A stretch of DNA of 64,000 nucleotides from Chloroflexota bacterium (GTDB lineage: Bacteria; Chloroflexota; Anaerolineae; Aggregatilineales; Phototrophicaceae). This document shows, piece after piece, positions 1 through 64,000 of the stretch. The notes beneath the pieces were generated by a model. That model did not search any database. It was not told the DNA's origin and worked only from the letters and a program-made list of their open reading frames with translations. Position numbers and translations under genes: made by a program. The stretch covers positions 1-64,000 of the forward strand of contig QUBZ01000012.1 of the NCBI GenBank assembly GCA_014338005.1. Reading direction: 5' to 3'. How positions within the stretch are numbered: the stretch's first letter is position 1; every line of letters starts with the position of its first letter.

Positions 1-1
1 C

Positions 2-154
2 GAAATGGCGAACGCGATCATCGCCCTGCTGCAAAACCCGAACCGGCGGGAGGAACTGGGCGAACGCGCCCGCCGCTACGTCAAACAGCATTACGATTGG
101 CCGGTGTTGATCCCGCGTCTGCTGGCGATCTACAAGGAACTCGGTCTTGAATAG
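2..154 (+). CDS. Glycosyltransferase, C-terminal fragment (partial, runs in from the left edge)
   Basis: Only the last 50 codons are in the window; the reading frame is open from base 2 to a TAG at 152-154. The visible tail (...RARRYVKQHYDWPVLIPRLLAIYKEL...) is typical of the C-terminal helices of GT-B fold family 4 glycosyltransferases, where a hydrophobic helix crosses back over the N-terminal domain. The next gene, a GT9 family transferase, starts inside its last codons, so the two are probably co-translated in one glycan or cell-surface cluster. Substrate cannot be told from this fragment. Confidence 0.6.
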   Translation, partial: EMANAIIALLQNPNRREELGERARRYVKQHYDWPVLIPRLLAIYKELGLE

Positions 155-1343
155 GGAGACGCTCGTCCTCCGCAATCGCCACATGGCGGAAGCCTTCCAC
201 AGCACCGCGCCCAAACACCACCTGCGCCGTCTGCTGCTTTCGGCAGCCGCCCGCCTGCCCGTCCCCAATGCGCCCACTCAGGAACGAAATCGGATTCTGC
301 TCATCCGCCCGGATCATCTGGGCGATGTATTGTTAACCACCCCGGCCATCCACGCCCTGCGCGCCGCCAACCCGGAGGCGGAAATTCACGCCCTGGTTGG
401 CCCCTGGTCGGCAGACGTGATGGCTGCCTACCCGGAGGTAGACCTGGTTTTAACGCTGCCCTTTCCTGGCTTCAGCCGCACGCCCAAAGAGAGCCTGCGC
501 TCGCCTTACGATCTGGCGGCGCGGACGGCGCGGCAGCTTCGCGCCATCGGCTACAGCAGCGCGGTCATCTTCCGCCCCGATCACTGGTGGGGCGCGCTGG
601 TGGCGAAGCTGGCCGGCATCCCGGAACGCATCGGCTACAACCTGCCCGATGTAGCGCCCTTCCTGACCACCGCGCTCGAACACCGGCAGGAGCATGTCGT
701 CAAACAGAGCCTGCGCCTGGTCGAACGCTGGACAGGGCCGCTGCCGCCGGAAACGGTTGTTTACCGCTTCCCGGTTGATTCGGCCAGCGAAGGTTACGTG
801 AGAGGCTATTTGCAGGAATGGGGCATCCCGGACGGCGCGCGGCTGCTGTGCATCCATCCCGGCACGGGAACGTGGGTTAAACACTGGCAGGAAGAACGCT
901 GGGCGTCGGTGGCGGACACCCTGGCGGAGCAGCTTAACGCGCGCGTGGTGTTCACCGGCGGCGACCACGAGCTGGCGCTGGTGCAGCGCATCGCCGGGCA
1001 GATGCAGCAGCGCGCCTGTATCATGGCCGGGGATACCCGCGTCGGCCAGCTGGCGGCGCTGTTTAAACGCGCAGCCGTCGTTCTGGGGCCGGACAGCGGC
1101 CCGCTGCACCTGGCGGCTGCCGCCGGCGCGCCCACCGTCACGCTCTACGGCCCGGCAGACCCGGCGGAATTTGGCCCCTGGGGGCCGCCTCAAAAACATC
1201 TGGTGATCGCCAGCGACATCGGCTGCCACCCCTGCCGCGTGCTGGACTGGGGCAGCGACGACCCGACCTTTCACCCCTGTATGCGGGACATCACCGTTTT
1301 CCGCGTACTGGACGCCGCCCGCCGCGCCGCCAACAGCCGCTAA
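147..1343 (+). CDS. Glycosyltransferase family 9 (ADP-heptose:LPS heptosyltransferase-like)
   Basis: 398 residues with the GT9 / heptosyltransferase layout. There is an N-terminal RPDHLGDVLLTTPAIHAL motif near residues 50-70 and a C-terminal sugar-nucleotide site with GPDSGPLHLAAAAGAP and LYGPADPAEFGPWGP. Family members transfer heptose or related sugars from nucleotide donors to surface glycans, at the inner face of the membrane. The TTG at 147 is preceded by AAGGAA at a good distance and overlaps the upstream glycosyltransferase by 8 bp, so I prefer it; an ATG at 183 is the alternative (386 residues). Chloroflexota generally lack LPS, so a role in some other surface polysaccharide is more likely than true LPS core synthesis. 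The 3' end overlaps the convergent ppk2 by 4 bp. Confidence 0.85.
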   Translation: MNRETLVLRNRHMAEAFHSTAPKHHLRRLLLSAAARLPVPNAPTQERNRILLIRPDHLGDVLLTTPAIHALRAANPEAEIHALVGPWSADVMAAYPEVDLVLTLPFPGFSRTPKESLRSPYDLAARTARQLRAIGYSSAVIFRPDHWWGALVAKLAGIPERIGYNLPDVAPFLTTALEHRQEHVVKQSLRLVERWTGPLPPETVVYRFPVDSASEGYVRGYLQEWGIPDGARLLCIHPGTGTWVKHWQEERWASVADTLAEQLNARVVFTGGDHELALVQRIAGQMQQRACIMAGDTRVGQLAALFKRAAVVLGPDSGPLHLAAAAGAPTVTLYGPADPAEFGPWGPPQKHLVIASDIGCHPCRVLDWGSDDPTFHPCMRDITVFRVLDAARRAANSR

Positions 1344-2146
1344 TCCGGTATCACCACCTGGTCGAGTCCGGCTTCGGCAGGCGGGAAGCGCGGGTTCATT
1401 GCTTCCAGCGTTTTGAGAATCACCTGCGTCACAAACAGATCACGATACCATTTGCGGTTGGCCGGCACGATGTGCCAGGGCGCATATTCGGTGTTGCAGC
1501 GTGTCAGCGCGTCCTCGTAGGCTTTCATATAATCGTCCCAGCGTTCACGCACCGGCAGGTCGCCCAGCGAAAACTTCCAGTGTTTGTTAGGGTTATCCAG
1601 CCGCGCCAGCAGCCGTTCTTTCTGTTCGGCCTTGCTGATATGCAGATAAAACTTGAGGATGCGCGTGCCGCTTTCCACCAGCAGCCGCTCGAAAGCGTTA
1701 ATGTGATCGTAACGGCTTTTCCACACCTCCGGCGGCACGAGTTTGTTAACGCGCACCACCAGCACATCTTCGTAATGGCTGCGGTTGAAGATGCCGATGA
1801 AACCTTTGGCCGGGGTATGCCGGTGGATGCGCCACAAAAAGTCGCGCGCCAGTTCTTCCGGCGTCGGCGCTTTAAACGACGTAACGGTCACGCCCTGCGG
1901 GTTAACGCCGCTGAACACTTTTTTAATCAGCCCGTCCTTGCCGCCGGTGTCCATCGCCTGCAAAACGATCAGCAGCGCCTGTTTGCCCTCCGCATACAGG
2001 CGTTCCTGCAAATCCTGGATGCGCTCTTGCAGGCGGTCGGTTTCATCTTTGGCGGTCTGTTTATTCCAATCCTCGTGAAAGTCCGGGTCATAATCCTTAA
2101 GGTTTATTTTCGTGTCCGGTAAAGGAGAAAAATCGGCTCTTTTCAT
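1340..2146 (-). CDS. ppk2: Polyphosphate kinase 2 family protein
   Basis: 268 residues, the normal size of a single-domain PPK2. The Walker A-type loop AMDTGGKDG lies at residues 64-72 and the conserved NRSHYEDVLVVRV segment at 121-133. These enzymes transfer phosphate between polyphosphate and nucleotides in the cytoplasm; class I (NDP), II (NMP) or III (both) cannot be fixed by eye, although short proteins with this N-terminus are often class III AMP/ADP kinases. It sits alone between the convergent GT9 gene (4 bp tail overlap) and rqcH, 15 bp away on the same strand, so it may be the last gene of an rqcH transcript. Family assignment is secure; direction of the reaction is not known. Confidence 0.92.
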   Translation of the reverse strand: MKRADFSPLPDTKINLKDYDPDFHEDWNKQTAKDETDRLQERIQDLQERLYAEGKQALLIVLQAMDTGGKDGLIKKVFSGVNPQGVTVTSFKAPTPEELARDFLWRIHRHTPAKGFIGIFNRSHYEDVLVVRVNKLVPPEVWKSRYDHINAFERLLVESGTRILKFYLHISKAEQKERLLARLDNPNKHWKFSLGDLPVRERWDDYMKAYEDALTRCNTEYAPWHIVPANRKWYRDLFVTQVILKTLEAMNPRFPPAEAGLDQVVIPD

Positions 2147-2161
2147 TTTTTCGCTCCGTTA

Positions 2162-3871
2162 TTATTCGGCCTCGCTGCGCGGCGAAACCATCCGCGTTTC
2201 TTCGTTGCGGTACGTCACCATGCCCTGCCCCGCGCCTTTGATCTTTTTCACGTACATGCAGCGAGTCACGTCCACCGGCACTTTGCTGTCGTTCCGCCGC
2301 GCGCTGTAATACGCCGCCAGCGCGGCGGCGCGTTCGATCACCGCTTCAGGAACGGGCCGCCCGTCGAACTTGATGATAACATGCGCGCCGGGTACGTCGC
2401 GGGCGTGCAGCCACCAGTCCTGCCCGCCGCCCTTGCCAAACGTAACCTGTTCGTTCTGGCGGCTGCTGCGCCCCATCCAGATCACAAACCCTTCCGGCGT
2501 CACCACCTTAAGCGGCGCGCTCTGGCCGCCCCCTGCGATAGGTCTGGCCGTTTTGCCGTGCCAGTACCCTCTGGCCTGGAGTATCTGCTGCACTTCGTCA
2601 ATTTCCGGCCAGCTGGCGGCCAGGTTCAGGTCGGTTTCCAACTGCGCCAGGAAGGCCAGCTCGTGGCGCGTTTCTTCGACCAGGCGCGGCACGTCGTCCA
2701 GGGCGCGTTTGGCCTTGTCGTAACGCTCAAAATACCGCTGAGCGTTCTCCAGCGGCGTCAGCGCCGGGTCGAGTTTGATGACCAGTTCCGGCGCGTCCGG
2801 GTCGTACAAGGCCTTCAGTTCGGTCTGCCCCGGCTGGAGCGTATATTGATAGGCCAGGATTAACTCGCCGCTCTGGCGCAGGCGTTCGCGCTCGGCCTCG
2901 TCGGTCAGCGATTTTTCCAGCGAGGCCAGCTTGCCGCGCTGGCGCGCTATCGCCTCCTGGATGGCGGCCCGCACCGGAGTTTTGGCCGCCTGATAGGCTT
3001 CCTCACCCACCGGCGCGCCGTAGAAGGCGGTCAGGGCTTCGCTGGCCGTCGCCACCGGATGCCAGCCGGGGATACTTTCCAGCGGATAAACGCTGTAGGC
3101 CGCCGTACCGTTTTCGTCCTCGGCGATACCCGGCTGCCATTCGCGCCGCGCCAGCGGTTCGACCAGCGCCGTCAGGGCAGCATAAATGCGCTCTACGTCG
3201 GCATCGAACGCCTTCTGGTTAGCATCGCCACCAGCCCGGTAGATGACCTCGCGCGCCAGCAGCGGGCTGACACCCAGCAGCCGCGAAGCGAGAAGCTGCT
3301 GCGTTTTACGTTTAGGATCGTCGTTCTGCTGGAAGATACCTTCAAAGGCTTCCGGCGACAGGCGAGTCGGGTCCAGCTTGCCGACCTGCGGCGGCGGCAG
3401 TTTATAATCGTGGGCTGGCAGACTCAGACGATAGCGGTTTTCGTCCGGCCCCACCCGCCGCAGGCAGTCCAGGATGATACCGCTCTGCACCAGCAGGATA
3501 TTGCTGCGCCGCTCCATCGGCTCGACGACGATGCTGGCCTGTCCCTCCGGCCCGTCCACGTCCAGCGTCAGGATGCGCTCCCAGGCCGGTTGGCTGGCGT
3601 GAGTCACCACCCCGCCCTCGATATAACGCCGGAACAGCAGCCCCAGCTGGCTCGGTTTGCTCAGGCCGCGCCGCAGTTTATCGCCGACCAGGTGAAGACG
3701 CGGCGTCTGCGGGTCGGCGCTCAGGTACAAATAGCGCCGCCGGTGATGCGCGTAAATCTCCAGACCCAGGCCGGCGGCATCCACATCCAGCACATCCTGG
3801 ACGCGACCACCCACCAGCGTATCCAGAAATTCGTCCACCAGCGCCGAAAGCGTGAAAACATCCAGGTACAT
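2162..3871 (-). CDS. rqcH: NFACT-family ribosome quality control factor RqcH (Rqc2/FbpA homologue)
   Basis: 569 residues with the full NFACT architecture. An N-terminal NFACT-N domain begins MYLDVFTLSALVDEF, a long charged coiled-coil middle covers roughly residues 270-430, and a C-terminal NFACT-R domain carries the stretch around VTFGKGGGQDWWLHARD. In bacteria RqcH binds stalled 50S-peptidyl-tRNA complexes and recruits tRNA-Ala to add C-terminal alanine tails that mark the nascent chain for degradation. Older annotations call this family fibronectin-binding protein. It is followed by ppk2 and preceded by the heme A gene cluster on the same strand; no functional link to either is evident. 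Confidence 0.92.
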   Translation of the reverse strand: MYLDVFTLSALVDEFLDTLVGGRVQDVLDVDAAGLGLEIYAHHRRRYLYLSADPQTPRLHLVGDKLRRGLSKPSQLGLLFRRYIEGGVVTHASQPAWERILTLDVDGPEGQASIVVEPMERRSNILLVQSGIILDCLRRVGPDENRYRLSLPAHDYKLPPPQVGKLDPTRLSPEAFEGIFQQNDDPKRKTQQLLASRLLGVSPLLAREVIYRAGGDANQKAFDADVERIYAALTALVEPLARREWQPGIAEDENGTAAYSVYPLESIPGWHPVATASEALTAFYGAPVGEEAYQAAKTPVRAAIQEAIARQRGKLASLEKSLTDEAERERLRQSGELILAYQYTLQPGQTELKALYDPDAPELVIKLDPALTPLENAQRYFERYDKAKRALDDVPRLVEETRHELAFLAQLETDLNLAASWPEIDEVQQILQARGYWHGKTARPIAGGGQSAPLKVVTPEGFVIWMGRSSRQNEQVTFGKGGGQDWWLHARDVPGAHVIIKFDGRPVPEAVIERAAALAAYYSARRNDSKVPVDVTRCMYVKKIKGAGQGMVTYRNEETRMVSPRSEAE

Positions 3872-3919
3872 AACGCCGGCTCCGTATACCGGGTCAAAAC
3901 GCCGGCTCGACGGCGGCTA

Positions 3920-4393
3920 TCAATAGGCATCCGGGCTGAGCAAGTAGGCGATGATGTCCCCCAGGTCGCGCCCGGTCAGCAGGTCAGGGTAGTTCTGCGG
4001 CATGGCCGGGCTGAAGCCGTCCACAACGTAAGCCGTCGGGTGCGTGATCGATTCGTAAACATAGGCTTCGGGGCGTAAGGGCGGGCGGCGCAGAGCAGCG
4101 CGTTCGGCCAGCCCCGCGAAAGGCGGCGCAATATCATTTACCGCGCCCATACGATGGCAGGCGATACAGTTGTATTTTTCCACCAGCGCCGCGCCGCGCT
4201 CCGGGTCGGCCTCCGCCAGCAGCGGCAGCACTTCGTCCAGATAAGCGGCGGCATCCAGGGCAGCCGGGGTCGGGCGTTCCAGTTCCGCGCCGGTCGAAGC
4301 CGCAAACTCGACCAGAAAGATAACCGTAAAAACCAGCAGCATCACCAGCGCGACGAACACCGGCCAGCGGCTTAAAGTCTTTCCGTCCTTCAC
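3920..4393 (-). CDS. Membrane-anchored mono-heme c-type cytochrome
   Basis: 157 residues. One N-terminal membrane segment (about residues 11-32) anchors the protein, with the rest presumably outside. A heme c attachment motif CIACH lies near residue 76 and a methionine in FSPAMPQNYP is a likely sixth ligand. The GTG start overlaps the ctaB stop as GTGA, so translation is coupled to heme A biosynthesis. By analogy it could be an electron donor to, or assembly partner of, a heme-copper oxidase, but no oxidase subunit genes are in the window. Fold and heme binding are well supported; the redox partner is inference. Confidence 0.85.
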   Translation of the reverse strand: MKDGKTLSRWPVFVALVMLLVFTVIFLVEFAASTGAELERPTPAALDAAAYLDEVLPLLAEADPERGAALVEKYNCIACHRMGAVNDIAPPFAGLAERAALRRPPLRPEAYVYESITHPTAYVVDGFSPAMPQNYPDLLTGRDLGDIIAYLLSPDAY

Positions 4394-5286
4394 AGCACCA
4401 ACCGATCAAGCATCATGGCTAAAAACAGAAAGGCTAGGTAGGCCGTCGAATACTTGTACATGCTGCGGGCTGCCGCGCCGGTCGCCTGTTGAATCAGCCG
4501 CACCGATGCCCGTATCAAACCCAGTCCCAGCGCCACCGCCGCCAGCAGGTAGACCACACCCAACACCTGGAACGGCACCGGCAGCAGCGTGATGATGAAT
4601 AACTGAATCGAATACAGCAAAATCTGAAGCCGCGTCACTTCCTCGCCGCGCGCTACCGGCATCATCGGCACGTCGGCCAGCGCGTAATCCTTATTCACCA
4701 GGATCGCCAGCGCCCAACTGTGCGGCGGCGTCCAGTAAAACACAATCGCAAACAGGATGAATGCCTCCAGCGACAGCGAGCCGGTCACAGCCGCCCAGCC
4801 CACCAGCACCGGAACAGCCCCCGCCCCGCCGCCGATGAGGATGTTCACCACCGTGTTGCGCTTGAGAATCAGCGTATACAGGATGACGTAATACAGGCTG
4901 CCGAACAGCGACAGCCCCGCCGCCAGCCAGTTCACCCACAGCCCCAGCACCAGCACCGCCCAGGCCACCAGCGCCAGCCCGAACAGCAGCGCGTTGATCG
5001 GCTCGATGCGCCCCGACGGCAGGGGACGCCGCGCGGTGCGCGCCATCTTGGCGTCCATGTCCCGGTCAAGATACTGGTTGATGGCGCTCGACCCCGCTGC
5101 CGCCAGCGCGCCGCCGGTCAGCGCCGGTATCAGCAGTTTCAGATCAGGAATGCCGTCCGCCGCGATCACCATCGCCGTCAGCGTGGTGAACAGCAGCAGC
5201 AGCACGATTCGCAGTTTCGCCAGTTCGAGATAATTTTTGAGGGTTGAGGTAACGGTTAACTGGTAACTTCGGATTGTGGATTCCAT
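4390..5286 (-). CDS. ctaB: Protoheme IX farnesyltransferase (heme O synthase)
   Basis: 298 residues, a polytopic membrane prenyltransferase of the UbiA superfamily. It attaches a farnesyl group to heme b to form heme O, the precursor of heme A in cytochrome oxidases. Supporting motifs are the Asp-rich NQYLDRDMDAKM near residue 90, RPLPSGRI just after it, and LKRNTVVNI in the second half; about nine hydrophobic segments follow one another. It overlaps ctaA by 31 bp and the downstream cytochrome c gene by 4 bp. The first roughly 16 residues (SYQLTVTSTL) are encoded by a short repeat described separately and look added to the normal start of the enzyme. Confidence 0.95.
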   Translation of the reverse strand: MESTIRSYQLTVTSTLKNYLELAKLRIVLLLLFTTLTAMVIAADGIPDLKLLIPALTGGALAAAGSSAINQYLDRDMDAKMARTARRPLPSGRIEPINALLFGLALVAWAVLVLGLWVNWLAAGLSLFGSLYYVILYTLILKRNTVVNILIGGGAGAVPVLVGWAAVTGSLSLEAFILFAIVFYWTPPHSWALAILVNKDYALADVPMMPVARGEEVTRLQILLYSIQLFIITLLPVPFQVLGVVYLLAAVALGLGLIRASVRLIQQATGAAARSMYKYSTAYLAFLFLAMMLDRLVL

Positions 5287-6206
5287 CTTTGCTCGCTTAC
5301 ATTATCAGTCGCTTCCCGACCGTTCATCCATTCCATCGCGCTCAACACCACCAGCAGCCCCCAGGTCGCCGCCGCCAGCCCCACGTGCGCGGCACCCCAC
5401 AGCGGCGCTGCGCTGCTCAACACGTACAGCGCCCCCACTCCGGCCTGCCCCAGATAAACTACCAGCGCCAGGCCGGCCAGCAGGCGCGCCTCTCGGTCAC
5501 GATTTTTGAATACGTACCACACCAGCATCGCCAGCGAAATGCCCAATGCCAACACGGCGAAGCGGTGAACCATGTGTATCGTCGCCAGCTGCCCCTGGCC
5601 GAAGGGGAATACCTGCCCGTTGCACAGCGGCCAGTCGGTGCAGGCCAGCGTGGCCCCACTGCCGCGCACCAGCGCGCCGGTTAAAATAATTACCAGCGAC
5701 AGCGCCGCCGTGACATACGTCAGCGCCGCGATAAAATCGCCCTTGTGCGCCCCCACAGGCCGGTATGACGCCCAGACACCCGCCGCCAGCAGCGCGCCCA
5801 GCAGCAGCATAGCCGTCCCCAGATGCAGGGTGACGAACGTCGGCGGCAGTTCCAGCACCACCACAACCGCGCCCAGGGCGCTTTGCAGCACGAACAACCC
5901 CGCCGCCGCCAGCGTGATATTCAGCACCGCTTTCGACTGCCGGCGGTACGCATGCAGGGCAACCGCCAGCATCCCGATGCCCAACAGGCCGATCAACACG
6001 GCGAACAGCCGGTGCAGCCATTCAATCCAGGCGGTCAGGTTGTCCAGCGGGGGGAAAATTGTGCCGTTGCACAGCGGCCAGTGGCTGCCACAGCCCAACC
6101 CGGAGTCCGTAACCCGGACGACCGCCCCAAAAATAATCAGCCCGAAGGTAAAAAGCGCCGTCGCCAGGGCGAGGCGCGTAAACAGAGGTGGAGAAACCGA
6201 CTGCAT
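5256..6206 (-). CDS. ctaA: Heme A synthase (COX15/CtaA family)
   Basis: About 316 residues with eight predicted membrane segments in two homologous halves. Each half carries the family signature of a histidine-bearing helix plus a Cys pair: GLGCGSHWPLCNG near residue 40 with EWLHRL, and ATLACTDWPLCNG in the second half with MVHRFAV. It oxidises the C8 methyl of heme O to a formyl group in the cytoplasmic membrane. Translation is coupled to ctaB through a 31 bp overlap. I chose the ATG at 6206; an in-frame TTG lies two codons upstream. No clear Shine-Dalgarno sequence is visible for either. Confidence 0.95.
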   Translation of the reverse strand: MQSVSPPLFTRLALATALFTFGLIIFGAVVRVTDSGLGCGSHWPLCNGTIFPPLDNLTAWIEWLHRLFAVLIGLLGIGMLAVALHAYRRQSKAVLNITLAAAGLFVLQSALGAVVVVLELPPTFVTLHLGTAMLLLGALLAAGVWASYRPVGAHKGDFIAALTYVTAALSLVIILTGALVRGSGATLACTDWPLCNGQVFPFGQGQLATIHMVHRFAVLALGISLAMLVWYVFKNRDREARLLAGLALVVYLGQAGVGALYVLSSAAPLWGAAHVGLAAATWGLLVVLSAMEWMNGREATDNVSEQRWNPQSEVTS

Positions 6207-6405
6207 AACCAACCCAACTTACTAACTACCCGGCCAGAAGGTTCTGTGTTTGAACAAAAGGAATGGATCACTAGTGTTATCTCAGCGTATCAGGCTTAAA
6301 TGCTGCCTGTAAATCACAAGTCCATAAGATGCCAGATCAGGTATTCAGGGTCACCAAGGGTTGTGATTTAAACTGGTAACTGACAACTTGTAGCTGGAAG
6401 CTGCA

Positions 6406-6750
6406 CTAGGTTTCTTCAGCCGGCCGCCGCGAGGCGCTTTCGAGGCGCGCCTCGGCCTGCACTTTTTTCACCTGCCAGTTCAAAAACCAGATCACCAGCA
6501 TCACCGTCAAACCCGCGCCGATGAGGTTAAACACCACACAAGCCACCACCAGGAAAAGCTGCTCGGCCTTCCAGGGGGTCATATCCAGCACCGAGGCGTC
6601 AGGATTGGCCGTCGAACGGATGACCCAGGGGAAATTCGCCGTCCCCCCACCCGCCGCGATCTGCGCCGTCAGGCCGCCGCCAACGATTAAGACCATCACC
6701 AACGCCGCAACCAAAATCAATCGCCTCACCGAAACCCCTCCGCTCATCAT
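6406..6750 (-). CDS. Small membrane protein of unknown function
   Basis: About 114 residues that I do not recognise. There are two hydrophobic segments (LILVAALVMVLIVGGGLTAQ near the N-terminus and a second around residues 68-92) separated by a roughly 40-residue loop, and a short charged C-terminal tail, so both ends may be cytoplasmic. Tandem ATG codons occur at 6750 and 6747. A GTG at 6729 has a better spaced GGAGGGG upstream and would give a protein of about 107 residues starting MRRLILVAAL. It lies between ctaA and the histidine kinase, all on one strand, and might belong to the respiratory cluster; nothing in the sequence proves this. Confidence 0.55.
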   Translation of the reverse strand: MMSGGVSVRRLILVAALVMVLIVGGGLTAQIAAGGGTANFPWVIRSTANPDASVLDMTPWKAEQLFLVVACVVFNLIGAGLTVMLVIWFLNWQVKKVQAEARLESASRRPAEET

Positions 6751-6825
6751 CAAACACAGACAAAATGCTGCGAAATTGTACTCTTTCTCACAACCCGTCG
6801 CAAGCCGGGCGCGCCCGGCATTTAT

Positions 6826-7695
6826 CTATAACGCATCGCCGTTAGAAGGGTCGTCTGTGGGCATTTCGCGGGTTTCCTGCGAGTCGTCGCTGATGGCGTC
6901 ACGCTCCTCGCTGGCCGCCGACACTTGGCGGGTTTCGCGGCGCTCTGATCTTTCGCCAACTTCATAACGCACTTCTCTCACCCGGTCGCCCCCTTCGCCA
7001 AGCGCGTTCTGGAGCGGCAGCGCGACGTAAAAAACCGACCCTTCCTTCGGCTTGCTCTCCAACCAGATCTGCCCGCCGTGTTTTTGCACGATGGCTTTGG
7101 TGATCGCCAGCCCCAGGCCGCTGCCTTCGATTTTGCGCGCCACGCCTTCCCGCGAGCGGAAAAAACGCTCAAAAACATGCGACTGGTCTTCCGGGGAAAT
7201 GCCGATGCCGCTGTCGCGCACGGTCAGGATCACCCGGTCTTCGTGCCGCACTGCTTTAATCCACACCTGCCCGCCATCATGGTTGTATTTGATGGCGTTG
7301 GACACCAGATTATCAACCACCTGGGTGATCCGCTGCAAATCGGCCACAATCAGCCCCAGTTTGGGGTCGAGGTCGAGATGTGTCACGATCTGGCGGCGTT
7401 CCGCCGACGGGCGCAGCAAATCCACAACTTCGTGGATTACCAGGCCCAGATCGCAGTCCATCAGGGTTAACGCCATATCGGCGTCAATCCACGAGATTTC
7501 CAGCAACCGGGCGACCAGATGTTCCATCCGCTGCAAACCGGCCATCGCCTTTTCGGCAAAGTGCTTCTGGCGTTCGTTGAGTGGGCCAAGCTGCTGCACC
7601 AGTTCGATACACCCGCGCACCGAGTTAATCGGCGTTTTTAGATCGTGGGCAACCGCATTTAACCAATCGGCTTTCGCCTCGTTTACCTGCGTCAT
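6826..7695 (-). CDS. Soluble sensor histidine kinase
   Basis: 289 residues beginning almost directly with the dimerisation/phosphoacceptor helix: H-box VAHDLKTPINSV with His17, then the catalytic ATPase domain with N-box LVSNAIKYN, DSGIGI, FERFFR and GSGLGL. There is no membrane segment, PAS, GAF or other sensor domain, and the last roughly 60 residues are a charged, low-complexity tail. Such a stripped kinase needs a separate input protein. It overlaps the preceding BtuF-like receptor gene by 4 bp (ATGA), which makes that protein a candidate partner. No response regulator is encoded nearby. Confidence 0.88.
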   Translation of the reverse strand: MTQVNEAKADWLNAVAHDLKTPINSVRGCIELVQQLGPLNERQKHFAEKAMAGLQRMEHLVARLLEISWIDADMALTLMDCDLGLVIHEVVDLLRPSAERRQIVTHLDLDPKLGLIVADLQRITQVVDNLVSNAIKYNHDGGQVWIKAVRHEDRVILTVRDSGIGISPEDQSHVFERFFRSREGVARKIEGSGLGLAITKAIVQKHGGQIWLESKPKEGSVFYVALPLQNALGEGGDRVREVRYEVGERSERRETRQVSAASEERDAISDDSQETREMPTDDPSNGDAL

Positions 7696-8603
7696 CGGTT
7701 TTCTTCCGAGCTTAATAAAGTGGGTAAGATATTTAAAGCCTGGGCCAGTCGTGTGCCATGCCAGGTCAGCAGCGAACCATCCACCAGCTTAATCCGGTTG
7801 TTCCGCGCCGCCGGCACGTCCAGCGCCGCGAACAGGGGAATATGCGCTTCGGTAAAAGCATACGGCTCGCTGGGTAGTAAAATAACATCCGGCTGGGCGG
7901 CGGTCACTTCTTCCAGCGTCACGCGCGGATAGCGGGTATCCCGCCCAGCGGCACGCGGGCCATCGTCGGCATATGGCTCGGCAGCGCCCAGGTCAGCTTG
8001 CAGCGGATACCGCCGCCCCCGGTCGGCAAAAACGTTCAGGCCGCCGCATACCCGCAGCAGATCATGACAGTACGTGTCGGCGTTAAACGTCATCAGCGGC
8101 TCCAGCCAGATGGGGACGAATACGCGGGCGGGTTCCTCCCGGCTTTCGCTCAAGCGCAGCACCCAATCGTAGGATTGTTCGATCAGCCGCACGCGCGGCA
8201 CCATCACCGGCTCATCGAAGACGTGCATGATGTTCCACAGCAGATTGATGGCGTCCGCCACCGTGCGCGGGAACGTCACCCACACCGGGATACCGGCTTC
8301 GCGCAGGGCGTCCACATGCTCCTGATGATTCTCCTCGCGGTTGGCGATCACCAGATCGGGCTTCAGAGCGATGATGCGCACCACGTCGGGGTTTTTCGTC
8401 CCGCCGATGCGCGGCAGATTTTTGACGCCCTCCGCCGGAAACACGCAGTAGTCCGTGATGGCGATCAGCCGGTCGCCCAGGTTCAGATCAAACAGCGACT
8501 CGGTCACGCTCGGCACTAACGACACCACCCGGCGCGGCGGCTGCGTCACCGGCGTTTCCATCTGGTAGAAATAAGTTCGGGCATCCAAAACGTTTGCCTC
8601 CAT
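7692..8603 (-). CDS. BtuF/FhuD-like helical-backbone metal receptor, apparently cytoplasmic
   Basis: 303 residues of the class III periplasmic-binding-protein fold (cobalamin/ferrichrome type). It starts with RRVVSLVPSVTESLFDLNLGDRLIAITDYC, typical of BtuF-like proteins, continues with PDLVIANREEN, and ends in a second lobe containing VTAAQPDVILLPSEPYAFTE. There is no signal peptide or lipobox, and no ABC permease or ATPase gene alongside. It therefore probably acts in the cytoplasm, unlike transport receptors of the family. The ATG at 8603 is used; an ATG at 8561 (METPVTQ) is possible. It lies 15 bp after purA and overlaps the histidine kinase start by 4 bp. Confidence 0.8.
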   Translation of the reverse strand: MEANVLDARTYFYQMETPVTQPPRRVVSLVPSVTESLFDLNLGDRLIAITDYCVFPAEGVKNLPRIGGTKNPDVVRIIALKPDLVIANREENHQEHVDALREAGIPVWVTFPRTVADAINLLWNIMHVFDEPVMVPRVRLIEQSYDWVLRLSESREEPARVFVPIWLEPLMTFNADTYCHDLLRVCGGLNVFADRGRRYPLQADLGAAEPYADDGPRAAGRDTRYPRVTLEEVTAAQPDVILLPSEPYAFTEAHIPLFAALDVPAARNNRIKLVDGSLLTWHGTRLAQALNILPTLLSSEENR

Positions 8604-8618
8604 ACACCGGCCAGCCGT

Positions 8619-9908
8619 TTAGCCGAACCGCACCAGTTGATCGCGCTCCGGCCCCACGCTGGCGGTAAAAACCGGCGTTTCGCACAGCGCGGCGATGCGC
8701 CGGATGTAAGCGCGCGCGGCTTCCGGCAGGTCGGCGGCCTGGCGCGCCGCGCCGATGTCCTCCCGCCAGCCCGGCAGCGTTTCGTATACCGGCTCGACAC
8801 GCTCCAGGTCGCGGGCAGTGGCGGGGGGGGTGTCAAGCGTCTGGCCGTCCAGCCGGTAAGCGACCGCCAGTTTAAGCTCATCGAAGCCGCTGAGTATGTC
8901 GAGTTTGGTCAGAAACAGTTCGGTACAGCCGTTAATCAACGCCGCATACCGCAGCATAACGCCATCCAGCCAGCCGCAGCGGCGCGGGCGTCCGGTCGTC
9001 GTGCCGAACTCGTCCCAGAAGTGTTCGCCCGTCCCGCGCAGCCGGTCGCCGATTTCGCCGTGCTGTTCGGTCGGCATCGGGCCGGCCCCCACCCGCGTGC
9101 TGAAACACTTGGCTGCCCCAACTACCCGGTCAACACACCCCGGCCCGATACCCAGGCCGGTCAGCGCGCCGCCGGCGGTGGGCGACGAACTGGTAACAAA
9201 CGGGTAGCTGCCATGATCCACGTCCAGCAGCGTCCCCTGCGCGCCCTCGCACAGCACCCGCGCGCCGGCCTTTAACCGGGCGTTCAGGTAAACCGCCGTG
9301 TCGGCCAGATACGGTTTCAGGCGCGCTGCCGCGTCCAGATACGGCGCAACCGCCGAATCGGCGTCTACCGCTTCCAACCCCTGCTGAAGCAGCGCGGCGT
9401 TCGCGTCCTGAATGGCCTGGTGCAGCATATCGGCGAAATCTTCCACGTTCGCCATATCCCCGGCGCGGATTCCCCGGCGTCCGGTTTTGTCCAGGTAAGC
9501 CGGGCCGATGCCGCGCAGCGTCGTGCCGATGGCCTGGCTGCCCAGTTTTTTCTCCGACGCGCCGTCCAGGGCGATATGCGCCGGGGTGATGATGTGCGCC
9601 CGCGTGCTGATGCGCAGTCGCTCCGGCGAAACATCCGCGCCCAGTTCGCGCAAATCGGCGATTTCCTTCACCAAATTAACCGGGTTAATCACCATGCCGT
9701 TGCCCAGCACGCAAACCGCCCGCTCGTGCAGGATGCCGGACGGAATCAGATGCAGCTTGAACACCTTCTGTTCAACATAAACCGTATGCCCGGCATTGTC
9801 ACCGCCGCCGTAGCGCGCCACCACGTCTGACTCGGCGGCCAGCCAGTCCGCGATACGTCCTTTACCCTCGTCGCCCCATTGAGCGCCCACCAGAATTGTC
9901 GCAGGCAT
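8619..9908 (-). CDS. purA: Adenylosuccinate synthetase
   Basis: 429 residues, full family length. It catalyses the GTP-dependent joining of IMP and aspartate on the way to AMP. The N-terminal GTP site GAQWGDEGKGRIAD carries the catalytic Asp, GGGDNAGHTVY follows, and later the IMP loop and TTTGRPRRCGW are recognisable. It touches the upstream S51-like gene by one base (TAATG), so this group of minus-strand genes reads as one operon. Housekeeping function; nothing unusual seen. Confidence 0.97.
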   Translation of the reverse strand: MPATILVGAQWGDEGKGRIADWLAAESDVVARYGGGDNAGHTVYVEQKVFKLHLIPSGILHERAVCVLGNGMVINPVNLVKEIADLRELGADVSPERLRISTRAHIITPAHIALDGASEKKLGSQAIGTTLRGIGPAYLDKTGRRGIRAGDMANVEDFADMLHQAIQDANAALLQQGLEAVDADSAVAPYLDAAARLKPYLADTAVYLNARLKAGARVLCEGAQGTLLDVDHGSYPFVTSSSPTAGGALTGLGIGPGCVDRVVGAAKCFSTRVGAGPMPTEQHGEIGDRLRGTGEHFWDEFGTTTGRPRRCGWLDGVMLRYAALINGCTELFLTKLDILSGFDELKLAVAYRLDGQTLDTPPATARDLERVEPVYETLPGWREDIGAARQAADLPEAARAYIRRIAALCETPVFTASVGPERDQLVRFG

Positions 9909-10576
9909 TAATCCCCCTTCGGGCTTGTATAGTCGCTTCCCAGGGCTACCGTCACCTGACGCTGCCCCCAGGCTTCGACCTCACCATCCGGCCCCAGCGC
10001 CAGCGCCGAACCCACGCCGACGCCGACCGCTATCGCGGCGGGATGCTCGCGCAGCACGTTCTGCGCCAGTTCGGACTGCGCGGCGCTGGTGACACCCGGC
10101 AGAACGAGCGCGTTTTCCAGCCATGCCAGGCCGGGAAGCAGTTCGCCCGCCGATTTCGCCACCCACGCGCCAAAAACCATCGCGCTTAACCCCTCCGCCA
10201 GGATAACCGCCCCATTTTCAAAAGCGGTCTGTATGCCCGCCGCCGCCGCGCCTATCAACCCCGATCGCAGAACCGCCGCGTCCGGCCCATCCTCGATGAC
10301 GACGATGCCGGCTTCGGCCAGCAGAGCAGTCAGCGTCCGGTCATCTTCGGTCAGCGCATCCACAATGTACCCCGGCGGCGCGCCCAGACCATCCATATCG
10401 GCCAGCGCGCGTTCACTCCAGCCGTCATGATTGCCCAGGCTGACGTAGGCCACGCCGCCGTCGGCAGCCGCCCGCCCCAGCGCCTGCGCGCGCACCGCGC
10501 CGGTTTGCCCGCCCCCGCCGGATAACACCAGCCAGCCGCGCCCATCCAGCCAGCGCAGCACATTTGAACTCGCCAT
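9908..10576 (-). CDS. Cyanophycinase-like (peptidase S51 / class I glutamine amidotransferase fold) protein
   Basis: About 222 residues. I am not certain of the family. The N-terminal WLVLSGGGG strand-turn, the AVRAQALGRAA helix, and the C-terminal pattern VGVGSALALGPDGEVEAWG plus VTVALG resemble the S51 peptidase/cyanophycinase group. The usual catalytic serine motif is not obvious; an AEGLSAMVFG segment near residue 143 is the nearest candidate. The ATG at 10576 overlaps the stop of the amidohydrolase gene (TGATG), so the two are translationally coupled. It might act on a peptide or amide together with that M20 enzyme, which is inference. Confidence 0.5.
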   Translation of the reverse strand: MASSNVLRWLDGRGWLVLSGGGGQTGAVRAQALGRAAADGGVAYVSLGNHDGWSERALADMDGLGAPPGYIVDALTEDDRTLTALLAEAGIVVIEDGPDAAVLRSGLIGAAAAGIQTAFENGAVILAEGLSAMVFGAWVAKSAGELLPGLAWLENALVLPGVTSAAQSELAQNVLREHPAAIAVGVGVGSALALGPDGEVEAWGQRQVTVALGSDYTSPKGD

Positions 10577-11760
10577 CACGCACCTGGTAAAACGTACTCC
10601 GCCACCGCCGCCGCCAGCAGCGCCGCGCCCAGCGGCAGGCCGTCCTCGCAAAAATCGAACCGGGGATGATGATGGCCGTAGTAGATTTCCTGGTCTGGCA
10701 CAGCCGCGCCCAGGAAAAAATACATGCCCGGTATATCGGTCATGAACAGACCCACATCTTCCGCGCCCATCGTGCGCTCGTCCAGTTCCAGGGCGTCCGC
10801 GCCCAGCATACGACCAAAAACCGCCCGCAGCCGCGCGCTGACTTCCGGGTGATTAACCACCGGCAGTACGTGATGTTCGATAATCAAGTCGGTGGCGCAG
10901 CCCATCGCCTCGCCGATGCCTCGGCTAATTTCGCCCATGCGCCGCTCGATCAGATCGCGCACCTCCAGCCTGAAAGCGCGGATCGTACCGCGCATTTCCA
11001 CCCCCTGGGGGATGATGTTAAAGGCCGTGCCGGCGTCCAGTTGGGTGACGGAAATCACGGCGCTGTCCAGCGGATTCGCGTTCCGGCTGACGATGGTCTG
11101 AAAAGCGATGATGATCTGCGCCGCGCATACCACCGGGTCTACCGCCTGATGCGGCGAAGCGGCATGGCCGCCTTTACCCGTAATTCTGAGCGTGAAGGTA
11201 GACGACCCCGCCATCACCGGGCCATCCGCCACACCCAGCCTGCCGAACGGCATCCCGTTCCATAAATGCAGCCCCACGCTCACATCCGGGCGCGGGTCGC
11301 GCAGCGCACCGTCAGCAATCATGGCTTTTGCCCCGCCGACGATTTCTTCCGCCGGCTGGAACACAAACTTCACACGCCCGGCCATCCGGTCGCGGTGCTG
11401 AGAAAGCAGTTTCGCCACGCCCAGCGCAATCGTCGTATGGCCGTCGTGGCCGCAGGCGTGCATCACGCCCGGCTGCGCCGACGCATGTTCAAATGTGTTT
11501 TCCTCCTGGATGGGCAGCGCGTCCATATCGGCGCGCACCAGTACGGTCGGCCCGTCCAGCTCGCCTTCCAGCAGGCCGATCACGCCGGTTTTGCCCACCC
11601 CGGTCTGCACCTCCAGCCCCAGTTTTGCCAGTTCCTGGGCCACGATACCCGCCGTTCGGGTTTCCTCAAACGCCAGTTCCGGGTGGCGGTGAAAATCGCG
11701 CCGGCGAGCGATCAGTTCATCTCGCAGCGCCGCCGCCTCGGCCAAAAAATCAATCATCAT
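10576..11760 (-). CDS. M20D family amidohydrolase (N-acyl-amino acid / hippurate hydrolase type)
   Basis: 394 residues. This metal-dependent aminoacylase family hydrolyses N-acyl amino acids or similar amides in the cytoplasm. Diagnostic segments are RRDFHRHPELAFEE at the N-terminus, VRADMDALPIQEE, the metal site HACGHDGHT, FQPAEEIVGGAKAMI, the lid/dimerisation domain starting TLRITGKGGHAASPH, and a C-terminal histidine in YYGHHHPRF. All expected metal ligands are visible. Substrate cannot be predicted. It is coupled to the S51-like gene downstream. Confidence 0.93.
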   Translation of the reverse strand: MMIDFLAEAAALRDELIARRRDFHRHPELAFEETRTAGIVAQELAKLGLEVQTGVGKTGVIGLLEGELDGPTVLVRADMDALPIQEENTFEHASAQPGVMHACGHDGHTTIALGVAKLLSQHRDRMAGRVKFVFQPAEEIVGGAKAMIADGALRDPRPDVSVGLHLWNGMPFGRLGVADGPVMAGSSTFTLRITGKGGHAASPHQAVDPVVCAAQIIIAFQTIVSRNANPLDSAVISVTQLDAGTAFNIIPQGVEMRGTIRAFRLEVRDLIERRMGEISRGIGEAMGCATDLIIEHHVLPVVNHPEVSARLRAVFGRMLGADALELDERTMGAEDVGLFMTDIPGMYFFLGAAVPDQEIYYGHHHPRFDFCEDGLPLGAALLAAAVAEYVLPGA

Positions 11761-11797
11761 CTTTTCTCACAGTGTCGGATGCTCTGCCTAAACGGCT

Positions 11798-12514
11798 TCA
11801 GAGCGTAATTACGCGAAAATAATCCATGTAACGCGGCTGGTCGGGCGGCGCTTCCGGGTCAACATTCGCCCGCAGACGTTTTTCCAGCGCCTCGAAGTCC
11901 TTAATCTGGCTCTGGTGTTCCCGCAGCGCCTTCAGGCGCGTTTCAAAATAGGCCGTCACATCTACTTTGGTGTTCGCTTCGCGCGTCCCGGTAATCCACA
12001 CCTGGCGCACTTTATGCGGCGGAAGCCCTTCATCCCGCTCCAGTTCAATGAAATACAGGCGGCTGCCCGCCCCCGGAAAAACGGCATCTAGCGCCGCCGC
12101 ACCAATCGCGCGGTGGTCGGGATGGTTCAGGCGATTGGCGCTCGTCCACCAGGTGGTCGGGTCGCCCGTCACCAGAATATCCGGTTTTTTCAAACGAATC
12201 AACCGGATGATGTCCCGCCGCAGTTCCAGCGTTGCTTGCAGTTCGCCATCCCGGCAGCGCAAAAAAACCACCTCCTGGACACCTAACACCGCCGCCGCCC
12301 GGCGCTCCTCATCCTCGCGTATGGCCGCCAGCCGCTCGCCGGTCATGTCCGGGTCATCGCTGCCTTTGTCGCCGCTGGTCGCCAGCACAAACGTGATGTG
12401 CGCGCCTTCCGAAGCCCAGCGCGCGAACGTACCTCCACAAAAAAATTCCGGGTCGTCCGGGTGCGCGAACACGCCCATAACCCGCTTTGGCGATTGCGTA
12501 ACCGAGTCTGCCAT
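11798..12514 (-). CDS. PIG-L / LmbE family deacetylase
   Basis: About 238 residues. A zinc-dependent N-deacetylase of the PIG-L family, with the AHPDDPEFFCGGT metal motif near the N-terminus, the NHPDHRAIGAAALDAV motif in the middle and a Rossmann-like core. Family members deacetylate N-acetylglucosamine conjugates such as mycothiol and bacillithiol precursors or GlcNAc-PI, and the substrate here is unknown. The ATG at 12514 has GGAG at a good distance; a longer upstream frame would run inside ricT and lacks family similarity. It follows ricT on the same strand. Confidence 0.9.
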   Translation of the reverse strand: MADSVTQSPKRVMGVFAHPDDPEFFCGGTFARWASEGAHITFVLATSGDKGSDDPDMTGERLAAIREDEERRAAAVLGVQEVVFLRCRDGELQATLELRRDIIRLIRLKKPDILVTGDPTTWWTSANRLNHPDHRAIGAAALDAVFPGAGSRLYFIELERDEGLPPHKVRQVWITGTREANTKVDVTAYFETRLKALREHQSQIKDFEALEKRLRANVDPEAPPDQPRYMDYFRVITL

Positions 12515-12569
12515 GTCATCTCCAGTCCTAAAAACGTGCCGGGATTTTGCCTGCGCCGTTCGCCTTTTT

Positions 12570-13499
12570 CTACTCGGCGTCGGGGTTCGTTTTCCCCGGC
12601 TTTGCGCCACACTCGCACGGCCCATCACCGTGTCTGTTACAGGGTTCCTGAGCCTTCTTTTGCAAGGCTTCCCATTCCTCTATCGGGATGATCTGCTCCC
12701 GCTGCACCACATGCCGCGCATCCTCCACCAGCACCGTCACCGCATCCTGAAGCGGGTGGACATCCAGCACCTTACCTTCGCCATGCGGCGTGCCGACCCG
12801 TTTGTTCTTTTTCGGCAGCTGCTTGCGCGCCTCGACGTATTGCTCGTATTCGTAAACCAGGCAGCAGCGCAAGCGCCCGCACATGCCGGTGATTTCGGAC
12901 GGATTGAGCGAAATCCCCTGCGCTTTTGCCATCTTGATCGAAATAGGGCTGAAATCGGTCAAAAATGTGCTGCAGCAGCGCATCTCGCCGCAGGCGCCAA
13001 AACCGCCCAGCAGCTTGGCGACATCGCGCGGGCCGATCTGCCGCATTTCGACCTGCGAAGTCGGGAACATGCGGTTTAACTCGTTCCACAGGCGGCTGGT
13101 GTTCACCTTATCTTCCGCCGTGAACAGAAACGTCAGCAGCGTGCCGTCGTAATTGTAGTGGGCAGCCACAAATTTGACGTTCTCAAAACCGCCAATCAAT
13201 GCGGCTTTGTCCTCGCAGCGTTCCAGCGCCTCCTCCTGTTTGGCCTCCCACTGCTGCTTCAGGAGCAGATCGCGCGGCGTCGCCAGCCGCAAAATCGGTT
13301 TATAGTCCGCGTTCTGTTCATCGGCGGCGGCGAAACCTGCCACCTGCCCCATCTGGCGACCGCGTGCCGTCTCGACAATCACAAAATCACCGGCTTGCAG
13401 CTCCGGGAACGCGCTGTAGTCGAAGTGATAGAGCTTACCAACTTTGTGAAATCGCACGCCGGCAACCATCTGCCGGCGGCTTTCCTGAACGTCAATCAT
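12570..13499 (-). CDS. ricT: PSP1-domain protein RicT (YaaT)
   Basis: 309 residues containing the PSP1 C-terminal domain. Two closely similar cysteine motifs are visible, CGEMRCC and, about 40 residues on, CGRLRCC. In Bacillus subtilis the homologue forms an Fe-S containing complex with RicA and RicF that influences RNase Y specificity and sporulation. The C-terminal tail adds another Cys-rich stretch (CNRHGDGPCECG), which is unusual and could bind metal. A TTGCCA / TATGAT promoter lies upstream in the divergent region with aspartate kinase. Confidence 0.88.
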   Translation of the reverse strand: MIDVQESRRQMVAGVRFHKVGKLYHFDYSAFPELQAGDFVIVETARGRQMGQVAGFAAADEQNADYKPILRLATPRDLLLKQQWEAKQEEALERCEDKAALIGGFENVKFVAAHYNYDGTLLTFLFTAEDKVNTSRLWNELNRMFPTSQVEMRQIGPRDVAKLLGGFGACGEMRCCSTFLTDFSPISIKMAKAQGISLNPSEITGMCGRLRCCLVYEYEQYVEARKQLPKKNKRVGTPHGEGKVLDVHPLQDAVTVLVEDARHVVQREQIIPIEEWEALQKKAQEPCNRHGDGPCECGAKPGKTNPDAE

Positions 13500-13554
13500 C
13501 GTTATTTACCTTGAAAAACCCATTCCTGAACACCTGAAATCCTTGACTCTTTAC

Positions 13555-13584
13555 ATCATAAGGCACGGTGGGCGATTCTGGCAA
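13555..13584 (-). promoter_or_regulatory. Putative sigma-70 promoter for ricT
   Basis: TTGCCA (13579-13584) and TATGAT (13555-13560) on the minus strand are separated by 18 bp and point at ricT, about 55 bp away. It lies back to back with the promoter for aspartate kinase. Confidence 0.45.
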
Positions 13585-13588
13585 AATA

Positions 13589-13617
13589 TTGACATAAATT
13601 CAGCAAAATGCTAGTCT
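13589..13617 (+). promoter_or_regulatory. Putative sigma-70 promoter for aspartate kinase
   Basis: A perfect TTGACA (13589-13594), a 17 bp spacer and TAGTCT (13612-13617). Predicted start near 13624, giving a leader of about 90 nt before the ATG at 13714. I see no lysine-riboswitch-like structure in that short leader. Confidence 0.6.
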
Positions 13618-13713
13618 CAAAAAGCCGCAGCCGTAATTCACCCACCTACAGGGTGTTTCAATCCAGATACCAAATGTATTACCATCGTCGTTGTGTGTGC
13701 GGCAGGGGGGCAG

Positions 13714-15123
13714 ATGAGAACCCTGGTTATGAAATTCGGCGGGTCATCCGTCGGCACAAAAACCGCGCTGACCCAGGTTTTGAGCATTGTGCTTTCGGAA
13801 CGCGAGCAGTGGGACCGCATCATCCTGGTCGTCTCCGCCCTGGATGGCGTCACCGACGCCCTCATCGAAGCCGCCCACCTGGCGCACCTGGGCAACCAGC
13901 GCGGCTACCGGCGCATTGTCGCCAACCTGCGAACCCGCCATATGGCTTTAATCGAAGAACTGCCTCTCAGCGCCACCGAACGCGCGGCGCTCCAGGCCGA
14001 CATTGACCGGCTGCTGTTCGACATGCTCGACATTTACGAGGTCATGTCCAATACCCCCGCCGAAACGCCGATACCCCACCTGGTAGACTCGACCATCGGC
14101 GTTGGCGAAAAACTGGCCGCGCGTCTGGTTGCCGCCCTGCTGCGCCAGAAGGACATCCGCAGCGTGGCGCTGGATACCGGCGATCTTGTCATCACCGACG
14201 AGGTTTTCGGCAACGCCATGCCTAATCTGGAACTGACCCGCGAACGCATCGAAAAAAACCTGCTGCCCAGCCTGGAACGCGACATCATGCCGGTCGTCAC
14301 CGGTTTTATCGGCAGCACGCCGTACGGCCAACCCACCACCCTGGGGCGCGGCGGCAGCGACTATACCGCGTCGGTTTTTGCCGTTTGCGTCAATGCCGAT
14401 GAAGTGTGGATATGGTCGGGCGTGGACGGCATGATGACTACCGACCCGCGCGAAGTTTCCCATGCCCGCGTGATCCCTGTGCTGTCGTATGGCGAAGTGG
14501 CCGAAATGGCCTACTTCGGCGCGCGCGTGCTTCATGCCCGCATGATCGGCCCGCTGCGCGAGCGGCACATCCCCCTGCGAATCAAAAACGTGTTTAAACC
14601 CCAACTGCCCGGCACGCTCATTCACGACTCGCGCCCCGACCCCACCCAGAGCCTCAAAGCTGTCACATCCATCGCCGGCCTGGGGCTGTCCGCGCCACAT
14701 AACGGCCCGCTTGGTAGTATCTCGACACTGGTGGATCAAACGCTGTTTGCCACCACCCATAACCATGCCGACGTGATGATCGCGTCCCAGTCGGCCACCC
14801 ACAGTTTTGCCTGTTTTCTGGTTCCCACCAGCGCCGGGCCGGATGCCCTGCATACCATCCGCACCGAGCTGGAAGACAGCCTGCATGACAACCCGGAAAT
14901 CGGACGCTGGACGGTGAAACCGGTGAGCATCATCACCGTGATTCGAGATCGCATTGACGAAACATCTGCCCTCACAGCAGGCATCATCCAGGCGCTTAAC
15001 GGCATCCGCATCCTGGGTTTGAGCCAGGCGCCTTCCCGGTGCAGCCTGTCTATCGTGGTCGAAGCAGAAAACAGCGAACGGGCGCTGCTGACCATCCACG
15101 ACCTTATTCTCAATTCTCAGTAG
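13714..15123 (+). CDS. Aspartate kinase
   Basis: 469 residues. The first step of the aspartate family (Lys/Thr/Met), ATP-dependent phosphorylation of aspartate. Evidence: N-terminal KFGGSSVG, the VVSALDGVTDALI segment, the FIGSTPYGQPTTLGRGGSDYTA motif near residues 205-225, GVDGMMTTDPR, then two C-terminal ACT domains from about residue 320 that usually give feedback control. The length fits the monofunctional class related to ThrA/LysC kinases; no homoserine dehydrogenase domain is attached. ATG 13714 has AGGGGGG directly upstream and is preferred over GTG 13693. The last 7 bp overlap the convergent glnA. Confidence 0.93.
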   Translation: MRTLVMKFGGSSVGTKTALTQVLSIVLSEREQWDRIILVVSALDGVTDALIEAAHLAHLGNQRGYRRIVANLRTRHMALIEELPLSATERAALQADIDRLLFDMLDIYEVMSNTPAETPIPHLVDSTIGVGEKLAARLVAALLRQKDIRSVALDTGDLVITDEVFGNAMPNLELTRERIEKNLLPSLERDIMPVVTGFIGSTPYGQPTTLGRGGSDYTASVFAVCVNADEVWIWSGVDGMMTTDPREVSHARVIPVLSYGEVAEMAYFGARVLHARMIGPLRERHIPLRIKNVFKPQLPGTLIHDSRPDPTQSLKAVTSIAGLGLSAPHNGPLGSISTLVDQTLFATTHNHADVMIASQSATHSFACFLVPTSAGPDALHTIRTELEDSLHDNPEIGRWTVKPVSIITVIRDRIDETSALTAGIIQALNGIRILGLSQAPSRCSLSIVVEAENSERALLTIHDLILNSQ

Positions 15124-16448
15124 CGCATGAGGTAGCGTTCCAGTTCCCAGGTCGTCACCTGCCGGTTATACTCATCAAACTCCTGCCGTTTGGCCGCGCC
15201 GTAGCGGTCACTGATGTATGGCCCCAGCGCCCCCAAGATCACATCGTCCTGGTCGAGCGCATCCAGCGCCTCACCGAGCGAAGTAGGCAGCACTTCCAGA
15301 TGCCGCAGGCGGGTGCGGTCGTGCCGCACCAGCGTTTCCTCCAGCGGGTCGGGCAGCGGCATCCGCTGGCGAATCCCGTCCAGCCCGGCCATCAGCATCA
15401 CGGCGCTGGCAAGGTAGGGGTTGGCGCTGGGGTCGGGGCAGCGCAGTTCGAGGCGTGTATGAGCCTCTTTGCCCACCGAAATGTGCGGCACGCGAATCAA
15501 CGCCCCCCGGTTGATGTGCGCCCAGGTGACATATACCGGCGCTTCAAAACTCGTCCCCAACCGCTTGTATGAGTTGACCAGCGGGGCCAGCACCGCGCAC
15601 ATGGCGCGGGCGTGGGCAAGCTGCCCGGCCATAAAATGCCGCGCTGTTTCCGAAAGGCCGTATTCGTCGCCGGCGTCCGCGAATACGTTCTGCCCGTTCT
15701 GGACGCCGTGCAGGCTTTGATGGGTGTGCATCCCCGAACCCGGCAAATCCATGCTGGGGCGAGGCATAAACGTGCAGTGCAGCCCGCTCCGCTGCGCTAC
15801 CGCCTTTAGCGCCACCCGCGACATCAGAATTTTATCGGCCTGTGCCAGCGCGTCGTCGTACTGAAAATCAATTTCATGCTGCCCGGAGCCGATTTCGTGA
15901 TGAGTCGAGTCAACGTGAATCTGCATGGCCGCCAGCGTATCAAGCATCTGGTGGCGAACCGACTGCGACATATCGGTGGACAGTTCAAAATAGCTGGCGT
16001 CGTCCTGCGGGCGCAGCGGCAAAACCGGCTGGCCGCCGGCGCGGAACAGGAAAAATTCCAGTTCCACACCGGTTTTGTAGGCAAAACCCATCTCCTCCGC
16101 CTGCTTCAAGGCCTTCACCAGCATATTGCGCGGGTCGCCGATGAATGGGTCGCCTTGCAGGGTATGGACGGTGCAGATCAAACAGGCCGTCCGGGACTCG
16201 CGCGTTTCCCAGGGCAGAACGGTAAACGTGCCGAGGTCTGGAACGAGGATCATGTCGCTTTCGGCTACGCGGGCAAACCCTTCGATGGAAGAGCCGTCGA
16301 AGTGCAGGCCAAAATCCATCACTTCGGCCAGCTTGCCCGCCGGCACGGTGATGCTTTTCACCATACCGGTGATGTCCGTAAACCACAGGTCAATAAACCG
16401 GACGCCGTTTTTTTCAACCGCCGCCAGGACGGCTTCTTGAGTCGTCAT
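15117..16448 (-). CDS. glnA: Glutamine synthetase type I
   Basis: 443 residues, the length of the Gram-positive/archaeal GSI-alpha type. It makes glutamine from glutamate, ammonia and ATP as a dodecamer. Recognisable are GLHFDGSSIEGFARVAESDM, the active-site GVELEFFLF, SGQHEIDFQYDDAL, the ATP-binding region TFMPRPSMDLPGSGMHTHQSL, and RLELRCPDPSANPYLA near the C-terminus. The adenylylation-loop tyrosine of GSI-beta is not apparent, in keeping with feedback-type control, but I cannot verify this. Start ATG 16448 follows AAAGGCGG; a longer frame to 16595 is unlikely. It supplies the glutamine used by TrpE/TrpG encoded further upstream. Confidence 0.95.
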   Translation of the reverse strand: MTTQEAVLAAVEKNGVRFIDLWFTDITGMVKSITVPAGKLAEVMDFGLHFDGSSIEGFARVAESDMILVPDLGTFTVLPWETRESRTACLICTVHTLQGDPFIGDPRNMLVKALKQAEEMGFAYKTGVELEFFLFRAGGQPVLPLRPQDDASYFELSTDMSQSVRHQMLDTLAAMQIHVDSTHHEIGSGQHEIDFQYDDALAQADKILMSRVALKAVAQRSGLHCTFMPRPSMDLPGSGMHTHQSLHGVQNGQNVFADAGDEYGLSETARHFMAGQLAHARAMCAVLAPLVNSYKRLGTSFEAPVYVTWAHINRGALIRVPHISVGKEAHTRLELRCPDPSANPYLASAVMLMAGLDGIRQRMPLPDPLEETLVRHDRTRLRHLEVLPTSLGEALDALDQDDVILGALGPYISDRYGAAKRQEFDEYNRQVTTWELERYLMRY

Positions 16449-16517
16449 AAACCGCCTTTCAAACACAACCGGGGCGCGATATAGATCGGCGTTCCCGCTT
16501 TTTTTGTCGGAGCGGTG

Positions 16518-16523
16518 AATATA
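16518..16523 (-). promoter_or_regulatory. Possible -10 element with flanking palindrome for glnA
   Basis: TATATT on the minus strand lies inside an inverted repeat GCGGT...ACCGC (16513-16528), about 70 bp before the glnA start. No good -35 is visible. An overlapping operator would suit nitrogen control, but this is a guess. Confidence 0.25.
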
Positions 16524-16595
16524 ACCGCCCGAACACAGCCTTACCAGGGCGCAGCCTGCCAAAATTTCGGGCGCTCGCTTGTCCAGAGCGGACAA

Positions 16596-17051
16596 TCATT
16601 CCGGGTTCGGCAGCAGCCCCAGGTGGCCGAGCAGCGCGTCTATGCCCAGCAGGTAGCTGCGCCAACCAAAACCGCTGATCTGCCCCACGCATACCGGCGC
16701 GGTCATCGAAACATGGCGGAACGACTCGCGGGCGTGGACGTTCGACAGATGCACTTCCACCACCGCCAGCCCGGTCGCGCTGATCGCGTCCCGCAGCGCA
16801 ACCGAGGTATGTGTGTACGCGCCAGGGTTAAAAACCACGCCCTCGGCCCAGTTGCGCGCGATGTGCAGCATATCCACCAGCGCGCCTTCATGGTTCGACT
16901 GCTCCGCCCGCAGCCCAACACCGCGCCGCCGGGCATAGGCCGCCGCCCAATCGTTGATCTGTTCCAGCGTGACATGGCCGTAAACTTGCGGCTCGCGGCT
17001 GCCCAGCAGATTGAGGTTCGGCCCGTGTAAAAGCAAAATCTCTCTGGACAT
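16596..17051 (-). CDS. aroQ: 3-dehydroquinate dehydratase, type II
   Basis: 151 residues, the usual dodecameric type II enzyme; third step of the shikimate pathway (3-dehydroquinate to 3-dehydroshikimate). [13 protein letters not shown] includes the flexible-loop region; [28 protein letters not shown] and [14 protein letters not shown] are all family signatures. It is the last gene of the aro half of the aromatic block, separated from the upstream zinc-ribbon gene by 4 bp. Confidence 0.96.
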
Positions 17052-17055
17052 AACC

Positions 17056-17514
17056 TCATCCCTCCAGCGGCTGCCCGCACTCCTGGCAGGCCGTCACCGT
17101 TGCAGCATAGGAAAGATCGCAGTTCGGGCATCTGCGCCGCTCCGCGCCAGCTGCTGCGCTGATAATCGTCCAGGCCATATCGCGCTCAAGCCCGGCGGCG
17201 TTCAGGTCGCGCGCCAGATACTCCACCGGATACCCCCCTTCCAGCCGCGTTTTGGCCGTGTTGATGAGTCCCGCCAGGTCAAGCGGTTTTTCTTTCGGTT
17301 TCATCTCCAGCACGCCGGGTTTAAAGGCCATGCCGCAGGTCTGGCACTGGACGAAACGACCTGTTTCGCCCAGCGGAATCAGCGGTATAAAATACAGGCT
17401 GAAATACTGCCGCGCCTGTTTGAGTTCGTACCGACGCATCTCCTGGCAGTTCGGGCAGTAAAACTGCCCCTCGCCGATGGTTTTCGTTCTGGCCGATGCC
17501 CCGAAGATAATCAT
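17056..17514 (-). CDS. Zinc-ribbon protein of unknown function
   Basis: About 152 residues. Three Cys pairs suggest two or three zinc ribbons: FYCPNCQ near residue 22, VQCQTCG near 58, and a C-terminal CPNCDLSY...ACQECGQ pair. The centre holds a hydrophobic [18 protein letters not shown] stretch typical of zinc-ribbon-15-type proteins. Function unknown. It sits between aroB and aroQ with 15 and 4 bp gaps, so it is transcribed with them; the similar insertion of another Cys-rich gene before aroE makes this a recurring feature of the operon. ATG 17514 chosen; GTG 17523 is possible. Confidence 0.6.
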
Positions 17515-17529
17515 TTCACACACCCGCTG

Positions 17530-18591
17530 TTATTGAAGCGCGCGCAGCACATCGAGAACCGTCTCTTTCGGCGCGTCGTCCACGATGACCGGCTGCCCGA
17601 TGCCGCGCAGCAGCACGAATCGCAGCCGTCCCGACTGCCGCTTTTTGTCTGTCCCCATCGCCCCATAAATCGCCTCCGGCTCAAGTTCGCCCAGGTGTGT
17701 GGGCAGCCCGACCCCCGCCAGGATGCGCTCGACGCGCTCCGGCAGCGCGGCGCTGCACAATCCCATCCGGCACGACAGCCAGGCCGCCGCCAGCAGCCCA
17801 ACGCCGACTGCTTCGCCGTGCGGCCAAGCGTACCCCGACACCTGCTCGACGGCATGGGCGAAGGTATGGCCCAGGTTTAAATGGGCGCGCACGCCCTGTT
17901 CAAAGGGGTCGGCCTGGACGACATCCACCTTCACCTGCACTGCGCGCTGCACCAGTTCCGCCGCATCCTGTACGGCTGCCCGCCCGGCTTCAATCAATTC
18001 CAGCAGCCCTTCATCGGCCAGCAGGCCATGTTTGATGGCCTCCGCCAGGCCGCAGCGCCATTCCCGATCCGGCAGCGTTTTTAACACCTCCGGGTCAATC
18101 AGCACCGAATCCGGTTGTTTGAACGCGCCGACCAGATTTTTCCCCTGCGGCAAGTCCACGCCGACTTTACCGCCCACGCTGGAATCCACCATCGCCAACA
18201 AACTGGTGGGCATCTGCACCAGCCGCACACCGCGCAGGTAGGTTGCCGCAGCGAACCCTGCCACATCGCCCACCACGCCGCCGCCCAGCGCGACCACCGT
18301 CCCGTGCCGATCTAAACCCGCCGCGACAAAATCGGTATACAGTCTGGCGGCGCTCGCCAGCGTTTTATACTGCTCGCCGTCCGGTAGCGCGACCAGCGCC
18401 GCATCCGGGTGCGCTTTTGCCAGCGCCTCGCCGTACAGCGGGCCAAGCGTGATGTTGGTCACGATTACGATTTTAGCGTCCGCATGGGGGAAAACCGGCG
18501 GCTCCCCCACAGCGGGAAAGCGCCGCAGCAGCCCCGGCTCGATCAGGATGTCATACCCGCCGCCGGGCGCATTCACACGGATACGGCCCAT
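17530..18591 (-). CDS. aroB: 3-dehydroquinate synthase
   Basis: 353 residues. It converts DAHP to 3-dehydroquinate with NAD and a divalent metal. Family landmarks are ALPDGEQYKTL, the NAD-binding ALGGGVVGDVAGFAA, PTSLLAMVDSSVGGKVGVD, KNLVGAFKQPDSVLIDP, and the metal-ligand region LNLGHTFAHAVEQ with WPHGEAVGVGL. It overlaps aroK by 19 bp, so the two are tightly coupled. Confidence 0.97.
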   Translation of the reverse strand: MGRIRVNAPGGGYDILIEPGLLRRFPAVGEPPVFPHADAKIVIVTNITLGPLYGEALAKAHPDAALVALPDGEQYKTLASAARLYTDFVAAGLDRHGTVVALGGGVVGDVAGFAAATYLRGVRLVQMPTSLLAMVDSSVGGKVGVDLPQGKNLVGAFKQPDSVLIDPEVLKTLPDREWRCGLAEAIKHGLLADEGLLELIEAGRAAVQDAAELVQRAVQVKVDVVQADPFEQGVRAHLNLGHTFAHAVEQVSGYAWPHGEAVGVGLLAAAWLSCRMGLCSAALPERVERILAGVGLPTHLGELEPEAIYGAMGTDKKRQSGRLRFVLLRGIGQPVIVDDAPKETVLDVLRALQ

Positions 18592-19076
18592 AACTGCACA
18601 ACCTCATCAGCCACCTGTTCCGGCGTTTTTCCGGTTGTTATCACCTGGCAGGGAAAAGCCTCGTAGGCCAGACGGCGCTGTTCCAGCAGGGCGCGCCAGT
18701 CGCCGCGCAGCAGCGGGCGCTCGGTCGGGTCGTCTTGCAGCCGCGCCAGGATGGTTTCAGGGTCGGCCATCAGGCAGACCACCACACCGGAAGCCAGCAT
18801 CACCTCGCGGTTGCCGGCATCCACCAGCATCCCGCCGCCGGTAGCGATCACCAACCCGCTTTGTGCCGCCAGAAAACGGCACAACCGCCGCTCGATATGC
18901 CGAAAGGCCGACTCGCCCTCGGTCGCAAAAATCTCCGCGATGGATTTACCGGCCTGTTTGACAATTTCCGCGTCCGTATCCACAAACGGGCGCTCCAGAT
19001 GTTCGGCCACCAGCCGCCCGACCGTCGTTTTGCCCGTCCCCATAAAACCCGTCAGGATGATATTACGATCATTCAT
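18573..19076 (-). CDS. aroK: Shikimate kinase
   Basis: 167 residues. It phosphorylates shikimate at the 3-position using ATP. P-loop GFMGTGKTT near residue 10, the DTDAEIV metal/shikimate motif, FRHIERRL, the ATGGGMLVD shikimate-binding loop and the lid arginines in ERPLLRGDWR are all present. The ATG at 19076 overlaps the end of aroC by 8 bp; longer upstream frames lie within aroC. Confidence 0.96.
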   Translation of the reverse strand: MNDRNIILTGFMGTGKTTVGRLVAEHLERPFVDTDAEIVKQAGKSIAEIFATEGESAFRHIERRLCRFLAAQSGLVIATGGGMLVDAGNREVMLASGVVVCLMADPETILARLQDDPTERPLLRGDWRALLEQRRLAYEAFPCQVITTGKTPEQVADEVVQLWAVSV

Positions 19077-20244
19077 ACCCAAAACGCCACTCCACCCCAT
19101 CCATCGGCAGGTTATCAAGCCGCGCGCGCCGCAGCGCCGCAAAACGCGGGCGTATCTCGTCCAGGCTGTCGCCGCCCAGTTTTTCCAGCAGCGCGTCGGC
19201 GATCACAATCGCCAGCATCGCCTCCCCAATCGGCACAGCGCGCGGCAGCGCGCAGAAGTCGCTGCGTTCGTAAGTGGTTCGTTCCGGCTGGCCGGTCGCC
19301 AGGTTAACCGACTCCAGCCCTTGCAGCAGGGTCGCTATCGGCTTCATGGCCGCCCGCGCTGCAATCGGTTCGCCGGTGCTGATGCCACCTTCGATGCCGC
19401 CGGCGCGGTTGGTGCGGCGCACCAGTTCGCCTTCATCATTGACGAAAATCTCATCATGAACCAACGATCCGCGTTTACCCGCGCTCTCGAACGCCTGGCC
19501 GACCTCCGCGCCCTTCATGGCATGGATGCTGACCAGCGCCGCCACGATGCGCGCATCCAGCCGCCGGTCATAATGCACGTGCGATCCCAACCCCGGCGGC
19601 ACATTGAGCGCCACCACTTCAAAGATACCGCCCAATGTATCTTTGTCAATTTTCGCCTGCCAGATGGCCTCGTGCATAGCTTCTACCGCGTCATCAACCG
19701 GGCAGCGCACATCATTTTCTTCCGCCCGCCGGAAACGCTCTATATACGGCATTTCTGCCGGAATATCAGCCTTCACATTCCCCACCTGCACCACGTAACC
19801 GCCGACACTGATGCCAAATTCCGCCAGCAGCTTTTTGCAGATCGCGCCGACGGCCACGCGCATAGTCGTTTCGCGGGCACTGGCGCGTTCCAGCGCCAGC
19901 CGCAGGTCACGGTAGCCGTATTTAACCGCGCCGGTCAGGTCGGCATGGCCGGGGCGCGGCGTGGTCATGGGCGGGATGTCCTTCTCGCGCCAGTTTTTGA
20001 AGTCGCGGTTTTCGACCAGCAGCGCCACCGGCGCGCCGGTAGTGTGGCCGTTCATCACGCCGGCAGTGATTCGCGCTTCGTCGCGCTCGATGCTCATACG
20101 TCCGCCGGAGCCGTACCCCTGCTGGCGGCGCAAAAGATCGGCGTTAATGTCCTCCGGTGACAGCGGCAGCCCGGCGGGCAGCCCTTCGATGATGGCCGTC
20201 AGCACCGGCCCGTGCGACTCTCCGGCAGTGAGAAAACGAATCAT
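19069..20244 (-). CDS. aroC: Chorismate synthase
   Basis: 391 residues. The last common step, EPSP to chorismate, needing reduced FMN. Signatures: FLTAGESHGPVLTAIIEGLPAG, RRQQGYGSGGRM, TPRPGHADLTGAVKYGYRD and GGIEGGISTGEPI. Slightly longer than the E. coli enzyme, similar to Gram-positive forms. A 115 bp gap separates it from aroE; that gap holds what may be a gene relic (see separate entry). Confidence 0.97.
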   Translation of the reverse strand: MIRFLTAGESHGPVLTAIIEGLPAGLPLSPEDINADLLRRQQGYGSGGRMSIERDEARITAGVMNGHTTGAPVALLVENRDFKNWREKDIPPMTTPRPGHADLTGAVKYGYRDLRLALERASARETTMRVAVGAICKKLLAEFGISVGGYVVQVGNVKADIPAEMPYIERFRRAEENDVRCPVDDAVEAMHEAIWQAKIDKDTLGGIFEVVALNVPPGLGSHVHYDRRLDARIVAALVSIHAMKGAEVGQAFESAGKRGSLVHDEIFVNDEGELVRRTNRAGGIEGGISTGEPIAARAAMKPIATLLQGLESVNLATGQPERTTYERSDFCALPRAVPIGEAMLAIVIADALLEKLGGDSLDEIRPRFAALRRARLDNLPMDGVEWRFGYE

Positions 20245-20313
20245 GGTTAACCCTTACGAATTTCCATCGCAGCAAAATCTATGACCGCGCCGGTTTGCAG
20301 CAAAAAGTCCACG
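20245..20313 (-). pseudogene. Possible relic of a retropepsin-like aspartic protease 3' end
   Basis: Between aroE and aroC a 22-codon open stretch reads, from a GTG, MDFLLQTGAVIDF then AAMEIRKG and a TAA just before aroC. This resembles the C-terminal strand of clan AA aspartic proteases (LG-x-D-FL...IDF). A stop codon lies four codons upstream of the GTG and the rest of such a protein is absent. It may be a decayed fragment or chance; low confidence. Confidence 0.2.
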
Positions 20314-20359
20314 CCTAATGTACCTCAAAACGATTAATCACCCGCTTGCCCTTTAGCGG

Positions 20360-21193
20360 TTAGCCTGATTGTAGCGCGCTTTTTGCCGCCTCGAACATCA
20401 CCTCAACCGGCGCGGGCTGCCCCGTCCAGATTTCAAACGCCGCCGCACCCTGCCGTACCAGCATTCCCAATCCACCGACCGCCTGCCCGCCGGCGGCTTC
20501 CGCCTGCCGCATCAGCCGCGTGACCGCCGGGCGATATACCATATCGTACACCGTTACCCCGCGCGGGAACGGCACGCCGTCTATCCAGGGCGATTCGTCC
20601 ACCTGCGGCCACATGCCGACCGAGGTGCAGTTCACGATCAGTGACACGCCAGCCTGCTCCACCGCCTCATCTAGCGTTTTTGCCTCCACGCCCCACACGC
20701 CCGCCGAAAGCGACAGATCGGCCAACATCACCTGGGCTTTTTCCAGCGTGCGGTTGACCACCGTCACCCGCGCGCCTGCCCGCGCCAGCGTGTAAACCGC
20801 CGCCCGCGCCGCGCCGCCCGCCCCCAACACAATCACGCGCCGGTCGGCCAGGGCGATGCCGTGCGCCTGCAAATCGGCCAGGAAACCCGGCACATCGGTA
20901 TTCGTGCCGCTGTTGTCTCGGAAATCAATCGTGTTGACCGCGCCGACTGCCCGCGCCCGGTCGTCCGGTTTAACGTAGGGCATCACCGCCTGTTTGTGCG
21001 GCACAGTCACGTTCACGCCGATGAAACCACCCTCGTCGCGCAGCGTCCGCAGGCCCTGGCGCACGATGTCCGGCGGAATGGCGGCCAGTTCATACGACCA
21101 GTCCCACAGGCCGAGCGCCGCAAAAGCCGCGTTGTGCATGGCCGGGCTGATGCTGTGTGTCACCGGCCAGCCGATTAATCCGACTCTGTTCAC
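20360..21193 (-). CDS. aroE: Shikimate dehydrogenase
   Basis: 277 residues. NADPH-dependent reduction of 3-dehydroshikimate. Substrate residues are in GWPVTHSISPAMHN and NVTVPHKQAV (catalytic Lys), NTDVPGF holds the Asp; the Rossmann loop VLGAGGAARAA and NRTLEKA suit NADP. The start is a GTG overlapping the stop of the zinc-finger gene as GTGA; the longer ATG frame runs through that gene and has no similarity. Confidence 0.95.
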   Translation of the reverse strand: MNRVGLIGWPVTHSISPAMHNAAFAALGLWDWSYELAAIPPDIVRQGLRTLRDEGGFIGVNVTVPHKQAVMPYVKPDDRARAVGAVNTIDFRDNSGTNTDVPGFLADLQAHGIALADRRVIVLGAGGAARAAVYTLARAGARVTVVNRTLEKAQVMLADLSLSAGVWGVEAKTLDEAVEQAGVSLIVNCTSVGMWPQVDESPWIDGVPFPRGVTVYDMVYRPAVTRLMRQAEAAGGQAVGGLGMLVRQGAAAFEIWTGQPAPVEVMFEAAKSALQSG

Positions 21194-21744
21194 AGCAGCC
21201 CTTTCAGCACAATTAAACCCAGCGCGCCCGCCCCCGGAATGATCGGCAGCGGGCAGCACAGGATGGCCGGCGTCCGGCTGATGACCGCCGACACCAGCGC
21301 CGTCGCGCCCCACAGCCCAAAACCCACCACCGCCAGCACCCCGACCAGCGTCACAAACTGAATCTGACGCCGCTGGCTTTCATAACGCTGCCGCGCATCC
21401 GGCGGCACGCGCCCTTTGCCGCCGCACACCCCGCAGGACGCGAAGCTGAACACGCGCTCGGCTTCGTCTTCGCTTTCGCCCCAACGCCAGGTGCGTTTGC
21501 CGCCGGTTCCCCCGCAGGATGGGCAGGCCGGATAACTTTGCAGCGTTTGCCATTCATCCAGCATCGCGCGCGTGACCGGCCCGCCGCCGCACAACCAACA
21601 CGGCTCGGTGTGCAGATGGCTTTCGCCCATCACATCGTAGCGGTGGCGCGGCTTGAAGGTATATTTTTCCCGACGCTGCCCCACCCCGCCGCAGGCCGGA
21701 CAGGTATCCGGCTTAAACCGTTGAATCTGCTCTGGAGTCGTCAT
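21190..21744 (-). CDS. DnaJ-type zinc-finger membrane protein, unknown function
   Basis: About 184 residues. Four CxxC-type motifs lie in the first 110 residues (CPACGGVG, CWLCGGG, CPSCGGTG, CGVCGGKG), the spacing pattern of the DnaJ cysteine-rich domain that binds two zinc ions. No J domain is present. The C-terminus has two hydrophobic segments (around VTLVGVLAVVGFGLWGA and a Cys/Pro-rich last segment) and probably sits in the membrane. Coupled to aroE by a 4 bp GTGA overlap and 23 bp after aroA. Its place inside the aro operon is unexplained. Confidence 0.6.
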   Translation of the reverse strand: MTTPEQIQRFKPDTCPACGGVGQRREKYTFKPRHRYDVMGESHLHTEPCWLCGGGPVTRAMLDEWQTLQSYPACPSCGGTGGKRTWRWGESEDEAERVFSFASCGVCGGKGRVPPDARQRYESQRRQIQFVTLVGVLAVVGFGLWGATALVSAVISRTPAILCCPLPIIPGAGALGLIVLKGLL

Positions 21745-21767
21745 AGAACCGTGTCTTAGAAAAGCTT

Positions 21768-23081
21768 TCAGGGAGGGGTTAAAGCCCTCTCGCTTATGTC
21801 CGCCCCCAGTCCGGCCATCGTCTCGGCAAAGCGGGGGAACGAATCGCCGGCGCATTTTGCGTCCAGCACCGTCGTTTCGCCGTCGGCCAGCAGCCCGGCC
21901 ACGCTCAGGCTCATCGCAATCCGGTGATCGTCGTGGCCGTCCACCGTCGCGGCCTTCAGCGTTTGCGGCCCGCGAATGATGAAGCCATCCGGCGTTTCGG
22001 TGATCTGCGCGCCCAGTTTCGCCAGTTCCGCCGCCATCACGCTGATGCGGTCGGTTTCCTTCACGCGCAGTTCCGCCGCATCCCGCACCATCGTCTCACC
22101 CTCTGCCGCCAGCGCCGCCACCATCAGAATCGGGAACTCGTCAATCATCTCCACCACGACGCTGCCACCGACCTCCACGCCCCTGAGCATACTATGGCGC
22201 GCGCGAATCGCGCCAACCGGCTCACCGGCTTCTAATCCGGTTTCGGTCACGGTGATGTCCGCGCCCATACGCCGCAGCACATCCAGCAAGCCGGTGCGCG
22301 TCGGGTTGAGGTTGACGCCGGTCAGGGTGATGTCACTGCCCGGCACCAGCAGCGCCGCCACCAGCGGGAAGGCCGCCGAAGAAATATCGCCCGGAACGGT
22401 CAAATTCAGCGGTTTCAGGTCGCCGTTGGGCGTCAGCACTACCCGGCTGCCCTCTGTTACGATGTCTGCGCCCATCGCACAGAGCATCCGTTCGGTATGG
22501 TCGCGCGCCGGGCCGGGCTGCACCACCGCCGTCGCGCCCTTCGCAAACAGCCCGGCCAGCAGGACCGCGCTTTTGACCTGCGCGCTGGCAACCGGCATTT
22601 CGTAATAAACGCCTTGCAGGTCGGCAGGCCGGATGGTCAGCGGCGCGCGGTCGTTGACGCCGCTGATGTCTGCGCCCATCATTCGCAGCGGCGTGATGAT
22701 ACGTTTCATCGGGCGGCGGCGGAGCTGCTCGCTGCCATCCAGCACGCTGGGGAACGGCTGCCCGCACATTATCCCCGCCAACAGCCGGATGCCCGTCCCG
22801 GCGTTGACCAGATTCAGCCGCGCGCCCGGCGGCTGGAACGGGCCGCCGTGAATGGTAAGATCGTTTTTGCTGTAGCGTTCAACCTGTATCCCCAATGCCC
22901 GGATGCCGGCTAACGACGCTTCGGTATCGCCCGCCGCCAGCCAGCCCTGAACGCGCGTGATGCCGTTCGCCAGCGCACCGAACATCACCGCCCGGTGCGA
23001 GATGGATTTATCGCCGGGGACGGCGGTTATACCGGCCAGTTTTTGCCCCGGTCGAACGAGAAAACAATCGCCTGTAGTCAT
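21768..23081 (-). CDS. aroA: 3-phosphoshikimate 1-carboxyvinyltransferase (EPSP synthase)
   Basis: 437 residues. It transfers the enolpyruvyl group of PEP to shikimate 3-phosphate. The N-terminal AVPGDKSISHRAVMFGALA carries the PEP/S3P lysine and arginine; NAGTGIRLLAGI is the NAGT loop, LDGSEQLRRRPM follows, and C-terminal RVKETDRISVMA and HDDHRIAMS are present. In NAGTGIRLL the residue after GTG is Ile and the next Arg, as in class II enzymes of Gram-positive type (inferred). It overlaps tyrA by 4 bp. Confidence 0.96.
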   Translation of the reverse strand: MTTGDCFLVRPGQKLAGITAVPGDKSISHRAVMFGALANGITRVQGWLAAGDTEASLAGIRALGIQVERYSKNDLTIHGGPFQPPGARLNLVNAGTGIRLLAGIMCGQPFPSVLDGSEQLRRRPMKRIITPLRMMGADISGVNDRAPLTIRPADLQGVYYEMPVASAQVKSAVLLAGLFAKGATAVVQPGPARDHTERMLCAMGADIVTEGSRVVLTPNGDLKPLNLTVPGDISSAAFPLVAALLVPGSDITLTGVNLNPTRTGLLDVLRRMGADITVTETGLEAGEPVGAIRARHSMLRGVEVGGSVVVEMIDEFPILMVAALAAEGETMVRDAAELRVKETDRISVMAAELAKLGAQITETPDGFIIRGPQTLKAATVDGHDDHRIAMSLSVAGLLADGETTVLDAKCAGDSFPRFAETMAGLGADISERALTPP

Positions 23082-23971
23082 TTTTTATACCCGTTTTCGT
23101 ACTTTTGAATCCAGTTTAATCGGGCCTCCCGCGCCGGTTTCAGGAACTCCGCCACCTTCTGATCGTCGCGCGATACCAGCATGGCTTCCAGCATCGCCAG
23201 CTGCACGCGGAACAGCGCCAGCAGTGTCGCCACCGCCTGCGTATTGGTGCTGAGGATGTCTCCCATCATCTGCACATCCTGCGACGCCAGCCGCGACATA
23301 TCCCGGAAACCGCCCGCCGCCAGTTCCCATACGGTCGGGTCGGCCTGCCCCTGCTGCGCCACCGTCGCCACCAGCGTCGCGCTTAGAATATACGGCAGGT
23401 GGCTGATGGCCGCTACCAGATGATCGTGCCGCTCCGCCTCCATCTCGAACGGCACCGCGCCCAGTGCATCCACCAGCGCCAGCGCCCGCTCCCGCGCCGC
23501 CGGCGTCGTGCGCCGGGTGGGGCATAACACAAATGGCCGTCCCCGGTACAGTGCCGCGTCGCTGTAGCGAACGCCGGGGTTCTCCTTGCCGGTCATCGGG
23601 TGGCCGCCCACCGCCTGAATACCCACCGGCAGCCGCCCCATCGCCTCGCAGATGTCGTGTTTGGTGCTGCCGATGTCCAGCAGCAGGGTATTGGAGCGTA
23701 AATAAGACCCAATGCGCCGCTCTACCATCGCCTGGATGGCACGCACCGGCGCGCACAGAATGACCGTATCCGCTTCGGCCACGCCTTTTTGTAAATCGTC
23801 GGTGGCGGCATCCACCATCCCCGATTCCAGCGCATAGTCGCGCGCTTCGCGGTCGAGATCAACCCCCGTGATGGTGTCCGCGCGCTCCCGCAGCGCCAAT
23901 GCCAGCGACCCGCCCATCAAACCCAGGCCGACGACAGCCAGGTGACGGCTCGAAAAACCACCAGAAGCCAT
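23078..23971 (-). CDS. tyrA: Prephenate dehydrogenase
   Basis: 297 residues. It oxidises prephenate to 4-hydroxyphenylpyruvate for tyrosine synthesis. Rossmann motif VVGLGLMGGSLALAL, DIGSTKHDICEAM, GGHPMTGKENPGVRY with the catalytic-region His, and HDHLVAAISHLPYILS. No ACT domain is attached, so allosteric Tyr control may rest on the ferredoxin-like domain of the DAHP synthase and on the leader attenuator instead. A single-base-pair-scale junction with the GNAT gene (2 bp) and a 4 bp overlap with aroA show operon coupling. Confidence 0.95.
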   Translation of the reverse strand: MASGGFSSRHLAVVGLGLMGGSLALALRERADTITGVDLDREARDYALESGMVDAATDDLQKGVAEADTVILCAPVRAIQAMVERRIGSYLRSNTLLLDIGSTKHDICEAMGRLPVGIQAVGGHPMTGKENPGVRYSDAALYRGRPFVLCPTRRTTPAARERALALVDALGAVPFEMEAERHDHLVAAISHLPYILSATLVATVAQQGQADPTVWELAAGGFRDMSRLASQDVQMMGDILSTNTQAVATLLALFRVQLAMLEAMLVSRDDQKVAEFLKPAREARLNWIQKYENGYKK

Positions 23972-23973
23972 AC

Positions 23974-24456
23974 TTATCCACCTACCTCGGTTAACTGTAG
24001 GCGGTAAACCATCGGTTTAAAACCCAGGTGCGCGTAAAATGCCTGTGCGTCCGCGTTGAACGCCCAGGTATCCAGCGTCACCAGTTGAATGCCCGCCTCC
24101 CGCGCCACGTCATAGACCGCTTCCATCAGCGCCCGGCCATAGCCCCGGCCCCGGCTGGCCGGTTTGACCGAAATCTGGTCAATGTGCAGCAGACGATACG
24201 CATGGTTGTAGGCGTTTTCGGGGCGCTGCACCAGCCGCGCGTAAATGTAACCGACCGGCCCGCTTTCATCCTCCGCGATGAAGGTGAAGCCGTCGGGGTC
24301 GGTCAGCACGCGGGTCAAAAAATCGGCAGCCACCGGCGACAAATCGTCGGGCTGTTTGAACAGGTGCGGCGCAGCATCGGCATGAAGCTGCTGCACGTCG
24401 CGGTTCAGTTCGGCCAGTATGTCGGCATCGGCGGCGATTGCCTGTCGGATGTGCAT
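23974..24456 (-). CDS. GNAT family N-acetyltransferase
   Basis: 160 residues with the GNAT fold: IRQAIAADADILAEL at the N-terminus, the acetyl-CoA loop ISVKPASRGRGYGRALMEAV, and the C-terminal NADAQAFYAHLGFKPM. It acetylates an amino group of an unknown small molecule or protein. Located between aroF and tyrA with 15 and 2 bp gaps. One of several GNAT or Nudix genes embedded in this pathway block. Confidence 0.85.
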   Translation of the reverse strand: MHIRQAIAADADILAELNRDVQQLHADAAPHLFKQPDDLSPVAADFLTRVLTDPDGFTFIAEDESGPVGYIYARLVQRPENAYNHAYRLLHIDQISVKPASRGRGYGRALMEAVYDVAREAGIQLVTLDTWAFNADAQAFYAHLGFKPMVYRLQLTEVGG

Positions 24457-24471
24457 TTTTGCCGCCCTCTC

Positions 24472-25488
24472 TCAGGCCGTTCGCCCGATGGCTTCCGCCA
24501 CCCGGCGCACCTGCTCCATCATCGCCTTAAAGCGGTCAGGTTTAAGGCTCTGCCGGCCATCCGACACGGCTTCCTCCGGCCTGGCGTGAACTTCAACGAT
24601 CAGGCCGTCCGCCCCCGCCGCAACCGCGCTGCGCGCAATCGGCTCCACATACTCCCACAACCCGACGGCATGGCTGGGGTCGGCGATCACCGGCAGATGC
24701 GTGGCGGCCTTGAGGACGGGGATAGCGTTCACGTCGAAAGTGTTGCGCGTGGCCTTCTCGAATGTGCGGATGCCGCGTTCGCACACCATCACCCGCTTGT
24801 TGCCCTGCGCCAGGATGTATTCGGCAGACATCAATAAATCCTCGACCGTGCTGCTCATGCCGCGTTTGAGCAGGATGGTATGCTGGCTTTCGCCGGCTGC
24901 GTTCAGCAGCGTGAAGTTCTGCATGTTGCGCGCCCCGATCTGAAGCACGTCGGCATACTGGCAGACCAGCGGAACGAGCGCCGCGTCCATCACTTCCGTC
25001 ACCACCGGCAGGCCGGTGCGTTCGCGGGCCTCTGCCAGCCATTGCAGGGCTTTTTCGCCGTGTCCCTGAAAGCTGTACGGTGACGTGCGCGGTTTGAACG
25101 CCCCACCGCGCAGCGCCGTCGCGCCGGCCTCTTTGACCGCGCAGGCCAGTTCGATGATCTGGTCACGGCTTTCGACCGAACACGGCCCGGCGATCACCAG
25201 CACCTTTTGGCCGCCCATCAACGCGCCGTTTAATGGAACCAGTGTATCGGCGGGATGGAAGTGCCGGCTGGCGAGTTTGTACGGCACGGAGACGCGCATC
25301 ACTTTTTCCACGCCTTCCATCACGCTGTAGTTTTCTTCTCGCAGCGGCGTCGGGCTTTCCCCCACCACGCCAATGATGGTGTGCTGCTCGCCTTCCGACA
25401 GGTGCGCCCGGTAGCCGTCGGCCTGGACGCGATTTATCACGTCGGAAATCTGCCTGGCGGTCGCTTTTGGTTTCATCACGATAATCAC
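24472..25488 (-). CDS. aroF: 3-deoxy-7-phosphoheptulonate (DAHP) synthase with N-terminal ferredoxin-like regulatory domain
   Basis: 338 residues. It condenses PEP and erythrose 4-phosphate, the committed step. The first roughly 75 residues form the ferredoxin-like domain seen in the Thermotoga-type enzyme, which binds Tyr/Phe for feedback inhibition; the catalytic barrel follows with [53 protein letters not shown] and ADPSHAVG. It is translated from an ATG overlapping aroH by 4 bp. Pathway flux is thus probably controlled at the enzyme by aromatic amino acids and at the RNA level by the leader upstream of aroH. Confidence 0.96.
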
Positions 25489-25889
25489 GGCGAAACCCTC
25501 CCATTCAAAACGATTTTATTGTCCGGGTAAAGATCGGGGCGCAGCACCAGCGCGTCCCGCATATACACATGGCGAATTTCTTCCAGGCTGCGGGTCGTAT
25601 TCCAGTGAATGAGGATGCGAATACAGCGCGGGATGGCGTCCACGCAGTCCATCTCCTGAAAACCCAGCAGCGCGGCCTGCCGCCAACCCAGATCGCGCGC
25701 CGCTTTGGCCGGGTAGGCAGCGTGTAAATCCGGCGTGGTGGTAAACAGCACGCTGGCGACCTCCGCTTCTTTTATCCCGTTGGTTTCGATTATCGCCTGT
25801 AACAGTTCTCTGGTCGCGCTCAGGATTTCGTCCGCCGTATCCTGCTGGACGGTGGTCGCCCCGCGCACGCCTCGCAGCATCATGGTCAT
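25485..25889 (-). CDS. aroH: Chorismate mutase, AroH type
   Basis: 134 residues, a trimeric AroH-fold mutase converting chorismate to prephenate. It begins [18 protein letters not shown] and has [22 protein letters not shown], then [19 protein letters not shown] and the C-terminal [14 protein letters not shown]; the active-site Arg residues ([17 protein letters not shown]) are in place. The ATG at 25889 follows AAAGGGG at 5-6 nt. It is the first gene after the attenuator leader and so heads the aro transcription unit. Confidence 0.94.
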
Positions 25890-25917
25890 CGCTACCCCTT
25901 TCGTCGGTTCATACAAC

Positions 25918-25947
25918 AAAAAAAGCGCGGAGCGTTTGCTCTGCGCC
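25918..25947 (-). terminator. Rho-independent terminator in the aroH leader (attenuator)
   Basis: On the minus strand GCGCAGAGC, a loop AAAC and GCTCCGCGC form a 9 bp stem with one G-U pair, followed by seven U residues (25924-25918). It lies about 30 bp before the aroH start and about 325 bp after the trpA stop, so it can act both as an attenuator for the aro genes and as an end point for trp transcripts. Confidence 0.75.
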
Positions 25948-25975
25948 TTGTGGTTCCCCGCTTACTTTGTTCAGT

Positions 25976-26080
25976 TCAGCAGCTTACCGTCCGTCCAGCA
26001 CGCAACGCCCCACCCGTTTTTATGTGGCCCGTAAAGTAAAAGTAATAGCAGGCGAAGCGAAGGTTGTGTAAGGTATCCAC
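25976..26080 (-). CDS. Leader peptide with Tyr-Tyr-Phe-Tyr-Phe control codons
   Basis: A 34-residue frame from GTG 26080 to TGA 25976, too short for ordinary gene calling. It begins MDTLHNLRFA, then CYYFYFTGH, and ends RAGRTVSC. Six of its first 16 residues are Tyr or Phe, five of them consecutive. A TAA lies four codons before the GTG in the same frame, so GTG is the only usual start upstream of the control run. The Shine-Dalgarno signal is poor. The promoter ends about 37 bp upstream. The position before a terminator and before aroH-aroF-tyrA matches the role of a leader peptide sensing Tyr/Phe charging. Confidence 0.6.
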   Translation of the reverse strand: MDTLHNLRFACYYFYFTGHIKTGGALRAGRTVSC

Positions 26081-26116
26081 GCTGAGTTAAATTGGGAAAA
26101 TACCTGTATCGCACAG

Positions 26117-26146
26117 AGCGTAACACAATGTCGTCGAAACTGTCAA
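26117..26146 (-). promoter_or_regulatory. Putative sigma-70 promoter for the aro half of the block
   Basis: Perfect TTGACA (26141-26146), 18 bp spacer and TACGCT (26117-26122) on the minus strand. Predicted start near 26110, giving a leader of about 220 nt before aroH. It shows that aroH and the genes after it need not depend on read-through from trp. Confidence 0.55.
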
Positions 26147-26237
26147 ATTTCCGGCTGTAAAATTCCGCCTTCCGTTCAAAATCCGTTCAGCCTGCACAAA
26201 ATCGTCTGTGCGCCTTAAACGGGAAACACGCCTCAAC

Positions 26238-26275
26238 TTTTCTTCGCGTCTTTGCCCCTCAGCGCCTTTGCGTTA
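26238..26275. repeat. Short repeat of the GCGTCTTTGC / GCCTTTGCGTT type
   Basis: Just after and across the trpA stop, two near copies of a TTCGCGTCTTTGC-like unit follow one another. Similar dispersed mini-repeats occur between genes in many GC-rich bacterial genomes. Only one cluster is seen here; the classification is tentative. Confidence 0.3.
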
Positions 26276-27082
26276 AACATTAACTGCTTCCCGCAGCCAC
26301 GCCGCCAGCGTGCCGACCGGCAGCGCGCCGTCCTTGCCGGCTTTCACCAGCGCGCTGCCGACGATAAACCCGTCTACCAGGCCGTTCATCGTCCGCGCCT
26401 GCTCCGGCGTGCTGATGCCAAAACCCAGCACCAGCGGTTTGTCGGCCAGCGCCCGCACCCGCGCGATGAAATCCGTCAGGTCGGGCGGCAGATCGGCTCG
26501 CGCGCCGGTCACGCCGGTTAACGACACGACGTAGATAAACCCGGTCACATGCCGGTTGACCAGTTCAATGCGCCGGCTGTCGCTGGTCGGCGCAAGGAAA
26601 AACACCGTCGCCAGCCCCGCGCCCCGGCAGATTTCCGACCACGCGCCCGCTTCTTCCGGCGGCAAGTCCGGCACGATCACGCCGTCCGCCCCGGCGGCGC
26701 GGGCATCGGCGGCGAAGCGTTCCAGGCCGTAAGCCAGCAGCGGATTGAGGTAGCTCATCAGCAGCATCGGCTGCATCACGCCGCGCCCGCGCAGCGTCCG
26801 CACCGCGTCCAGGCACTTGCCGACTGTGATGCCGTTTTCCAGCGCGACCTGGGTCGCCGCCTGGATGGTCGGCCCGTCGGCCAGCGGATCGCTGAACGGC
26901 ACGCCGATTTCAAAGCCATCCACGCCGGCTTCGGCCATCGCCTGAATCGCGTCCAGCGAGGCTTCGTAGGTGGGATACCCGACCGGAAAATACGGCAGAA
27001 AGGCCGCGCGACTTTCTTCTTTTGCGCGGTCGAACATGGCCGCCAGGGCTTTTATCCCGAACACTCGAACCACCTCAGCCAT
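26273..27082 (-). CDS. trpA: Tryptophan synthase alpha subunit
   Basis: 269 residues, a TIM barrel cleaving indole-3-glycerol phosphate to indole, working with TrpB. FLPYFPVGYPTYEAS, GFEIGVPFSDPLADGPTIQ with the catalytic Glu, PMLLMSYLNPLLAYG, DGVIVPDLPPEEA and the phosphate loop FGISTPEQA are present; TGVTGAR matches the mobile loop. It is the last trp gene, separated from trpB by two non-trp genes. The start at 27082 is 2 bp after the upstream stop. Confidence 0.97.
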   Translation of the reverse strand: MAEVVRVFGIKALAAMFDRAKEESRAAFLPYFPVGYPTYEASLDAIQAMAEAGVDGFEIGVPFSDPLADGPTIQAATQVALENGITVGKCLDAVRTLRGRGVMQPMLLMSYLNPLLAYGLERFAADARAAGADGVIVPDLPPEEAGAWSEICRGAGLATVFFLAPTSDSRRIELVNRHVTGFIYVVSLTGVTGARADLPPDLTDFIARVRALADKPLVLGFGISTPEQARTMNGLVDGFIVGSALVKAGKDGALPVGTLAAWLREAVNV

Positions 27083-27084
27083 GA

Positions 27085-28392
27085 TTACTCGCCTCCTACC
27101 CACAGGATTTTGGCATCCACAAATCGCTCACCGTCGAACGTCAGCCGCGCGCCCTCGCACCAACTGCACGCGCCGCCCCAGGCAGCATGATCGGCATCCG
27201 GCAGGCAGCCGACCGCCTGCGCCTCAACGATGCCGCCGTGCGAAACCACCAGCGCCGACCCACCCGGAGGCAGCGCCGCTGCCACTTCGCGCACGAACGC
27301 GGCCTGCTTCTGCACGTAACGCGCCACCACGCCACTACGCCGCGCTGCATCTGCCCAGGCCGCGAATCCGGCGTCCCAGGCGACTTCCGCTTCAACGCCG
27401 TCGTCAACCATGCCCAGCGCCTCAAGCTGCTCGTCAACCGCAAAACCCATCGCCAGCGCCGTTTCGTAAGCGCGGGGAATGGTGCTGGTGATAACCCGGT
27501 CAAACGGCCCAGCGGCGCTGCCCACCCGCCGCGCCAGTTCCACGCCCGCCTGTGACAAACGCTGCCCCGGCTTAACCCGCATGGTATGCCGCCGCAGTTC
27601 GACCGTTCGCAGGCTGGCCGCGTTCGCCACCAGCGGACGCCGCAGCGCATCCAGCCCGGCTTCGATGATTTCCTGCGTGACGGCTACCCGCATCGCCCAG
27701 TTCTGCGCCGCTTCGTCGTAAGCCTGGGCAAGTCGCCGCTGGATGTCCGCATCGGCGGCCTGATCCTGATAACGATCTGCCGACTCCCAATCCAGGCCGT
27801 CCACGAAAACCGGCTGCACGGCAAAACCCGCCCGGTGCAGCAGCACCGGCCATTCGGTATCCGCGCCCAGCGCGCGCTCTGGCCGGGTGTTCGCCATCAG
27901 GAACTCAACCGCCCGGCGGCTGAAGCCTTTCGACCCCGCGCCAAAATCCATCGTCTGCCCCAGCAGGTGCGAAAACACGCGGTTGATGATGTCCTCCGCT
28001 TGGAACATGGCGCGCGGGTGCGTCTCCCAGGCCGCCGCCGACCGACCAATCACCAGGCAGTCGGCGCGCCGCACCTGTTCGACGATCTGCCGCCACTCGT
28101 CCAGTCGCGTTTCCACCCAGCGCAGCAGGCGATCCATGTCGGCATAATGAACGGCCTGGGCGGGGCTTTCCAGCGCGGCCTTGAGCGCCCTGTACCGCCC
28201 GTGCTGCCAGTCGTCGTTGACAAAGGCATGGACGCCGTTTAATGCCTGAATCGCTGCTACATCTTCCGGCGTCGCCGTCGGCGGCAGAGAAACGATCACG
28301 CGCTCATAGACAGCCAACAGTTCCGGCAGCAAACGCCGCAGCCGCCCGATTTCCCCGCGCGGGTTAAAGGTGGTCGCCAGTACAACCGTCAT
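27085..28392 (-). CDS. Two-domain protein: GT-A-like N-terminal domain fused to a histidine phosphatase-like domain
   Basis: 435 residues that I recognise only by parts. Residues 1 to about 245 resemble a nucleotide-diphosphosugar (GT-A) fold, with [18 protein letters not shown] at the start and a DMD in YADMDRLLRW. The C-terminal part from about residue 265 is a histidine-phosphatase-superfamily domain: LRRHTMRVKPGQRLSQAG, ITSTIPRAYETALAMG and a second histidine in VVSHGGIVEAQA. The canonical RHG reads RHT. It lies between the Nudix/GNAT gene (4 bp overlap) and trpA (2 bp gap), so it is cotranslated with tryptophan synthase. Its substrate and role are unknown. Confidence 0.65.
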   Translation of the reverse strand: MTVVLATTFNPRGEIGRLRRLLPELLAVYERVIVSLPPTATPEDVAAIQALNGVHAFVNDDWQHGRYRALKAALESPAQAVHYADMDRLLRWVETRLDEWRQIVEQVRRADCLVIGRSAAAWETHPRAMFQAEDIINRVFSHLLGQTMDFGAGSKGFSRRAVEFLMANTRPERALGADTEWPVLLHRAGFAVQPVFVDGLDWESADRYQDQAADADIQRRLAQAYDEAAQNWAMRVAVTQEIIEAGLDALRRPLVANAASLRTVELRRHTMRVKPGQRLSQAGVELARRVGSAAGPFDRVITSTIPRAYETALAMGFAVDEQLEALGMVDDGVEAEVAWDAGFAAWADAARRSGVVARYVQKQAAFVREVAAALPPGGSALVVSHGGIVEAQAVGCLPDADHAAWGGACSWCEGARLTFDGERFVDAKILWVGGE

Positions 28393-29291
28393 AGGCCGTT
28401 TTCCTCCGGCAGTTCCTTAACCAGTGTGCCAACCCGATCAGGGCCTTTGGGATGGTCGGTTATTTCGGCGATCTTGTAACCCAGGCTTTGATAGAGCGCC
28501 ACGTTCGCCGGCAGCGACATACGCACACCGACGCGAATCCGGCTGTACCCGTGCCGGCGGGCGATTTGCTCCATATACCGCATGATCGCCTTGCCGATGC
28601 CTCGCTTGCGGTAGGCCGGCAGCACCGATACGCGCCCTACGTACAGCGCGTCGTCATCCAGCCGGTAGCGCGCCGAGGCCGCCGGCGTATCGCCCATCCA
28701 GGCCAGCACCGCCCCGCCCTGCTGCATGGCCGCCTGCACGTCCTCAAGCGTTTCGCGGTTCGCGCCGGACTGCGGCTGCAAAACGCCGTCGTATTCGGCA
28801 AACGCCTCGCGCATGATGCGGTGTACCAGCGGCGCATCATCGGGCGCTGCCGGGACGATGCGCGGGCTTAAACCCGGTTGTTCCGCAAAAAACGCCCGGA
28901 ACAGCGCATCCAATCCAAACGCAAACGGCAGACGATCTATATCCTCACGGCTGAGATAGACGACGCGCTGGCCTTCGTGCAGGTGTATTTCGCCCGCGCT
29001 GATCGCCGTCTCGCCCACATAGCAGTAAATCTCCACGTCAACCGGCGTTCCGTTCAACCAGAACCGGTGATCGAAGCGCCGCCAGAAGGCCAGCGGCGGG
29101 GCAAGTTCGGTTTCTTCCAGCAGTTCGCGCCGCGCGGCCTCGTCCGGCGTTTCGCCGTCCTCAATCGCACCGCCCAGCGTTGACCAGCAGGCCGGGAACA
29201 GGATGCCCGGTTTATCATCCCGAAGCTGCGCCAGCACCTTGCCTTCGGCACTACGCAGGAAAATGCTCACCGTTCGCGGATATTCAGCCAT
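28389..29291 (-). CDS. Nudix hydrolase fused to a GNAT acetyltransferase
   Basis: 300 residues in two domains. Residues 1-135 are Nudix, with a complete box [18 protein letters not shown] followed by LEETEL. Residues 140-290 are GNAT, with [19 protein letters not shown] and the acetyl-CoA loop [17 protein letters not shown]. Nudix enzymes cleave nucleoside diphosphates linked to another group; the fusion could couple hydrolysis and acetylation of one metabolite or act in repair of damaged nucleotides. It overlaps trpB by 8 bp at its start and the next gene by 4 bp at its end. Confidence 0.85.
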
Positions 29292-30507
29292 TCAACCCCA
29301 ACTCCCGCATGACGGTATCCAAATCCTTATCGCCGCGCCCGGACAGATTCACCAGGATGATCGAATCTTTCGGCATACCCGGCGCGCGTTTGATGACCTC
29401 CGCGACGGCGTGCGAGCTTTCCAGCGCGGGAATGATGCCCTCAAGCTGGCACAACGTCTGAAAAGCGGCTAAGGCTTCTTCGTCGGTCGCGTAGGTGTAG
29501 TAGGCGCGTTCCTGCGCCCGCAGATAGGCATGCTCCGGCCCGACCGAAGCGTAATCCAGCCCGGCGGAAACGCTGTGGGTGTTGACGATCTGGCCGTCGG
29601 CGTCCTGCATCACGAACGAGCGCGTGCCGTGTAACACGCCGGGGCGTCCCAGGTTCGGGTCGGCAAAACGCGCCGCATGTTCGCCACCTTCGATGCCGCG
29701 CCCTCCCGCCTCAACGCCGATCAGATCCACGTTTTCGTCGTCACGGAAGGCATGAAACAGGCCGATGGCGTTGCTGCCGCCGCCCACACAGGCCACACAG
29801 GCATCCGGCAGCCGTCCGGCCATCTCTACGATCTGCCGCCGCGCTTCCAGGCCGATCACGCTCTGGAAGTCGCGCACCATCATCGGGTAGGGGTGCGGCC
29901 CCAGCGCCGAGCCGAGCAGGTAAAATGTATCGCGCACGTTCGTCACCCAATCCCGGATGGCCTCGTTAATGGCGTCCTTCAATGTTTTGCTGCCGCTTTC
30001 AACCGGAATCACCTCCGCGCCCAGCAGTTTCATGCGGAACACGTTCGGCTGCTGGCGGGCGATGTCCACGCTGCCCATATATACATGGCATTCCAGACCC
30101 AGCAGCGCCGAAGCCGTCGCGCTGGCGACGCCGTGCTGCCCCGCACCGGTTTCCGCTACCACGCGCCGTTTGCCCATGCGCCGCGCCAGCAGCGCCTGGC
30201 CGAGCGCGTTGTTGATTTTGTGCGCGCCGGTATGCGCCAGGTCTTCGCGCTTGAGGTAAATCTGCGCCCCGCCTAAATGTTCCGACAGGCGTTTAGCGTA
30301 GCTGATCGGCGTAGGCCGCCCGGTGTAAGACGCCTGAAGCTGCGCCAATTCCTGCCGGAAGGCCGGGTCGGCCATCGCCGCGTGATAAGCGGCGGTCAGT
30401 TCGTCCAGCGCCGGGATGAGCGTTTCCGGCACGAAGCGCCCGCCGAACTCGCCGAAGTACCCGCGCTCGTCGGGGACAGGGGTTGTAGAGGTTTGGATGA
30501 CGGTCAT
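29284..30507 (-). CDS. trpB: Tryptophan synthase beta subunit
   Basis: 407 residues. PLP enzyme condensing indole with serine. [19 protein letters not shown] at the N-terminus, [19 protein letters not shown] with the PLP lysine, [27 protein letters not shown] for the phosphate, and [10 protein letters not shown] at the C-terminus identify the TrpB1 type. The start at 30507 is 18 bp downstream of the small protein gene. Confidence 0.98.
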
Positions 30508-30525
30508 AATTAACAGCTATCCGTT

Positions 30526-30708
30526 TCAGTTATCTGTAGTTTTCTCGAACGCCTCTTGAATAGTTCGCACAGCGGGTATGTCGCTTTTCCAGCCTACCCC
30601 CATTGCTGCGTCGCGGGCAGCATCTTCCAATGCAATCAGAATCTCAACCAGCGCGTCTTCCTGCGTCCCATACGATGCTTCGACTAACGCGCCAAAGGTG
30701 GTCTGCAA
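30526..30708 (-). CDS. Small acidic protein; possibly the 3' part of a frameshifted gene
   Basis: 60 residues from a TTG at 30708; unrecognised. The coding pattern seems to continue upstream in the same frame (LRQRLLEAREQEDRASLGVL) but has no start codon there, while an ATG at 30790 in another frame gives MTLVDMVIT and then stops at 30746. Joining the two by a one-base deletion near 30766 would give a continuous helical protein of about 87 residues. It could be a real frameshift mutation, a sequencing error or just a short gene. It lies between the GNAT gene and trpB. Confidence 0.4.
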   Translation of the reverse strand: MQTTFGALVEASYGTQEDALVEILIALEDAARDAAMGVGWKSDIPAVRTIQEAFEKTTDN

Positions 30709-30795
30709 AACACCCAGGCTTGCCCGATCTTCCTGCTCACGCGCCTCAAGCAGACGCTGTCGAAGTGATAACCATATCCACCAGAGTCATTGATT

Positions 30796-31296
30796 CTACA
30801 CCCCCACCACCCTACTTCGCCGTTCCAGCAGCAGGGTATCGCGCCACACGCCATCCATCTGGCCGATTTTTTCCCGGTAGCCAACCACGCGGAAGCCGCA
30901 ATTACGGTGCAACTGGATACTGGCTTCATTCTCCGGGAAAATACCGGTCTGAATCATCCAGATTCCACACTGTTCCGAGACTTCGATCAATGCTGTCAGC
31001 AGCTTTTTGCCCACGCCCTGCCCGCGCGCCGATTCACTGACGTAGACACTTTCTTCGGCCACGCCGGCATACACGCAGCGCCCCGAAACCGGCGTCAGCG
31101 CCGCCCAACCGACCACCGTGCCGTTCGCCCGCGCCACCAGTCGGCAGTCTTTCCGGTGTGCCGCGTCCCACTGTTCCCAGTCCGGCGCGGCGGTTTCAAA
31201 AGTCGCATTTTTGGTGGCTATCCCGGCTTCGTAGATCGCCCGTACTTCCGGCCAATCTTCAGGTTGCATTGCGTCAATGAAAATTTCCATCGTCAT
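30796..31296 (-). CDS. GNAT family acetyltransferase, phosphinothricin/amino acid N-acetyltransferase type
   Basis: 166 residues. Starts IFIDAMQPEDWPEVRAIYEAGIATKNATFET, the hallmark of the Pat/MnaT subgroup, with VYVSESARGQGVGKKLL as acetyl-CoA loop and FPENEASIQLHRNCGFRVVGYRE. Relatives acetylate L-amino acid analogues such as methionine sulfone or phosphinothricin, so housekeeping detoxification of amino acid-like compounds is a plausible role. Overlaps the Nudix gene before it by 4 bp. Confidence 0.88.
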   Translation of the reverse strand: MTMEIFIDAMQPEDWPEVRAIYEAGIATKNATFETAAPDWEQWDAAHRKDCRLVARANGTVVGWAALTPVSGRCVYAGVAEESVYVSESARGQGVGKKLLTALIEVSEQCGIWMIQTGIFPENEASIQLHRNCGFRVVGYREKIGQMDGVWRDTLLLERRSRVVGV

Positions 31297-31922
31297 ATCA
31301 CCAGATGTTTTTCGCCGTTCAGGCAGCGTTTCGCCAGAACGAGAATTTTGTACAGGTAAGCATCGTTGGTCGGCACGAAGTCGGCGCGGGTGATCGTCAT
31401 CACATCCTGCCCAAAACCGACCGCCTGCGCCTGAATAGACTCGCGTTCGCCGGCATACATCGCCAGCCCGTCATCTACATCAAAGGCCGCCAGGCCATCA
31501 ACTTCTTCCCGCTGGTAGCGGTATTCGCGCAGCGGCCTGTCACAGCGATAAAAAAAAACATCCGCAAATTCGTAATCCAGCAGATCGCCCAGGCGATTCA
31601 CCGATACGCGCCGCCCCAACGGAATCAGATCGTCAAAAGCTGCGTCAAGCCCCAGTTCCTCCCGGATTTCGCGCACGCCGTCTCGTATGGTTTCCCCCAC
31701 GGCATAGTGTCCGGCGGCGCTCACGTCCAGCAGATTCGGGAAAAAGTCCTTCTGCGCGCCGCGCCGCTGAACAACAATATGATCGCGCCCTTCCGCATCC
31801 CGGTAAATCACCCAGCACTGAAACACACGATGCCAGTCGCCGTCCTGGTGAACCGCGTCGCGCGCCTTCGTGCCGAGCCAGGTCAGGTTTTCGTCGTAGA
31901 TGTCGAGGATTTCGGTTTTCAT
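31293..31922 (-). CDS. Nudix hydrolase of the isopentenyl-diphosphate isomerase-like group
   Basis: 209 residues. N-terminal EILDIYDENLTWLGTKARDAVHQDGDWHRVFQCWVI is typical of IDI-like Nudix proteins that are not true isomerases; the Nudix box is GHYAVGETIRDGVREI then REELGL. The C-terminus extends well beyond the Nudix fold. Substrate unknown. Overlaps trpF by 4 bp. Confidence 0.85.
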   Translation of the reverse strand: MKTEILDIYDENLTWLGTKARDAVHQDGDWHRVFQCWVIYRDAEGRDHIVVQRRGAQKDFFPNLLDVSAAGHYAVGETIRDGVREIREELGLDAAFDDLIPLGRRVSVNRLGDLLDYEFADVFFYRCDRPLREYRYQREEVDGLAAFDVDDGLAMYAGERESIQAQAVGFGQDVMTITRADFVPTNDAYLYKILVLAKRCLNGEKHLVI

Positions 31923-32575
31923 GCGCCGCGCACCGCCTGAATGAACGCGCGCACCCTGCCGGCGTCTTTTTTCCCCGGCTCGGCCTCCACGCCGCTGGCG
32001 ACATCCACACCCCAGGGACGCACCTGTTCGATCGCCCCGGCCACGTTTTCCGGCGTCAGACCGCCCGCCAGCATCAAACGCGGCACGGCATCCCGCACGG
32101 CCAGCGCAATGTCCAGGCTGACCGCCGCGCCCGTTCCGCCGTACAGGCCCGGCTGGTTGGCGTCCAGCAGCAGCGACGGCATCCGCTCGTTGGATGGGAA
32201 CAGCGGGCGATAATAATTCACATCATCCAATGCCTGCGGGATGTTCGCCGGATGGATGGCTTTAAAAGCCATCCCGCGCAGCTCGCGCAGCATGTCGTCG
32301 GACTCGTCTCCGCTGAGCTGCGCGCAGTCCAGGCCGACTTTGTTGGTAACAGCCGAGACATTGCTCACGATTTCGTTAACAAATAACCCGACCAGCACCG
32401 GGCAGGCCGGCCCCAACTGGCCGCGCAGCGCGTCGCAAATTGGCAGAGCGACATCCGGCGTAATGTAGCGAGGGCTTTTTTTGAAAAAATTGAACCCCAG
32501 CATATCCGCGCCCGCCTCTGCCGCCATCAGCGCGTCCTCGAACGTCGTCAGTCCACAAATTTTAACCTTTGTCAT
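31919..32575 (-). CDS. trpF: Phosphoribosylanthranilate isomerase
   Basis: 218 residues, a TIM barrel. VKICGLTTFEDALMAAEAGADMLGFNFFKKSPR at the N-terminus has the catalytic Cys, PVLVGLFVN and LDCAQLSGDE follow, and LMLAGGLTPENVAGAI, then WGVDVASGVEAEPGKKD form the phosphate site and C-terminal signature. Overlaps trpC by 4 bp. Confidence 0.97.
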   Translation of the reverse strand: MTKVKICGLTTFEDALMAAEAGADMLGFNFFKKSPRYITPDVALPICDALRGQLGPACPVLVGLFVNEIVSNVSAVTNKVGLDCAQLSGDESDDMLRELRGMAFKAIHPANIPQALDDVNYYRPLFPSNERMPSLLLDANQPGLYGGTGAAVSLDIALAVRDAVPRLMLAGGLTPENVAGAIEQVRPWGVDVASGVEAEPGKKDAGRVRAFIQAVRGA

Positions 32576-33390
32576 AATCTCACCTCACGGGTTTGGCTGC
32601 TAAACTCCTGCACCCGTAAGGCGATATTATCCGCTTTGACCAGCGATTCGCCAACCAGGACGGCGTGCGCGCCGCACGCGCCCATCTGCCGCACGTCCTC
32701 GGCGCTGCGGATGGCGCTTTCGGCCACCAGCGTCACCTCCGGCGGCACAAGTTTCGCCAGCCGTTGGGTTGTGGTGATGTCCTCAGCAAAGGTCTTCAAA
32801 TTGCGGTTATTGACACCGACCAGCTGCGCCCCGATTTTGAGCGCCCGTTCCAGTTCGCCCTCGTTATGGACTTCCACCAGCGCCGCCATACCCAGCCCGG
32901 TTATCAGGTTGTGCAGGTCGCGCAGATGCGAGTCCTCCAGCGCCATCACGATCAGCAGCATGGCATCCGCGCCCGCTGCCCGGCCTTCATACACCTGATA
33001 CTCGTCAATGGTGAAATCCTTCCGCAGCACCGGCACGTCAGCCGCCGCGCGCGCCAGCCGCAGATGCTCCAGGCCGCCCTGGAAAAACGGCTCGTCGGTC
33101 AGCACCGAAATCGCCGCCGCGCCGTTTTCAGCGTAAGTCCGCGCCAGCGCCGCCGGATCGAAGTTTTCGATCAAAACCCCTTTGCTCGGCGAGGCTTTTT
33201 TCACCTCGGCGATCAGCGCCACCGTATCGCGCTGCAAGGCCTTCGCAAAGTCCCGCGCGGGCGGGGCTGACGAAACCTCGCGCCGAACCCGCGCCGCCTG
33301 GGCCGGGTCGCGGGTCTGCTCTTTTAAATCCAACGCCTTGCGCGCCAGGATTTTATCCAGGATGGTATCGGTTTTGATGTAGGAAGCCAT
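32572..33390 (-). CDS. trpC: Indole-3-glycerol phosphate synthase
   Basis: 272 residues. Starts YIKTDTILDKILARKALDL; VALIAEVKKASPSKGVL has the catalytic Lys, ISVLTDEPFFQGGLEHL, VLRKDFTIDEYQVYE, GVNNRNLKTF and VAESAIRSAEDV follow in family order. ATG 33390 chosen; the frame extends upstream into the trpD end with no similarity. The trpD stop is 10 bp away. Confidence 0.97.
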   Translation of the reverse strand: MASYIKTDTILDKILARKALDLKEQTRDPAQAARVRREVSSAPPARDFAKALQRDTVALIAEVKKASPSKGVLIENFDPAALARTYAENGAAAISVLTDEPFFQGGLEHLRLARAAADVPVLRKDFTIDEYQVYEGRAAGADAMLLIVMALEDSHLRDLHNLITGLGMAALVEVHNEGELERALKIGAQLVGVNNRNLKTFAEDITTTQRLAKLVPPEVTLVAESAIRSAEDVRQMGACGAHAVLVGESLVKADNIALRVQEFSSQTREVRL

Positions 33391-33400
33391 CTTCACCCGG

Positions 33401-34453
33401 CTACTGCGCCGCCGCGAACTTTTGACTATACGCAATCAGCGACTCCAGCTTCGCCAGCGCCGCGCCGTCGGCGATCACCTTCGCGGCCATTTCGATCCCG
33501 TCCCGCAGGTTTCCGACCAGGCCGCCGGCCATCAGCGCCGCCCCGGCGTTTAGCAGCACCACATCGCGCCGCGCATCCTGGATTTCGCCGCTCAGGACAC
33601 CGCGCAGGATGGCCGCGTTGGTCGGCGCATCGTCGCCCTGCAAATCGGCGATGTTCGCCCCCCTAAACCCGTAATCGCGCGGGTCGAGGTCGTGCGTCGT
33701 CACTACCCCATCCATGTAATAACTGACGCGGTTCGGCCCGGTGGTGGTCAGTTCGTCCAGGCCGCCGTAGCCGCTGACCACGATGGCCGATTTCGCCCCC
33801 AGCGCGCCCAGGACATGAGCCAGCATGTCCGTCAGGTCGGCGGCAAAAACGCCCATCAACTGCCGCCGCGCGCCCGCCGGGTTGGTCAGCGGGCCGAGGA
33901 TGTTAAAAATCGTCCGAATCCCCATCTGGCGGCGCGGCCCGATGGCGTGTTTCATGGCCGGATGCAGTTTAGGGGCGAACAAAAAACCGATGCCGGTTTC
34001 GTCAATACACTGGCCGACCTGCTCCGGCGTCAGATCAAGGTTAACACCCAGTTCGGCCAGCACGTCGGCGCTGCCGCATTTGCTGCTGGCAGCGCGGTTG
34101 CCGTGTTTGGCGACCGGGATTCCCGCGCCCGCCGCCACAAACGCCACCGTCGTGCTGATGTTAAACGTGCCGGATTTATCGCCGCCCGTGCCGCAGGTGT
34201 CCAGCAGTTCGCCGTTAAAGCGCGTCGGCACGTGATGGGCATTGGAGCGCATCGCCCGCGCGCTGCCGGTGATTTCGTCCTGTGTTTCACCTTTCATCCG
34301 CAGCGCCATCAGGTACGCGCCAATCTGCGCCTCGGTCGCGCTGCCGCCCATGATCTGGTTCATCACCGCTTCGGCTTCATCCATTTGCAGATGCCCGAAC
34401 CGGCTCAGTACATCTATCGCGCGTTGAATATCCACGTTTTCCCCCTCGATCAT
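33401..34453 (-). CDS. trpD: Anthranilate phosphoribosyltransferase
   Basis: 350 residues. It transfers phosphoribose from PRPP to anthranilate. DTCGTGGDKSGTFNISTTVAFVAA is the PRPP loop, KHGNRAASSKCGSADVLAELG follows, and FLFAPKLHPAMKHAIGPRRQMGIRTIFNILGP completes the signature. The ATG directly follows the trpG stop (TAGATG). Confidence 0.97.
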   Translation of the reverse strand: MIEGENVDIQRAIDVLSRFGHLQMDEAEAVMNQIMGGSATEAQIGAYLMALRMKGETQDEITGSARAMRSNAHHVPTRFNGELLDTCGTGGDKSGTFNISTTVAFVAAGAGIPVAKHGNRAASSKCGSADVLAELGVNLDLTPEQVGQCIDETGIGFLFAPKLHPAMKHAIGPRRQMGIRTIFNILGPLTNPAGARRQLMGVFAADLTDMLAHVLGALGAKSAIVVSGYGGLDELTTTGPNRVSYYMDGVVTTHDLDPRDYGFRGANIADLQGDDAPTNAAILRGVLSGEIQDARRDVVLLNAGAALMAGGLVGNLRDGIEMAAKVIADGAALAKLESLIAYSQKFAAAQ

Positions 34454-35041
34454 CTACAACCCCGCCGCCACCGGCACTTTGATTTCCAGGAAGTTCTGCA
34501 AAATGCGCGTCCCGAACTTCGTCAGGATGCTTTCGGGATGGAACTGCACGCCGTAAACCGGGTACTCGCGGTGGCTCAGCCCCATGATCTCGCCGTGATC
34601 GGTGAAGGCCGTGATCGCCAGGCAGTCCGGCAAAGAGGTTTCCTCCACGATCAGGCTGTGATAGCGCGTGGCCTCGAACGGGCTTGGCACGCCCTTAAAA
34701 ACGCCGTCGCCTTTGTGGTAAATCTGGCTGGTTTTGCCATGCATCAGACGCGGCGCGCGCGCCACCACGCCGCCGTAAGCCTGCCCAATCGCCTGATGCC
34801 CTAGGCACACGCCCAGAATCGGCAGGCTCGCGCCCAGTTGGGCGATCACGTCCAGCGACACGCCCGCGTCGTCCGGGTCGCCCGGCCCCGGCGAGATGAC
34901 GATATGCGACGGCTGCAAAGCGCGTATCTCGTCCAGGGATATTTGATCGTTGCGCGCCACCTGCAAATCTGCCCCCATCTCGCCCATTAACTGCACCAGG
35001 TTGTACGTAAAACTGTCGTAGTTATCAATCACCAGAATCAT
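34454..35041 (-). CDS. trpG: Anthranilate synthase component II (glutamine amidotransferase)
   Basis: 195 residues, a class I glutamine amidotransferase. [19 protein letters not shown], the oxyanion region [13 protein letters not shown], the nucleophile loop [15 protein letters not shown] and the C-terminal [11 protein letters not shown] with catalytic His-Glu are all present. It supplies ammonia to TrpE. A shared trpG/pabA role is possible, since no pab genes are in the window. Confidence 0.97.
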
Positions 35042-35044
35042 CGT

Positions 35045-35680
35045 TTATCCTTCCAGTTCCGGGTAACGTCCGGTTTCCAATCCTTCCAGGTGGGCTGTAT
35101 CATCGGTCGCAATCAGCCGCCACCGGCTGTCATGCGCGATGGTCGTCACCGACATATTGCTGACGGCGATTTCATTGGCGTGGCAGTCCGGTATCAGCTC
35201 GTTGAGCAGCGCGTGAATGGCCGTTGTGTGCGAGATAATGCCGATTGTCTCGCCAGGGTTTTGGGCCAGAATTCCATTAAAAGCCTGCACGGCGCGTTCT
35301 CGAACCTGCAAACGCGATTCGCCGCCGGGAATCTTAAATGTGTCCGGCGCGTTCAGCAGCCGCGCATAATCATCAGGATACCAGGCGCGGATTTCATCCA
35401 GTGTCAATCCCTGCCAGGCCCCGATATTACGTTCGCGCAGCCGCGAGTCGTAGACCGGCGCAAAACCCAACTGCTCGCTCAGGATTTCCGCCGTATCCAC
35501 CGCGCGCCGCAGATCGCTGCTGTAAAGCGCGCTCATGCCGATGTTGCGAACATACAGCGCCAACTGCTGCGCCTGCCGCCGCCCGTGTTCGCTCAGCGGA
35601 ACGGCTACCCAGCCCTGCCAGCGTCCTAACCGGTTCCACTCTGTCTCGCCGGGGCGAACGAAAATAACCCGTTTCACCAT
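35045..35680 (-). CDS. Histidine phosphatase superfamily protein lacking the phospho-acceptor histidine
   Basis: 211 residues with the phosphoglycerate mutase/CobC-like fold: IFVRPGETEWNRLGRWQGW, YSSDLRRAVDTAEIL, RERNIGAWQGLTLDEI, GGESRLQVRERAVQAF and the second His in IISHTTAIHALLNE. The first motif is normally RHGET with the phosphorylated His; here it is RPGET, a CCC codon in the place of a His codon. Unless another residue substitutes, phosphatase activity should be lost. ATG 35680 has AGGAG upstream. It lies between trpE and trpG. Confidence 0.85.
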   Translation of the reverse strand: MVKRVIFVRPGETEWNRLGRWQGWVAVPLSEHGRRQAQQLALYVRNIGMSALYSSDLRRAVDTAEILSEQLGFAPVYDSRLRERNIGAWQGLTLDEIRAWYPDDYARLLNAPDTFKIPGGESRLQVRERAVQAFNGILAQNPGETIGIISHTTAIHALLNELIPDCHANEIAVSNMSVTTIAHDSRWRLIATDDTAHLEGLETGRYPELEG

Positions 35681-35721
35681 ACGTTTTGTCTCCTGTCGGT
35701 GTCGGCGGCTAACCTTCGCCA

Positions 35722-37236
35722 TCACGTCAGGCCGCGTTCGGCATATCGAACGGCAAACGCCACCGCCTTCGCTTTATTGATCGTTTCCTCGTACTCGCGC
35801 GCCGGATCGCTGTCCGCCACGATGCCCGCGCCGACCTGAATATGCACCGAATCCCCCTGCATAAGCAAGGCGCGGATGGTGATGCAGGTATCCATCGAGC
35901 CGTCAAAGCTGAAATAACCCACCGCGCCGCCGTATGTTCCCCGGCGCGTGCCTTCCAGTTCCTCAATAATCTCCATCGCGCGCACTTTCGGCGCGCCGCT
36001 CAACGTGCCTGCCGGGAAGGTCGCCCGCAGCAGATCGAAGGCATCCATGCCGGCGCGCAGGCGACCCTGCACCTGGCTGACGATGTGCATGACGTGGGAG
36101 TACCGTTCCACATACATCATGTTCGGCACGCGCACCGTGCCATAATCGCATACGCGCCCCAGGTCGTTGCGCCCCAGGTCTACCAGCATGACATGTTCGG
36201 CACGCTCTTTCGGGTCGGCCAGCAGTTCTTCCGCCAGCCGGCGGTCTTCGTCGTCGTCCGCCCCACGCGGGCGCGTCCCGGCGATGGGTCGAACGGTGGC
36301 CGTGCCGTCTTCCAGGCGCACCATCATTTCCGGCGATGCGCCGATGAGGCTGAAATCGCCGTTGAAGTTGAGCAAAAACATATACGGTGAGGGGTTCAGC
36401 ATCCGCAGCGCACGGTAGATCGCCAGCGGTGTGGCCGACGTGCGCCGCTTGAAACGCTGCGAAAGCACGATCTGAAAAGCGTCCCCGGCGGCGATGTATT
36501 CTTTTGCCGCACGCACGTTGTCCTCAAAACGCGCCTGGGACATATTGGACTCCAGATCGTCATCCAGCGGCGGCGCGGCCTCCGGCAGCGGCGGCAGCGG
36601 CTCGCGCAAGCGGGCGGCGATTTCGTCTATGCGCCGCACGGCATCGTCATAAGCGGCGTCCGGGTCGCCCGTATCGTGAGCGTTCGCCAGGATAATAAGC
36701 TGGTGTTTGGCATGGTCAAAGATAACCAGCGTATCCGGCAGCAGAAAAGCCGCGTCCGGCACGTCCAGGTCTTTCGAGGCTGTTTCCGGCAGCCGCTCGA
36801 AATAGCGCACCACGTCGTAACCCAGATACCCCACCGCCCCGCCGATGAAACGCGGCAGCCCGTCCACCTTCACCGGCTTCACACGCGCGAACTCCGCCTT
36901 GACCGCGCCGAGCGGGTCTTCGCCCGCTTCCAGCCGGCGCGTGATGGTTTGGCCGTGCAGCGTCCGCGTCACCACGTTATCCTGTACGGTAATCACGCCC
37001 TTCGGGTTTACGCCCAGGAACGAATACCGCCCGACATGCTCGCCGCCTTCCACGCTTTCCAGCAAAAACGAATAAACGCTGTCCTGCGTCAGTTTCAGAT
37101 AAACCGAAACCGGCGTCTCCATATCGGCGGGCAGCGTGCGGTACACCGGTACCAGATCGCCCTGTTCAAACAGTTTCAGAGCGGCCTCTCGCCCCGGTAA
37201 AACCTGTTCCCGCGCGGGTACTGTAAATAACGCCAT
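35722..37236 (-). CDS. trpE: Anthranilate synthase component I
   Basis: 504 residues. It makes anthranilate from chorismate with ammonia from TrpG. The feedback site FLLESVEGGEHVGRYSF suggests allosteric inhibition by Trp; the chorismate-binding half has IAGDAFQIVLSQRF, SPEMMVRLEDG, PIAGTRPRG, LVDLGRNDLGRV, SGAPKVRAMEIIEELE and RGTYGGAVGYFSFDG. ATG 37236 is preceded by GGGGAGG. It is the first gene after the T-box leader. Longer frames upstream run through the T-box and are not coding. Confidence 0.98.
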   Translation of the reverse strand: MALFTVPAREQVLPGREAALKLFEQGDLVPVYRTLPADMETPVSVYLKLTQDSVYSFLLESVEGGEHVGRYSFLGVNPKGVITVQDNVVTRTLHGQTITRRLEAGEDPLGAVKAEFARVKPVKVDGLPRFIGGAVGYLGYDVVRYFERLPETASKDLDVPDAAFLLPDTLVIFDHAKHQLIILANAHDTGDPDAAYDDAVRRIDEIAARLREPLPPLPEAAPPLDDDLESNMSQARFEDNVRAAKEYIAAGDAFQIVLSQRFKRRTSATPLAIYRALRMLNPSPYMFLLNFNGDFSLIGASPEMMVRLEDGTATVRPIAGTRPRGADDDEDRRLAEELLADPKERAEHVMLVDLGRNDLGRVCDYGTVRVPNMMYVERYSHVMHIVSQVQGRLRAGMDAFDLLRATFPAGTLSGAPKVRAMEIIEELEGTRRGTYGGAVGYFSFDGSMDTCITIRALLMQGDSVHIQVGAGIVADSDPAREYEETINKAKAVAFAVRYAERGLT

Positions 37237-37260
37237 CTCATTAACCTCCCCATACCAAAC

Positions 37261-37298
37261 AAAAAACCCCTTCCCGCCATTGAGGACGAGAAGGGGTT
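37261..37298 (-). terminator. T-box terminator before trpE
   Basis: AACCCCTTCTCGTC, a short loop and GGCGGGAAGGGGTT form a 14 bp stem with several G-U pairs, followed by six U residues. The left arm is next to the antiterminator sequence AGAGGUGGCACCACGG, as expected of the mutually exclusive T-box structures. Confidence 0.85.
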
Positions 37299-37552
37299 CC
37301 CGTGGTGCCACCTCTGTTGTTTTACCCATACAGGGTAAAACGCTCTTTACGGGTACGGGCCAACCAGACAGCCAACCGATACCCTGCGCCTGTAACGGTG
37401 CGCTTCCGGCGCGGACTACTCTACCGTTCGCCCGTGCAACTCCCTGGCCCATTCCACCCTGCTGTATGTACCGCCTTCACAGCTTCCGGCGGCTCTCTGA
37501 ACACCGCTGCGGGGTGTACTTTTCCAGATCAGCGTTGTTATGTATTCAACTG
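37261..37552 (-). promoter_or_regulatory. T-box riboswitch (tRNA-Trp) in the trpE leader
   Basis: Minus-strand leader of about 290 nt with the T-box parts in order. Stem I distal AGAGAGCC and a GAAGGCGG apical arm lie near 37498-37471. A specifier region GGAAUGGGCC has UGG (37451-37449) after GAA. The conserved T-box sequence AGAGGUGGCACCACGG lies at 37315-37300, with the bulge UGGC (37310-37307) that pairs with a GCCA tRNA end. A terminator hairpin follows. UGG is the Trp codon and tRNA-Trp normally has G73, so specifier and bulge agree. Uncharged tRNA-Trp should favour read-through into trpE and the trp genes. Confidence 0.9.
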
Positions 37553-37558
37553 TTATCG

Positions 37559-37587
37559 AGCATAACGAGATTTCCGGCGGCTGTCAA
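37559..37587 (-). promoter_or_regulatory. Sigma-70 promoter for the trp half of the block
   Basis: Perfect TTGACA (37582-37587), exactly 17 bp, then TATGCT (37559-37564) on the minus strand. Predicted start near 37552, just before the T-box stem I. The -35 is 22 bp after the Uma2 gene stop. Confidence 0.75.
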
Positions 37588-37608
37588 GCACTTTGCGCCG
37601 GGGAAAAA

Positions 37609-38166
37609 TCATTCCTCAAAAACAGCATGGACGGCCAGCCCGAACCCTGGCAGCAGTTCACCGCCGCTCACCGTTTCGCCATTGGAGAAAATGTCGAACT
37701 CACCATCCGGGTACAGCGCCTCGACCAGGCACTTTTTCGGATACACCAGCCACACCAGCCGCGCGCCGTTCGCCAGATAATAAGCCGCCTTATCGCGCAT
37801 GGCTTTCGGCGTATCGTCCGGCGACTGCACCTCGACGCACAGATCGGGCATCTGCGGCACCGCGCCCTGCTCCACGACCGGCAGCAGCCGCTCGGTACGC
37901 GTGAAGGATACATCCGGTATGCGCGCGTTATGCGGATCATCAGGCAGACGGTAGCGCACTTCAAAGACTACCCGTCCCAGACCATGCGCTTTGATATATT
38001 CACGAAGGGCCGCATAAATGTTGCCTGCAATTAAGCTGTGCAGTTCGGTCGGCACTTTTTCAACAATCTCCCCCTCGACCAGTTCAAACAGCCGGTCGGC
38101 GTTTTCCGCTTGGGCGATAAAACGTTCAAACTCCTCGACGGTATATAACTTGCGTTCAACGACCAT
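37609..38166 (-). CDS. Uma2 family (DUF820) restriction-endonuclease-fold protein
   Basis: About 185 residues. Uma2/DUF820 signature: YTVEEFERFIA, LFELVEGEIVEKVPT, VFEVRYRLPDDPHNARIPDVSF with the PD...D and MPDLCVEVQSPDDTPKAMRDKAAYYLANGARLVWLV containing E-x-Q/S-P. The fold is PD-(D/E)XK nuclease-like; the family is greatly expanded in cyanobacteria and Chloroflexota, and its function is not established. Start ATG 38166 or 38184. It is upstream of the trp promoter on the same strand and seems monocistronic. Confidence 0.88.
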   Translation of the reverse strand: MVVERKLYTVEEFERFIAQAENADRLFELVEGEIVEKVPTELHSLIAGNIYAALREYIKAHGLGRVVFEVRYRLPDDPHNARIPDVSFTRTERLLPVVEQGAVPQMPDLCVEVQSPDDTPKAMRDKAAYYLANGARLVWLVYPKKCLVEALYPDGEFDIFSNGETVSGGELLPGFGLAVHAVFEE

Positions 38167-38249
38167 GGCAGCAAACCGCTCCAAATCTCACTATACTCAA
38201 AGGTCATTATACCCTACTGCGCCACCTGTTTCGCTACGCGCAGATGCGG

Positions 38250-38255
38250 TATAAT
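38250..38255 (+). promoter_or_regulatory. -10 element before polX
   Basis: A perfect TATAAT, 35 bp before the TTG start of polX, with only a poor -35 (TGTTTC 17 bp upstream). AGGAG at 38275-38279 is the ribosome-binding site. Confidence 0.45.
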
Positions 38256-38289
38256 TCGCTTAAGACAAAAGTTCTAGGAGCGTCACTCC

Positions 38290-40044
38290 TTGTCCATCAC
38301 CAACCGCGAAATTGCCGATACGTTTGAAACCGTCGCCGATATGCTGCAAATCAAAGGCGAAAGCATCCACCGTGTAATGGCCTATCGCAACGCGGCACTC
38401 GCCATCCGCGACCTGCCCCGCGACCTGCGCGCCATCGCCGCCGAAGGCAGACTCACCGACATCCCCAACGTCGGGGATACGCTGGCCGCCAAAATCACCG
38501 AAATGCTGGATACCGGCAAACTCCAGTTTTACGAGCGGCTGGCGCAGGAAATCCCGCCCGGACTGGTACAGGTGATGCGGATCAACGGTGTGGGGCCGAA
38601 AAAGGCTAAACTGTTCTGGGAAAAACTTGGCATCGCCGGCATCGAGGCGCTGGAGGCCGCCGCCCGTGCCGAAAAACTGCGCGACCTGCCCGGCATGGGC
38701 GAAAAAAGCGAAAAGAAAATCATCGAAGGCATCGAAGCCCTGGCACGACAAACGGGACGCGCGCCGCTCGGCCTGGCCCTGCCCGCCGCGCAGGCCATCC
38801 TCGACCACCTGATGCGATTGCCCGGCGCGCTGGAAGGCGCGGTCGCCGGCAGCATCCGGCGCGGACGGCCAACGATAGGCGACGTAGACCTGCTGATCGC
38901 CAGCCACGACGCCGCGCCGATCATGGACGCTTTCGTGACGATGGAACAGGTCGCCCGCGTGCTGGGTCATGGCCCGACCAAAAGCTCGGTGGAGCTGCAC
39001 AGCGGCCTGCAAGTAGATCTGCGCGTCCTCGAACCGGCGCGCTGGGGAACGGCCCTCAGCTACTTCACCGGCAGCCAGGCGCACAATATCCGCCTGCGCG
39101 AACTGGCGCTCAAAAAAGGGTTCAGCCTCAACGAACACGCCTTCAGCCCGGTAGACACCGACGGCAAGATCATCGAGGACGCGCCCAAAATCCTGTGCGC
39201 CACCGAAGAAGAAGTCTACCAGACGCTCGGCCTGCCCTGGATTGCGCCCGAACTGCGCGAGGATGCCGGCGAAATCGAAGCGGCGCTGGAAAACCGCCTG
39301 CCGAACCTGATCGTACTGGGGGACATCCAGGCCGATCTGCACATGCACACCACCTGGAGCGACGGGCGGCTGAGCATCCGCGAAATGGCCGAAGCCGCCA
39401 GGGCGCGCGGGCGTAAATACATCGTCATCACCGACCACTCCCAGTATTCCACCATCGCCAACGGCCTCTCGGTCGAGCGTATCTTGCGGCAGCAGGAAGA
39501 AGTGCGCCGCGTGGATGCCGAAATGTCGTCAGATTTGCGCGTCTTTCATGGCGTCGAGATGGACATCCGCAGCGACGGCACGCTTGATTTTCCCGACGAG
39601 GTGCTGGCGCAGCTCGATTTTGTCATCGCGTCGCTGCACTTCGGCCTGCGACAGGAACGCAGCCAGATCACGCAGCGGGTTTTAAACGCCATCCACAACC
39701 CCCACGTTGACCTGATCGGCCACCCGCGCGGCCAGTACATCCCCGACCGCGAACCCGCTGACCTGGACATGGACGCCGTTTTCGAGGCTGCCCGACAGCA
39801 CGGCACTGCCCTGGAAATCAACGCCAACCCGCGCCGGCTCGACCTGGAAGCGGCCTACGCGCGGCGCGCCGTCGAACTGGGCATCCCGCTGGCGATCAAC
39901 ACCGATGCCCACAGCGCCGAAGATATGGATTTGTTATACTTCGGGGTGTTGACCGCGCGCCGGGGTTGGGTACAGGCCGAAAACGTGCTGAACACCTGGC
40001 CGCCAGAACGCTTTTTAAACTGGGTTCAAAGCCGGGGAAAATAA
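38290..40044 (+). CDS. polX: DNA polymerase/3'-5' exonuclease PolX
   Basis: 584 residues: N-terminal helix-hairpin-helix and polymerase beta-like domain (residues 1-315) followed by a PHP domain (335-575). Polymerase metal motif GSIRRGRPTIGDVDLLI; helix-hairpin-helix IPNVGDTLAAKI and INGVGPKKAKLFW; PHP motifs DLHMHTTWSDGR, VITDHSQ, HGVEMDI, ASLHFG, HPRGQYI and NTDAHS. Bacterial PolX fills short gaps in base excision repair and trims 3' ends. Start is TTG with AGGAG about 10 nt upstream. The next gene starts 3 bp after its stop. Confidence 0.96.
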   Translation: MSITNREIADTFETVADMLQIKGESIHRVMAYRNAALAIRDLPRDLRAIAAEGRLTDIPNVGDTLAAKITEMLDTGKLQFYERLAQEIPPGLVQVMRINGVGPKKAKLFWEKLGIAGIEALEAAARAEKLRDLPGMGEKSEKKIIEGIEALARQTGRAPLGLALPAAQAILDHLMRLPGALEGAVAGSIRRGRPTIGDVDLLIASHDAAPIMDAFVTMEQVARVLGHGPTKSSVELHSGLQVDLRVLEPARWGTALSYFTGSQAHNIRLRELALKKGFSLNEHAFSPVDTDGKIIEDAPKILCATEEEVYQTLGLPWIAPELREDAGEIEAALENRLPNLIVLGDIQADLHMHTTWSDGRLSIREMAEAARARGRKYIVITDHSQYSTIANGLSVERILRQQEEVRRVDAEMSSDLRVFHGVEMDIRSDGTLDFPDEVLAQLDFVIASLHFGLRQERSQITQRVLNAIHNPHVDLIGHPRGQYIPDREPADLDMDAVFEAARQHGTALEINANPRRLDLEAAYARRAVELGIPLAINTDAHSAEDMDLLYFGVLTARRGWVQAENVLNTWPPERFLNWVQSRGK

Positions 40045-40047
40045 ACC

Positions 40048-42814
<2,767 letters not shown>

Positions 42815-42821
42815 AAGCGTA

Positions 42822-42893
42822 ACACAGAGACTCAGAGGCACAGAGCAGTTCTTTCTCTGTGTCTCCGAACCTTTGAGCCTCTGAGTTGAGTCT
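42822..42893. repeat. Palindromic intergenic repeat, copy 1
   Basis: ACACAGAGACTCAGAGGCACAGAG and, after a short spacer, CTCTGTGTCTCCGAACCTTTGAG with CCTCTGAGTTGAGTCT form an imperfect inverted repeat between ligA and rlmI. A second copy with the same order lies after rlmI at 44141-44214. No U tract follows, so it is not a standard terminator. Confidence 0.75.
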
Positions 42894-42908
42894 TCTAAGG
42901 AATTTTCC

Positions 42909-44132
42909 ATGTCCGAAGGTATCATCATCATCAGAAAAGGCCGCGAGAAGCCGATTATCCAGCAGCACCCCTGGATTTTCTCCGGCGCGATTGAGGCCGT
43001 GCGCGGCGGCCCTACGCCCGGCGACATTGTGACCGTCACCGACCACAAGGGCGCATTCCTGGCGCGTGGTTACTGGAATCCGAAGTCACAGATTCAGGTG
43101 CGGATTCTGACCTGGCAGGACGAGCCGATCACCGGCGGCTGGTGGCGAAAGATGCTCAAGCGGGCGATCAAGGGGCGCGATCGGTATATCTACCTGCATA
43201 CCCGCGACACCGCCGTGCGCCTGGTGAACGCCGAAAACGATTTTCTTCCCGGCCTGGTGGTAGATCGTTATGGAGACTGGCTGGTATTGCAGGCGCTCAC
43301 CCTGGGCATCGAACGCCATAAGACGATGCTGGCCGAACTGCTGATGGAACTGCTCGCGCCTGCCGGCATTTACGAACGCAGCGATGTGGACGTGCGTGGT
43401 AAGGAAGGGCTTTCGCCGGTTAGCGGCGTCCTGGCCGGGCAGCCGCCCGCGTCCCTCCTGGCGATCATCGAAAACGACTTCACCCTCCAGGTGGATATCG
43501 TGGGTGGGCATAAAACCGGCTATTACCTCGACCAGCGCGCTAACCGCGCCCTGCTGAAAGAAGTCTGCCTGGAAAAAGCCGCCTCGGACACGCAGCTTCA
43601 GCAGCTGTGCGTCCTCAACCTGTTCAGTTATACGGGCGGCTTCGGGCTGTATGCGCTGGGCGGCGGGGCGGAATGGGTCGTCAATGTGGATGCTTCGCGG
43701 GAGGCGCTGGAACTGGCCGAAGCCAATTTTGAATTAAACAGATTCTCCCCCGACCGCGCCGAATTCATCCAGGCGGACGTATTCGACTACCTGCACGATC
43801 AGGCCGCCCAGGGCGCGCTGTACGACGTGATCGTCTGCGACCCGCCCAAGTTCGCCCACAATGCCGGACAGGTGGAGCGCGCCGCGCGGGGTTACAAAGA
43901 CCTCAACCTCAACTGCTTCAAACTGGTCAAACCCGGCGGCTATCTGATGACGTTTTCCTGCTCCGGCGCGGTCAGCGCCGACCTGTTCCAGAAAATTGTG
44001 TTTGGCGCGCTGGCCGACAGCGGCAGACAGGCGCAGATCGTCAGACATTTGGCGCAGGCCGAAGATCATCCGGTCGCGCTCACTTTCCCCGAAGGCGCGT
44101 ATTTGAAGGGCTTGCTGCTGCGGGTATATTAA
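42909..44132 (+). CDS. rlmI: Class I rRNA methyltransferase, RlmI/RlmK-like (PUA + SAM domains)
   Basis: 407 residues. N-terminal PUA domain (QHPWIFSGAI, GDIVTVTDHKGAFLARGYWNPKSQIQVRIL), then EEHUD-like region, then Rossmann methyltransferase with LNLFSYTGGFGLYAL, VDASREALELAEAN, and CDPPKFA. Relatives make 5-methylcytosine in 23S rRNA (m5C1962 in E. coli); an exact site here is inferred only. It is flanked on both sides by copies of the same palindromic repeat. Confidence 0.9.
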   Translation: MSEGIIIIRKGREKPIIQQHPWIFSGAIEAVRGGPTPGDIVTVTDHKGAFLARGYWNPKSQIQVRILTWQDEPITGGWWRKMLKRAIKGRDRYIYLHTRDTAVRLVNAENDFLPGLVVDRYGDWLVLQALTLGIERHKTMLAELLMELLAPAGIYERSDVDVRGKEGLSPVSGVLAGQPPASLLAIIENDFTLQVDIVGGHKTGYYLDQRANRALLKEVCLEKAASDTQLQQLCVLNLFSYTGGFGLYALGGGAEWVVNVDASREALELAEANFELNRFSPDRAEFIQADVFDYLHDQAAQGALYDVIVCDPPKFAHNAGQVERAARGYKDLNLNCFKLVKPGGYLMTFSCSGAVSADLFQKIVFGALADSGRQAQIVRHLAQAEDHPVALTFPEGAYLKGLLLRVY

Positions 44133-44140
44133 AAACATAA

Positions 44141-44214
44141 TACAGAGACTCAAAGGCACAGAGGCGCAGCGAACTCCCCGTGTCTCCGAACCTCTGAGAC
44201 TCTGTGTTGGGTCT
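44141..44214. repeat. Palindromic intergenic repeat, copy 2
   Basis: ACAGAGACTCAAAGGCACAGAGG, a 14 bp GC-rich centre, and GTGTCTCCGAACCTCTGAG followed by ACTCTGTGTTGGGTCT. Same unit order as copy 1 at 42822-42893, with a few substitutions. It lies in the convergent gap between rlmI and the recombinase-like gene, ending 5 bp before the latter's stop. Confidence 0.75.
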
Positions 44215-44218
44215 GTCC

Positions 44219-45166
44219 TTAAACGCCCGCGCCTTCGTCCCGGAGATGCCGTTCGACCAGTTTTTTGATTTTGTTGTGCGTCTCCACCCAGCTAATCGGG
44301 CTGAGGCCCAGCTTCTCGCGGATGTAATCCTCCGTTTGCCCGGCGCGGGTATCGCGCACGGCGCATGTCCAGCGCAGCATTTCAAACGAGATTTTATGCG
44401 GAATCCCCGCCGCATCCCCGATGTCGGTCAGGATGTATTCCAGGTTGCGGGTCGTGCAGTTAAAAATGGTGTTCTGCGGCTGGTACTGAGCGAGATATGC
44501 ATCCAGCAGGCGCACCCAGTCGGGCGAGAGTTCGATTTTGCGCTCTTTGTAAACGTTGCGCGCTTTGTGTTTGACCACCAGAACCGGCGCTTTCGGGTCT
44601 GTGCGGTCTATATCTTTGGGCGTCAGCGCCGCCGTTTCGCTCTTTTTAATCCCGGTATCCAGCAGCAGCCGGAACAGCACCTCCGGGCGCGTGTCCGGTT
44701 CTTCACCGCGTTTCATCTGCCGGGCGGCGAAGATAGCCGCCTGCACCTCGTCCGGCGCGAGAACGGTTGCCAGCGGCGCGGGGCCGGAACGCTGCAAAAC
44801 CGCTTTGGCCGGGTCGTGCGGAATCGCGCCGATGGTATGCAGCCACTTAAAATACACCTTCAGCGTCGTCACCCGCCGCGCGTAGGACTTGCGGCTGCAC
44901 GGCACACCGCGCCCGTATTCCAGCCATTCCAGAAAGGTGTTGAGCATCGTCGTTGTATATTGGCCGACCGCCGTTGTTTCGCCAGTATGTTCGGCCAGCA
45001 GCTGCAAATCCGACGAAAACGCCTTGATCGTATGCTCCGACTTGCCCTCGCGGGTTAAATACTGTTGAAATAACGGGATGGTATGCCGTAGTTCGCTGTG
45101 CCGGTTTAAATCCTCCGCCGAGGTCGGCAGGTTGGGGAACAGCGGAATCTGGCGAATATCAGACAT
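44219..45166 (-). CDS. Xer/tyrosine-recombinase-fold protein with degenerate active site
   Basis: 315 residues with the two-domain layout of XerC/XerD: SAM-like core-binding domain (LRHTIPLFQQYLTREGKSEHTIKAFSSDL, SYARRVTTLKVYFKWLH, about residues 27-125) and a catalytic-type domain. Compared with XerD, Arg of TGLR is Lys (DTGIKKSE), the beta-hairpin Lys is probably kept (VVKHKARN), the HxLRH motif reads EMLRW (Arg kept, both His lost), GH is GL, and the nucleophile Tyr (QIYTH) is Glu (WVETH). It should not cleave DNA but may still bind it. ATG 45166 chosen. Monocistronic, after lplA-like gene on the same strand. Confidence 0.8.
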   Translation of the reverse strand: MSDIRQIPLFPNLPTSAEDLNRHSELRHTIPLFQQYLTREGKSEHTIKAFSSDLQLLAEHTGETTAVGQYTTTMLNTFLEWLEYGRGVPCSRKSYARRVTTLKVYFKWLHTIGAIPHDPAKAVLQRSGPAPLATVLAPDEVQAAIFAARQMKRGEEPDTRPEVLFRLLLDTGIKKSETAALTPKDIDRTDPKAPVLVVKHKARNVYKERKIELSPDWVRLLDAYLAQYQPQNTIFNCTTRNLEYILTDIGDAAGIPHKISFEMLRWTCAVRDTRAGQTEDYIREKLGLSPISWVETHNKIKKLVERHLRDEGAGV

Positions 45167-45250
45167 AACAGCACCTAACTCATAATAAGTTGCTGACTCA
45201 CCCTGTAGGATAAGCGAAAATAGAACATCAGTCAAGTTTCCGGCGCGCTG

Positions 45251-46087
45251 CTACCGCCGCCGTGTGTAATCCGCATTTCCGTACACGTCCACCGCCAGCC
45301 GCTCGGCCTCGGTGCGTTCAGCGTCCGAAAGCTCACCGCGTTCAAACGCGATCTCAAACGTCTCCGCGAAACCCTCCACAATCGCATCTGCTACAGTATT
45401 CCAGTTTATTTCCTGCCCCCCTCTCCTTGAGAGGGTGAGGGCATACACGGCTTCCTCCAGCGTGGCGGCGCGCGCCCGCACCTGGGGTTTGGCGTTTTCT
45501 CTGGCGGCTTCGTCGGGATAAACCAGCACCTCGTTAATGCGCCCCAGGTCGCCGCACAGCGGCAGCGACCCATGCTGCAAAACGCCCTCCTGCCGGCGCA
45601 CCTGCGCGCTGCCGATCAGCTTGCGCCCGCCGACCGTGATTTCGTAATGCGAGGGCGTTTCAAAACACACCGCGCCGCCCCCGCCTGCACGTTCAGCGCG
45701 CCGGTCGGCCTGCGGGCTGACGCCCAGTTTTTCCAGCCCCGCCACCAGCGCGCGGCTCAGACGCCGGTAGCTTTCCACCACATCCCCGGCAGCAATCGAA
45801 TCGCCGGCGGGCAGCGACACGCTGTAGGTCAGTTCATCGGTGTGCAGGATGGCCCGCCCGCCCGTAGGCCGCCGCACCACATCCCAACCCAGCGCCGCCG
45901 CCCGCGCGAAGTCCACATCCGACGCTTTTTGCCCGTACCCCAACGACAGACACGGCGGCTCCCAGGCATACAGCCGCAGGGTGGGCAGCGTCCGCCCCGC
46001 GCCAACCGCCAGTAGAATCGCCTCGTCAATCGCCATGTTGTACCGCCCCGCAGTGGGGGGATCGTAGATCAAGCGCCATTGACGCAT
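45251..46087 (-). CDS. Lipoate-protein ligase A family protein
   Basis: 278 residues of the BPL/LplA fold: RYNMAIDEAILLAVG, LRLYAWEPPCLSLGYGQKASDVD, the ligand loop RRPTGGRAILHTDELTYSV, and the catalytic-region GGRKLIGSAQVRR with conserved Lys. Family members attach lipoate, octanoate or biotin to carrier domains. A roughly 28 bp repeat (45415-45442) interrupts the C-terminal part in frame, encoding ALTLSRRGGQE. A strong divergent promoter for the LCP gene overlaps its first codons. Confidence 0.9.
   Translation of the reverse strand: MRQWRLIYDPPTAGRYNMAIDEAILLAVGAGRTLPTLRLYAWEPPCLSLGYGQKASDVDFARAAALGWDVVRRPTGGRAILHTDELTYSVSLPAGDSIAAGDVVESYRRLSRALVAGLEKLGVSPQADRRAERAGGGGAVCFETPSHYEITVGGRKLIGSAQVRRQEGVLQHGSLPLCGDLGRINEVLVYPDEAARENAKPQVRARAATLEEAVYALTLSRRGGQEINWNTVADAIVEGFAETFEIAFERGELSDAERTEAERLAVDVYGNADYTRRR
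45415..45442. repeat. REP-like palindrome inside the lipoate ligase gene
   Basis: CCCCCCTCTCC-TTGA-GAGAGGGTGAGGGC type sequence (CCCTCTC with GAGAGGG), similar to the C-rich/G-rich segments of the 57967-58224 element. It keeps the reading frame and adds about nine residues compared with what the surrounding sequence (AVYAL...INWNTVADAIVEGF) would require. Confidence 0.55.
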
Positions 46088-46107
46088 ATAACAAGCCTGC
46101 CTATACT
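46079..46107 (+). promoter_or_regulatory. Sigma-70 promoter for the LCP gene
   Basis: TTGACG (46079-46084), 17 bp, TATACT (46102-46107). Predicted start near 46114, about 24 nt before the ATG at 46138. The -35 overlaps the first codons of the divergent lipoate ligase gene. Confidence 0.65.
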
Positions 46108-46137
46108 GTTAATCATCATTAAGGGTTCGCATGTTGT

Positions 46138-47442
46138 ATGGAAGATGGTACGGACTTAATGCCGAACGACTGGACTGCCGACGACAAACCAACACTGCCT
46201 CACAATCGCCCGGTCGAACCCGACCCCGACACGCTTTTATCCAGCGCAGCCACCCTGGCGCACAACCGGCCCGTCAGCGCCTATTCCGGCGATTATTATA
46301 ACGAAACCTTGCGCCCGCCGCCGCCGCCGCCCTTCAGCCGCGAGTCGGCAGCGCGGGAACGGATGCGCCGCCGGCGCGTGCGGACGCGGCGGGGTGGTGA
46401 ATGGGCCTGGGTGGTAATCGCCGCCGCTATGCTCGGCGTGGTGGTGATTATCAGCATGAGCGCGTTTATCATGCTGCGCGCCGCGCAAACCGACGCGGAA
46501 TTCGTCCCAACGGCAGTCGTCGAACTGCCCACGCCGGTAGACGCGCGCGGGCCGCTGGGCGCGCTCAACGGCCAGCGGTTAACGCTCAGCGATGGGCGCA
46601 GCATCACCCTCACCCCCTGGGACGGCGTATCGCGCTTTACGGTGCTGCTGATGGGGCTTGACCGGCGCCCCGGCGAAACCGGCCTGGCCTACCGCACCGA
46701 TACGATCATGCTGGTCAGCATTGATCCTATCACGAAAAGCCTGGGTATCCTCAGCATCCCGCGCGATCTGTATGTCGAAGTCCCCGGTTACAGCGAACTT
46801 CAGCGCATCAACTCGCCGATGGTGCTGGGCGAACTGCGCCAGCCGGGTTACGGGCCGCAGTTGATGATGCAAACCGCGCAGTACAACCTGGGCATCCGCG
46901 TCCACGATTACGTGGCGGTGGATTTTAACACCGTCATCACCCTGGTGGACGCCATCGGCGGCATAGACATCAACGTGCCGTACACCATCAACGACCCGCA
47001 GTATCCCGACATGAACTTCGGCTACGATCCGCTGTTCATCCGCGCCGGCTTGCAGCACATGGACGGCAAACTGGCGCTAAAATATGCGCGCACCCGGCAT
47101 GGGGACAGCGACTTCCAACGCGCCGAACGCCAGCAGCAGGTTTTGTACGCCGTTCGGGACAAGGTGTTAAACCTGGATATGCTGCCGCAGTTGATTATTC
47201 AGTCCCCCACCCTCTGGGCGCAGCTCAGCCAGGGCATCAGCACCGGCCTGACGCTGGAACAGATCATCCAGCTTGCCTGGTATCTCAAAGATGTCAGCGG
47301 CGAAAACATCCGCACCGGCGTGATTAACGAGCGTTATACAGCCGGTTATACCACCCCCGGCGGCGCTTCCGTACTGGTGCCGAACCGCAATACGCTCGGC
47401 GCGCTGATGGTGGATGTTTTTGGGCAAAACTATTCCCAATAA
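46138..47442 (+). CDS. LytR-CpsA-Psr (LCP) family cell-envelope protein
   Basis: 434 residues. A 75-residue cytoplasmic N-terminus with a PPPPPPF run and a basic stretch (RMRRRRVRTRRGGE), one membrane segment (AWVVIAAAMLGVVVIISMSAFIML) and an extracellular LCP domain: FTVLLMGLDRRPGETG, RTDTIMLVSIDP, LGILSIPRDLYVEVPG, the DAIGGIDINVP core, and KLALKYARTRHGDSDFQRAERQQQVL. LCP proteins transfer glycans from lipid carriers to peptidoglycan or other wall acceptors. The catalytic-type Arg and Asp residues are present. ATG 46138 or 46159. Confidence 0.92.
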   Translation: MEDGTDLMPNDWTADDKPTLPHNRPVEPDPDTLLSSAATLAHNRPVSAYSGDYYNETLRPPPPPPFSRESAARERMRRRRVRTRRGGEWAWVVIAAAMLGVVVIISMSAFIMLRAAQTDAEFVPTAVVELPTPVDARGPLGALNGQRLTLSDGRSITLTPWDGVSRFTVLLMGLDRRPGETGLAYRTDTIMLVSIDPITKSLGILSIPRDLYVEVPGYSELQRINSPMVLGELRQPGYGPQLMMQTAQYNLGIRVHDYVAVDFNTVITLVDAIGGIDINVPYTINDPQYPDMNFGYDPLFIRAGLQHMDGKLALKYARTRHGDSDFQRAERQQQVLYAVRDKVLNLDMLPQLIIQSPTLWAQLSQGISTGLTLEQIIQLAWYLKDVSGENIRTGVINERYTAGYTTPGGASVLVPNRNTLGALMVDVFGQNYSQ

Positions 47443-47456
47443 ATACGCCGCCGCAC

Positions 47457-47490
47457 AAAAAAACAGCGCGTCCTTGATCGGGCGCGCTGT
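47457..47490 (-). terminator. Rho-independent terminator of the 6S-like RNA (minus strand)
   Basis: On the minus strand ACAGCGCGCCC, loop GATCAA and GGACGCGCTGT form an 11 bp stem with one G-U pair, then seven U residues (47463-47457). The U tract on the minus side only shows that it ends leftward transcription, although the hairpin lies just after the rightward LCP gene. Confidence 0.85.
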
Positions 47491-47499
47491 GCAGTGTGC

Positions 47500-47679
47500 G
47501 GGGGCAGCCTGCCATGCCGTGTGAACGCGATGTTTTTGAACCTGCTTTCGCAGGTGGGTCATCTAACTGATATATCCGGTCTTAGCTCCGCAAGCCTATC
47601 ACCATCAACAGCAGACTTTGATGCCCTTCGTTTGGGTGTTGGCTCAAAACGCATTGCGCCATCACGCGCACGGCAGGTT
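47500..47679 (-). ncRNA. ssrS: Candidate 6S RNA (ssrS-like), about 180 nt
   Basis: Minus-strand transcript predicted from its own promoter to the terminator. The 5' end CCUGCC (47677-47672) pairs with GGCAGG near the 3' end (47513-47508) and CACGGC/GCCGUG adjoins it. The next stem pairs CGCAAUG (47658-47652) with CAUCGCG (47532-47526), extended by UUUUGA with UCAAAA. On the 3' side of the central region a tight ACCUGC-GAAA-GCAGGU hairpin lies at 47540-47555. Closed ends, an open centre with a 3'-side hairpin and about 180 nt length are the 6S RNA plan. 6S-1 of B. subtilis also lies by aspS (from memory). No sequence-level match was verified. Confidence 0.5.
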
Positions 47680-47685
47680 GGTATT

Positions 47686-47715
47686 GTTATACCAGACGCT
47701 TCGACGAGTTGTAAA
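47686..47715 (-). promoter_or_regulatory. Sigma-70 promoter of the 6S-like RNA
   Basis: TTTACA (47710-47715), 18 bp, TATAAC (47686-47691) on the minus strand, between the aspS stop and the RNA. Predicted start near 47679, directly at the 5' arm of the closing stem. Confidence 0.6.
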
Positions 47716-47780
47716 GACTCAGCTTGCGGCGCTCCACCGGCAGAAAATACCCCACAGGGCAGCGCCGGGGCAAACGGCTG

Positions 47781-49592
47781 CTAGGGCTGCTCCTGTTCCT
47801 TTTCTTCTTCGATGACCACTGCGATACCCAGTTCCTCCAACTGGCCGGGTTCCGCCGGGCTGGGGGCGTGCGCCATCACGTCGCTGCCGGTTTGTGTTTT
47901 GGGGAAGGCGATCACTTCCCGGATATTCGGCGCGCCCGCGAACAGCATCGCCAGCCGGTCAACCCCGGCGGCAATCCCGCCGTGCGGCGGCGTGCCGTAC
48001 TCGAACGCCTCCAGCATATGCCCAAACTGCTCGCGGGCGTGTTCCATCGTCTGGCCGATGAGTGGGAAGATTTTTTCCTGCAAGGCGCGATCGTGGATGC
48101 GGATGCTGCCGCCGGCGACTTCGTAACCGTTGCACACCAGGTCATACTGCGAACCGCGCGCTTTGCCGGGGTCGGTGTCCAACAGCGGCAGGTCTTCCGG
48201 CATCGGCGCGGTAAACATATGCTGCGAGGGGTCCCACCGCTGGTTTTCCTCGTCCCACAAAAACAGCGGAAAATCAATCACCCAGATGAAAGCGAACTGG
48301 TTTGGGTCAAGCAGCCCCAGCTTTTCCGCCAGGGTGCGGCGCAAAATATCCACCGAGTCGTAGACCACTTCGCGCCGGTCGGACAAAAACAGCAGCAGGT
48401 CGCCGGGTTTGGCTTCCAGCCGCTCAAAAAGCGCCAGCTTTTGCTCGACGGTGAAAAACTTGCCGATTGGGCCTTTCACCTCGTCATTTTCGTCGGTCGG
48501 CAGCGCCATCCAGGCCAGCCCCTTCGCGCCCACAGACCGCACCAGGTCTTCCAGTTCAGCGGTATCTTTCCGAAGCTGCGTGCCGCTGACCGCCCCTGCC
48601 CCCGGAACACAAATGGCCTTGACCGGACGCCCCTCCGCCACGTTAGTCTGGAACACGCCAAACCCGCTTTTGCCCGCAATGTCGCTGACATCTACTGCCG
48701 CCATGCCGTAACGCAGGTCAGGCTTGTCCGAGCCGTATTTTTCCATCGCTTCGGTGTAGGTCAAACGCGGGAACGGCTTCCACAGCAGCCATTTATCCGT
48801 CCCGACCTTCTCCACCAGCGCGATCATCATACCCTCAACCAGCTGCATCACGTCCTCGCGCTCGACGAAACTCATCTCCATATCAAGCTGCGTGAACTCC
48901 GGCTGGCGTTCGCCGCGCAGGTCTTCATCGCGGAAGCAACGCGCGATCTGGAAATAACGTTCGTAGCCGGCCACCATCAAAAGCTGTTTTAACTGCTGCG
49001 GACTTTGCGGCAGGGCATAAAATTTACCCGGCTGTAACCGGGATGGCACGAGAAAATCGCGCGCGCCTTCCGGCGTGGTTTTGAACAGGATGGGCGTCTC
49101 AATTTCGACAAAACCGCGTTCGTCTAGGTAATCGCGCACGAACTTCACGATTCGATGCCGTAGGACGATATTATGCTGCATCGAAGGACGGCGCAGGTCG
49201 AGATAGCGGTACTGCATCCGCCGGACTTCCTCAATCCGCTCCTCTTTATTGATGTAAAACGGCGGCGTTTTGGAGGCATTCAACAGTCTGATATGCTGTG
49301 CGACAACCTCGATTTCCCCTGTCTCCAGTTCCGGGTTGGCCGTTCCCGCCGGGCGGACGCGCACTAAACCCTGTACCTGAAGCACGTATTCGCTGCGAGC
49401 ATCGCGGGCCACCTGATGCGCGTGCGGGGAACCGGCCTCGTCCACCACCACCTGCGTGATACCCCACCGGTCGCGCAGATCAATGAACACCACCCCACCC
49501 TGATCGCGCTGGCGGTTAACCCACCCGGCCAGCGTCACCTGCTGGCCGGTATGTTCGACTCGAAGTTCGCCGCAGTTATGCGTCTTTAACAT
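47781..49592 (-). CDS. aspS: Aspartyl-tRNA synthetase
   Basis: 603 residues, bacterial type. N-terminal OB-fold anticodon-binding domain (QQVTLAGWVNRQRDQGGVVFIDLRDRWGITQVV), class II catalytic core with motif 2 (ARCFRDEDLRGERQPEFTQLDMEMSF), an inserted GAD domain around residues 290-420, and motif 3 (GIAAGVDRLAMLFAG). It may be a non-discriminating enzyme charging tRNA-Asn as well, which cannot be judged here. The 6S-like RNA follows on the same strand. Confidence 0.98.
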   Translation of the reverse strand: MLKTHNCGELRVEHTGQQVTLAGWVNRQRDQGGVVFIDLRDRWGITQVVVDEAGSPHAHQVARDARSEYVLQVQGLVRVRPAGTANPELETGEIEVVAQHIRLLNASKTPPFYINKEERIEEVRRMQYRYLDLRRPSMQHNIVLRHRIVKFVRDYLDERGFVEIETPILFKTTPEGARDFLVPSRLQPGKFYALPQSPQQLKQLLMVAGYERYFQIARCFRDEDLRGERQPEFTQLDMEMSFVEREDVMQLVEGMMIALVEKVGTDKWLLWKPFPRLTYTEAMEKYGSDKPDLRYGMAAVDVSDIAGKSGFGVFQTNVAEGRPVKAICVPGAGAVSGTQLRKDTAELEDLVRSVGAKGLAWMALPTDENDEVKGPIGKFFTVEQKLALFERLEAKPGDLLLFLSDRREVVYDSVDILRRTLAEKLGLLDPNQFAFIWVIDFPLFLWDEENQRWDPSQHMFTAPMPEDLPLLDTDPGKARGSQYDLVCNGYEVAGGSIRIHDRALQEKIFPLIGQTMEHAREQFGHMLEAFEYGTPPHGGIAAGVDRLAMLFAGAPNIREVIAFPKTQTGSDVMAHAPSPAEPGQLEELGIAVVIEEEKEQEQP

Positions 49593-49758
49593 AGGCTCAT
49601 CGCTCCTAACGCAGCATGTTTGAGGTTCTTAGCGGATATGGGCGAAAAGCATAACACGTTCTGGGTTAGAAACAAATAGTTAGATTGCGACAAAATCAAA
49701 CGGCGCGTATGCGCCGTCTAGTTACCCCGATGGTCATGCTTGAGGCCGGACTGCGGCC

Positions 49759-50397
49759 TCACAGCGTATTCAAAAATCCCCCGGCAAGCTGCCGATCAAC
49801 CCATTTGGCGACGAACGGATAGCGGTAATCCATCCGGTTATAGGTCTGGACGCCGGCGACCGTGCCAAAAAAGAGCGCAGCAAACGGCGTTATCACGATC
49901 AGCAGCGCCAGCGCCACCCCCAGCAGCCCCCACAGCGGCACCAGAACGATGCCCGCCAGCACGAAAATCGCCAGCAGCGCGATCACCATGCCCAGCGCCC
50001 AGGCCACGCCGCCCACCACCAGCACTGCCAGCACGCCGACCGTACTCAGCAGTTGTAAAACAAAGGCTTGCAGCGCATGAAACGACACGTAGTCGGAGCG
50101 TTTGCGGTACATAAAATAGATCACCAGCGGCAGAAAAATGCTCATCGGCACCACAAACCCGGCGGTGAACAGACCGCCCAGCATCGTCAGCCAGATGCTG
50201 GCGTGCGCGATGGCCGCCCACTGCCGCTCCTCATCCGAGATATTCATCGTGCTGTAGCTGCGCGGTTTGGCCTTCGGCTTGCGTGGCTCGTAGTAGCGCG
50301 CTTCGTATTCGCGCACAACGTCCGGCTCTGGTGACGATGACGCTAACCGCGCAACACGCTCGGTTTCTATCTTATCCTGGTGTTCTTCATCGTTCAT
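49759..50397 (-). CDS. DUF4870 family membrane protein
   Basis: About 212 residues: a hydrophilic N-terminus of about 60 residues, then the DUF4870 pattern DEERQWAAIAHASIWL, MYRKRSDYVSFHALQAFVLQ, with four to five membrane segments. This family is widespread but has no known function. ATG 50397 (MNDEEHQDK) chosen with GAGGG upstream; the much longer open frame to 50658 overlaps the divergent small gene and is probably non-coding. Confidence 0.7.
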   Translation of the reverse strand: MNDEEHQDKIETERVARLASSSPEPDVVREYEARYYEPRKPKAKPRSYSTMNISDEERQWAAIAHASIWLTMLGGLFTAGFVVPMSIFLPLVIYFMYRKRSDYVSFHALQAFVLQLLSTVGVLAVLVVGGVAWALGMVIALLAIFVLAGIVLVPLWGLLGVALALLIVITPFAALFFGTVAGVQTYNRMDYRYPFVAKWVDRQLAGGFLNTL

Positions 50398-50517
50398 GCG
50401 CCAACCCTCATTCAGCATGGGGAACAATCCGTTTGCAATCCATGTTAAGTATTTCTGTATACGGATTCGCGCGCGGATAAGTTTCAGCACCGGCGCAGTA
50501 TGGTATACTAGCCACCC

Positions 50518-50733
50518 ATGTTTAGCAATGACTTTATGCTCACCAAACGCCACCTGGGGCTGATTCTGCTGGCCGGCGGCAGCCTGGGTTTTATCGGCAT
50601 CCTCGGCATAGACATCCTGGACGCTGGGCGCGAGGGCGGCATCGGCCCGGCGCAGCAAATCGCGCTCGGCTTGTGCCTGCTGTCAGCTTTTATCGGCCTC
50701 ACCCTGCTGCCGCTGGGCGACAAACCTGCCTGA
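50518..50733 (+). CDS. Small two-helix membrane protein, possibly from a leaderless mRNA
   Basis: 71 residues, unrecognised. Two hydrophobic segments (LGLILLAGGSLGFIGILGI and ALGLCLLSAFIGLTLLPL) with a charged loop between. A TATACT (50504-50509) lies so near that the start of transcription would fall at or within two bases of the ATG, and no Shine-Dalgarno sequence is present. The stop is 4 bp before the GT-C gene, so it may be an accessory of that protein. Confidence 0.55.
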   Translation: MFSNDFMLTKRHLGLILLAGGSLGFIGILGIDILDAGREGGIGPAQQIALGLCLLSAFIGLTLLPLGDKPA

Positions 50734-50737
50734 TTTT

Positions 50738-52396
50738 ATGACTCATTTCCCGCCCAATAATATGGACAAACCGATCTTTCGTGTCACCAACCGGGTTTTG
50801 ATGGCCGCCGCCCTGCTGGTGCTGCTCGGCCACCTGGCCGTTTATGCAGCCTACGCCGCCAACTTGATGCGTTTCCCTTTTGATTACGACCAGGGCGAAG
50901 GTTTTGAACTGGTGGACACCGTGCTGTTCAGCCGGGGGGAATGGCCGTACCGCGATACCGAGGTTTTCCCGTTTTATTCCAGCAATTATCCGCCGCTGTT
51001 TCATGTCCTCGCCGCGCCGTTCGTGTGGATGGTCGGGCCGGCCTATTGGTACGGGCGTCTGCTCGGCTTTCTGGCAACCTTAGTGACGGCTGCCGCCATC
51101 GGCTTCGCGGTCTACCGTGACGGCGCGGCAGGCGGCGGGCGGCTTAAGCTGCTGGTCGCGGCAATGGCCGGCCTGACTTATCTGGCGTCGAACACGGTTT
51201 ATCACATCGGGCCGCTGTTCCGCCAGCACGCCAGCATGGTGATGTTTGAAACGCTGGCGGTCGTTGTTCTGGCAAATGCCAACGAGATCACCCACATCCG
51301 GCGCCGGCGGCGGACGCTGGCCGCCGGGCTGCTGCTGGTCATCGCCGCCGGGTATACCAAACAGCTTGCGATTGTCACCGCCCTGGCGATTGGGCTGTTT
51401 TTGTTCATTCGCCGGCCCCGGCGCGCCCTGGTCTGGGGGAGCATGGCGGCGGCGGTCGGCGTGGGCGTGTTCGTATGGATGACCGCCGCGACGAACGGCG
51501 AATGGTGGCGGCAGGCCATCGTCGCCAACGTCAACGAGTTAAATATCCAGCAGTCGGTTGGTTTATTCCGGCTGTGGTTTTCGCTGCACGGCTTTTTGAT
51601 CGTCCCAGCGGCGCTGCTGGTGTTTTATGAGCTGTACTTCGACCGGCTCTCGTTATATGCCATCTGGTTTTTACTGGCAGTGGGACTCAACGGCGCGGCC
51701 TCCGGCACGTGGGGCGGCGGGGACAGCTACTTCGCTACAGCCATCGCGGCGACCTGCATCCTGAGCGGTTTTTTTGCCGCGCGCACGCTGGCCGACGAGT
51801 GGCAGTTTACCGAAAATTATCTCAGCCGGCTGGTATACCCGCTCAGACCGCTCGCGCCGGGTCTGCTGCGCGCCGGACTCATCATCATGCCGCTGCTGTA
51901 CCTGGGTTATGGCCGGGCGACCCTGCACCTGCCCACGCAGCAGCCACCCTTCGATGCCTTCGCCCGCGTGTTAAACATCCGGCCCAACGCCCTGAATGGT
52001 TTTTACGATTCGGCGCGCACCGCCGACGGCCAGTTCAGCGCCGGTTACGCCGACATCGGTCACTTCACCACCCCGGACGATGTTCAGGCCGGCTGGCTGA
52101 TCGTCGAACGGGCGCGCACCGCCGCCGGCCACGTGATGAGCGAGGAAGCCGGTTTCAGCCTGGCCGCCGGGCGGGAAGTCATCACCAACCCCACCCAACT
52201 GCTGAACCTGGACAAAAAAGGTTTATATAACGGCGGTGAACTCATCCGGCTGATCGAAGACCGCGCGTTTGGCCTCATCATCTTCCGGGCGCAGTTTTAC
52301 CCGCCGCGCCTGCTGCGCGCCGTCGGCGACCACTACCGGCACGCCGAAAGTATTTATATGAACGGCTTCGAGTACCGGCTGCTGGTTCCCGATTAA
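50738..52396 (+). CDS. GT-C fold membrane glycosyltransferase-like protein (PMT/family 39 type)
   Basis: 552 residues with about ten membrane segments. FDYDQGEGFELVDTVLFSRGEWPYRD after the first helix matches the first extracellular loop of GT-C enzymes, which carries acidic catalytic residues (DYDQGE), and YPPLFHVLAAPF follows. The last roughly 150 residues form a soluble domain. Members move sugars from lipid-linked donors to protein or glycan on the outer face. Donor and acceptor unknown. Start may be ATG 50738 or the later ATG at 50762. Confidence 0.7.
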   Translation: MTHFPPNNMDKPIFRVTNRVLMAAALLVLLGHLAVYAAYAANLMRFPFDYDQGEGFELVDTVLFSRGEWPYRDTEVFPFYSSNYPPLFHVLAAPFVWMVGPAYWYGRLLGFLATLVTAAAIGFAVYRDGAAGGGRLKLLVAAMAGLTYLASNTVYHIGPLFRQHASMVMFETLAVVVLANANEITHIRRRRRTLAAGLLLVIAAGYTKQLAIVTALAIGLFLFIRRPRRALVWGSMAAAVGVGVFVWMTAATNGEWWRQAIVANVNELNIQQSVGLFRLWFSLHGFLIVPAALLVFYELYFDRLSLYAIWFLLAVGLNGAASGTWGGGDSYFATAIAATCILSGFFAARTLADEWQFTENYLSRLVYPLRPLAPGLLRAGLIIMPLLYLGYGRATLHLPTQQPPFDAFARVLNIRPNALNGFYDSARTADGQFSAGYADIGHFTTPDDVQAGWLIVERARTAAGHVMSEEAGFSLAAGREVITNPTQLLNLDKKGLYNGGELIRLIEDRAFGLIIFRAQFYPPRLLRAVGDHYRHAESIYMNGFEYRLLVPD

Positions 52397-52418
52397 GGAC
52401 ATACCAGAGGCCGCTGCC

Positions 52419-53069
52419 CTACGACCCCATCGAGTCCGACCACTCACGGCGCAAGCGCACCGTCTGCGACCGGCAGGCTTCGACGCCGTTCGCCAGCGCC
52501 ACCACATACCACGAAAAATTGATGCCGCGCCCGATAACGGCCAGCTCCATATTACCGCGCGTCTTGGTGATACCGCCAGGTACGTCCAGCCCCATCACAA
52601 GCTGGCCGTTTTCATTCAGCACGTAAACCTGATAATGGGTGATGTCGCCCGACCGGGGCGGGTCCCAGTAAAAAGTCGTCTCGCCGTTCGGGAAACCATC
52701 CAGCGGCGACGTGGCGCGGAAGCCGGCGCAGTTCACCGCCGAAGCGGGGTCGGCTGCCGTTGGCGGCACGACTACCGTCGTGACGGTCGTGGTAACGGTG
52801 GTGGCCGTCGTCGAAGCGGCGGGACTCACGCTTCCGCTGCATGGAATGTAAATGGTCTGGCCGGCATAAATACGGCGAACATCGGCGATGCCGTTGGCGG
52901 CGGCGATGGCCTCCATGCTCACCCCGTAACGCAGGGAAATCCGAAACAGGTTTTGCCCGGCCTGAACGGTATGGTACACGCCGCACTCGGCGCGAACCGG
53001 CGTCATTCCCCAGGCCAGCACGCTCGCCAGAACAAGCGTCAAGGTCAGTAAACGGATAAGGTTACGCAT
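52419..53069 (-). CDS. Secreted LysM-domain protein
   Basis: 216 residues. Signal peptide (NLIRLLTLTLVLASVLAWG, cleavage likely after PVRA), one LysM domain (YHTVQAGQNLFRISLRYGVS...IYAGQTIYIPC, about residues 33-78), a Thr/Val-rich linker (TTATTVTTTVTTVVV), then a beta-sandwich-like C-terminal domain with FYWDPPRSGDITHYQVYVL. LysM binds peptidoglycan or chitin-like glycans. ATG 53069 has GAGG at 6 nt. Three ATG/GTG codons lie close together. Confidence 0.8.
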   Translation of the reverse strand: MRNLIRLLTLTLVLASVLAWGMTPVRAECGVYHTVQAGQNLFRISLRYGVSMEAIAAANGIADVRRIYAGQTIYIPCSGSVSPAASTTATTVTTTVTTVVVPPTAADPASAVNCAGFRATSPLDGFPNGETTFYWDPPRSGDITHYQVYVLNENGQLVMGLDVPGGITKTRGNMELAVIGRGINFSWYVVALANGVEACRSQTVRLRREWSDSMGS

Positions 53070-53141
53070 AAACATCCTCACGGATTAATCGCTGCGGACG
53101 AATACCTCTATCTCTATGATATAAAAATTATGAAAGTGTGT

Positions 53142-53179
53142 GGTTAGATATTACTAACCTGCGCGCTAAGGGTTAGATA
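53142..53179. promoter_or_regulatory. Possible operator with repeated GGTTAG units
   Basis: GGTTAG-ATATTA-CTAACC (53142-53159) is a perfect 6 bp inverted repeat, and GGTTAGATA recurs at 53171-53179, 29 bp from the first copy in the same orientation. It lies in the AT-rich 190 bp between the LysM gene and the AAA ATPase terminator, likely the control region of the LysM gene. Confidence 0.35.
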
Positions 53180-53250
53180 AGATAAACTTTTGCCGGGTTA
53201 TGTTAAAAATTTCATACCGTATAGTCGGGAAAACGATGGGGATTCGGCGG

Positions 53251-53276
53251 ATAAAAAACCGCCCTGGTGGGCGGTT
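53251..53276 (-). terminator. Terminator of the AAA ATPase gene
   Basis: AACCGCCC, loop ACCA, GGGCGGTT then TTTTAT on the minus strand. The left arm begins within the TAA stop codon of the ATPase gene. Confidence 0.8.
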
Positions 53277-54585
53277 ATCCGAACGGGTTGTATCGCGGCA
53301 GTTTTTTCGGCTGCACCTTGCCGGAATTGCTGCTCACCAGCCCCATTGGGCGGCGTTCCTTAAAGAAGTCGTTCCCGGAGCGAACCTGCCGCAGCAGGCT
53401 GTCAATAGACTGCTGGAGGTACTCCAGCGTCACTTCGGTGCGGTGTTCATGGGCTGCCAGCATCCGGGCGTGCAGCGCCGCCTCGCGCACGAACGCGCCC
53501 GGCTGGTTGATGAGTTCCGGGATGACCATCAGGTGTTCGTCTTTCCACTGGTCGGCCATGTAATAGCGCAGCATTTGCTCGGCATGATGGTCGTCCTGAA
53601 TGGTCGGAATGACGAAAATCCGGTCGAGCCGGCCAGGCCGCTTGGCGATGCGTTCGTCAATCACTTCGGGATAATTAGTCGTCGCCAGCATCAACGCGCC
53701 TTCCGGGTTGTTGGGCGACTCCACGCCGTCCAGGACGTTCAAAATGCGTGCTTTATCGTCGCCCTGCAAATAGGCGTCCAGTTCCTCCACGATCAGCAGA
53801 ACCGGGTAGCGCGCCGCCGTCACCGCCTGGAGCGCGCGCTGGATTTTCTCGAACGATGCGCCGTCCCGGTCGGAGCCGGACACATAAACGACGATGCGCC
53901 CCTGGTTGATCGCCAGCTTCGCCATCGCCGCGCACAGCATGGTTTTGCCCGTTCCCGGCACGCCCGCCAGCAGCAGTTTGCGGAAGGGGGCCAGTTTAAG
54001 CTGCCGGTAGATGTAAACGCCTTTTGTGAAGAAGGCTTCCATGTCGTCCAGCAGGTCGTCTTTTAAATCGTCCGGCAGGATGACATCTTCCCAATCCACC
54101 GTCGGGTCAAAAAAGGCATCCGTGCCGCCGATGATATACACGTCCCGGCGGCGGCGGATACGCGGGCGCACCGCCCGCGCGCAGGCAAACTCGAAGGCCG
54201 CCCAGGTTTCCAGCCTGCCGGAAGGAACCAGCGCCACTGCCGTTAAATCCTGCACGTCGTCGTCGAAGTATGAACTGGCGTAAACGACCTCGAAGGGGTC
54301 TTCATCCTCCACCGAAAACTTGAAGATGTATGCCCCGGCGGTGGCCGTCAGCACCATCTTTTTGCCCCGCGAACCGTAATCACTGATGGGGACGATGACC
54401 GGACACTCCAGTTGTTCCACACCATCGTAGCGGGCTTTTCCGCGCAGCTTGCGCCCGGATTTAATCTGATTCTGAGCGATCATGTTGCTGCATTCCGTTG
54501 ACGCCCAGATCGTTGTGTACGCGCGCCCCGGCCAGCGTTTTTCCCAGGTATCGCGCGCCCACTGCACCAGACGTTCATACTGCAT
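53275..54585 (-). CDS. AAA ATPase with unidentified N-terminal domain
   Basis: 436 residues. The first roughly 190 residues match nothing I know. The AAA module follows: Walker A LAGVPGTGKTML, Walker B LLIVEELDAYL (Glu-Glu in place of the usual Asp-Glu), sensor 1 LATTNYPEVID and arginine finger region KRPGRLDRIF. The fold is of the classical/BCS1-like clade rather than clamp loader. Role unknown; likely an oligomeric remodelling enzyme. Monocistronic: strong terminator at its stop and divergent from the deacetylase-like gene. Confidence 0.8.
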   Translation of the reverse strand: MQYERLVQWARDTWEKRWPGRAYTTIWASTECSNMIAQNQIKSGRKLRGKARYDGVEQLECPVIVPISDYGSRGKKMVLTATAGAYIFKFSVEDEDPFEVVYASSYFDDDVQDLTAVALVPSGRLETWAAFEFACARAVRPRIRRRRDVYIIGGTDAFFDPTVDWEDVILPDDLKDDLLDDMEAFFTKGVYIYRQLKLAPFRKLLLAGVPGTGKTMLCAAMAKLAINQGRIVVYVSGSDRDGASFEKIQRALQAVTAARYPVLLIVEELDAYLQGDDKARILNVLDGVESPNNPEGALMLATTNYPEVIDERIAKRPGRLDRIFVIPTIQDDHHAEQMLRYYMADQWKDEHLMVIPELINQPGAFVREAALHARMLAAHEHRTEVTLEYLQQSIDSLLRQVRSGNDFFKERRPMGLVSSNSGKVQPKKLPRYNPFG

Positions 54586-54771
54586 ATGGTTTTATCCCCT
54601 CGAAATCTCTAACCCTGGTTCAGGCACATGATGACTAACCGGGGGGTAAGTTCATTATAAAAATCTTTACTCAAAATCGAAAGGGTACTTGCTGAATTAC
54701 TCATTTGCCGTCACAATCCTGGCGCATGGGCCGGCAGGTTTTAACAGCCGGTTATAGGAGTTCAGCCGGTT

Positions 54772-55809
54772 ATGACCACCGTTTATGTCACACATCCCCG
54801 TTATGTCGAACACGATCTGCCGGGACACCCCGAACACGCCGGGCGCATCCGCGCCATCTGGCAGCAGCTTGATACAACCGGCCTGAGCGACCGCCTGCGC
54901 CGCCTGGAAGCCCAGCCGGTGGCCGAAGAATGGGTCGCTGCCGTGCATACCCGCCCCTATTTAGACCTGTTGAACAAAATCGAACGTCTTCAAGACCAGA
55001 TCACCCACCTGAACCCGGATACCTACATCGGGCCGAACGGTTACACCATCGCCCGGCTTTCAGCCGGCGGCGTGGTGCAGGCCGTCGAGGAAGTCCTCAG
55101 CGGCAGGGCGCGCAGCGGCCTGGCAGCCATCCGCCCGCCGGGACATCATGCCATGCCGGGTTACAGTATGGGGTTCTGTCTGCTGGGCAACGTCCCCATC
55201 GCGGCGCACTACGCCCGGCAGGTACACGGTATTAAGCGGCTGATGATCGTGGATTTTGACGTGCATCATGGCAATGGCACAGAAGCCATGTTTTACGACG
55301 ACGACGGCGTGCTGTTCATCTCCACCCACCAGTATCCCTTTTACCCCGGCACGGGCGCCGCCGAGGATACTGGCAGGGGGCGCGGCAGGGGTTACACCAT
55401 CAATATCCCCCTGGCTGCCGGGCATGGCGACCGCAGTTACGCGGCCATCTTCGAGCGGGTGGTGTGGCCGGCGGCGGCGCGTTTCCAGCCGGAATTGATA
55501 ATGGTTTCCGCCGGGTTCGACGCCCACTGGACAGACCCCCTCGCCGGGATGCGGCTGAGTTTAACTGGATACGCCCATCTTACACGAGAACTGATACGCA
55601 TGGCCGACCAATTTTGCGGGGGAAAAATCGTCTTTGTGCTGGAAGGCGGTTACAACCTGGAGGCGCTGGCGCACGGCGTGCGGAATATCGCCCATGCCCT
55701 GCTGGGCGAAGACGAAATCAGCGACCCGCTCGGCCCGCCGCGTTTTGACCGTGAACCGGATGCCGAGCCGCTTATTGCTCAGCTTCGTTCGATTCACGCG
55801 CTTCCTTGA
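54772..55809 (+). CDS. Histone deacetylase superfamily hydrolase (AcuC/acetylpolyamine amidohydrolase-like)
   Basis: 345 residues with every family landmark: AIRPPGHHAMPGYSMGFCLLGN with the His pair, MIVDFDVHHGNGTEAMF with zinc Asp/His, STHQYPFYPGTGAAEDTG, SAGFDAHWTDPLAG with the second zinc Asp, and the catalytic Tyr in LEGGYNLEAL. It removes acetyl groups from lysines, polyamines or small molecules. AGGAG is about 12 nt before the ATG. Its end overlaps the convergent mgtC by 38 bp. Confidence 0.93.
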   Translation: MTTVYVTHPRYVEHDLPGHPEHAGRIRAIWQQLDTTGLSDRLRRLEAQPVAEEWVAAVHTRPYLDLLNKIERLQDQITHLNPDTYIGPNGYTIARLSAGGVVQAVEEVLSGRARSGLAAIRPPGHHAMPGYSMGFCLLGNVPIAAHYARQVHGIKRLMIVDFDVHHGNGTEAMFYDDDGVLFISTHQYPFYPGTGAAEDTGRGRGRGYTINIPLAAGHGDRSYAAIFERVVWPAAARFQPELIMVSAGFDAHWTDPLAGMRLSLTGYAHLTRELIRMADQFCGGKIVFVLEGGYNLEALAHGVRNIAHALLGEDEISDPLGPPRFDREPDAEPLIAQLRSIHALP

Positions 55810-56251
55810 GCGTATCTTCGCGCTTCACACGGCGGCGCGGGCGGCTGTATTTGGTAAAAACGCGGATGATCGCCAGGATAATCCAGATGATGACCGACGC
55901 GCCCAGCGCCAGAAACCACGCGCCCGCGCCGACGGCCATCCCGACCGCCGCCGTCGCCCAGATGCTCGCCGCCGTCGTTAAATGGTGAACGCTTCCCTTA
56001 CGCTGGAGGATCGTCCCTGCGCCGATGAAGCCGATGCCGCTGACGATCTGCGCCGCGATGCGCGCCGGGTCGCCTTCCGGGAACGCCCAGACCGAAAGCA
56101 TGGTGAACAGGCACGCGCCCAAACCCACCAGCATATGGGTTCGCAGCCCGGCGGGCTGGTAGTGGCGCTCGCGGTCCAGCCCGATAAGCATACTGAGTAC
56201 CGCCGCCACCAGCAGGTAAAAAACTGCCTCAGCTTGTTGGTAAAGGGACAT
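55772..56251 (-). CDS. MgtC/SapB family membrane protein
   Basis: 159 residues. Five hydrophobic segments with the MgtC signature LIGLDRERHYQPAGLRTHMLVGLGACLFTM, GIGFIGAGTIL and HHLTTAASIWATAAVGMAVG. Only the membrane domain is present, followed by a short charged tail. In pathogens MgtC modulates membrane ATPase and Mg response; in free-living bacteria the role is unclear. 38 bp of its 3' end overlap the convergent deacetylase-like gene. Confidence 0.9.
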   Translation of the reverse strand: MSLYQQAEAVFYLLVAAVLSMLIGLDRERHYQPAGLRTHMLVGLGACLFTMLSVWAFPEGDPARIAAQIVSGIGFIGAGTILQRKGSVHHLTTAASIWATAAVGMAVGAGAWFLALGASVIIWIILAIIRVFTKYSRPRRRVKREDTLKEARESNEAEQ

Positions 56252-56318
56252 GGTTTAAACGCTCTTTAAAAGTAGGCCGGCGCGAAAACACGCTTCGCGC
56301 CGGCGGCCACAAATCCAC

Positions 56319-57884
56319 TTAACGGTTGCGCCCGTATTTTTCGTGGCTGGATACCCAGTCCGACGATGAAATAGCCGCGCCGAGCGACAGTTCGCCGGCC
56401 AGCGCCACCCCGGCGATGATCTCCGCCAGTTTATTCACCTTACCCTTGCCAAAACAGCCCAGCACTTCCAGGCACTCGCGCTGGGTCGGCAGCCCCGTCC
56501 CGCCGCCATAGGTCGCCACAATCAGCGAGGGTATGGTCAGCGAAACGTACAGGTCGCCCTCCGGCGTCAGTTCCGTATACAGGATGCCGGCGGACGATTC
56601 GGCCACGTTCGCCACATCCTGCCCGGTGGCGATGAACATGGCCGTGATCGCGTTCGGCGAATGCGCGCCGTTGTTGTTCGCCCCGGAAAGGAACGCGCCG
56701 ACGTTCGACACCATCGAATGATAATGCAGGCTTTCCGGCGTCACGCGCATCTGCTGTAACAGCACGTCGCGTTTGACGACCACCTCCGCCGTCACGCGCT
56801 TGCCGCGCGTCCGCATGATATTCACCTGCGAGGCTTTTTTGTCGGTGGCGAAGTTCGACTCCAGGTAAAAGTGCCGGATTTTATCCTTATCTTCGTAATG
56901 GTCGAGTATCCAACTGCACGCCGCGAACGTCGCCCGGCCAACCATATTCTGCCCGGCAGCATCACCGGTGGAAAAGTTGAAACGCAGATAAACGAACTTG
57001 TTGGCGAGATACGGGTCAATATACTGCAAACGCGCCACGTGCGAGGTCGCCTCGGCCTCGTACCGAATCTGGTCGAGGTGCGACTCCACCCATTGCAGCA
57101 GGTCGCGCCCGGCGCGCGCATCCTCCATCACAAACACCGGCGCGCGCTGCATGGCATCCCCCACCACCGTACACTTAACGCCGCCGCACAGGTTGACGAC
57201 CTTGATGCCGCGATTGTACGACGCCACCAGCGTGCCTTCGGAGGTCGCCAGCGGGATGAGAAAATCGCCCTGGGCCTGTTCGCCGTTGATGTGTATCGGC
57301 CCGGCAAAACCGAGCGGAATCTGCACCGCGCCGGTGAAGTGTTCAATATTGCCTTTGGCAACATGCGGATCAAACGAAAATTTCCCGACATGCTCCAGCG
57401 CCGCGCCGCTGAAGTCCCGGACGAACCGCTGCCGTTCTTCAATAATTTCCAGGTCATAATCGTCACGTTCGCTGCGCGGCAGGCGGATGAGATGGTCGTC
57501 GGCTTCGGTGATGGCGTCTTCGACTTTGAGCGTCAGCTCGCCAAACGGCACGGCCTCGAACGTCACTTCGATTTCGTGTTTACCGAGCGGCAGATGTTCG
57601 CCCCGCACGTATACATCCAGGGTTTTTCGCAGCGGAAAATCAATCGGCGTCTCCGGCGTGATCTGCTGCGGCGTCAGCACGCGCCCTTCGCCCATATCAA
57701 TGCGAACCTGATCGAGCGGGATATCATGCTCACGGATGCGGACATTAACCAGCCGGGCAAAACCGGCGTCGCTCAGCCGGTTTTTGATCGAAAACCGCAC
57801 GCCGCCATCTACATTTTTCAAACTGCCAAAGGTATACAACTGCTTCAAAATCAAACTGGGAATCGAAACGTTCGGGGTAGACAT
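56319..57884 (-). CDS. Hydroxymethylglutaryl-CoA reductase (class I-like) with N-terminal extension
   Basis: 521 residues. Reduces HMG-CoA to mevalonate. The catalytic part from about residue 155 shows GPIHINGEQAQGDFLIPLATSEGTLVAS, NFSTGDAAGQNM, ATDKKASQVN with the catalytic Lys, TGQDVANVAESS with the Asp, TYGGGTGLPTQRE, and a C-terminal His in SSHEKYGRNR. The order and C-terminus are those of the class I (eukaryotic/archaeal) enzyme. The first roughly 140 residues look like a separate beta-rich domain (PLGKHEIEVTFEAVPFGELTLKVED) of unknown role. A mevalonate route to isoprenoids is implied. Confidence 0.93.
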   Translation of the reverse strand: MSTPNVSIPSLILKQLYTFGSLKNVDGGVRFSIKNRLSDAGFARLVNVRIREHDIPLDQVRIDMGEGRVLTPQQITPETPIDFPLRKTLDVYVRGEHLPLGKHEIEVTFEAVPFGELTLKVEDAITEADDHLIRLPRSERDDYDLEIIEERQRFVRDFSGAALEHVGKFSFDPHVAKGNIEHFTGAVQIPLGFAGPIHINGEQAQGDFLIPLATSEGTLVASYNRGIKVVNLCGGVKCTVVGDAMQRAPVFVMEDARAGRDLLQWVESHLDQIRYEAEATSHVARLQYIDPYLANKFVYLRFNFSTGDAAGQNMVGRATFAACSWILDHYEDKDKIRHFYLESNFATDKKASQVNIMRTRGKRVTAEVVVKRDVLLQQMRVTPESLHYHSMVSNVGAFLSGANNNGAHSPNAITAMFIATGQDVANVAESSAGILYTELTPEGDLYVSLTIPSLIVATYGGGTGLPTQRECLEVLGCFGKGKVNKLAEIIAGVALAGELSLGAAISSSDWVSSHEKYGRNR

Positions 57885-57927
57885 AACTCACCAACACCTC
57901 TCTCAACCAACTCGCCGCGTTCTATTT

Positions 57928-57955
57928 AGCATAACGACTTATAACAACAATGCAA
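57928..57955 (-). promoter_or_regulatory. Putative promoter for HMG-CoA reductase
   Basis: TTGCAT (57950-57955), 16 bp, TATGCT (57928-57933) on the minus strand, about 44 bp before the start codon. Twelve bp separate it from the left end of the MITE-like element. Confidence 0.4.
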
Positions 57956-57966
57956 AACGAATCGTC

Positions 57967-58224
57967 GGGCAGGGCAATCGCATGAAGATACATCGTCTTA
58001 ATAAATGGGGTTTCGCCTGTTGACCCCACCCCCCAAACCCCCTCCCCTCAGGGGACATGCGTCCCCATTCGGGTCGCCGAATTCGGAGAGGAGGCTTAAT
58101 ACAACACTTACTCCCCCTTTCTCCGTGTACGGCGATCGAAGGGAGTCCCTTCAGGGAGGAAAGGGGGCCGGGGGATAGGGGTTAACGTGACGCGAAAATA
58201 CCGTTTGATGCGATTGCCCTGCCC
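57967..58224. mobile_element. MITE-like non-coding element with 17 bp perfect terminal inverted repeats
   Basis: The ends GGGCAGGGCAATCGCAT (57967-57983) and ATGCGATTGCCCTGCCC (58208-58224) are exact reverse complements enclosing about 224 bp. The inside holds C-rich and G-rich tracts (CCCCACCCCCCAAACCCCC, AAAGGGGGCCGGGGGATAGG) that can themselves pair. No coding frame is supported and no clear target duplication is seen. This accounts for most of the 400 bp between HMG-CoA reductase and the dynamin genes. Confidence 0.6.
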
Positions 58225-58232
58225 GCAAACGC

Positions 58233-58258
58233 AAAAAGGCGAACCGTCGTGGTTCGCC
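58233..58258 (-). terminator. Terminator of the dynamin operon
   Basis: GGCGAACC, loop ACGAC, GGTTCGCC then five U residues on the minus strand, 27 bp after the stop of the second dynamin gene. Confidence 0.85.
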
Positions 58259-58284
58259 CCGTAAAATCCAGACTCGCGTCGGCG

Positions 58285-60093
58285 TTACCGGCTCTTTTCG
58301 ATGCCTTCGCGCAGGGTGGCAATCTGCGTCAGGTGCGCGCGCAGGGCGGCGCTTTGCGCGGCATAACGCTGCGCCAGCACTTCCAGGCGGCTGAAGATGG
58401 GCGTAAGAACCTGCTTGCCGTACTGCGTCAGGCGGCTGCGTTCCTTCAGTGTCAGGTCATCCAGCGCGTTGTGATACGATTTTTCCAGGTAGTCTATGCG
58501 CGCGTGCAGGTCATTTTTGACATCGCGCGATACACGCCGGTAGTATCGCAGTGCCAGCAGGCCGCCGCCCACCGCCACCGGCGCGCCGATGACAAACGCA
58601 AGCGTCGCCGTCGCGTAAATCACAGTCGCGCCGATCACCCCGCCCGGCGCGGCTACGGCCAGAATCGTCAGCAGCAGGCCGACGACCGCCGCCGCCGCAC
58701 TGGCCGTAAACCCGTTCATATTGGTCTGGAACAAATCCTGAATTTCGGCCACCACCCGACCGGTCGAATATGAACGCAGTTCGGACTCGGCGATGCGGAT
58801 GGCTTCTTCCAGGCTTTCGCGCTGTTCGGCGTACACGCCGGCGTCCAGGCCAGTGACTTCCTGCTCCATCAGGTCACGGAGCTGGTTCAGGCGGTCAATA
58901 ATACTGCGCCAGTACAGGCGGCTGTTATCAATGACGGCGTTGATGTAACCGCCGGTCGCCTCGTTGATGTCCCGCAGCGCCCGGCCCACCACCACTTCCT
59001 GGAACTCGGCCTGCAAAACTTCGCGCTTCGGCGCGCGCCCGATTTTGCTCACCGACAGATGGCTGTCAATGAAGGCCATGCCGCGCTGGCGCATCCCTTC
59101 AAACACGCGGTCAACGTCGGCGCGGGCGGCCTTCAACTGCGTATCCAGCCCCAACGACTGCTGCTCCAGCTCGCGCTCAACTTCCCGCACTTTGGCCGTA
59201 TCCGCGCTCACCAGGTCGGCCTTGCGCTGTACCTCGTCCTGGTATTTTTTCACCAGCCGCTCGCCCAGGTCAAGCTGCGCCAGCAGTTTTTGTTTGGCGG
59301 GCGGCGCTTCGCTGAACACGCCGCGCAGGTGCGCCCGCACCGCCTCCACTCCACCCGGATCGCCGACGGCGGCCTGCCCGCTCTGGGCGGCGGCAAGCGC
59401 CTCTTTCGCCGAAGCCATAAACAGCAGCGGGCGCAGGTCAAGCAGTTCTTCCACCTGCCGCTCGATGAAGCGGCGGACTTCCGTCTGCTCCTTCGGTTGC
59501 AGCAGATCAATCTGGTTGATGACCAGGATGATCTTTTTGCCGTAGTTTTTCGCCAGTTCCAGGTACAGCCGCTCGGTTTCGGCAAACGCGCGTTTGGCCG
59601 AAACGACAAACACCACCAGATCGCTGCGGTGCAGGAACGACTTGGCGGTTTTTTCGTGCTTCTGGAAGACCGAACCCGTTCCGGGTGTATCCACCAGCGC
59701 CACGCCCGGCGCGCCGGTGTTGGGGTGCGTCCATTCCCGGATGCCGTCCTCCCGCATCACCGGCTTGCGGTTGGCGACTTCGCCGTAGCGGATCAGTTCG
59801 ATCACTTCGGTTGTGGGAGTGACGCCGACCGGCAGCAGATTCTCCCCCACCAGGGCATTGATAAAAGTGGATTTTCCGGCATTAAATTCCCCAATGACAA
59901 CCACCAGGAAGAACATATCGCGCAGGTCCTGCGCCACGTCCAGCAGACGGCGGCGGTCTTCCTGGGCGCTTTCGCCCATTTCCGCCAGCGTCGTGCCGAC
60001 ATCCGTCAATAACCGAATCTCCGATTCCCGGAGTGCTGCCAGCGTTCCATCAAGCGTATTCAAGGTGTTCCTCACAAGGGTAGACGTTTGCAC
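58285..60093 (-). CDS. Bacterial dynamin-like GTPase, second of a tandem pair
   Basis: 602 residues. GTPase domain in the first roughly 270: G1 GEFNAGKST (about 68-76), G2 GVTPTTEVI, G3 DTPGTGS, G4 NQID. Long alpha-helical neck follows, then two adjacent hydrophobic stretches (about residues 465-520) that act as membrane paddle, then a C-terminal helical arm. Such proteins bind or fuse membranes, often as hetero-oligomers of two tandem-encoded partners. GTG start overlaps the first dynamin gene by 22 bp, so the two are made together. Confidence 0.9.
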   Translation of the reverse strand: MQTSTLVRNTLNTLDGTLAALRESEIRLLTDVGTTLAEMGESAQEDRRRLLDVAQDLRDMFFLVVVIGEFNAGKSTFINALVGENLLPVGVTPTTEVIELIRYGEVANRKPVMREDGIREWTHPNTGAPGVALVDTPGTGSVFQKHEKTAKSFLHRSDLVVFVVSAKRAFAETERLYLELAKNYGKKIILVINQIDLLQPKEQTEVRRFIERQVEELLDLRPLLFMASAKEALAAAQSGQAAVGDPGGVEAVRAHLRGVFSEAPPAKQKLLAQLDLGERLVKKYQDEVQRKADLVSADTAKVREVERELEQQSLGLDTQLKAARADVDRVFEGMRQRGMAFIDSHLSVSKIGRAPKREVLQAEFQEVVVGRALRDINEATGGYINAVIDNSRLYWRSIIDRLNQLRDLMEQEVTGLDAGVYAEQRESLEEAIRIAESELRSYSTGRVVAEIQDLFQTNMNGFTASAAAAVVGLLLTILAVAAPGGVIGATVIYATATLAFVIGAPVAVGGGLLALRYYRRVSRDVKNDLHARIDYLEKSYHNALDDLTLKERSRLTQYGKQVLTPIFSRLEVLAQRYAAQSAALRAHLTQIATLREGIEKSR

Positions 60094-61928
60094 CCCAGCG
60101 CCGTCAGCGCCCCTTCGATGCTGACCATCTCCTGCTGGGCGGTTTGTAACTGCGATAGTTGTTCGCTTTGTATCTGCGTCTGCGCTTCGATCAAACGGGT
60201 GAGCGGCAGAATCGTATCCCGGCGCAGGCGCATCCCATATTCGACCTGTTTATCGGCAGCCTTCGTCAGCGTTTCGATATACCGCGCCTGCAATTTTAAC
60301 ATCCGGTTGGTATAGGCGGACTCCAGCAGGCGGCCACGCAGCGGCATAAACAGCAGCCCCAGCAGCGCCAGCCCGACCAGCACGATAAAAGCGACCAGCG
60401 TCCCCTGGTTCTCCGGCGCGACCAGATTGCCGCCGCCGGCCAGCACGAACACGATCAGGATGATGAGAAGCGCCTCAAAAGCCGCCAGGTACATCAGCGC
60501 ATTGCGGAGCGTCTGCTCCAGGCGGTCGGTTTCAACCCGTTTCGCCTCATCTTCAAGGGCTTCCAGCGCCGGGCGAACGTCTTGCAGCGCCGAACGGTCG
60601 TACTTCTGCGGCGGCTGGATGCTGCCGATCACCTTACCGCGAATGGCCGGCGGCAGGGCATCAATTTCACGCCGGGCATATTTCACTAAATCGTCAATAT
60701 CCTGGATGTCCTTGCCTTCCAGCCTGGGCGCGAGTTTGTCCACCACGCCGGGCAGTTCGCCAACCGGCTCGAAGGCCTTACGCCGTTCGAAAGCGGTTTT
60801 AATGTACGAGCGCCCGTTCCCGCGCCGCAGCAGCCCGGACAAGCCAACCAGTTCCAGAACGCCCCGCCACACCGACAGGAAAGCCTGCCCCAGACGAAAA
60901 ATATCCTGGACGGCCTCGCTGCCGCGCATGGCCGCCGCGCCGAACCGGTCGCTGACCTCCGCGCTGACTTCGCGGATGATTTTTTCCTGTTCGCGCTTCT
61001 GCGCCGCCAACTGCTGTTCAATATTGCTGGAAATGCCCTGGTAATGATCGAGCGCCGCCTGATTGGCGCGCACAGCGTCCAGCGCAGCCTGGTTCACGTT
61101 CTGGGCGATTTGCAGCGGCGTCTGGAGCTTCTGCCGCAGCCGCGCCACGTCGTTTAACTGGTCATCCACATATTCTTCAATCCGGCTCAGGCCGCTGGCT
61201 TTCCAGTCGGCGCGGTTTAGTTCGCCGTTCTGGTAGGCGGCCAACCCCTGCCGCGCCGATACCAGCCAGACATCCGGCTTGTAACCAAGCTGCGCCTGGC
61301 TCTGGTCAAGCACGTATTCGCGGACGGCCTCGGCATCTTCCGCCGTCAGCAGGTCGGCCTGGTTGATGACGATGATAACCTTCTTGCCGTATTCTTTGAG
61401 CGTTTGCAGGTATTCCAGGTTGCGCGCGGTCATGGCCTGGGTCGCCAGCATCACCAGCAGCACTACGTCGGCGCGATGCAAAAACCGGCGTGTGGTTTCC
61501 TCGTGCTTCTGAAAAATGGACTCCAGCCCCGGCGTATCCACTAGGCTGACCTTTTGCAGCAGCGGCGAGGGATAAAACACCGTATCCACCTCGCCGGCGG
61601 AGGTCATTCGTTCGGCGTTTTCGCCCCAACGCAGGATGCTGATGCGGTCGGTGGTCGGCACCGGGCCAACGGCCAGCAAATCCGGCTGGCCGAGCAGGGC
61701 GTTGATGATGCTGGATTTGCCGGAGCTAAACGGCCCGACCAGCACCACCAGGAAGGGATGGTCGGCATGAAACAGCGCGTCGCGCACCTGCGCCAGCCGC
61801 TCCTCCGGCAGGTTATCCACCGTCGGCAGCACATCCAGCAGGCGCGTAATCAGCTCATATTCCCGCCGCCGGATGGCCTCGTATTCCAGTGCCAGTTTGG
61901 TTTCGACATATTCAACAGCCAAAATCAC
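60072..61928 (-). CDS. Bacterial dynamin-like GTPase, first of a tandem pair
   Basis: 618 residues. G1 GPFSSGKSS (about 65-73), G2 PVPTTDRI, G3 DTPGLES, G4 NQAD, then a long helical domain and a hydrophobic pair near residues 485-530 (AFEALLIILIVFVLAGG and FIVLVGLALLGLLFM). It differs strongly from its partner in sequence, so this is a hetero-pair rather than a recent duplication. GTG start at 61928 with CAGG nearby. Divergent from the cyclase gene across 123 bp. Confidence 0.9.
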   Translation of the reverse strand: MILAVEYVETKLALEYEAIRRREYELITRLLDVLPTVDNLPEERLAQVRDALFHADHPFLVVLVGPFSSGKSSIINALLGQPDLLAVGPVPTTDRISILRWGENAERMTSAGEVDTVFYPSPLLQKVSLVDTPGLESIFQKHEETTRRFLHRADVVLLVMLATQAMTARNLEYLQTLKEYGKKVIIVINQADLLTAEDAEAVREYVLDQSQAQLGYKPDVWLVSARQGLAAYQNGELNRADWKASGLSRIEEYVDDQLNDVARLRQKLQTPLQIAQNVNQAALDAVRANQAALDHYQGISSNIEQQLAAQKREQEKIIREVSAEVSDRFGAAAMRGSEAVQDIFRLGQAFLSVWRGVLELVGLSGLLRRGNGRSYIKTAFERRKAFEPVGELPGVVDKLAPRLEGKDIQDIDDLVKYARREIDALPPAIRGKVIGSIQPPQKYDRSALQDVRPALEALEDEAKRVETDRLEQTLRNALMYLAAFEALLIILIVFVLAGGGNLVAPENQGTLVAFIVLVGLALLGLLFMPLRGRLLESAYTNRMLKLQARYIETLTKAADKQVEYGMRLRRDTILPLTRLIEAQTQIQSEQLSQLQTAQQEMVSIEGALTALGCKRLPL

Positions 61929-62000
61929 CTACCTGTGGCCCGCAAGCCTTACGAAAGGTTCTCTGCTATACTTATGAGCATACCGCGCCTTGCCGGAGTG

Positions 62001-62006
62001 TACAAT
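62001..62006 (+). promoter_or_regulatory. Possible -10 element before the cyclase gene
   Basis: TACAAT 45 bp before the ATG; no convincing -35. AGGAAA at 62045-62050 is close to the start codon. Confidence 0.3.
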
Positions 62007-62051
62007 ACTGGGTTAAAACCGCGTTTGGACATTTAAACGAACGAGGAAATT

Positions 62052-64000
62052 ATGCCAACCGACCAGCAAGATACTGCCCGCGTGCTCCAGCTTGTGCTGG
62101 CCCTAGACCAGGCGCGCGATACGCTGCACGATGACGGCGACCCCCAGGCCATGTTTGAAAAAATCGCCGGGCTGCTGAAGCAGGACTTCGAGGCGGAGGG
62201 CTGTGCCATCGTCCTGGTGGCCGAAACCAGCGACGACATCGAATGTGTGGCAAGCGCCGGCCTGCCGGACGCGGTCTGCACGCAGCTTTGCCGGCAGGCG
62301 ATGGAACTTTCCACGCCGGCGCCGCTGGCCGACACCCGCTGGGCCTATACGCTGGGCGTGCAGATCATCCTGGACGAATTTCCCCTGGGCGGCATTGTCT
62401 TGGTGCGCGACAGCCGCCCCTTCAGCCCGGAGGAAATCGCCCGGCTTTCCCTGGCAGAAAGCCAGATCGATTCGGCGGTCATCCAGGCGCGCACCGTCTG
62501 GAAGCTCAACCAGCGCAACCGCGAACTGGAAGCTATTTTTGAGATTGACCGCCTGCGCGACCGCACCGCCAACGAGGGCGAACTCATCAGCGGTTTTACG
62601 ACCATTTTGCTGCACCAGTACCATGCCGAACTATGCCTGGTGCTGCTCACCCACGTTGACAGCGGCGAGATGATCGTGCGCGGCGTGGTGGACAAGTTCG
62701 ACCTCAACTCGCCAGCGCTGGAACACATTCGCCGCCATGCAACCGACATCAGCATCCCGCAGGTGATCCCCGCGCCGGACGGGTTTAACGACCTCAAGCT
62801 GCTGGCTGCGCCGTTTATCGTTGCCGGGGCGCGGCTGGGCGCGGTCGTCGTCGGGCGTCAGCAGCCGTTTTCCATCGGCGACCACCGCCTGCTGCACGCG
62901 CTCATGTCCCAGATGGACTCGGCCATCGTTTTCAGCCGCATCTATCACCAGCTTTCGCTGCGGAAGCGTGAACTGGAAACCATTTACCGCATAGACCGCA
63001 TCCGCGACCGGGAAAAGGATTTTGATGCCCTGCTCCAGGCGGTTTTGAACGAATTATGCGAGGCCATCTCCAGCGAAATCGGTTTTATCATGCTGTATAA
63101 AACCGGCGATAAAGAAGAACTGGAGCTGCGCTCGGCGACGGTAGACGGGCAGATCACCGCGCCGGGCTACCAGGAGGTCATCCACCGCATCGCCCGCCAG
63201 GCGATTGAGCGGGGCGAGCTGGTTTTTTCAAACCAAGCCGACGGCCCGGTGCGCTCGACGGTGGCCGTGCCGCTTATCCTCAACGAACGGATCATCGGCG
63301 TTTTTGGGGCGCTCAACAGCACCCGCGCCAGGGGCTTTGATGCCGAAGACCGGCGCATCCTGGCCGCCATCACCAGCCAGGTAGATACCGCCATCTTCGA
63401 GCGCCTGGAACAGCGCCGGATGCGGACACTGCTCAGCCGTTCGGTTGACCCGAAGGTGCTGGAACACCTGCTCCAGCGCGCCGATACTAACCTACTGGAC
63501 GGTGAGCGCGTGGTTTTAAGCGTCCTGTTTGCCGATCTGCGCGGCTCGACCGAATGGGCGGAACGCATCGAGCCGGAAGAACTGGTCAAAACGCTGAATA
63601 TATTCCTGGGGCGCATGACCGACGTGATTTTTAAACACGGCGGCACACTGGATAAATTCGTCGGCGATGAGGTCATCGGGCTGTTCGGTACACCTATACA
63701 CATGGAAGATCACGCTTTCCGCGCCGTCCAGGCCGCTATAGAAATGCAGGCCATTCACCAGGAGCTTCAGCGCGTGATGGCGGCGCAGGGGCGCGAGCTG
63801 CCGTTCATGGGGGTGGGCATCAGCTCCGGCGAGGCCATCGCCGGCGAGTTCGGCCATCCCGTTCGCAGCGAATTCACGGCGCTGGGCCGTATCGTCAACC
63901 TGGGCGCACGGCTGTGCAGCATCGCCGAAGGGGGGCAGACGCTCATCAGCCAGAACACCTACCAGATGCTCGATAATCTGGTGGTGGCGGAAGAACTGGG
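62052..64000 (+). CDS. GAF-domain adenylate/guanylate cyclase, class III (partial, runs off the right edge)
   Basis: 649 codons are present and the frame is still open at the end. Two to three GAF-like domains (about residues 20-165, 175-310 and 315-455) are joined by helices that repeat the motif ELE-A/T-I-F/Y-x-I-DR-I/L-R-DR, then the class III catalytic domain begins near residue 490 with VLFADLRGSTEWAERI, DKFVGDEVIGLFG and ALGRIVNLGARL. Both metal Asp residues and the transition-state Asn and Arg are visible, so it should be active. No membrane segment; a cytoplasmic ligand or redox signal is likely. ATP versus GTP use is not decided by eye. Confidence 0.9.
   Translation, partial: MPTDQQDTARVLQLVLALDQARDTLHDDGDPQAMFEKIAGLLKQDFEAEGCAIVLVAETSDDIECVASAGLPDAVCTQLCRQAMELSTPAPLADTRWAYTLGVQIILDEFPLGGIVLVRDSRPFSPEEIARLSLAESQIDSAVIQARTVWKLNQRNRELEAIFEIDRLRDRTANEGELISGFTTILLHQYHAELCLVLLTHVDSGEMIVRGVVDKFDLNSPALEHIRRHATDISIPQVIPAPDGFNDLKLLAAPFIVAGARLGAVVVGRQQPFSIGDHRLLHALMSQMDSAIVFSRIYHQLSLRKRELETIYRIDRIRDREKDFDALLQAVLNELCEAISSEIGFIMLYKTGDKEELELRSATVDGQITAPGYQEVIHRIARQAIERGELVFSNQADGPVRSTVAVPLILNERIIGVFGALNSTRARGFDAEDRRILAAITSQVDTAIFERLEQRRMRTLLSRSVDPKVLEHLLQRADTNLLDGERVVLSVLFADLRGSTEWAERIEPEELVKTLNIFLGRMTDVIFKHGGTLDKFVGDEVIGLFGTPIHMEDHAFRAVQAAIEMQAIHQELQRVMAAQGRELPFMGVGISSGEAIAGEFGHPVRSEFTALGRIVNLGARLCSIAEGGQTLISQNTYQMLDNLVVAEEL

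Follow-up and report, generated by a model that had tools for sequence, protein, structure and literature searches.

A 34-codon reading frame with a run of Tyr and Phe codons precedes aroH in the window (the whole 64,000-nt stretch of Chloroflexota DNA analysed here), and it very probably controls the shikimate genes by ribosome-mediated transcription attenuation. The element is real and recurs widely in Chloroflexota. Its parts, their recurrence in relatives, their covariation and, in one type of computed fold, a dependence on the position of the ribosome are all observed. From these we infer that, in the cell, the leader is translated, ribosomes stall on it and transcription terminates behind it.

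The proposed trigger is a scarcity of charged tRNA-Tyr or tRNA-Phe, which would open the shikimate genes to RNA polymerase. With ample supply, the ribosome would pass the Tyr/Phe codons and reach the stop codon, and a protector hairpin, CCAC:GUGG, would reform behind it. This hairpin would hold the antiterminator arm GGGGCGUU, the terminator would fold, and transcription would end 28 nt before aroH. When Tyr or Phe is short, the ribosome would stall in the run and cover the 5′ strand of the hairpin, so that the arm would be freed to pair with the loop and 3′ strand of the emerging terminator (AACGCUCC). The terminator could then not close, and aroH-aroF-tyrA-aroA-aroE-aroC-aroK-aroB-aroQ would be made.

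The aroH leader and its gene run

The features of the locus are given below in window coordinates, with the basis of each assignment in brackets.

26141..26146, minus strand: predicted -35 element of the leader promoter, TTGACA (sequence and motif recurrence)
26117..26122, minus strand: predicted -10 element, TACGCT, with an 18-nt spacer to the -35 element (sequence and motif recurrence)
25976..26080, minus strand: leader ORF, inferred GTG start, 34 codons and TGA (sequence)
26033..26047, minus strand: control codons UAU UAC UUU UAC UUU, encoding Tyr-Tyr-Phe-Tyr-Phe (sequence; the run recurs in relatives)
26010..26027, minus strand: putative protector hairpin, CCAC (26027-26024) with GUGG (26013-26010) (pairing and covariation)
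26004..26011, minus strand: putative antiterminator arm GGGGCGUU, inside the leader ORF (pair counts, native-versus-permuted complementarity, folds)
25929..25936, minus strand: putative antiterminator target AACGCUCC, in the terminator loop and 3′ strand (pair counts, complementarity, folds)
25918..25947, minus strand: intrinsic terminator hairpin and U-run of seven T (sequence; pairing in 42 loci)
25485..25889, minus strand: aroH, chorismate mutase type I, the first regulated gene, ATG at 25889 (Pfam PF07736)
24472..25488, minus strand: aroF, DAHP synthase (Pfam PF00793, PF18152)
23974..24456, minus strand: GNAT acetyltransferase within the gene run (Pfam PF00583)
23078..23971, minus strand: tyrA, prephenate dehydrogenase (Pfam PF02153, PF20463)
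21768..23081, minus strand: aroA, EPSP synthase (Pfam PF00275)
20360..21313, minus strand: aroE, shikimate dehydrogenase, its true start probably further in (Pfam PF08501, PF18317)
19069..20244, minus strand: aroC, chorismate synthase (Pfam PF01264)
18573..19142, minus strand: aroK, shikimate kinase (Pfam PF01202)
17530..18591, minus strand: aroB, dehydroquinate synthase (Pfam PF01761, PF24621)
16596..17051, minus strand: aroQ, type II dehydroquinase (Pfam PF01220)

A first-pass annotation had described a 383-bp gap, a TTGACA/TACGCT promoter, a 34-codon GTG frame, the run Tyr-Tyr-Phe-Tyr-Phe and a terminator 28 nt from aroH, and all of these are in the sequence. The gap extends on the minus strand from the end of the trpA reading frame (26273) to the aroH ATG. 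The intrinsic terminator sits between the leader ORF and this first structural gene, and the 28 nt are counted from the end of its U-run to the aroH start. A Shine-Dalgarno sequence is not evident at the leader start on inspection of the window sequence, and a GTG occupies the same place in the two nearest relatives (L002 and L003).

The genes behind the leader had been given as an aroH-aroF-tyrA operon. These genes are indeed there, but the description understates the run, in which Pfam identifies the complete set of seven common-pathway enzymes together with chorismate mutase and prephenate dehydrogenase. Spacing and strand suggest that the aro genes form one transcript. A glutamine synthetase gene (Pfam; 15117-16595, minus strand) adjoins aroQ and could belong to the same transcript.

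The trp gene run upstream of the aroH locus is led by a T-box before trpE (37279-37541, minus strand; RF00230, 118.6 bits), the alignment of which puts UGG, a Trp codon, at what we take, from general knowledge of T-boxes, to be the specifier position. The trp genes therefore seem to sense tRNA-Trp, and for the aro genes the sensor would be a ribosome translating the leader: both devices would read tRNA charging, but by different means. At the aroH leader site, an Rfam search gave no RF00230 match, and the Rfam leader families (Trp_leader, His_leader and others) gave none at gathering score. When E values up to 10 were admitted, four unrelated matches, each scoring well under its cut-off, appeared there and were set aside as chance. 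T-box matches were found in 22/22 genomes searched, with up to 9 per genome, and lay above the family cut-off in 20 of the 22. The window also contains a 6S RNA at 47502-47682 on the minus strand (RF00013, 72.2 bits).

Recurrence of the leader in Chloroflexota

Three samples of aroH loci were used. The window's order supplied 90 loci out of 91 genomes, one 39-residue fragment being excluded; 60 loci were taken of 132 further genomes with an aroH match in other orders of the class, and 40 of the 59 matching genomes in the phylum's other classes. A leader was counted when a short ORF at most 350 nt from aroH contained at least five Tyr, Phe or Trp codons in seven, and L051, L101 and L209, in which the upstream sequence is too short, were omitted. 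Such an aromatic-rich ORF precedes aroH at 69/89 loci of the window's order, 41/59 loci of the other orders and 12/40 loci of the other classes, compared to 9/1315 dinucleotide shuffles, 3/263 reverse strands and 0/258 segments taken 350-700 nt upstream; the remaining 20/89 loci of the order fall short of this threshold. The core of the first-pass reading, a Tyr/Phe leader attenuator before aroH-aroF-tyrA in Chloroflexota, is strongly supported by the frequency of the run in relatives relative to shuffles. Conservation had been set beforehand as the refuting test, and run, open frame and terminator co-occur in most of the relatives examined.

Among the best 80 of 558 aroH matches, the aromatic ORF is present in 39/59 records titled as Chloroflexota and in 0/20 of other phyla, and it is absent from both records among these 80 that are titled Dehalococcoidia/Tepidiforma. 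Since this set overlaps the other samples, it gives names and no independent count. Promoter-like sites (TTGACn-N15-19-TAYNNT) are found near the leader in 44/69 leader loci of the order and in none of the far-upstream control segments. In some families of the class (L102, L106, L111, L147, L148 and L149), the open frame that holds the aroH match is 448-512 codons long, pointing to a fusion or to a larger protein.

When each of 122 leaders (L001-L190) is scored over its best 11 residues, Tyr occurs in 122/122 and Phe in 121/122. Over these residues, Trp is found in 17/69 leaders of the order, 17/41 of the other orders of the class and 2/12 of the other classes. The last four codons of the run are Tyr or Phe in 41, 39, 36 and 42 of 42 aligned family rows, the last by construction; as the loci were selected for aromatic codons, the codon make-up of the run is descriptive and is no test of coding. 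DAHP synthase genes located away from aroH carried a five-in-seven aromatic run in 0/16 cases (16 genomes; a match was present in 17/18 genomes). A second DAHP synthase-like gene located elsewhere in the genome (G000:C54:2155-2886, L291) is 45% identical and also without a five-in-seven run.

The leader was also compared with the position of the trpA gene. In four family loci, trpA lies -1, 7, 51 or 59 nt from aroH (L006, L024, L042 and L049) and the leader is absent. Across the order, class and phylum samples, a leader is present at 0/19 loci with a trpA-aroH gap of at most 145 nt and at 21/29 loci with a gap of at least 211 nt. A short gap has no room for a leader, so this pattern reflects joint loss and not cause. 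Trp codons occur in the run of 28/95 leaders without trpA within 700 nt compared to 1/20 with it, and because the Fisher p of 0.023 is uncorrected for relatedness, the link between Trp codons and trpA is no more than suggestive.

Alternative pairings and the position of the ribosome

Run and terminator were both located in 78/90 loci of the window's order. An alignment was built from 42 of 55 family loci; in the 13 left out, the run or terminator was not located, or the locus was dropped by hand (L029 and L056). It reveals a conserved stretch immediately 3′ of the aromatic run. The protector helix is paired in 80.2% of the cells of the 42 loci, compared to 71.0% after shuffling and 36–46% when slid, and its covariation (0.305 versus 0.157 shuffled) was reached by 0/500 shuffles. 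The GUGG strand of this hairpin overlaps the antiterminator arm GGGGCGUU. The terminator is paired in 94.7% of cells across the 42 loci, and its covariation was likewise matched by 0/500 shuffles.

For the antiterminator helix GGGGCGUU:AACGCUCC, 74.6% of cells are paired in the 42 loci, compared to 25–49% when it is slid. When letters are shuffled within columns, 72.8% are paired and 33/500 shuffles reach the native value. Cells changed on both sides number 21, compared to 6.8 in shuffles (2/500); the covariation score is modest, being reached by 14/500 shuffles, and further pair types show no excess over shuffles in the 42 loci (182/500). Because the register shifts in some lineages, the longest exact complement was also measured. 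The test took 75 of the 78 loci (L029, L052 and L056 were dropped), one locus per genus. Over 37 genera, the longest exact complement between the segment 3′ of the run and its own terminator averages 5.90 nt, compared to a mean of 4.88 nt for permuted partners (sd 0.18; maximum 5.32 in 200 permutations). Ranking native against swapped terminators by duplex energy proved too noisy (means -16.6 versus -15.5 kcal/mol), and exact complement length was therefore used instead. An antiterminator pairing that would exclude the terminator appears to be conserved across species, clearly in the complement tests and modestly in the fixed-column covariation.

As a whole, the leader is no more stable than its shuffles in a single-sequence fold (z -0.08). 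In several of the genus's rows (L004-L032), an inverted repeat GGUUC..GAACC can be seen by eye around the leader stop codon (alignment columns 70-118), and a second small inverted repeat, UUGAGGAAACUCAA, just 5′ of the terminator.

The first-pass annotation had proposed other partners, in which UUACUUU of the control codons would pair with AAAGUAA and GCGGGG would be the antiterminator on the 3′ strand of the terminator. Both complementarities are present in the window, and AAAGUAA is found in the nearest relative (L002) as well, but the letters of AAAGUAA and GCGGGG differ in most rows that keep the run and the terminator. UUACUUU:AAAGUAA is not borne out across the 42 loci, where it is paired in 44.7% of cells, no better than shuffled (42.2%; 69/500) or slid (up to 48.4%) versions. 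GCGGGG:CUCCGC keeps part of its claim: its covariation was reached by 12/500 shuffles, about the same as for the GGGGCGUU antiterminator, but at 50.4% of cells paired it is barely above slid versions (at most 48.0%) and shuffled ones (48.0%). The protector hairpin, combined with an antiterminator arm that lies within the ORF, appears to fit better, and the two earlier pairings are unlikely to be the switch.

The strand of the terminator that the arm takes was compared in leaders with a terminator found (69/69 in the window's order, 39/41 in the other orders of the class and 8/12 in the other classes), by permutations that ignore the relatedness of the loci. In the window's order, the complement of the arm lies in the terminator loop and 3′ strand (5.91 versus 5.10 permuted, sd 0.12); the 5′ strand also exceeds its permutations, but less strongly (4.81 versus 4.39, sd 0.09). 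For the class's other orders, the complement is found instead in the 5′ strand and loop (6.18 versus 4.95, sd 0.14), and the 3′ strand is hardly matched (4.90 versus 4.62, sd 0.15). In the other classes (8 loci), the 5′ strand is ahead (6.50 versus 5.97), within the permuted range (highest 6.50). It appears, then, that evolution preserved the pairing but changed, between orders, which strand of the terminator is captured.

In the main folds, only the RNA between ribosome and polymerase was folded, which is the usual assumption for attenuator leaders, and the 3′ end was placed where the U-run begins. The antiterminator forms more pairs than the terminator in 23/42 family loci when the A-site is on the last aromatic codon and in 24/42 one codon on. 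The antiterminator wins in 14/42 with the A-site four codons before the last aromatic codon and in 1/42 at -60 nt; downstream, it wins in 13/42 at +12 nt and in 1/42 at +18 nt. Over the 42 loci, this fall-off is gradual upstream and steep downstream. Shuffling of the linker leaves the antiterminator ahead in 5/126 folds. When the 3′ end is moved by +3 bases, it wins in 19/42 on the last codon and in 1/42 at both -60 and +18. No switching is seen in the folds of 19/42 family loci. Among 39 separate loci from the other orders of the class, the antiterminator wins in 14/39 on the last codon, 16/39 one codon before, 6/39 at -60 and 0/39 at +18, and in 2/117 shuffled folds.

In the window itself, with the 3′ end at +7, the fold has 11.2 antiterminator versus 1.1 terminator pairs when the ribosome is stalled on the last codon, and 0.0 versus 8.0 without a ribosome. 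With the 3′ end at -2 and no ribosome, the antiterminator is still ahead, at 8.0 versus 1.8 pairs. Equilibrium folds in which the footprint alone is masked and the upstream RNA is free to pair favour the terminator at every position tried, and the switch therefore rests on the co-transcriptional assumption. In these folds, the protector hairpin stays intact when the ribosome has reached no further than the start of the aromatic run.

Stalling could also be a property of the peptide, if an aromatic-rich nascent chain arrested the ribosome upon sensing a small molecule and not for lack of charged tRNA. Family members do share similar residues behind the run (HI..GALRAG), but these are encoded where the paired RNA arms lie. 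A few loci of other orders (L099, L116, L094 and L103) have comparable endings, such as LLRAG, SLPAG, LPRAG and SLFAG, respectively; apart from these, the residues that follow the run in other orders show no likeness. Moreover, Tyr and Phe interchange at the same run position among relatives, and an arrest peptide is thus very improbable.

An ordinary trp-operon terminator followed by an unregulated aro promoter, with the ORF present by chance, is hardly credible: trpA does end 383 nt upstream, and any terminator there would end trp transcription, but a promoter-like site lies upstream of the terminator, merely 28 nt separate the terminator from aroH, the aromatic run and arms recur far above chance, and trpA is missing from the 700 nt upstream in 95 of the 115 leader loci whose upstream sequence is long enough.

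Known attenuators and the meaning of the aroH leader

In the pheA and trp leaders of E. coli, it is the 5′ strand of the terminator that the antiterminator captures, and translation of the leader stops ahead of the antiterminator. The aroH leader is unlike these in that its putative arm is inside the ORF, the stop codon is behind the arm and, in the window's order, the 3′ strand would be taken. It is like the E. coli pheA/pheST and trp attenuators, as outlined in the available text of PMC11802643, in its control codons, its intrinsic terminator, its predicted mutually exclusive pairing and, in one type of computed fold, the effect of ribosome position.

The first-pass annotation knew of no described example of such a leader in this phylum. 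That holds as far as none was found for Chloroflexota, but attenuation of DAHP synthase genes has been reported in C. glutamicum and proposed in Acholeplasma. In C. glutamicum, aroF is preceded by a leader, aroR, with Phe-Tyr-Phe, and responds to limitation of Phe and not of Tyr (Neshat et al. 2014, as summarized in PMC11802643). The likeness, taken from the description in the available part of PMC11802643 alone, is a Phe-Tyr-Phe leader before a DAHP synthase operon in which stalling raises transcription; the differences are the phylum and the lack of a Tyr effect. For Acholeplasma aroF, the accessible sections of PMC8632094 propose the uORFC-13-1 motif, a Phe-coding uORF. Like the aroH leader, this is a short ORF with one or more Phe codons beside an intrinsic terminator and before aroF, but at least one Phe residue suffices, and its sequences come from Acholeplasma and the environment. 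An older attenuation hypothesis for E. coli aroF is cited in the same sections of PMC8632094. In Shewanella, motifs are predicted in the 5′ UTRs of aroF and aroH, with that of aroF named an "attenuator sensing tyr-tRNA" after a 1980 hypothesis for E. coli (PMC2659441, in its available text). These are unlike the aroH leader in being computed motifs from Proteobacteria, with the leader run not displayed in that text.

Excerpts of papers closer to the phylum deal with other elements. Chloroflexi are mentioned in the excerpt of PMC4833913 merely as a group with relatively few genomes, Chloroflexi T-boxes at trpE are listed in that of PMC2494555, and the portion available of PMC3766115 treats Chloroflexi riboswitches and T-boxes, leader peptides being unmentioned in that portion. 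In Actinobacteria, no conserved element was found before Phe or Tyr operons, according to the excerpt of PMC1262725. The literature searched, which covered few subscription papers, yielded no description of leader-peptide attenuation at aromatic genes in Chloroflexota. A comparative study of attenuators was reportedly made by Lopatovskaya and colleagues in 2010. As far as searches show, the aroH leader is new in the phylum, and it is a variant in the location of its arm and in the strand taken.

If the attenuator is true, ribosome-mediated attenuation gains a phylum. It would also mean that attenuation steers the entry and the whole of the common aromatic pathway, with two amino acids (three in some lineages) read in one run. 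With the Trp-branch T-box in the same cluster, control of a single pathway would be split between two types of sensor for tRNA charging. It is possible, though we lean slightly against so broad a reading, that the leader is an aromatic integrator common across Chloroflexota, which reads Tyr and Phe, and Trp too where the trp operon is not adjacent, and sets the whole shikimate pathway, and in which the antiterminator swapped the strand it captures (3′ in the window's order, 5′ in other orders of the class) with the switch kept. The apparent change of strand between orders would provide a natural series for the evolution of attenuators.
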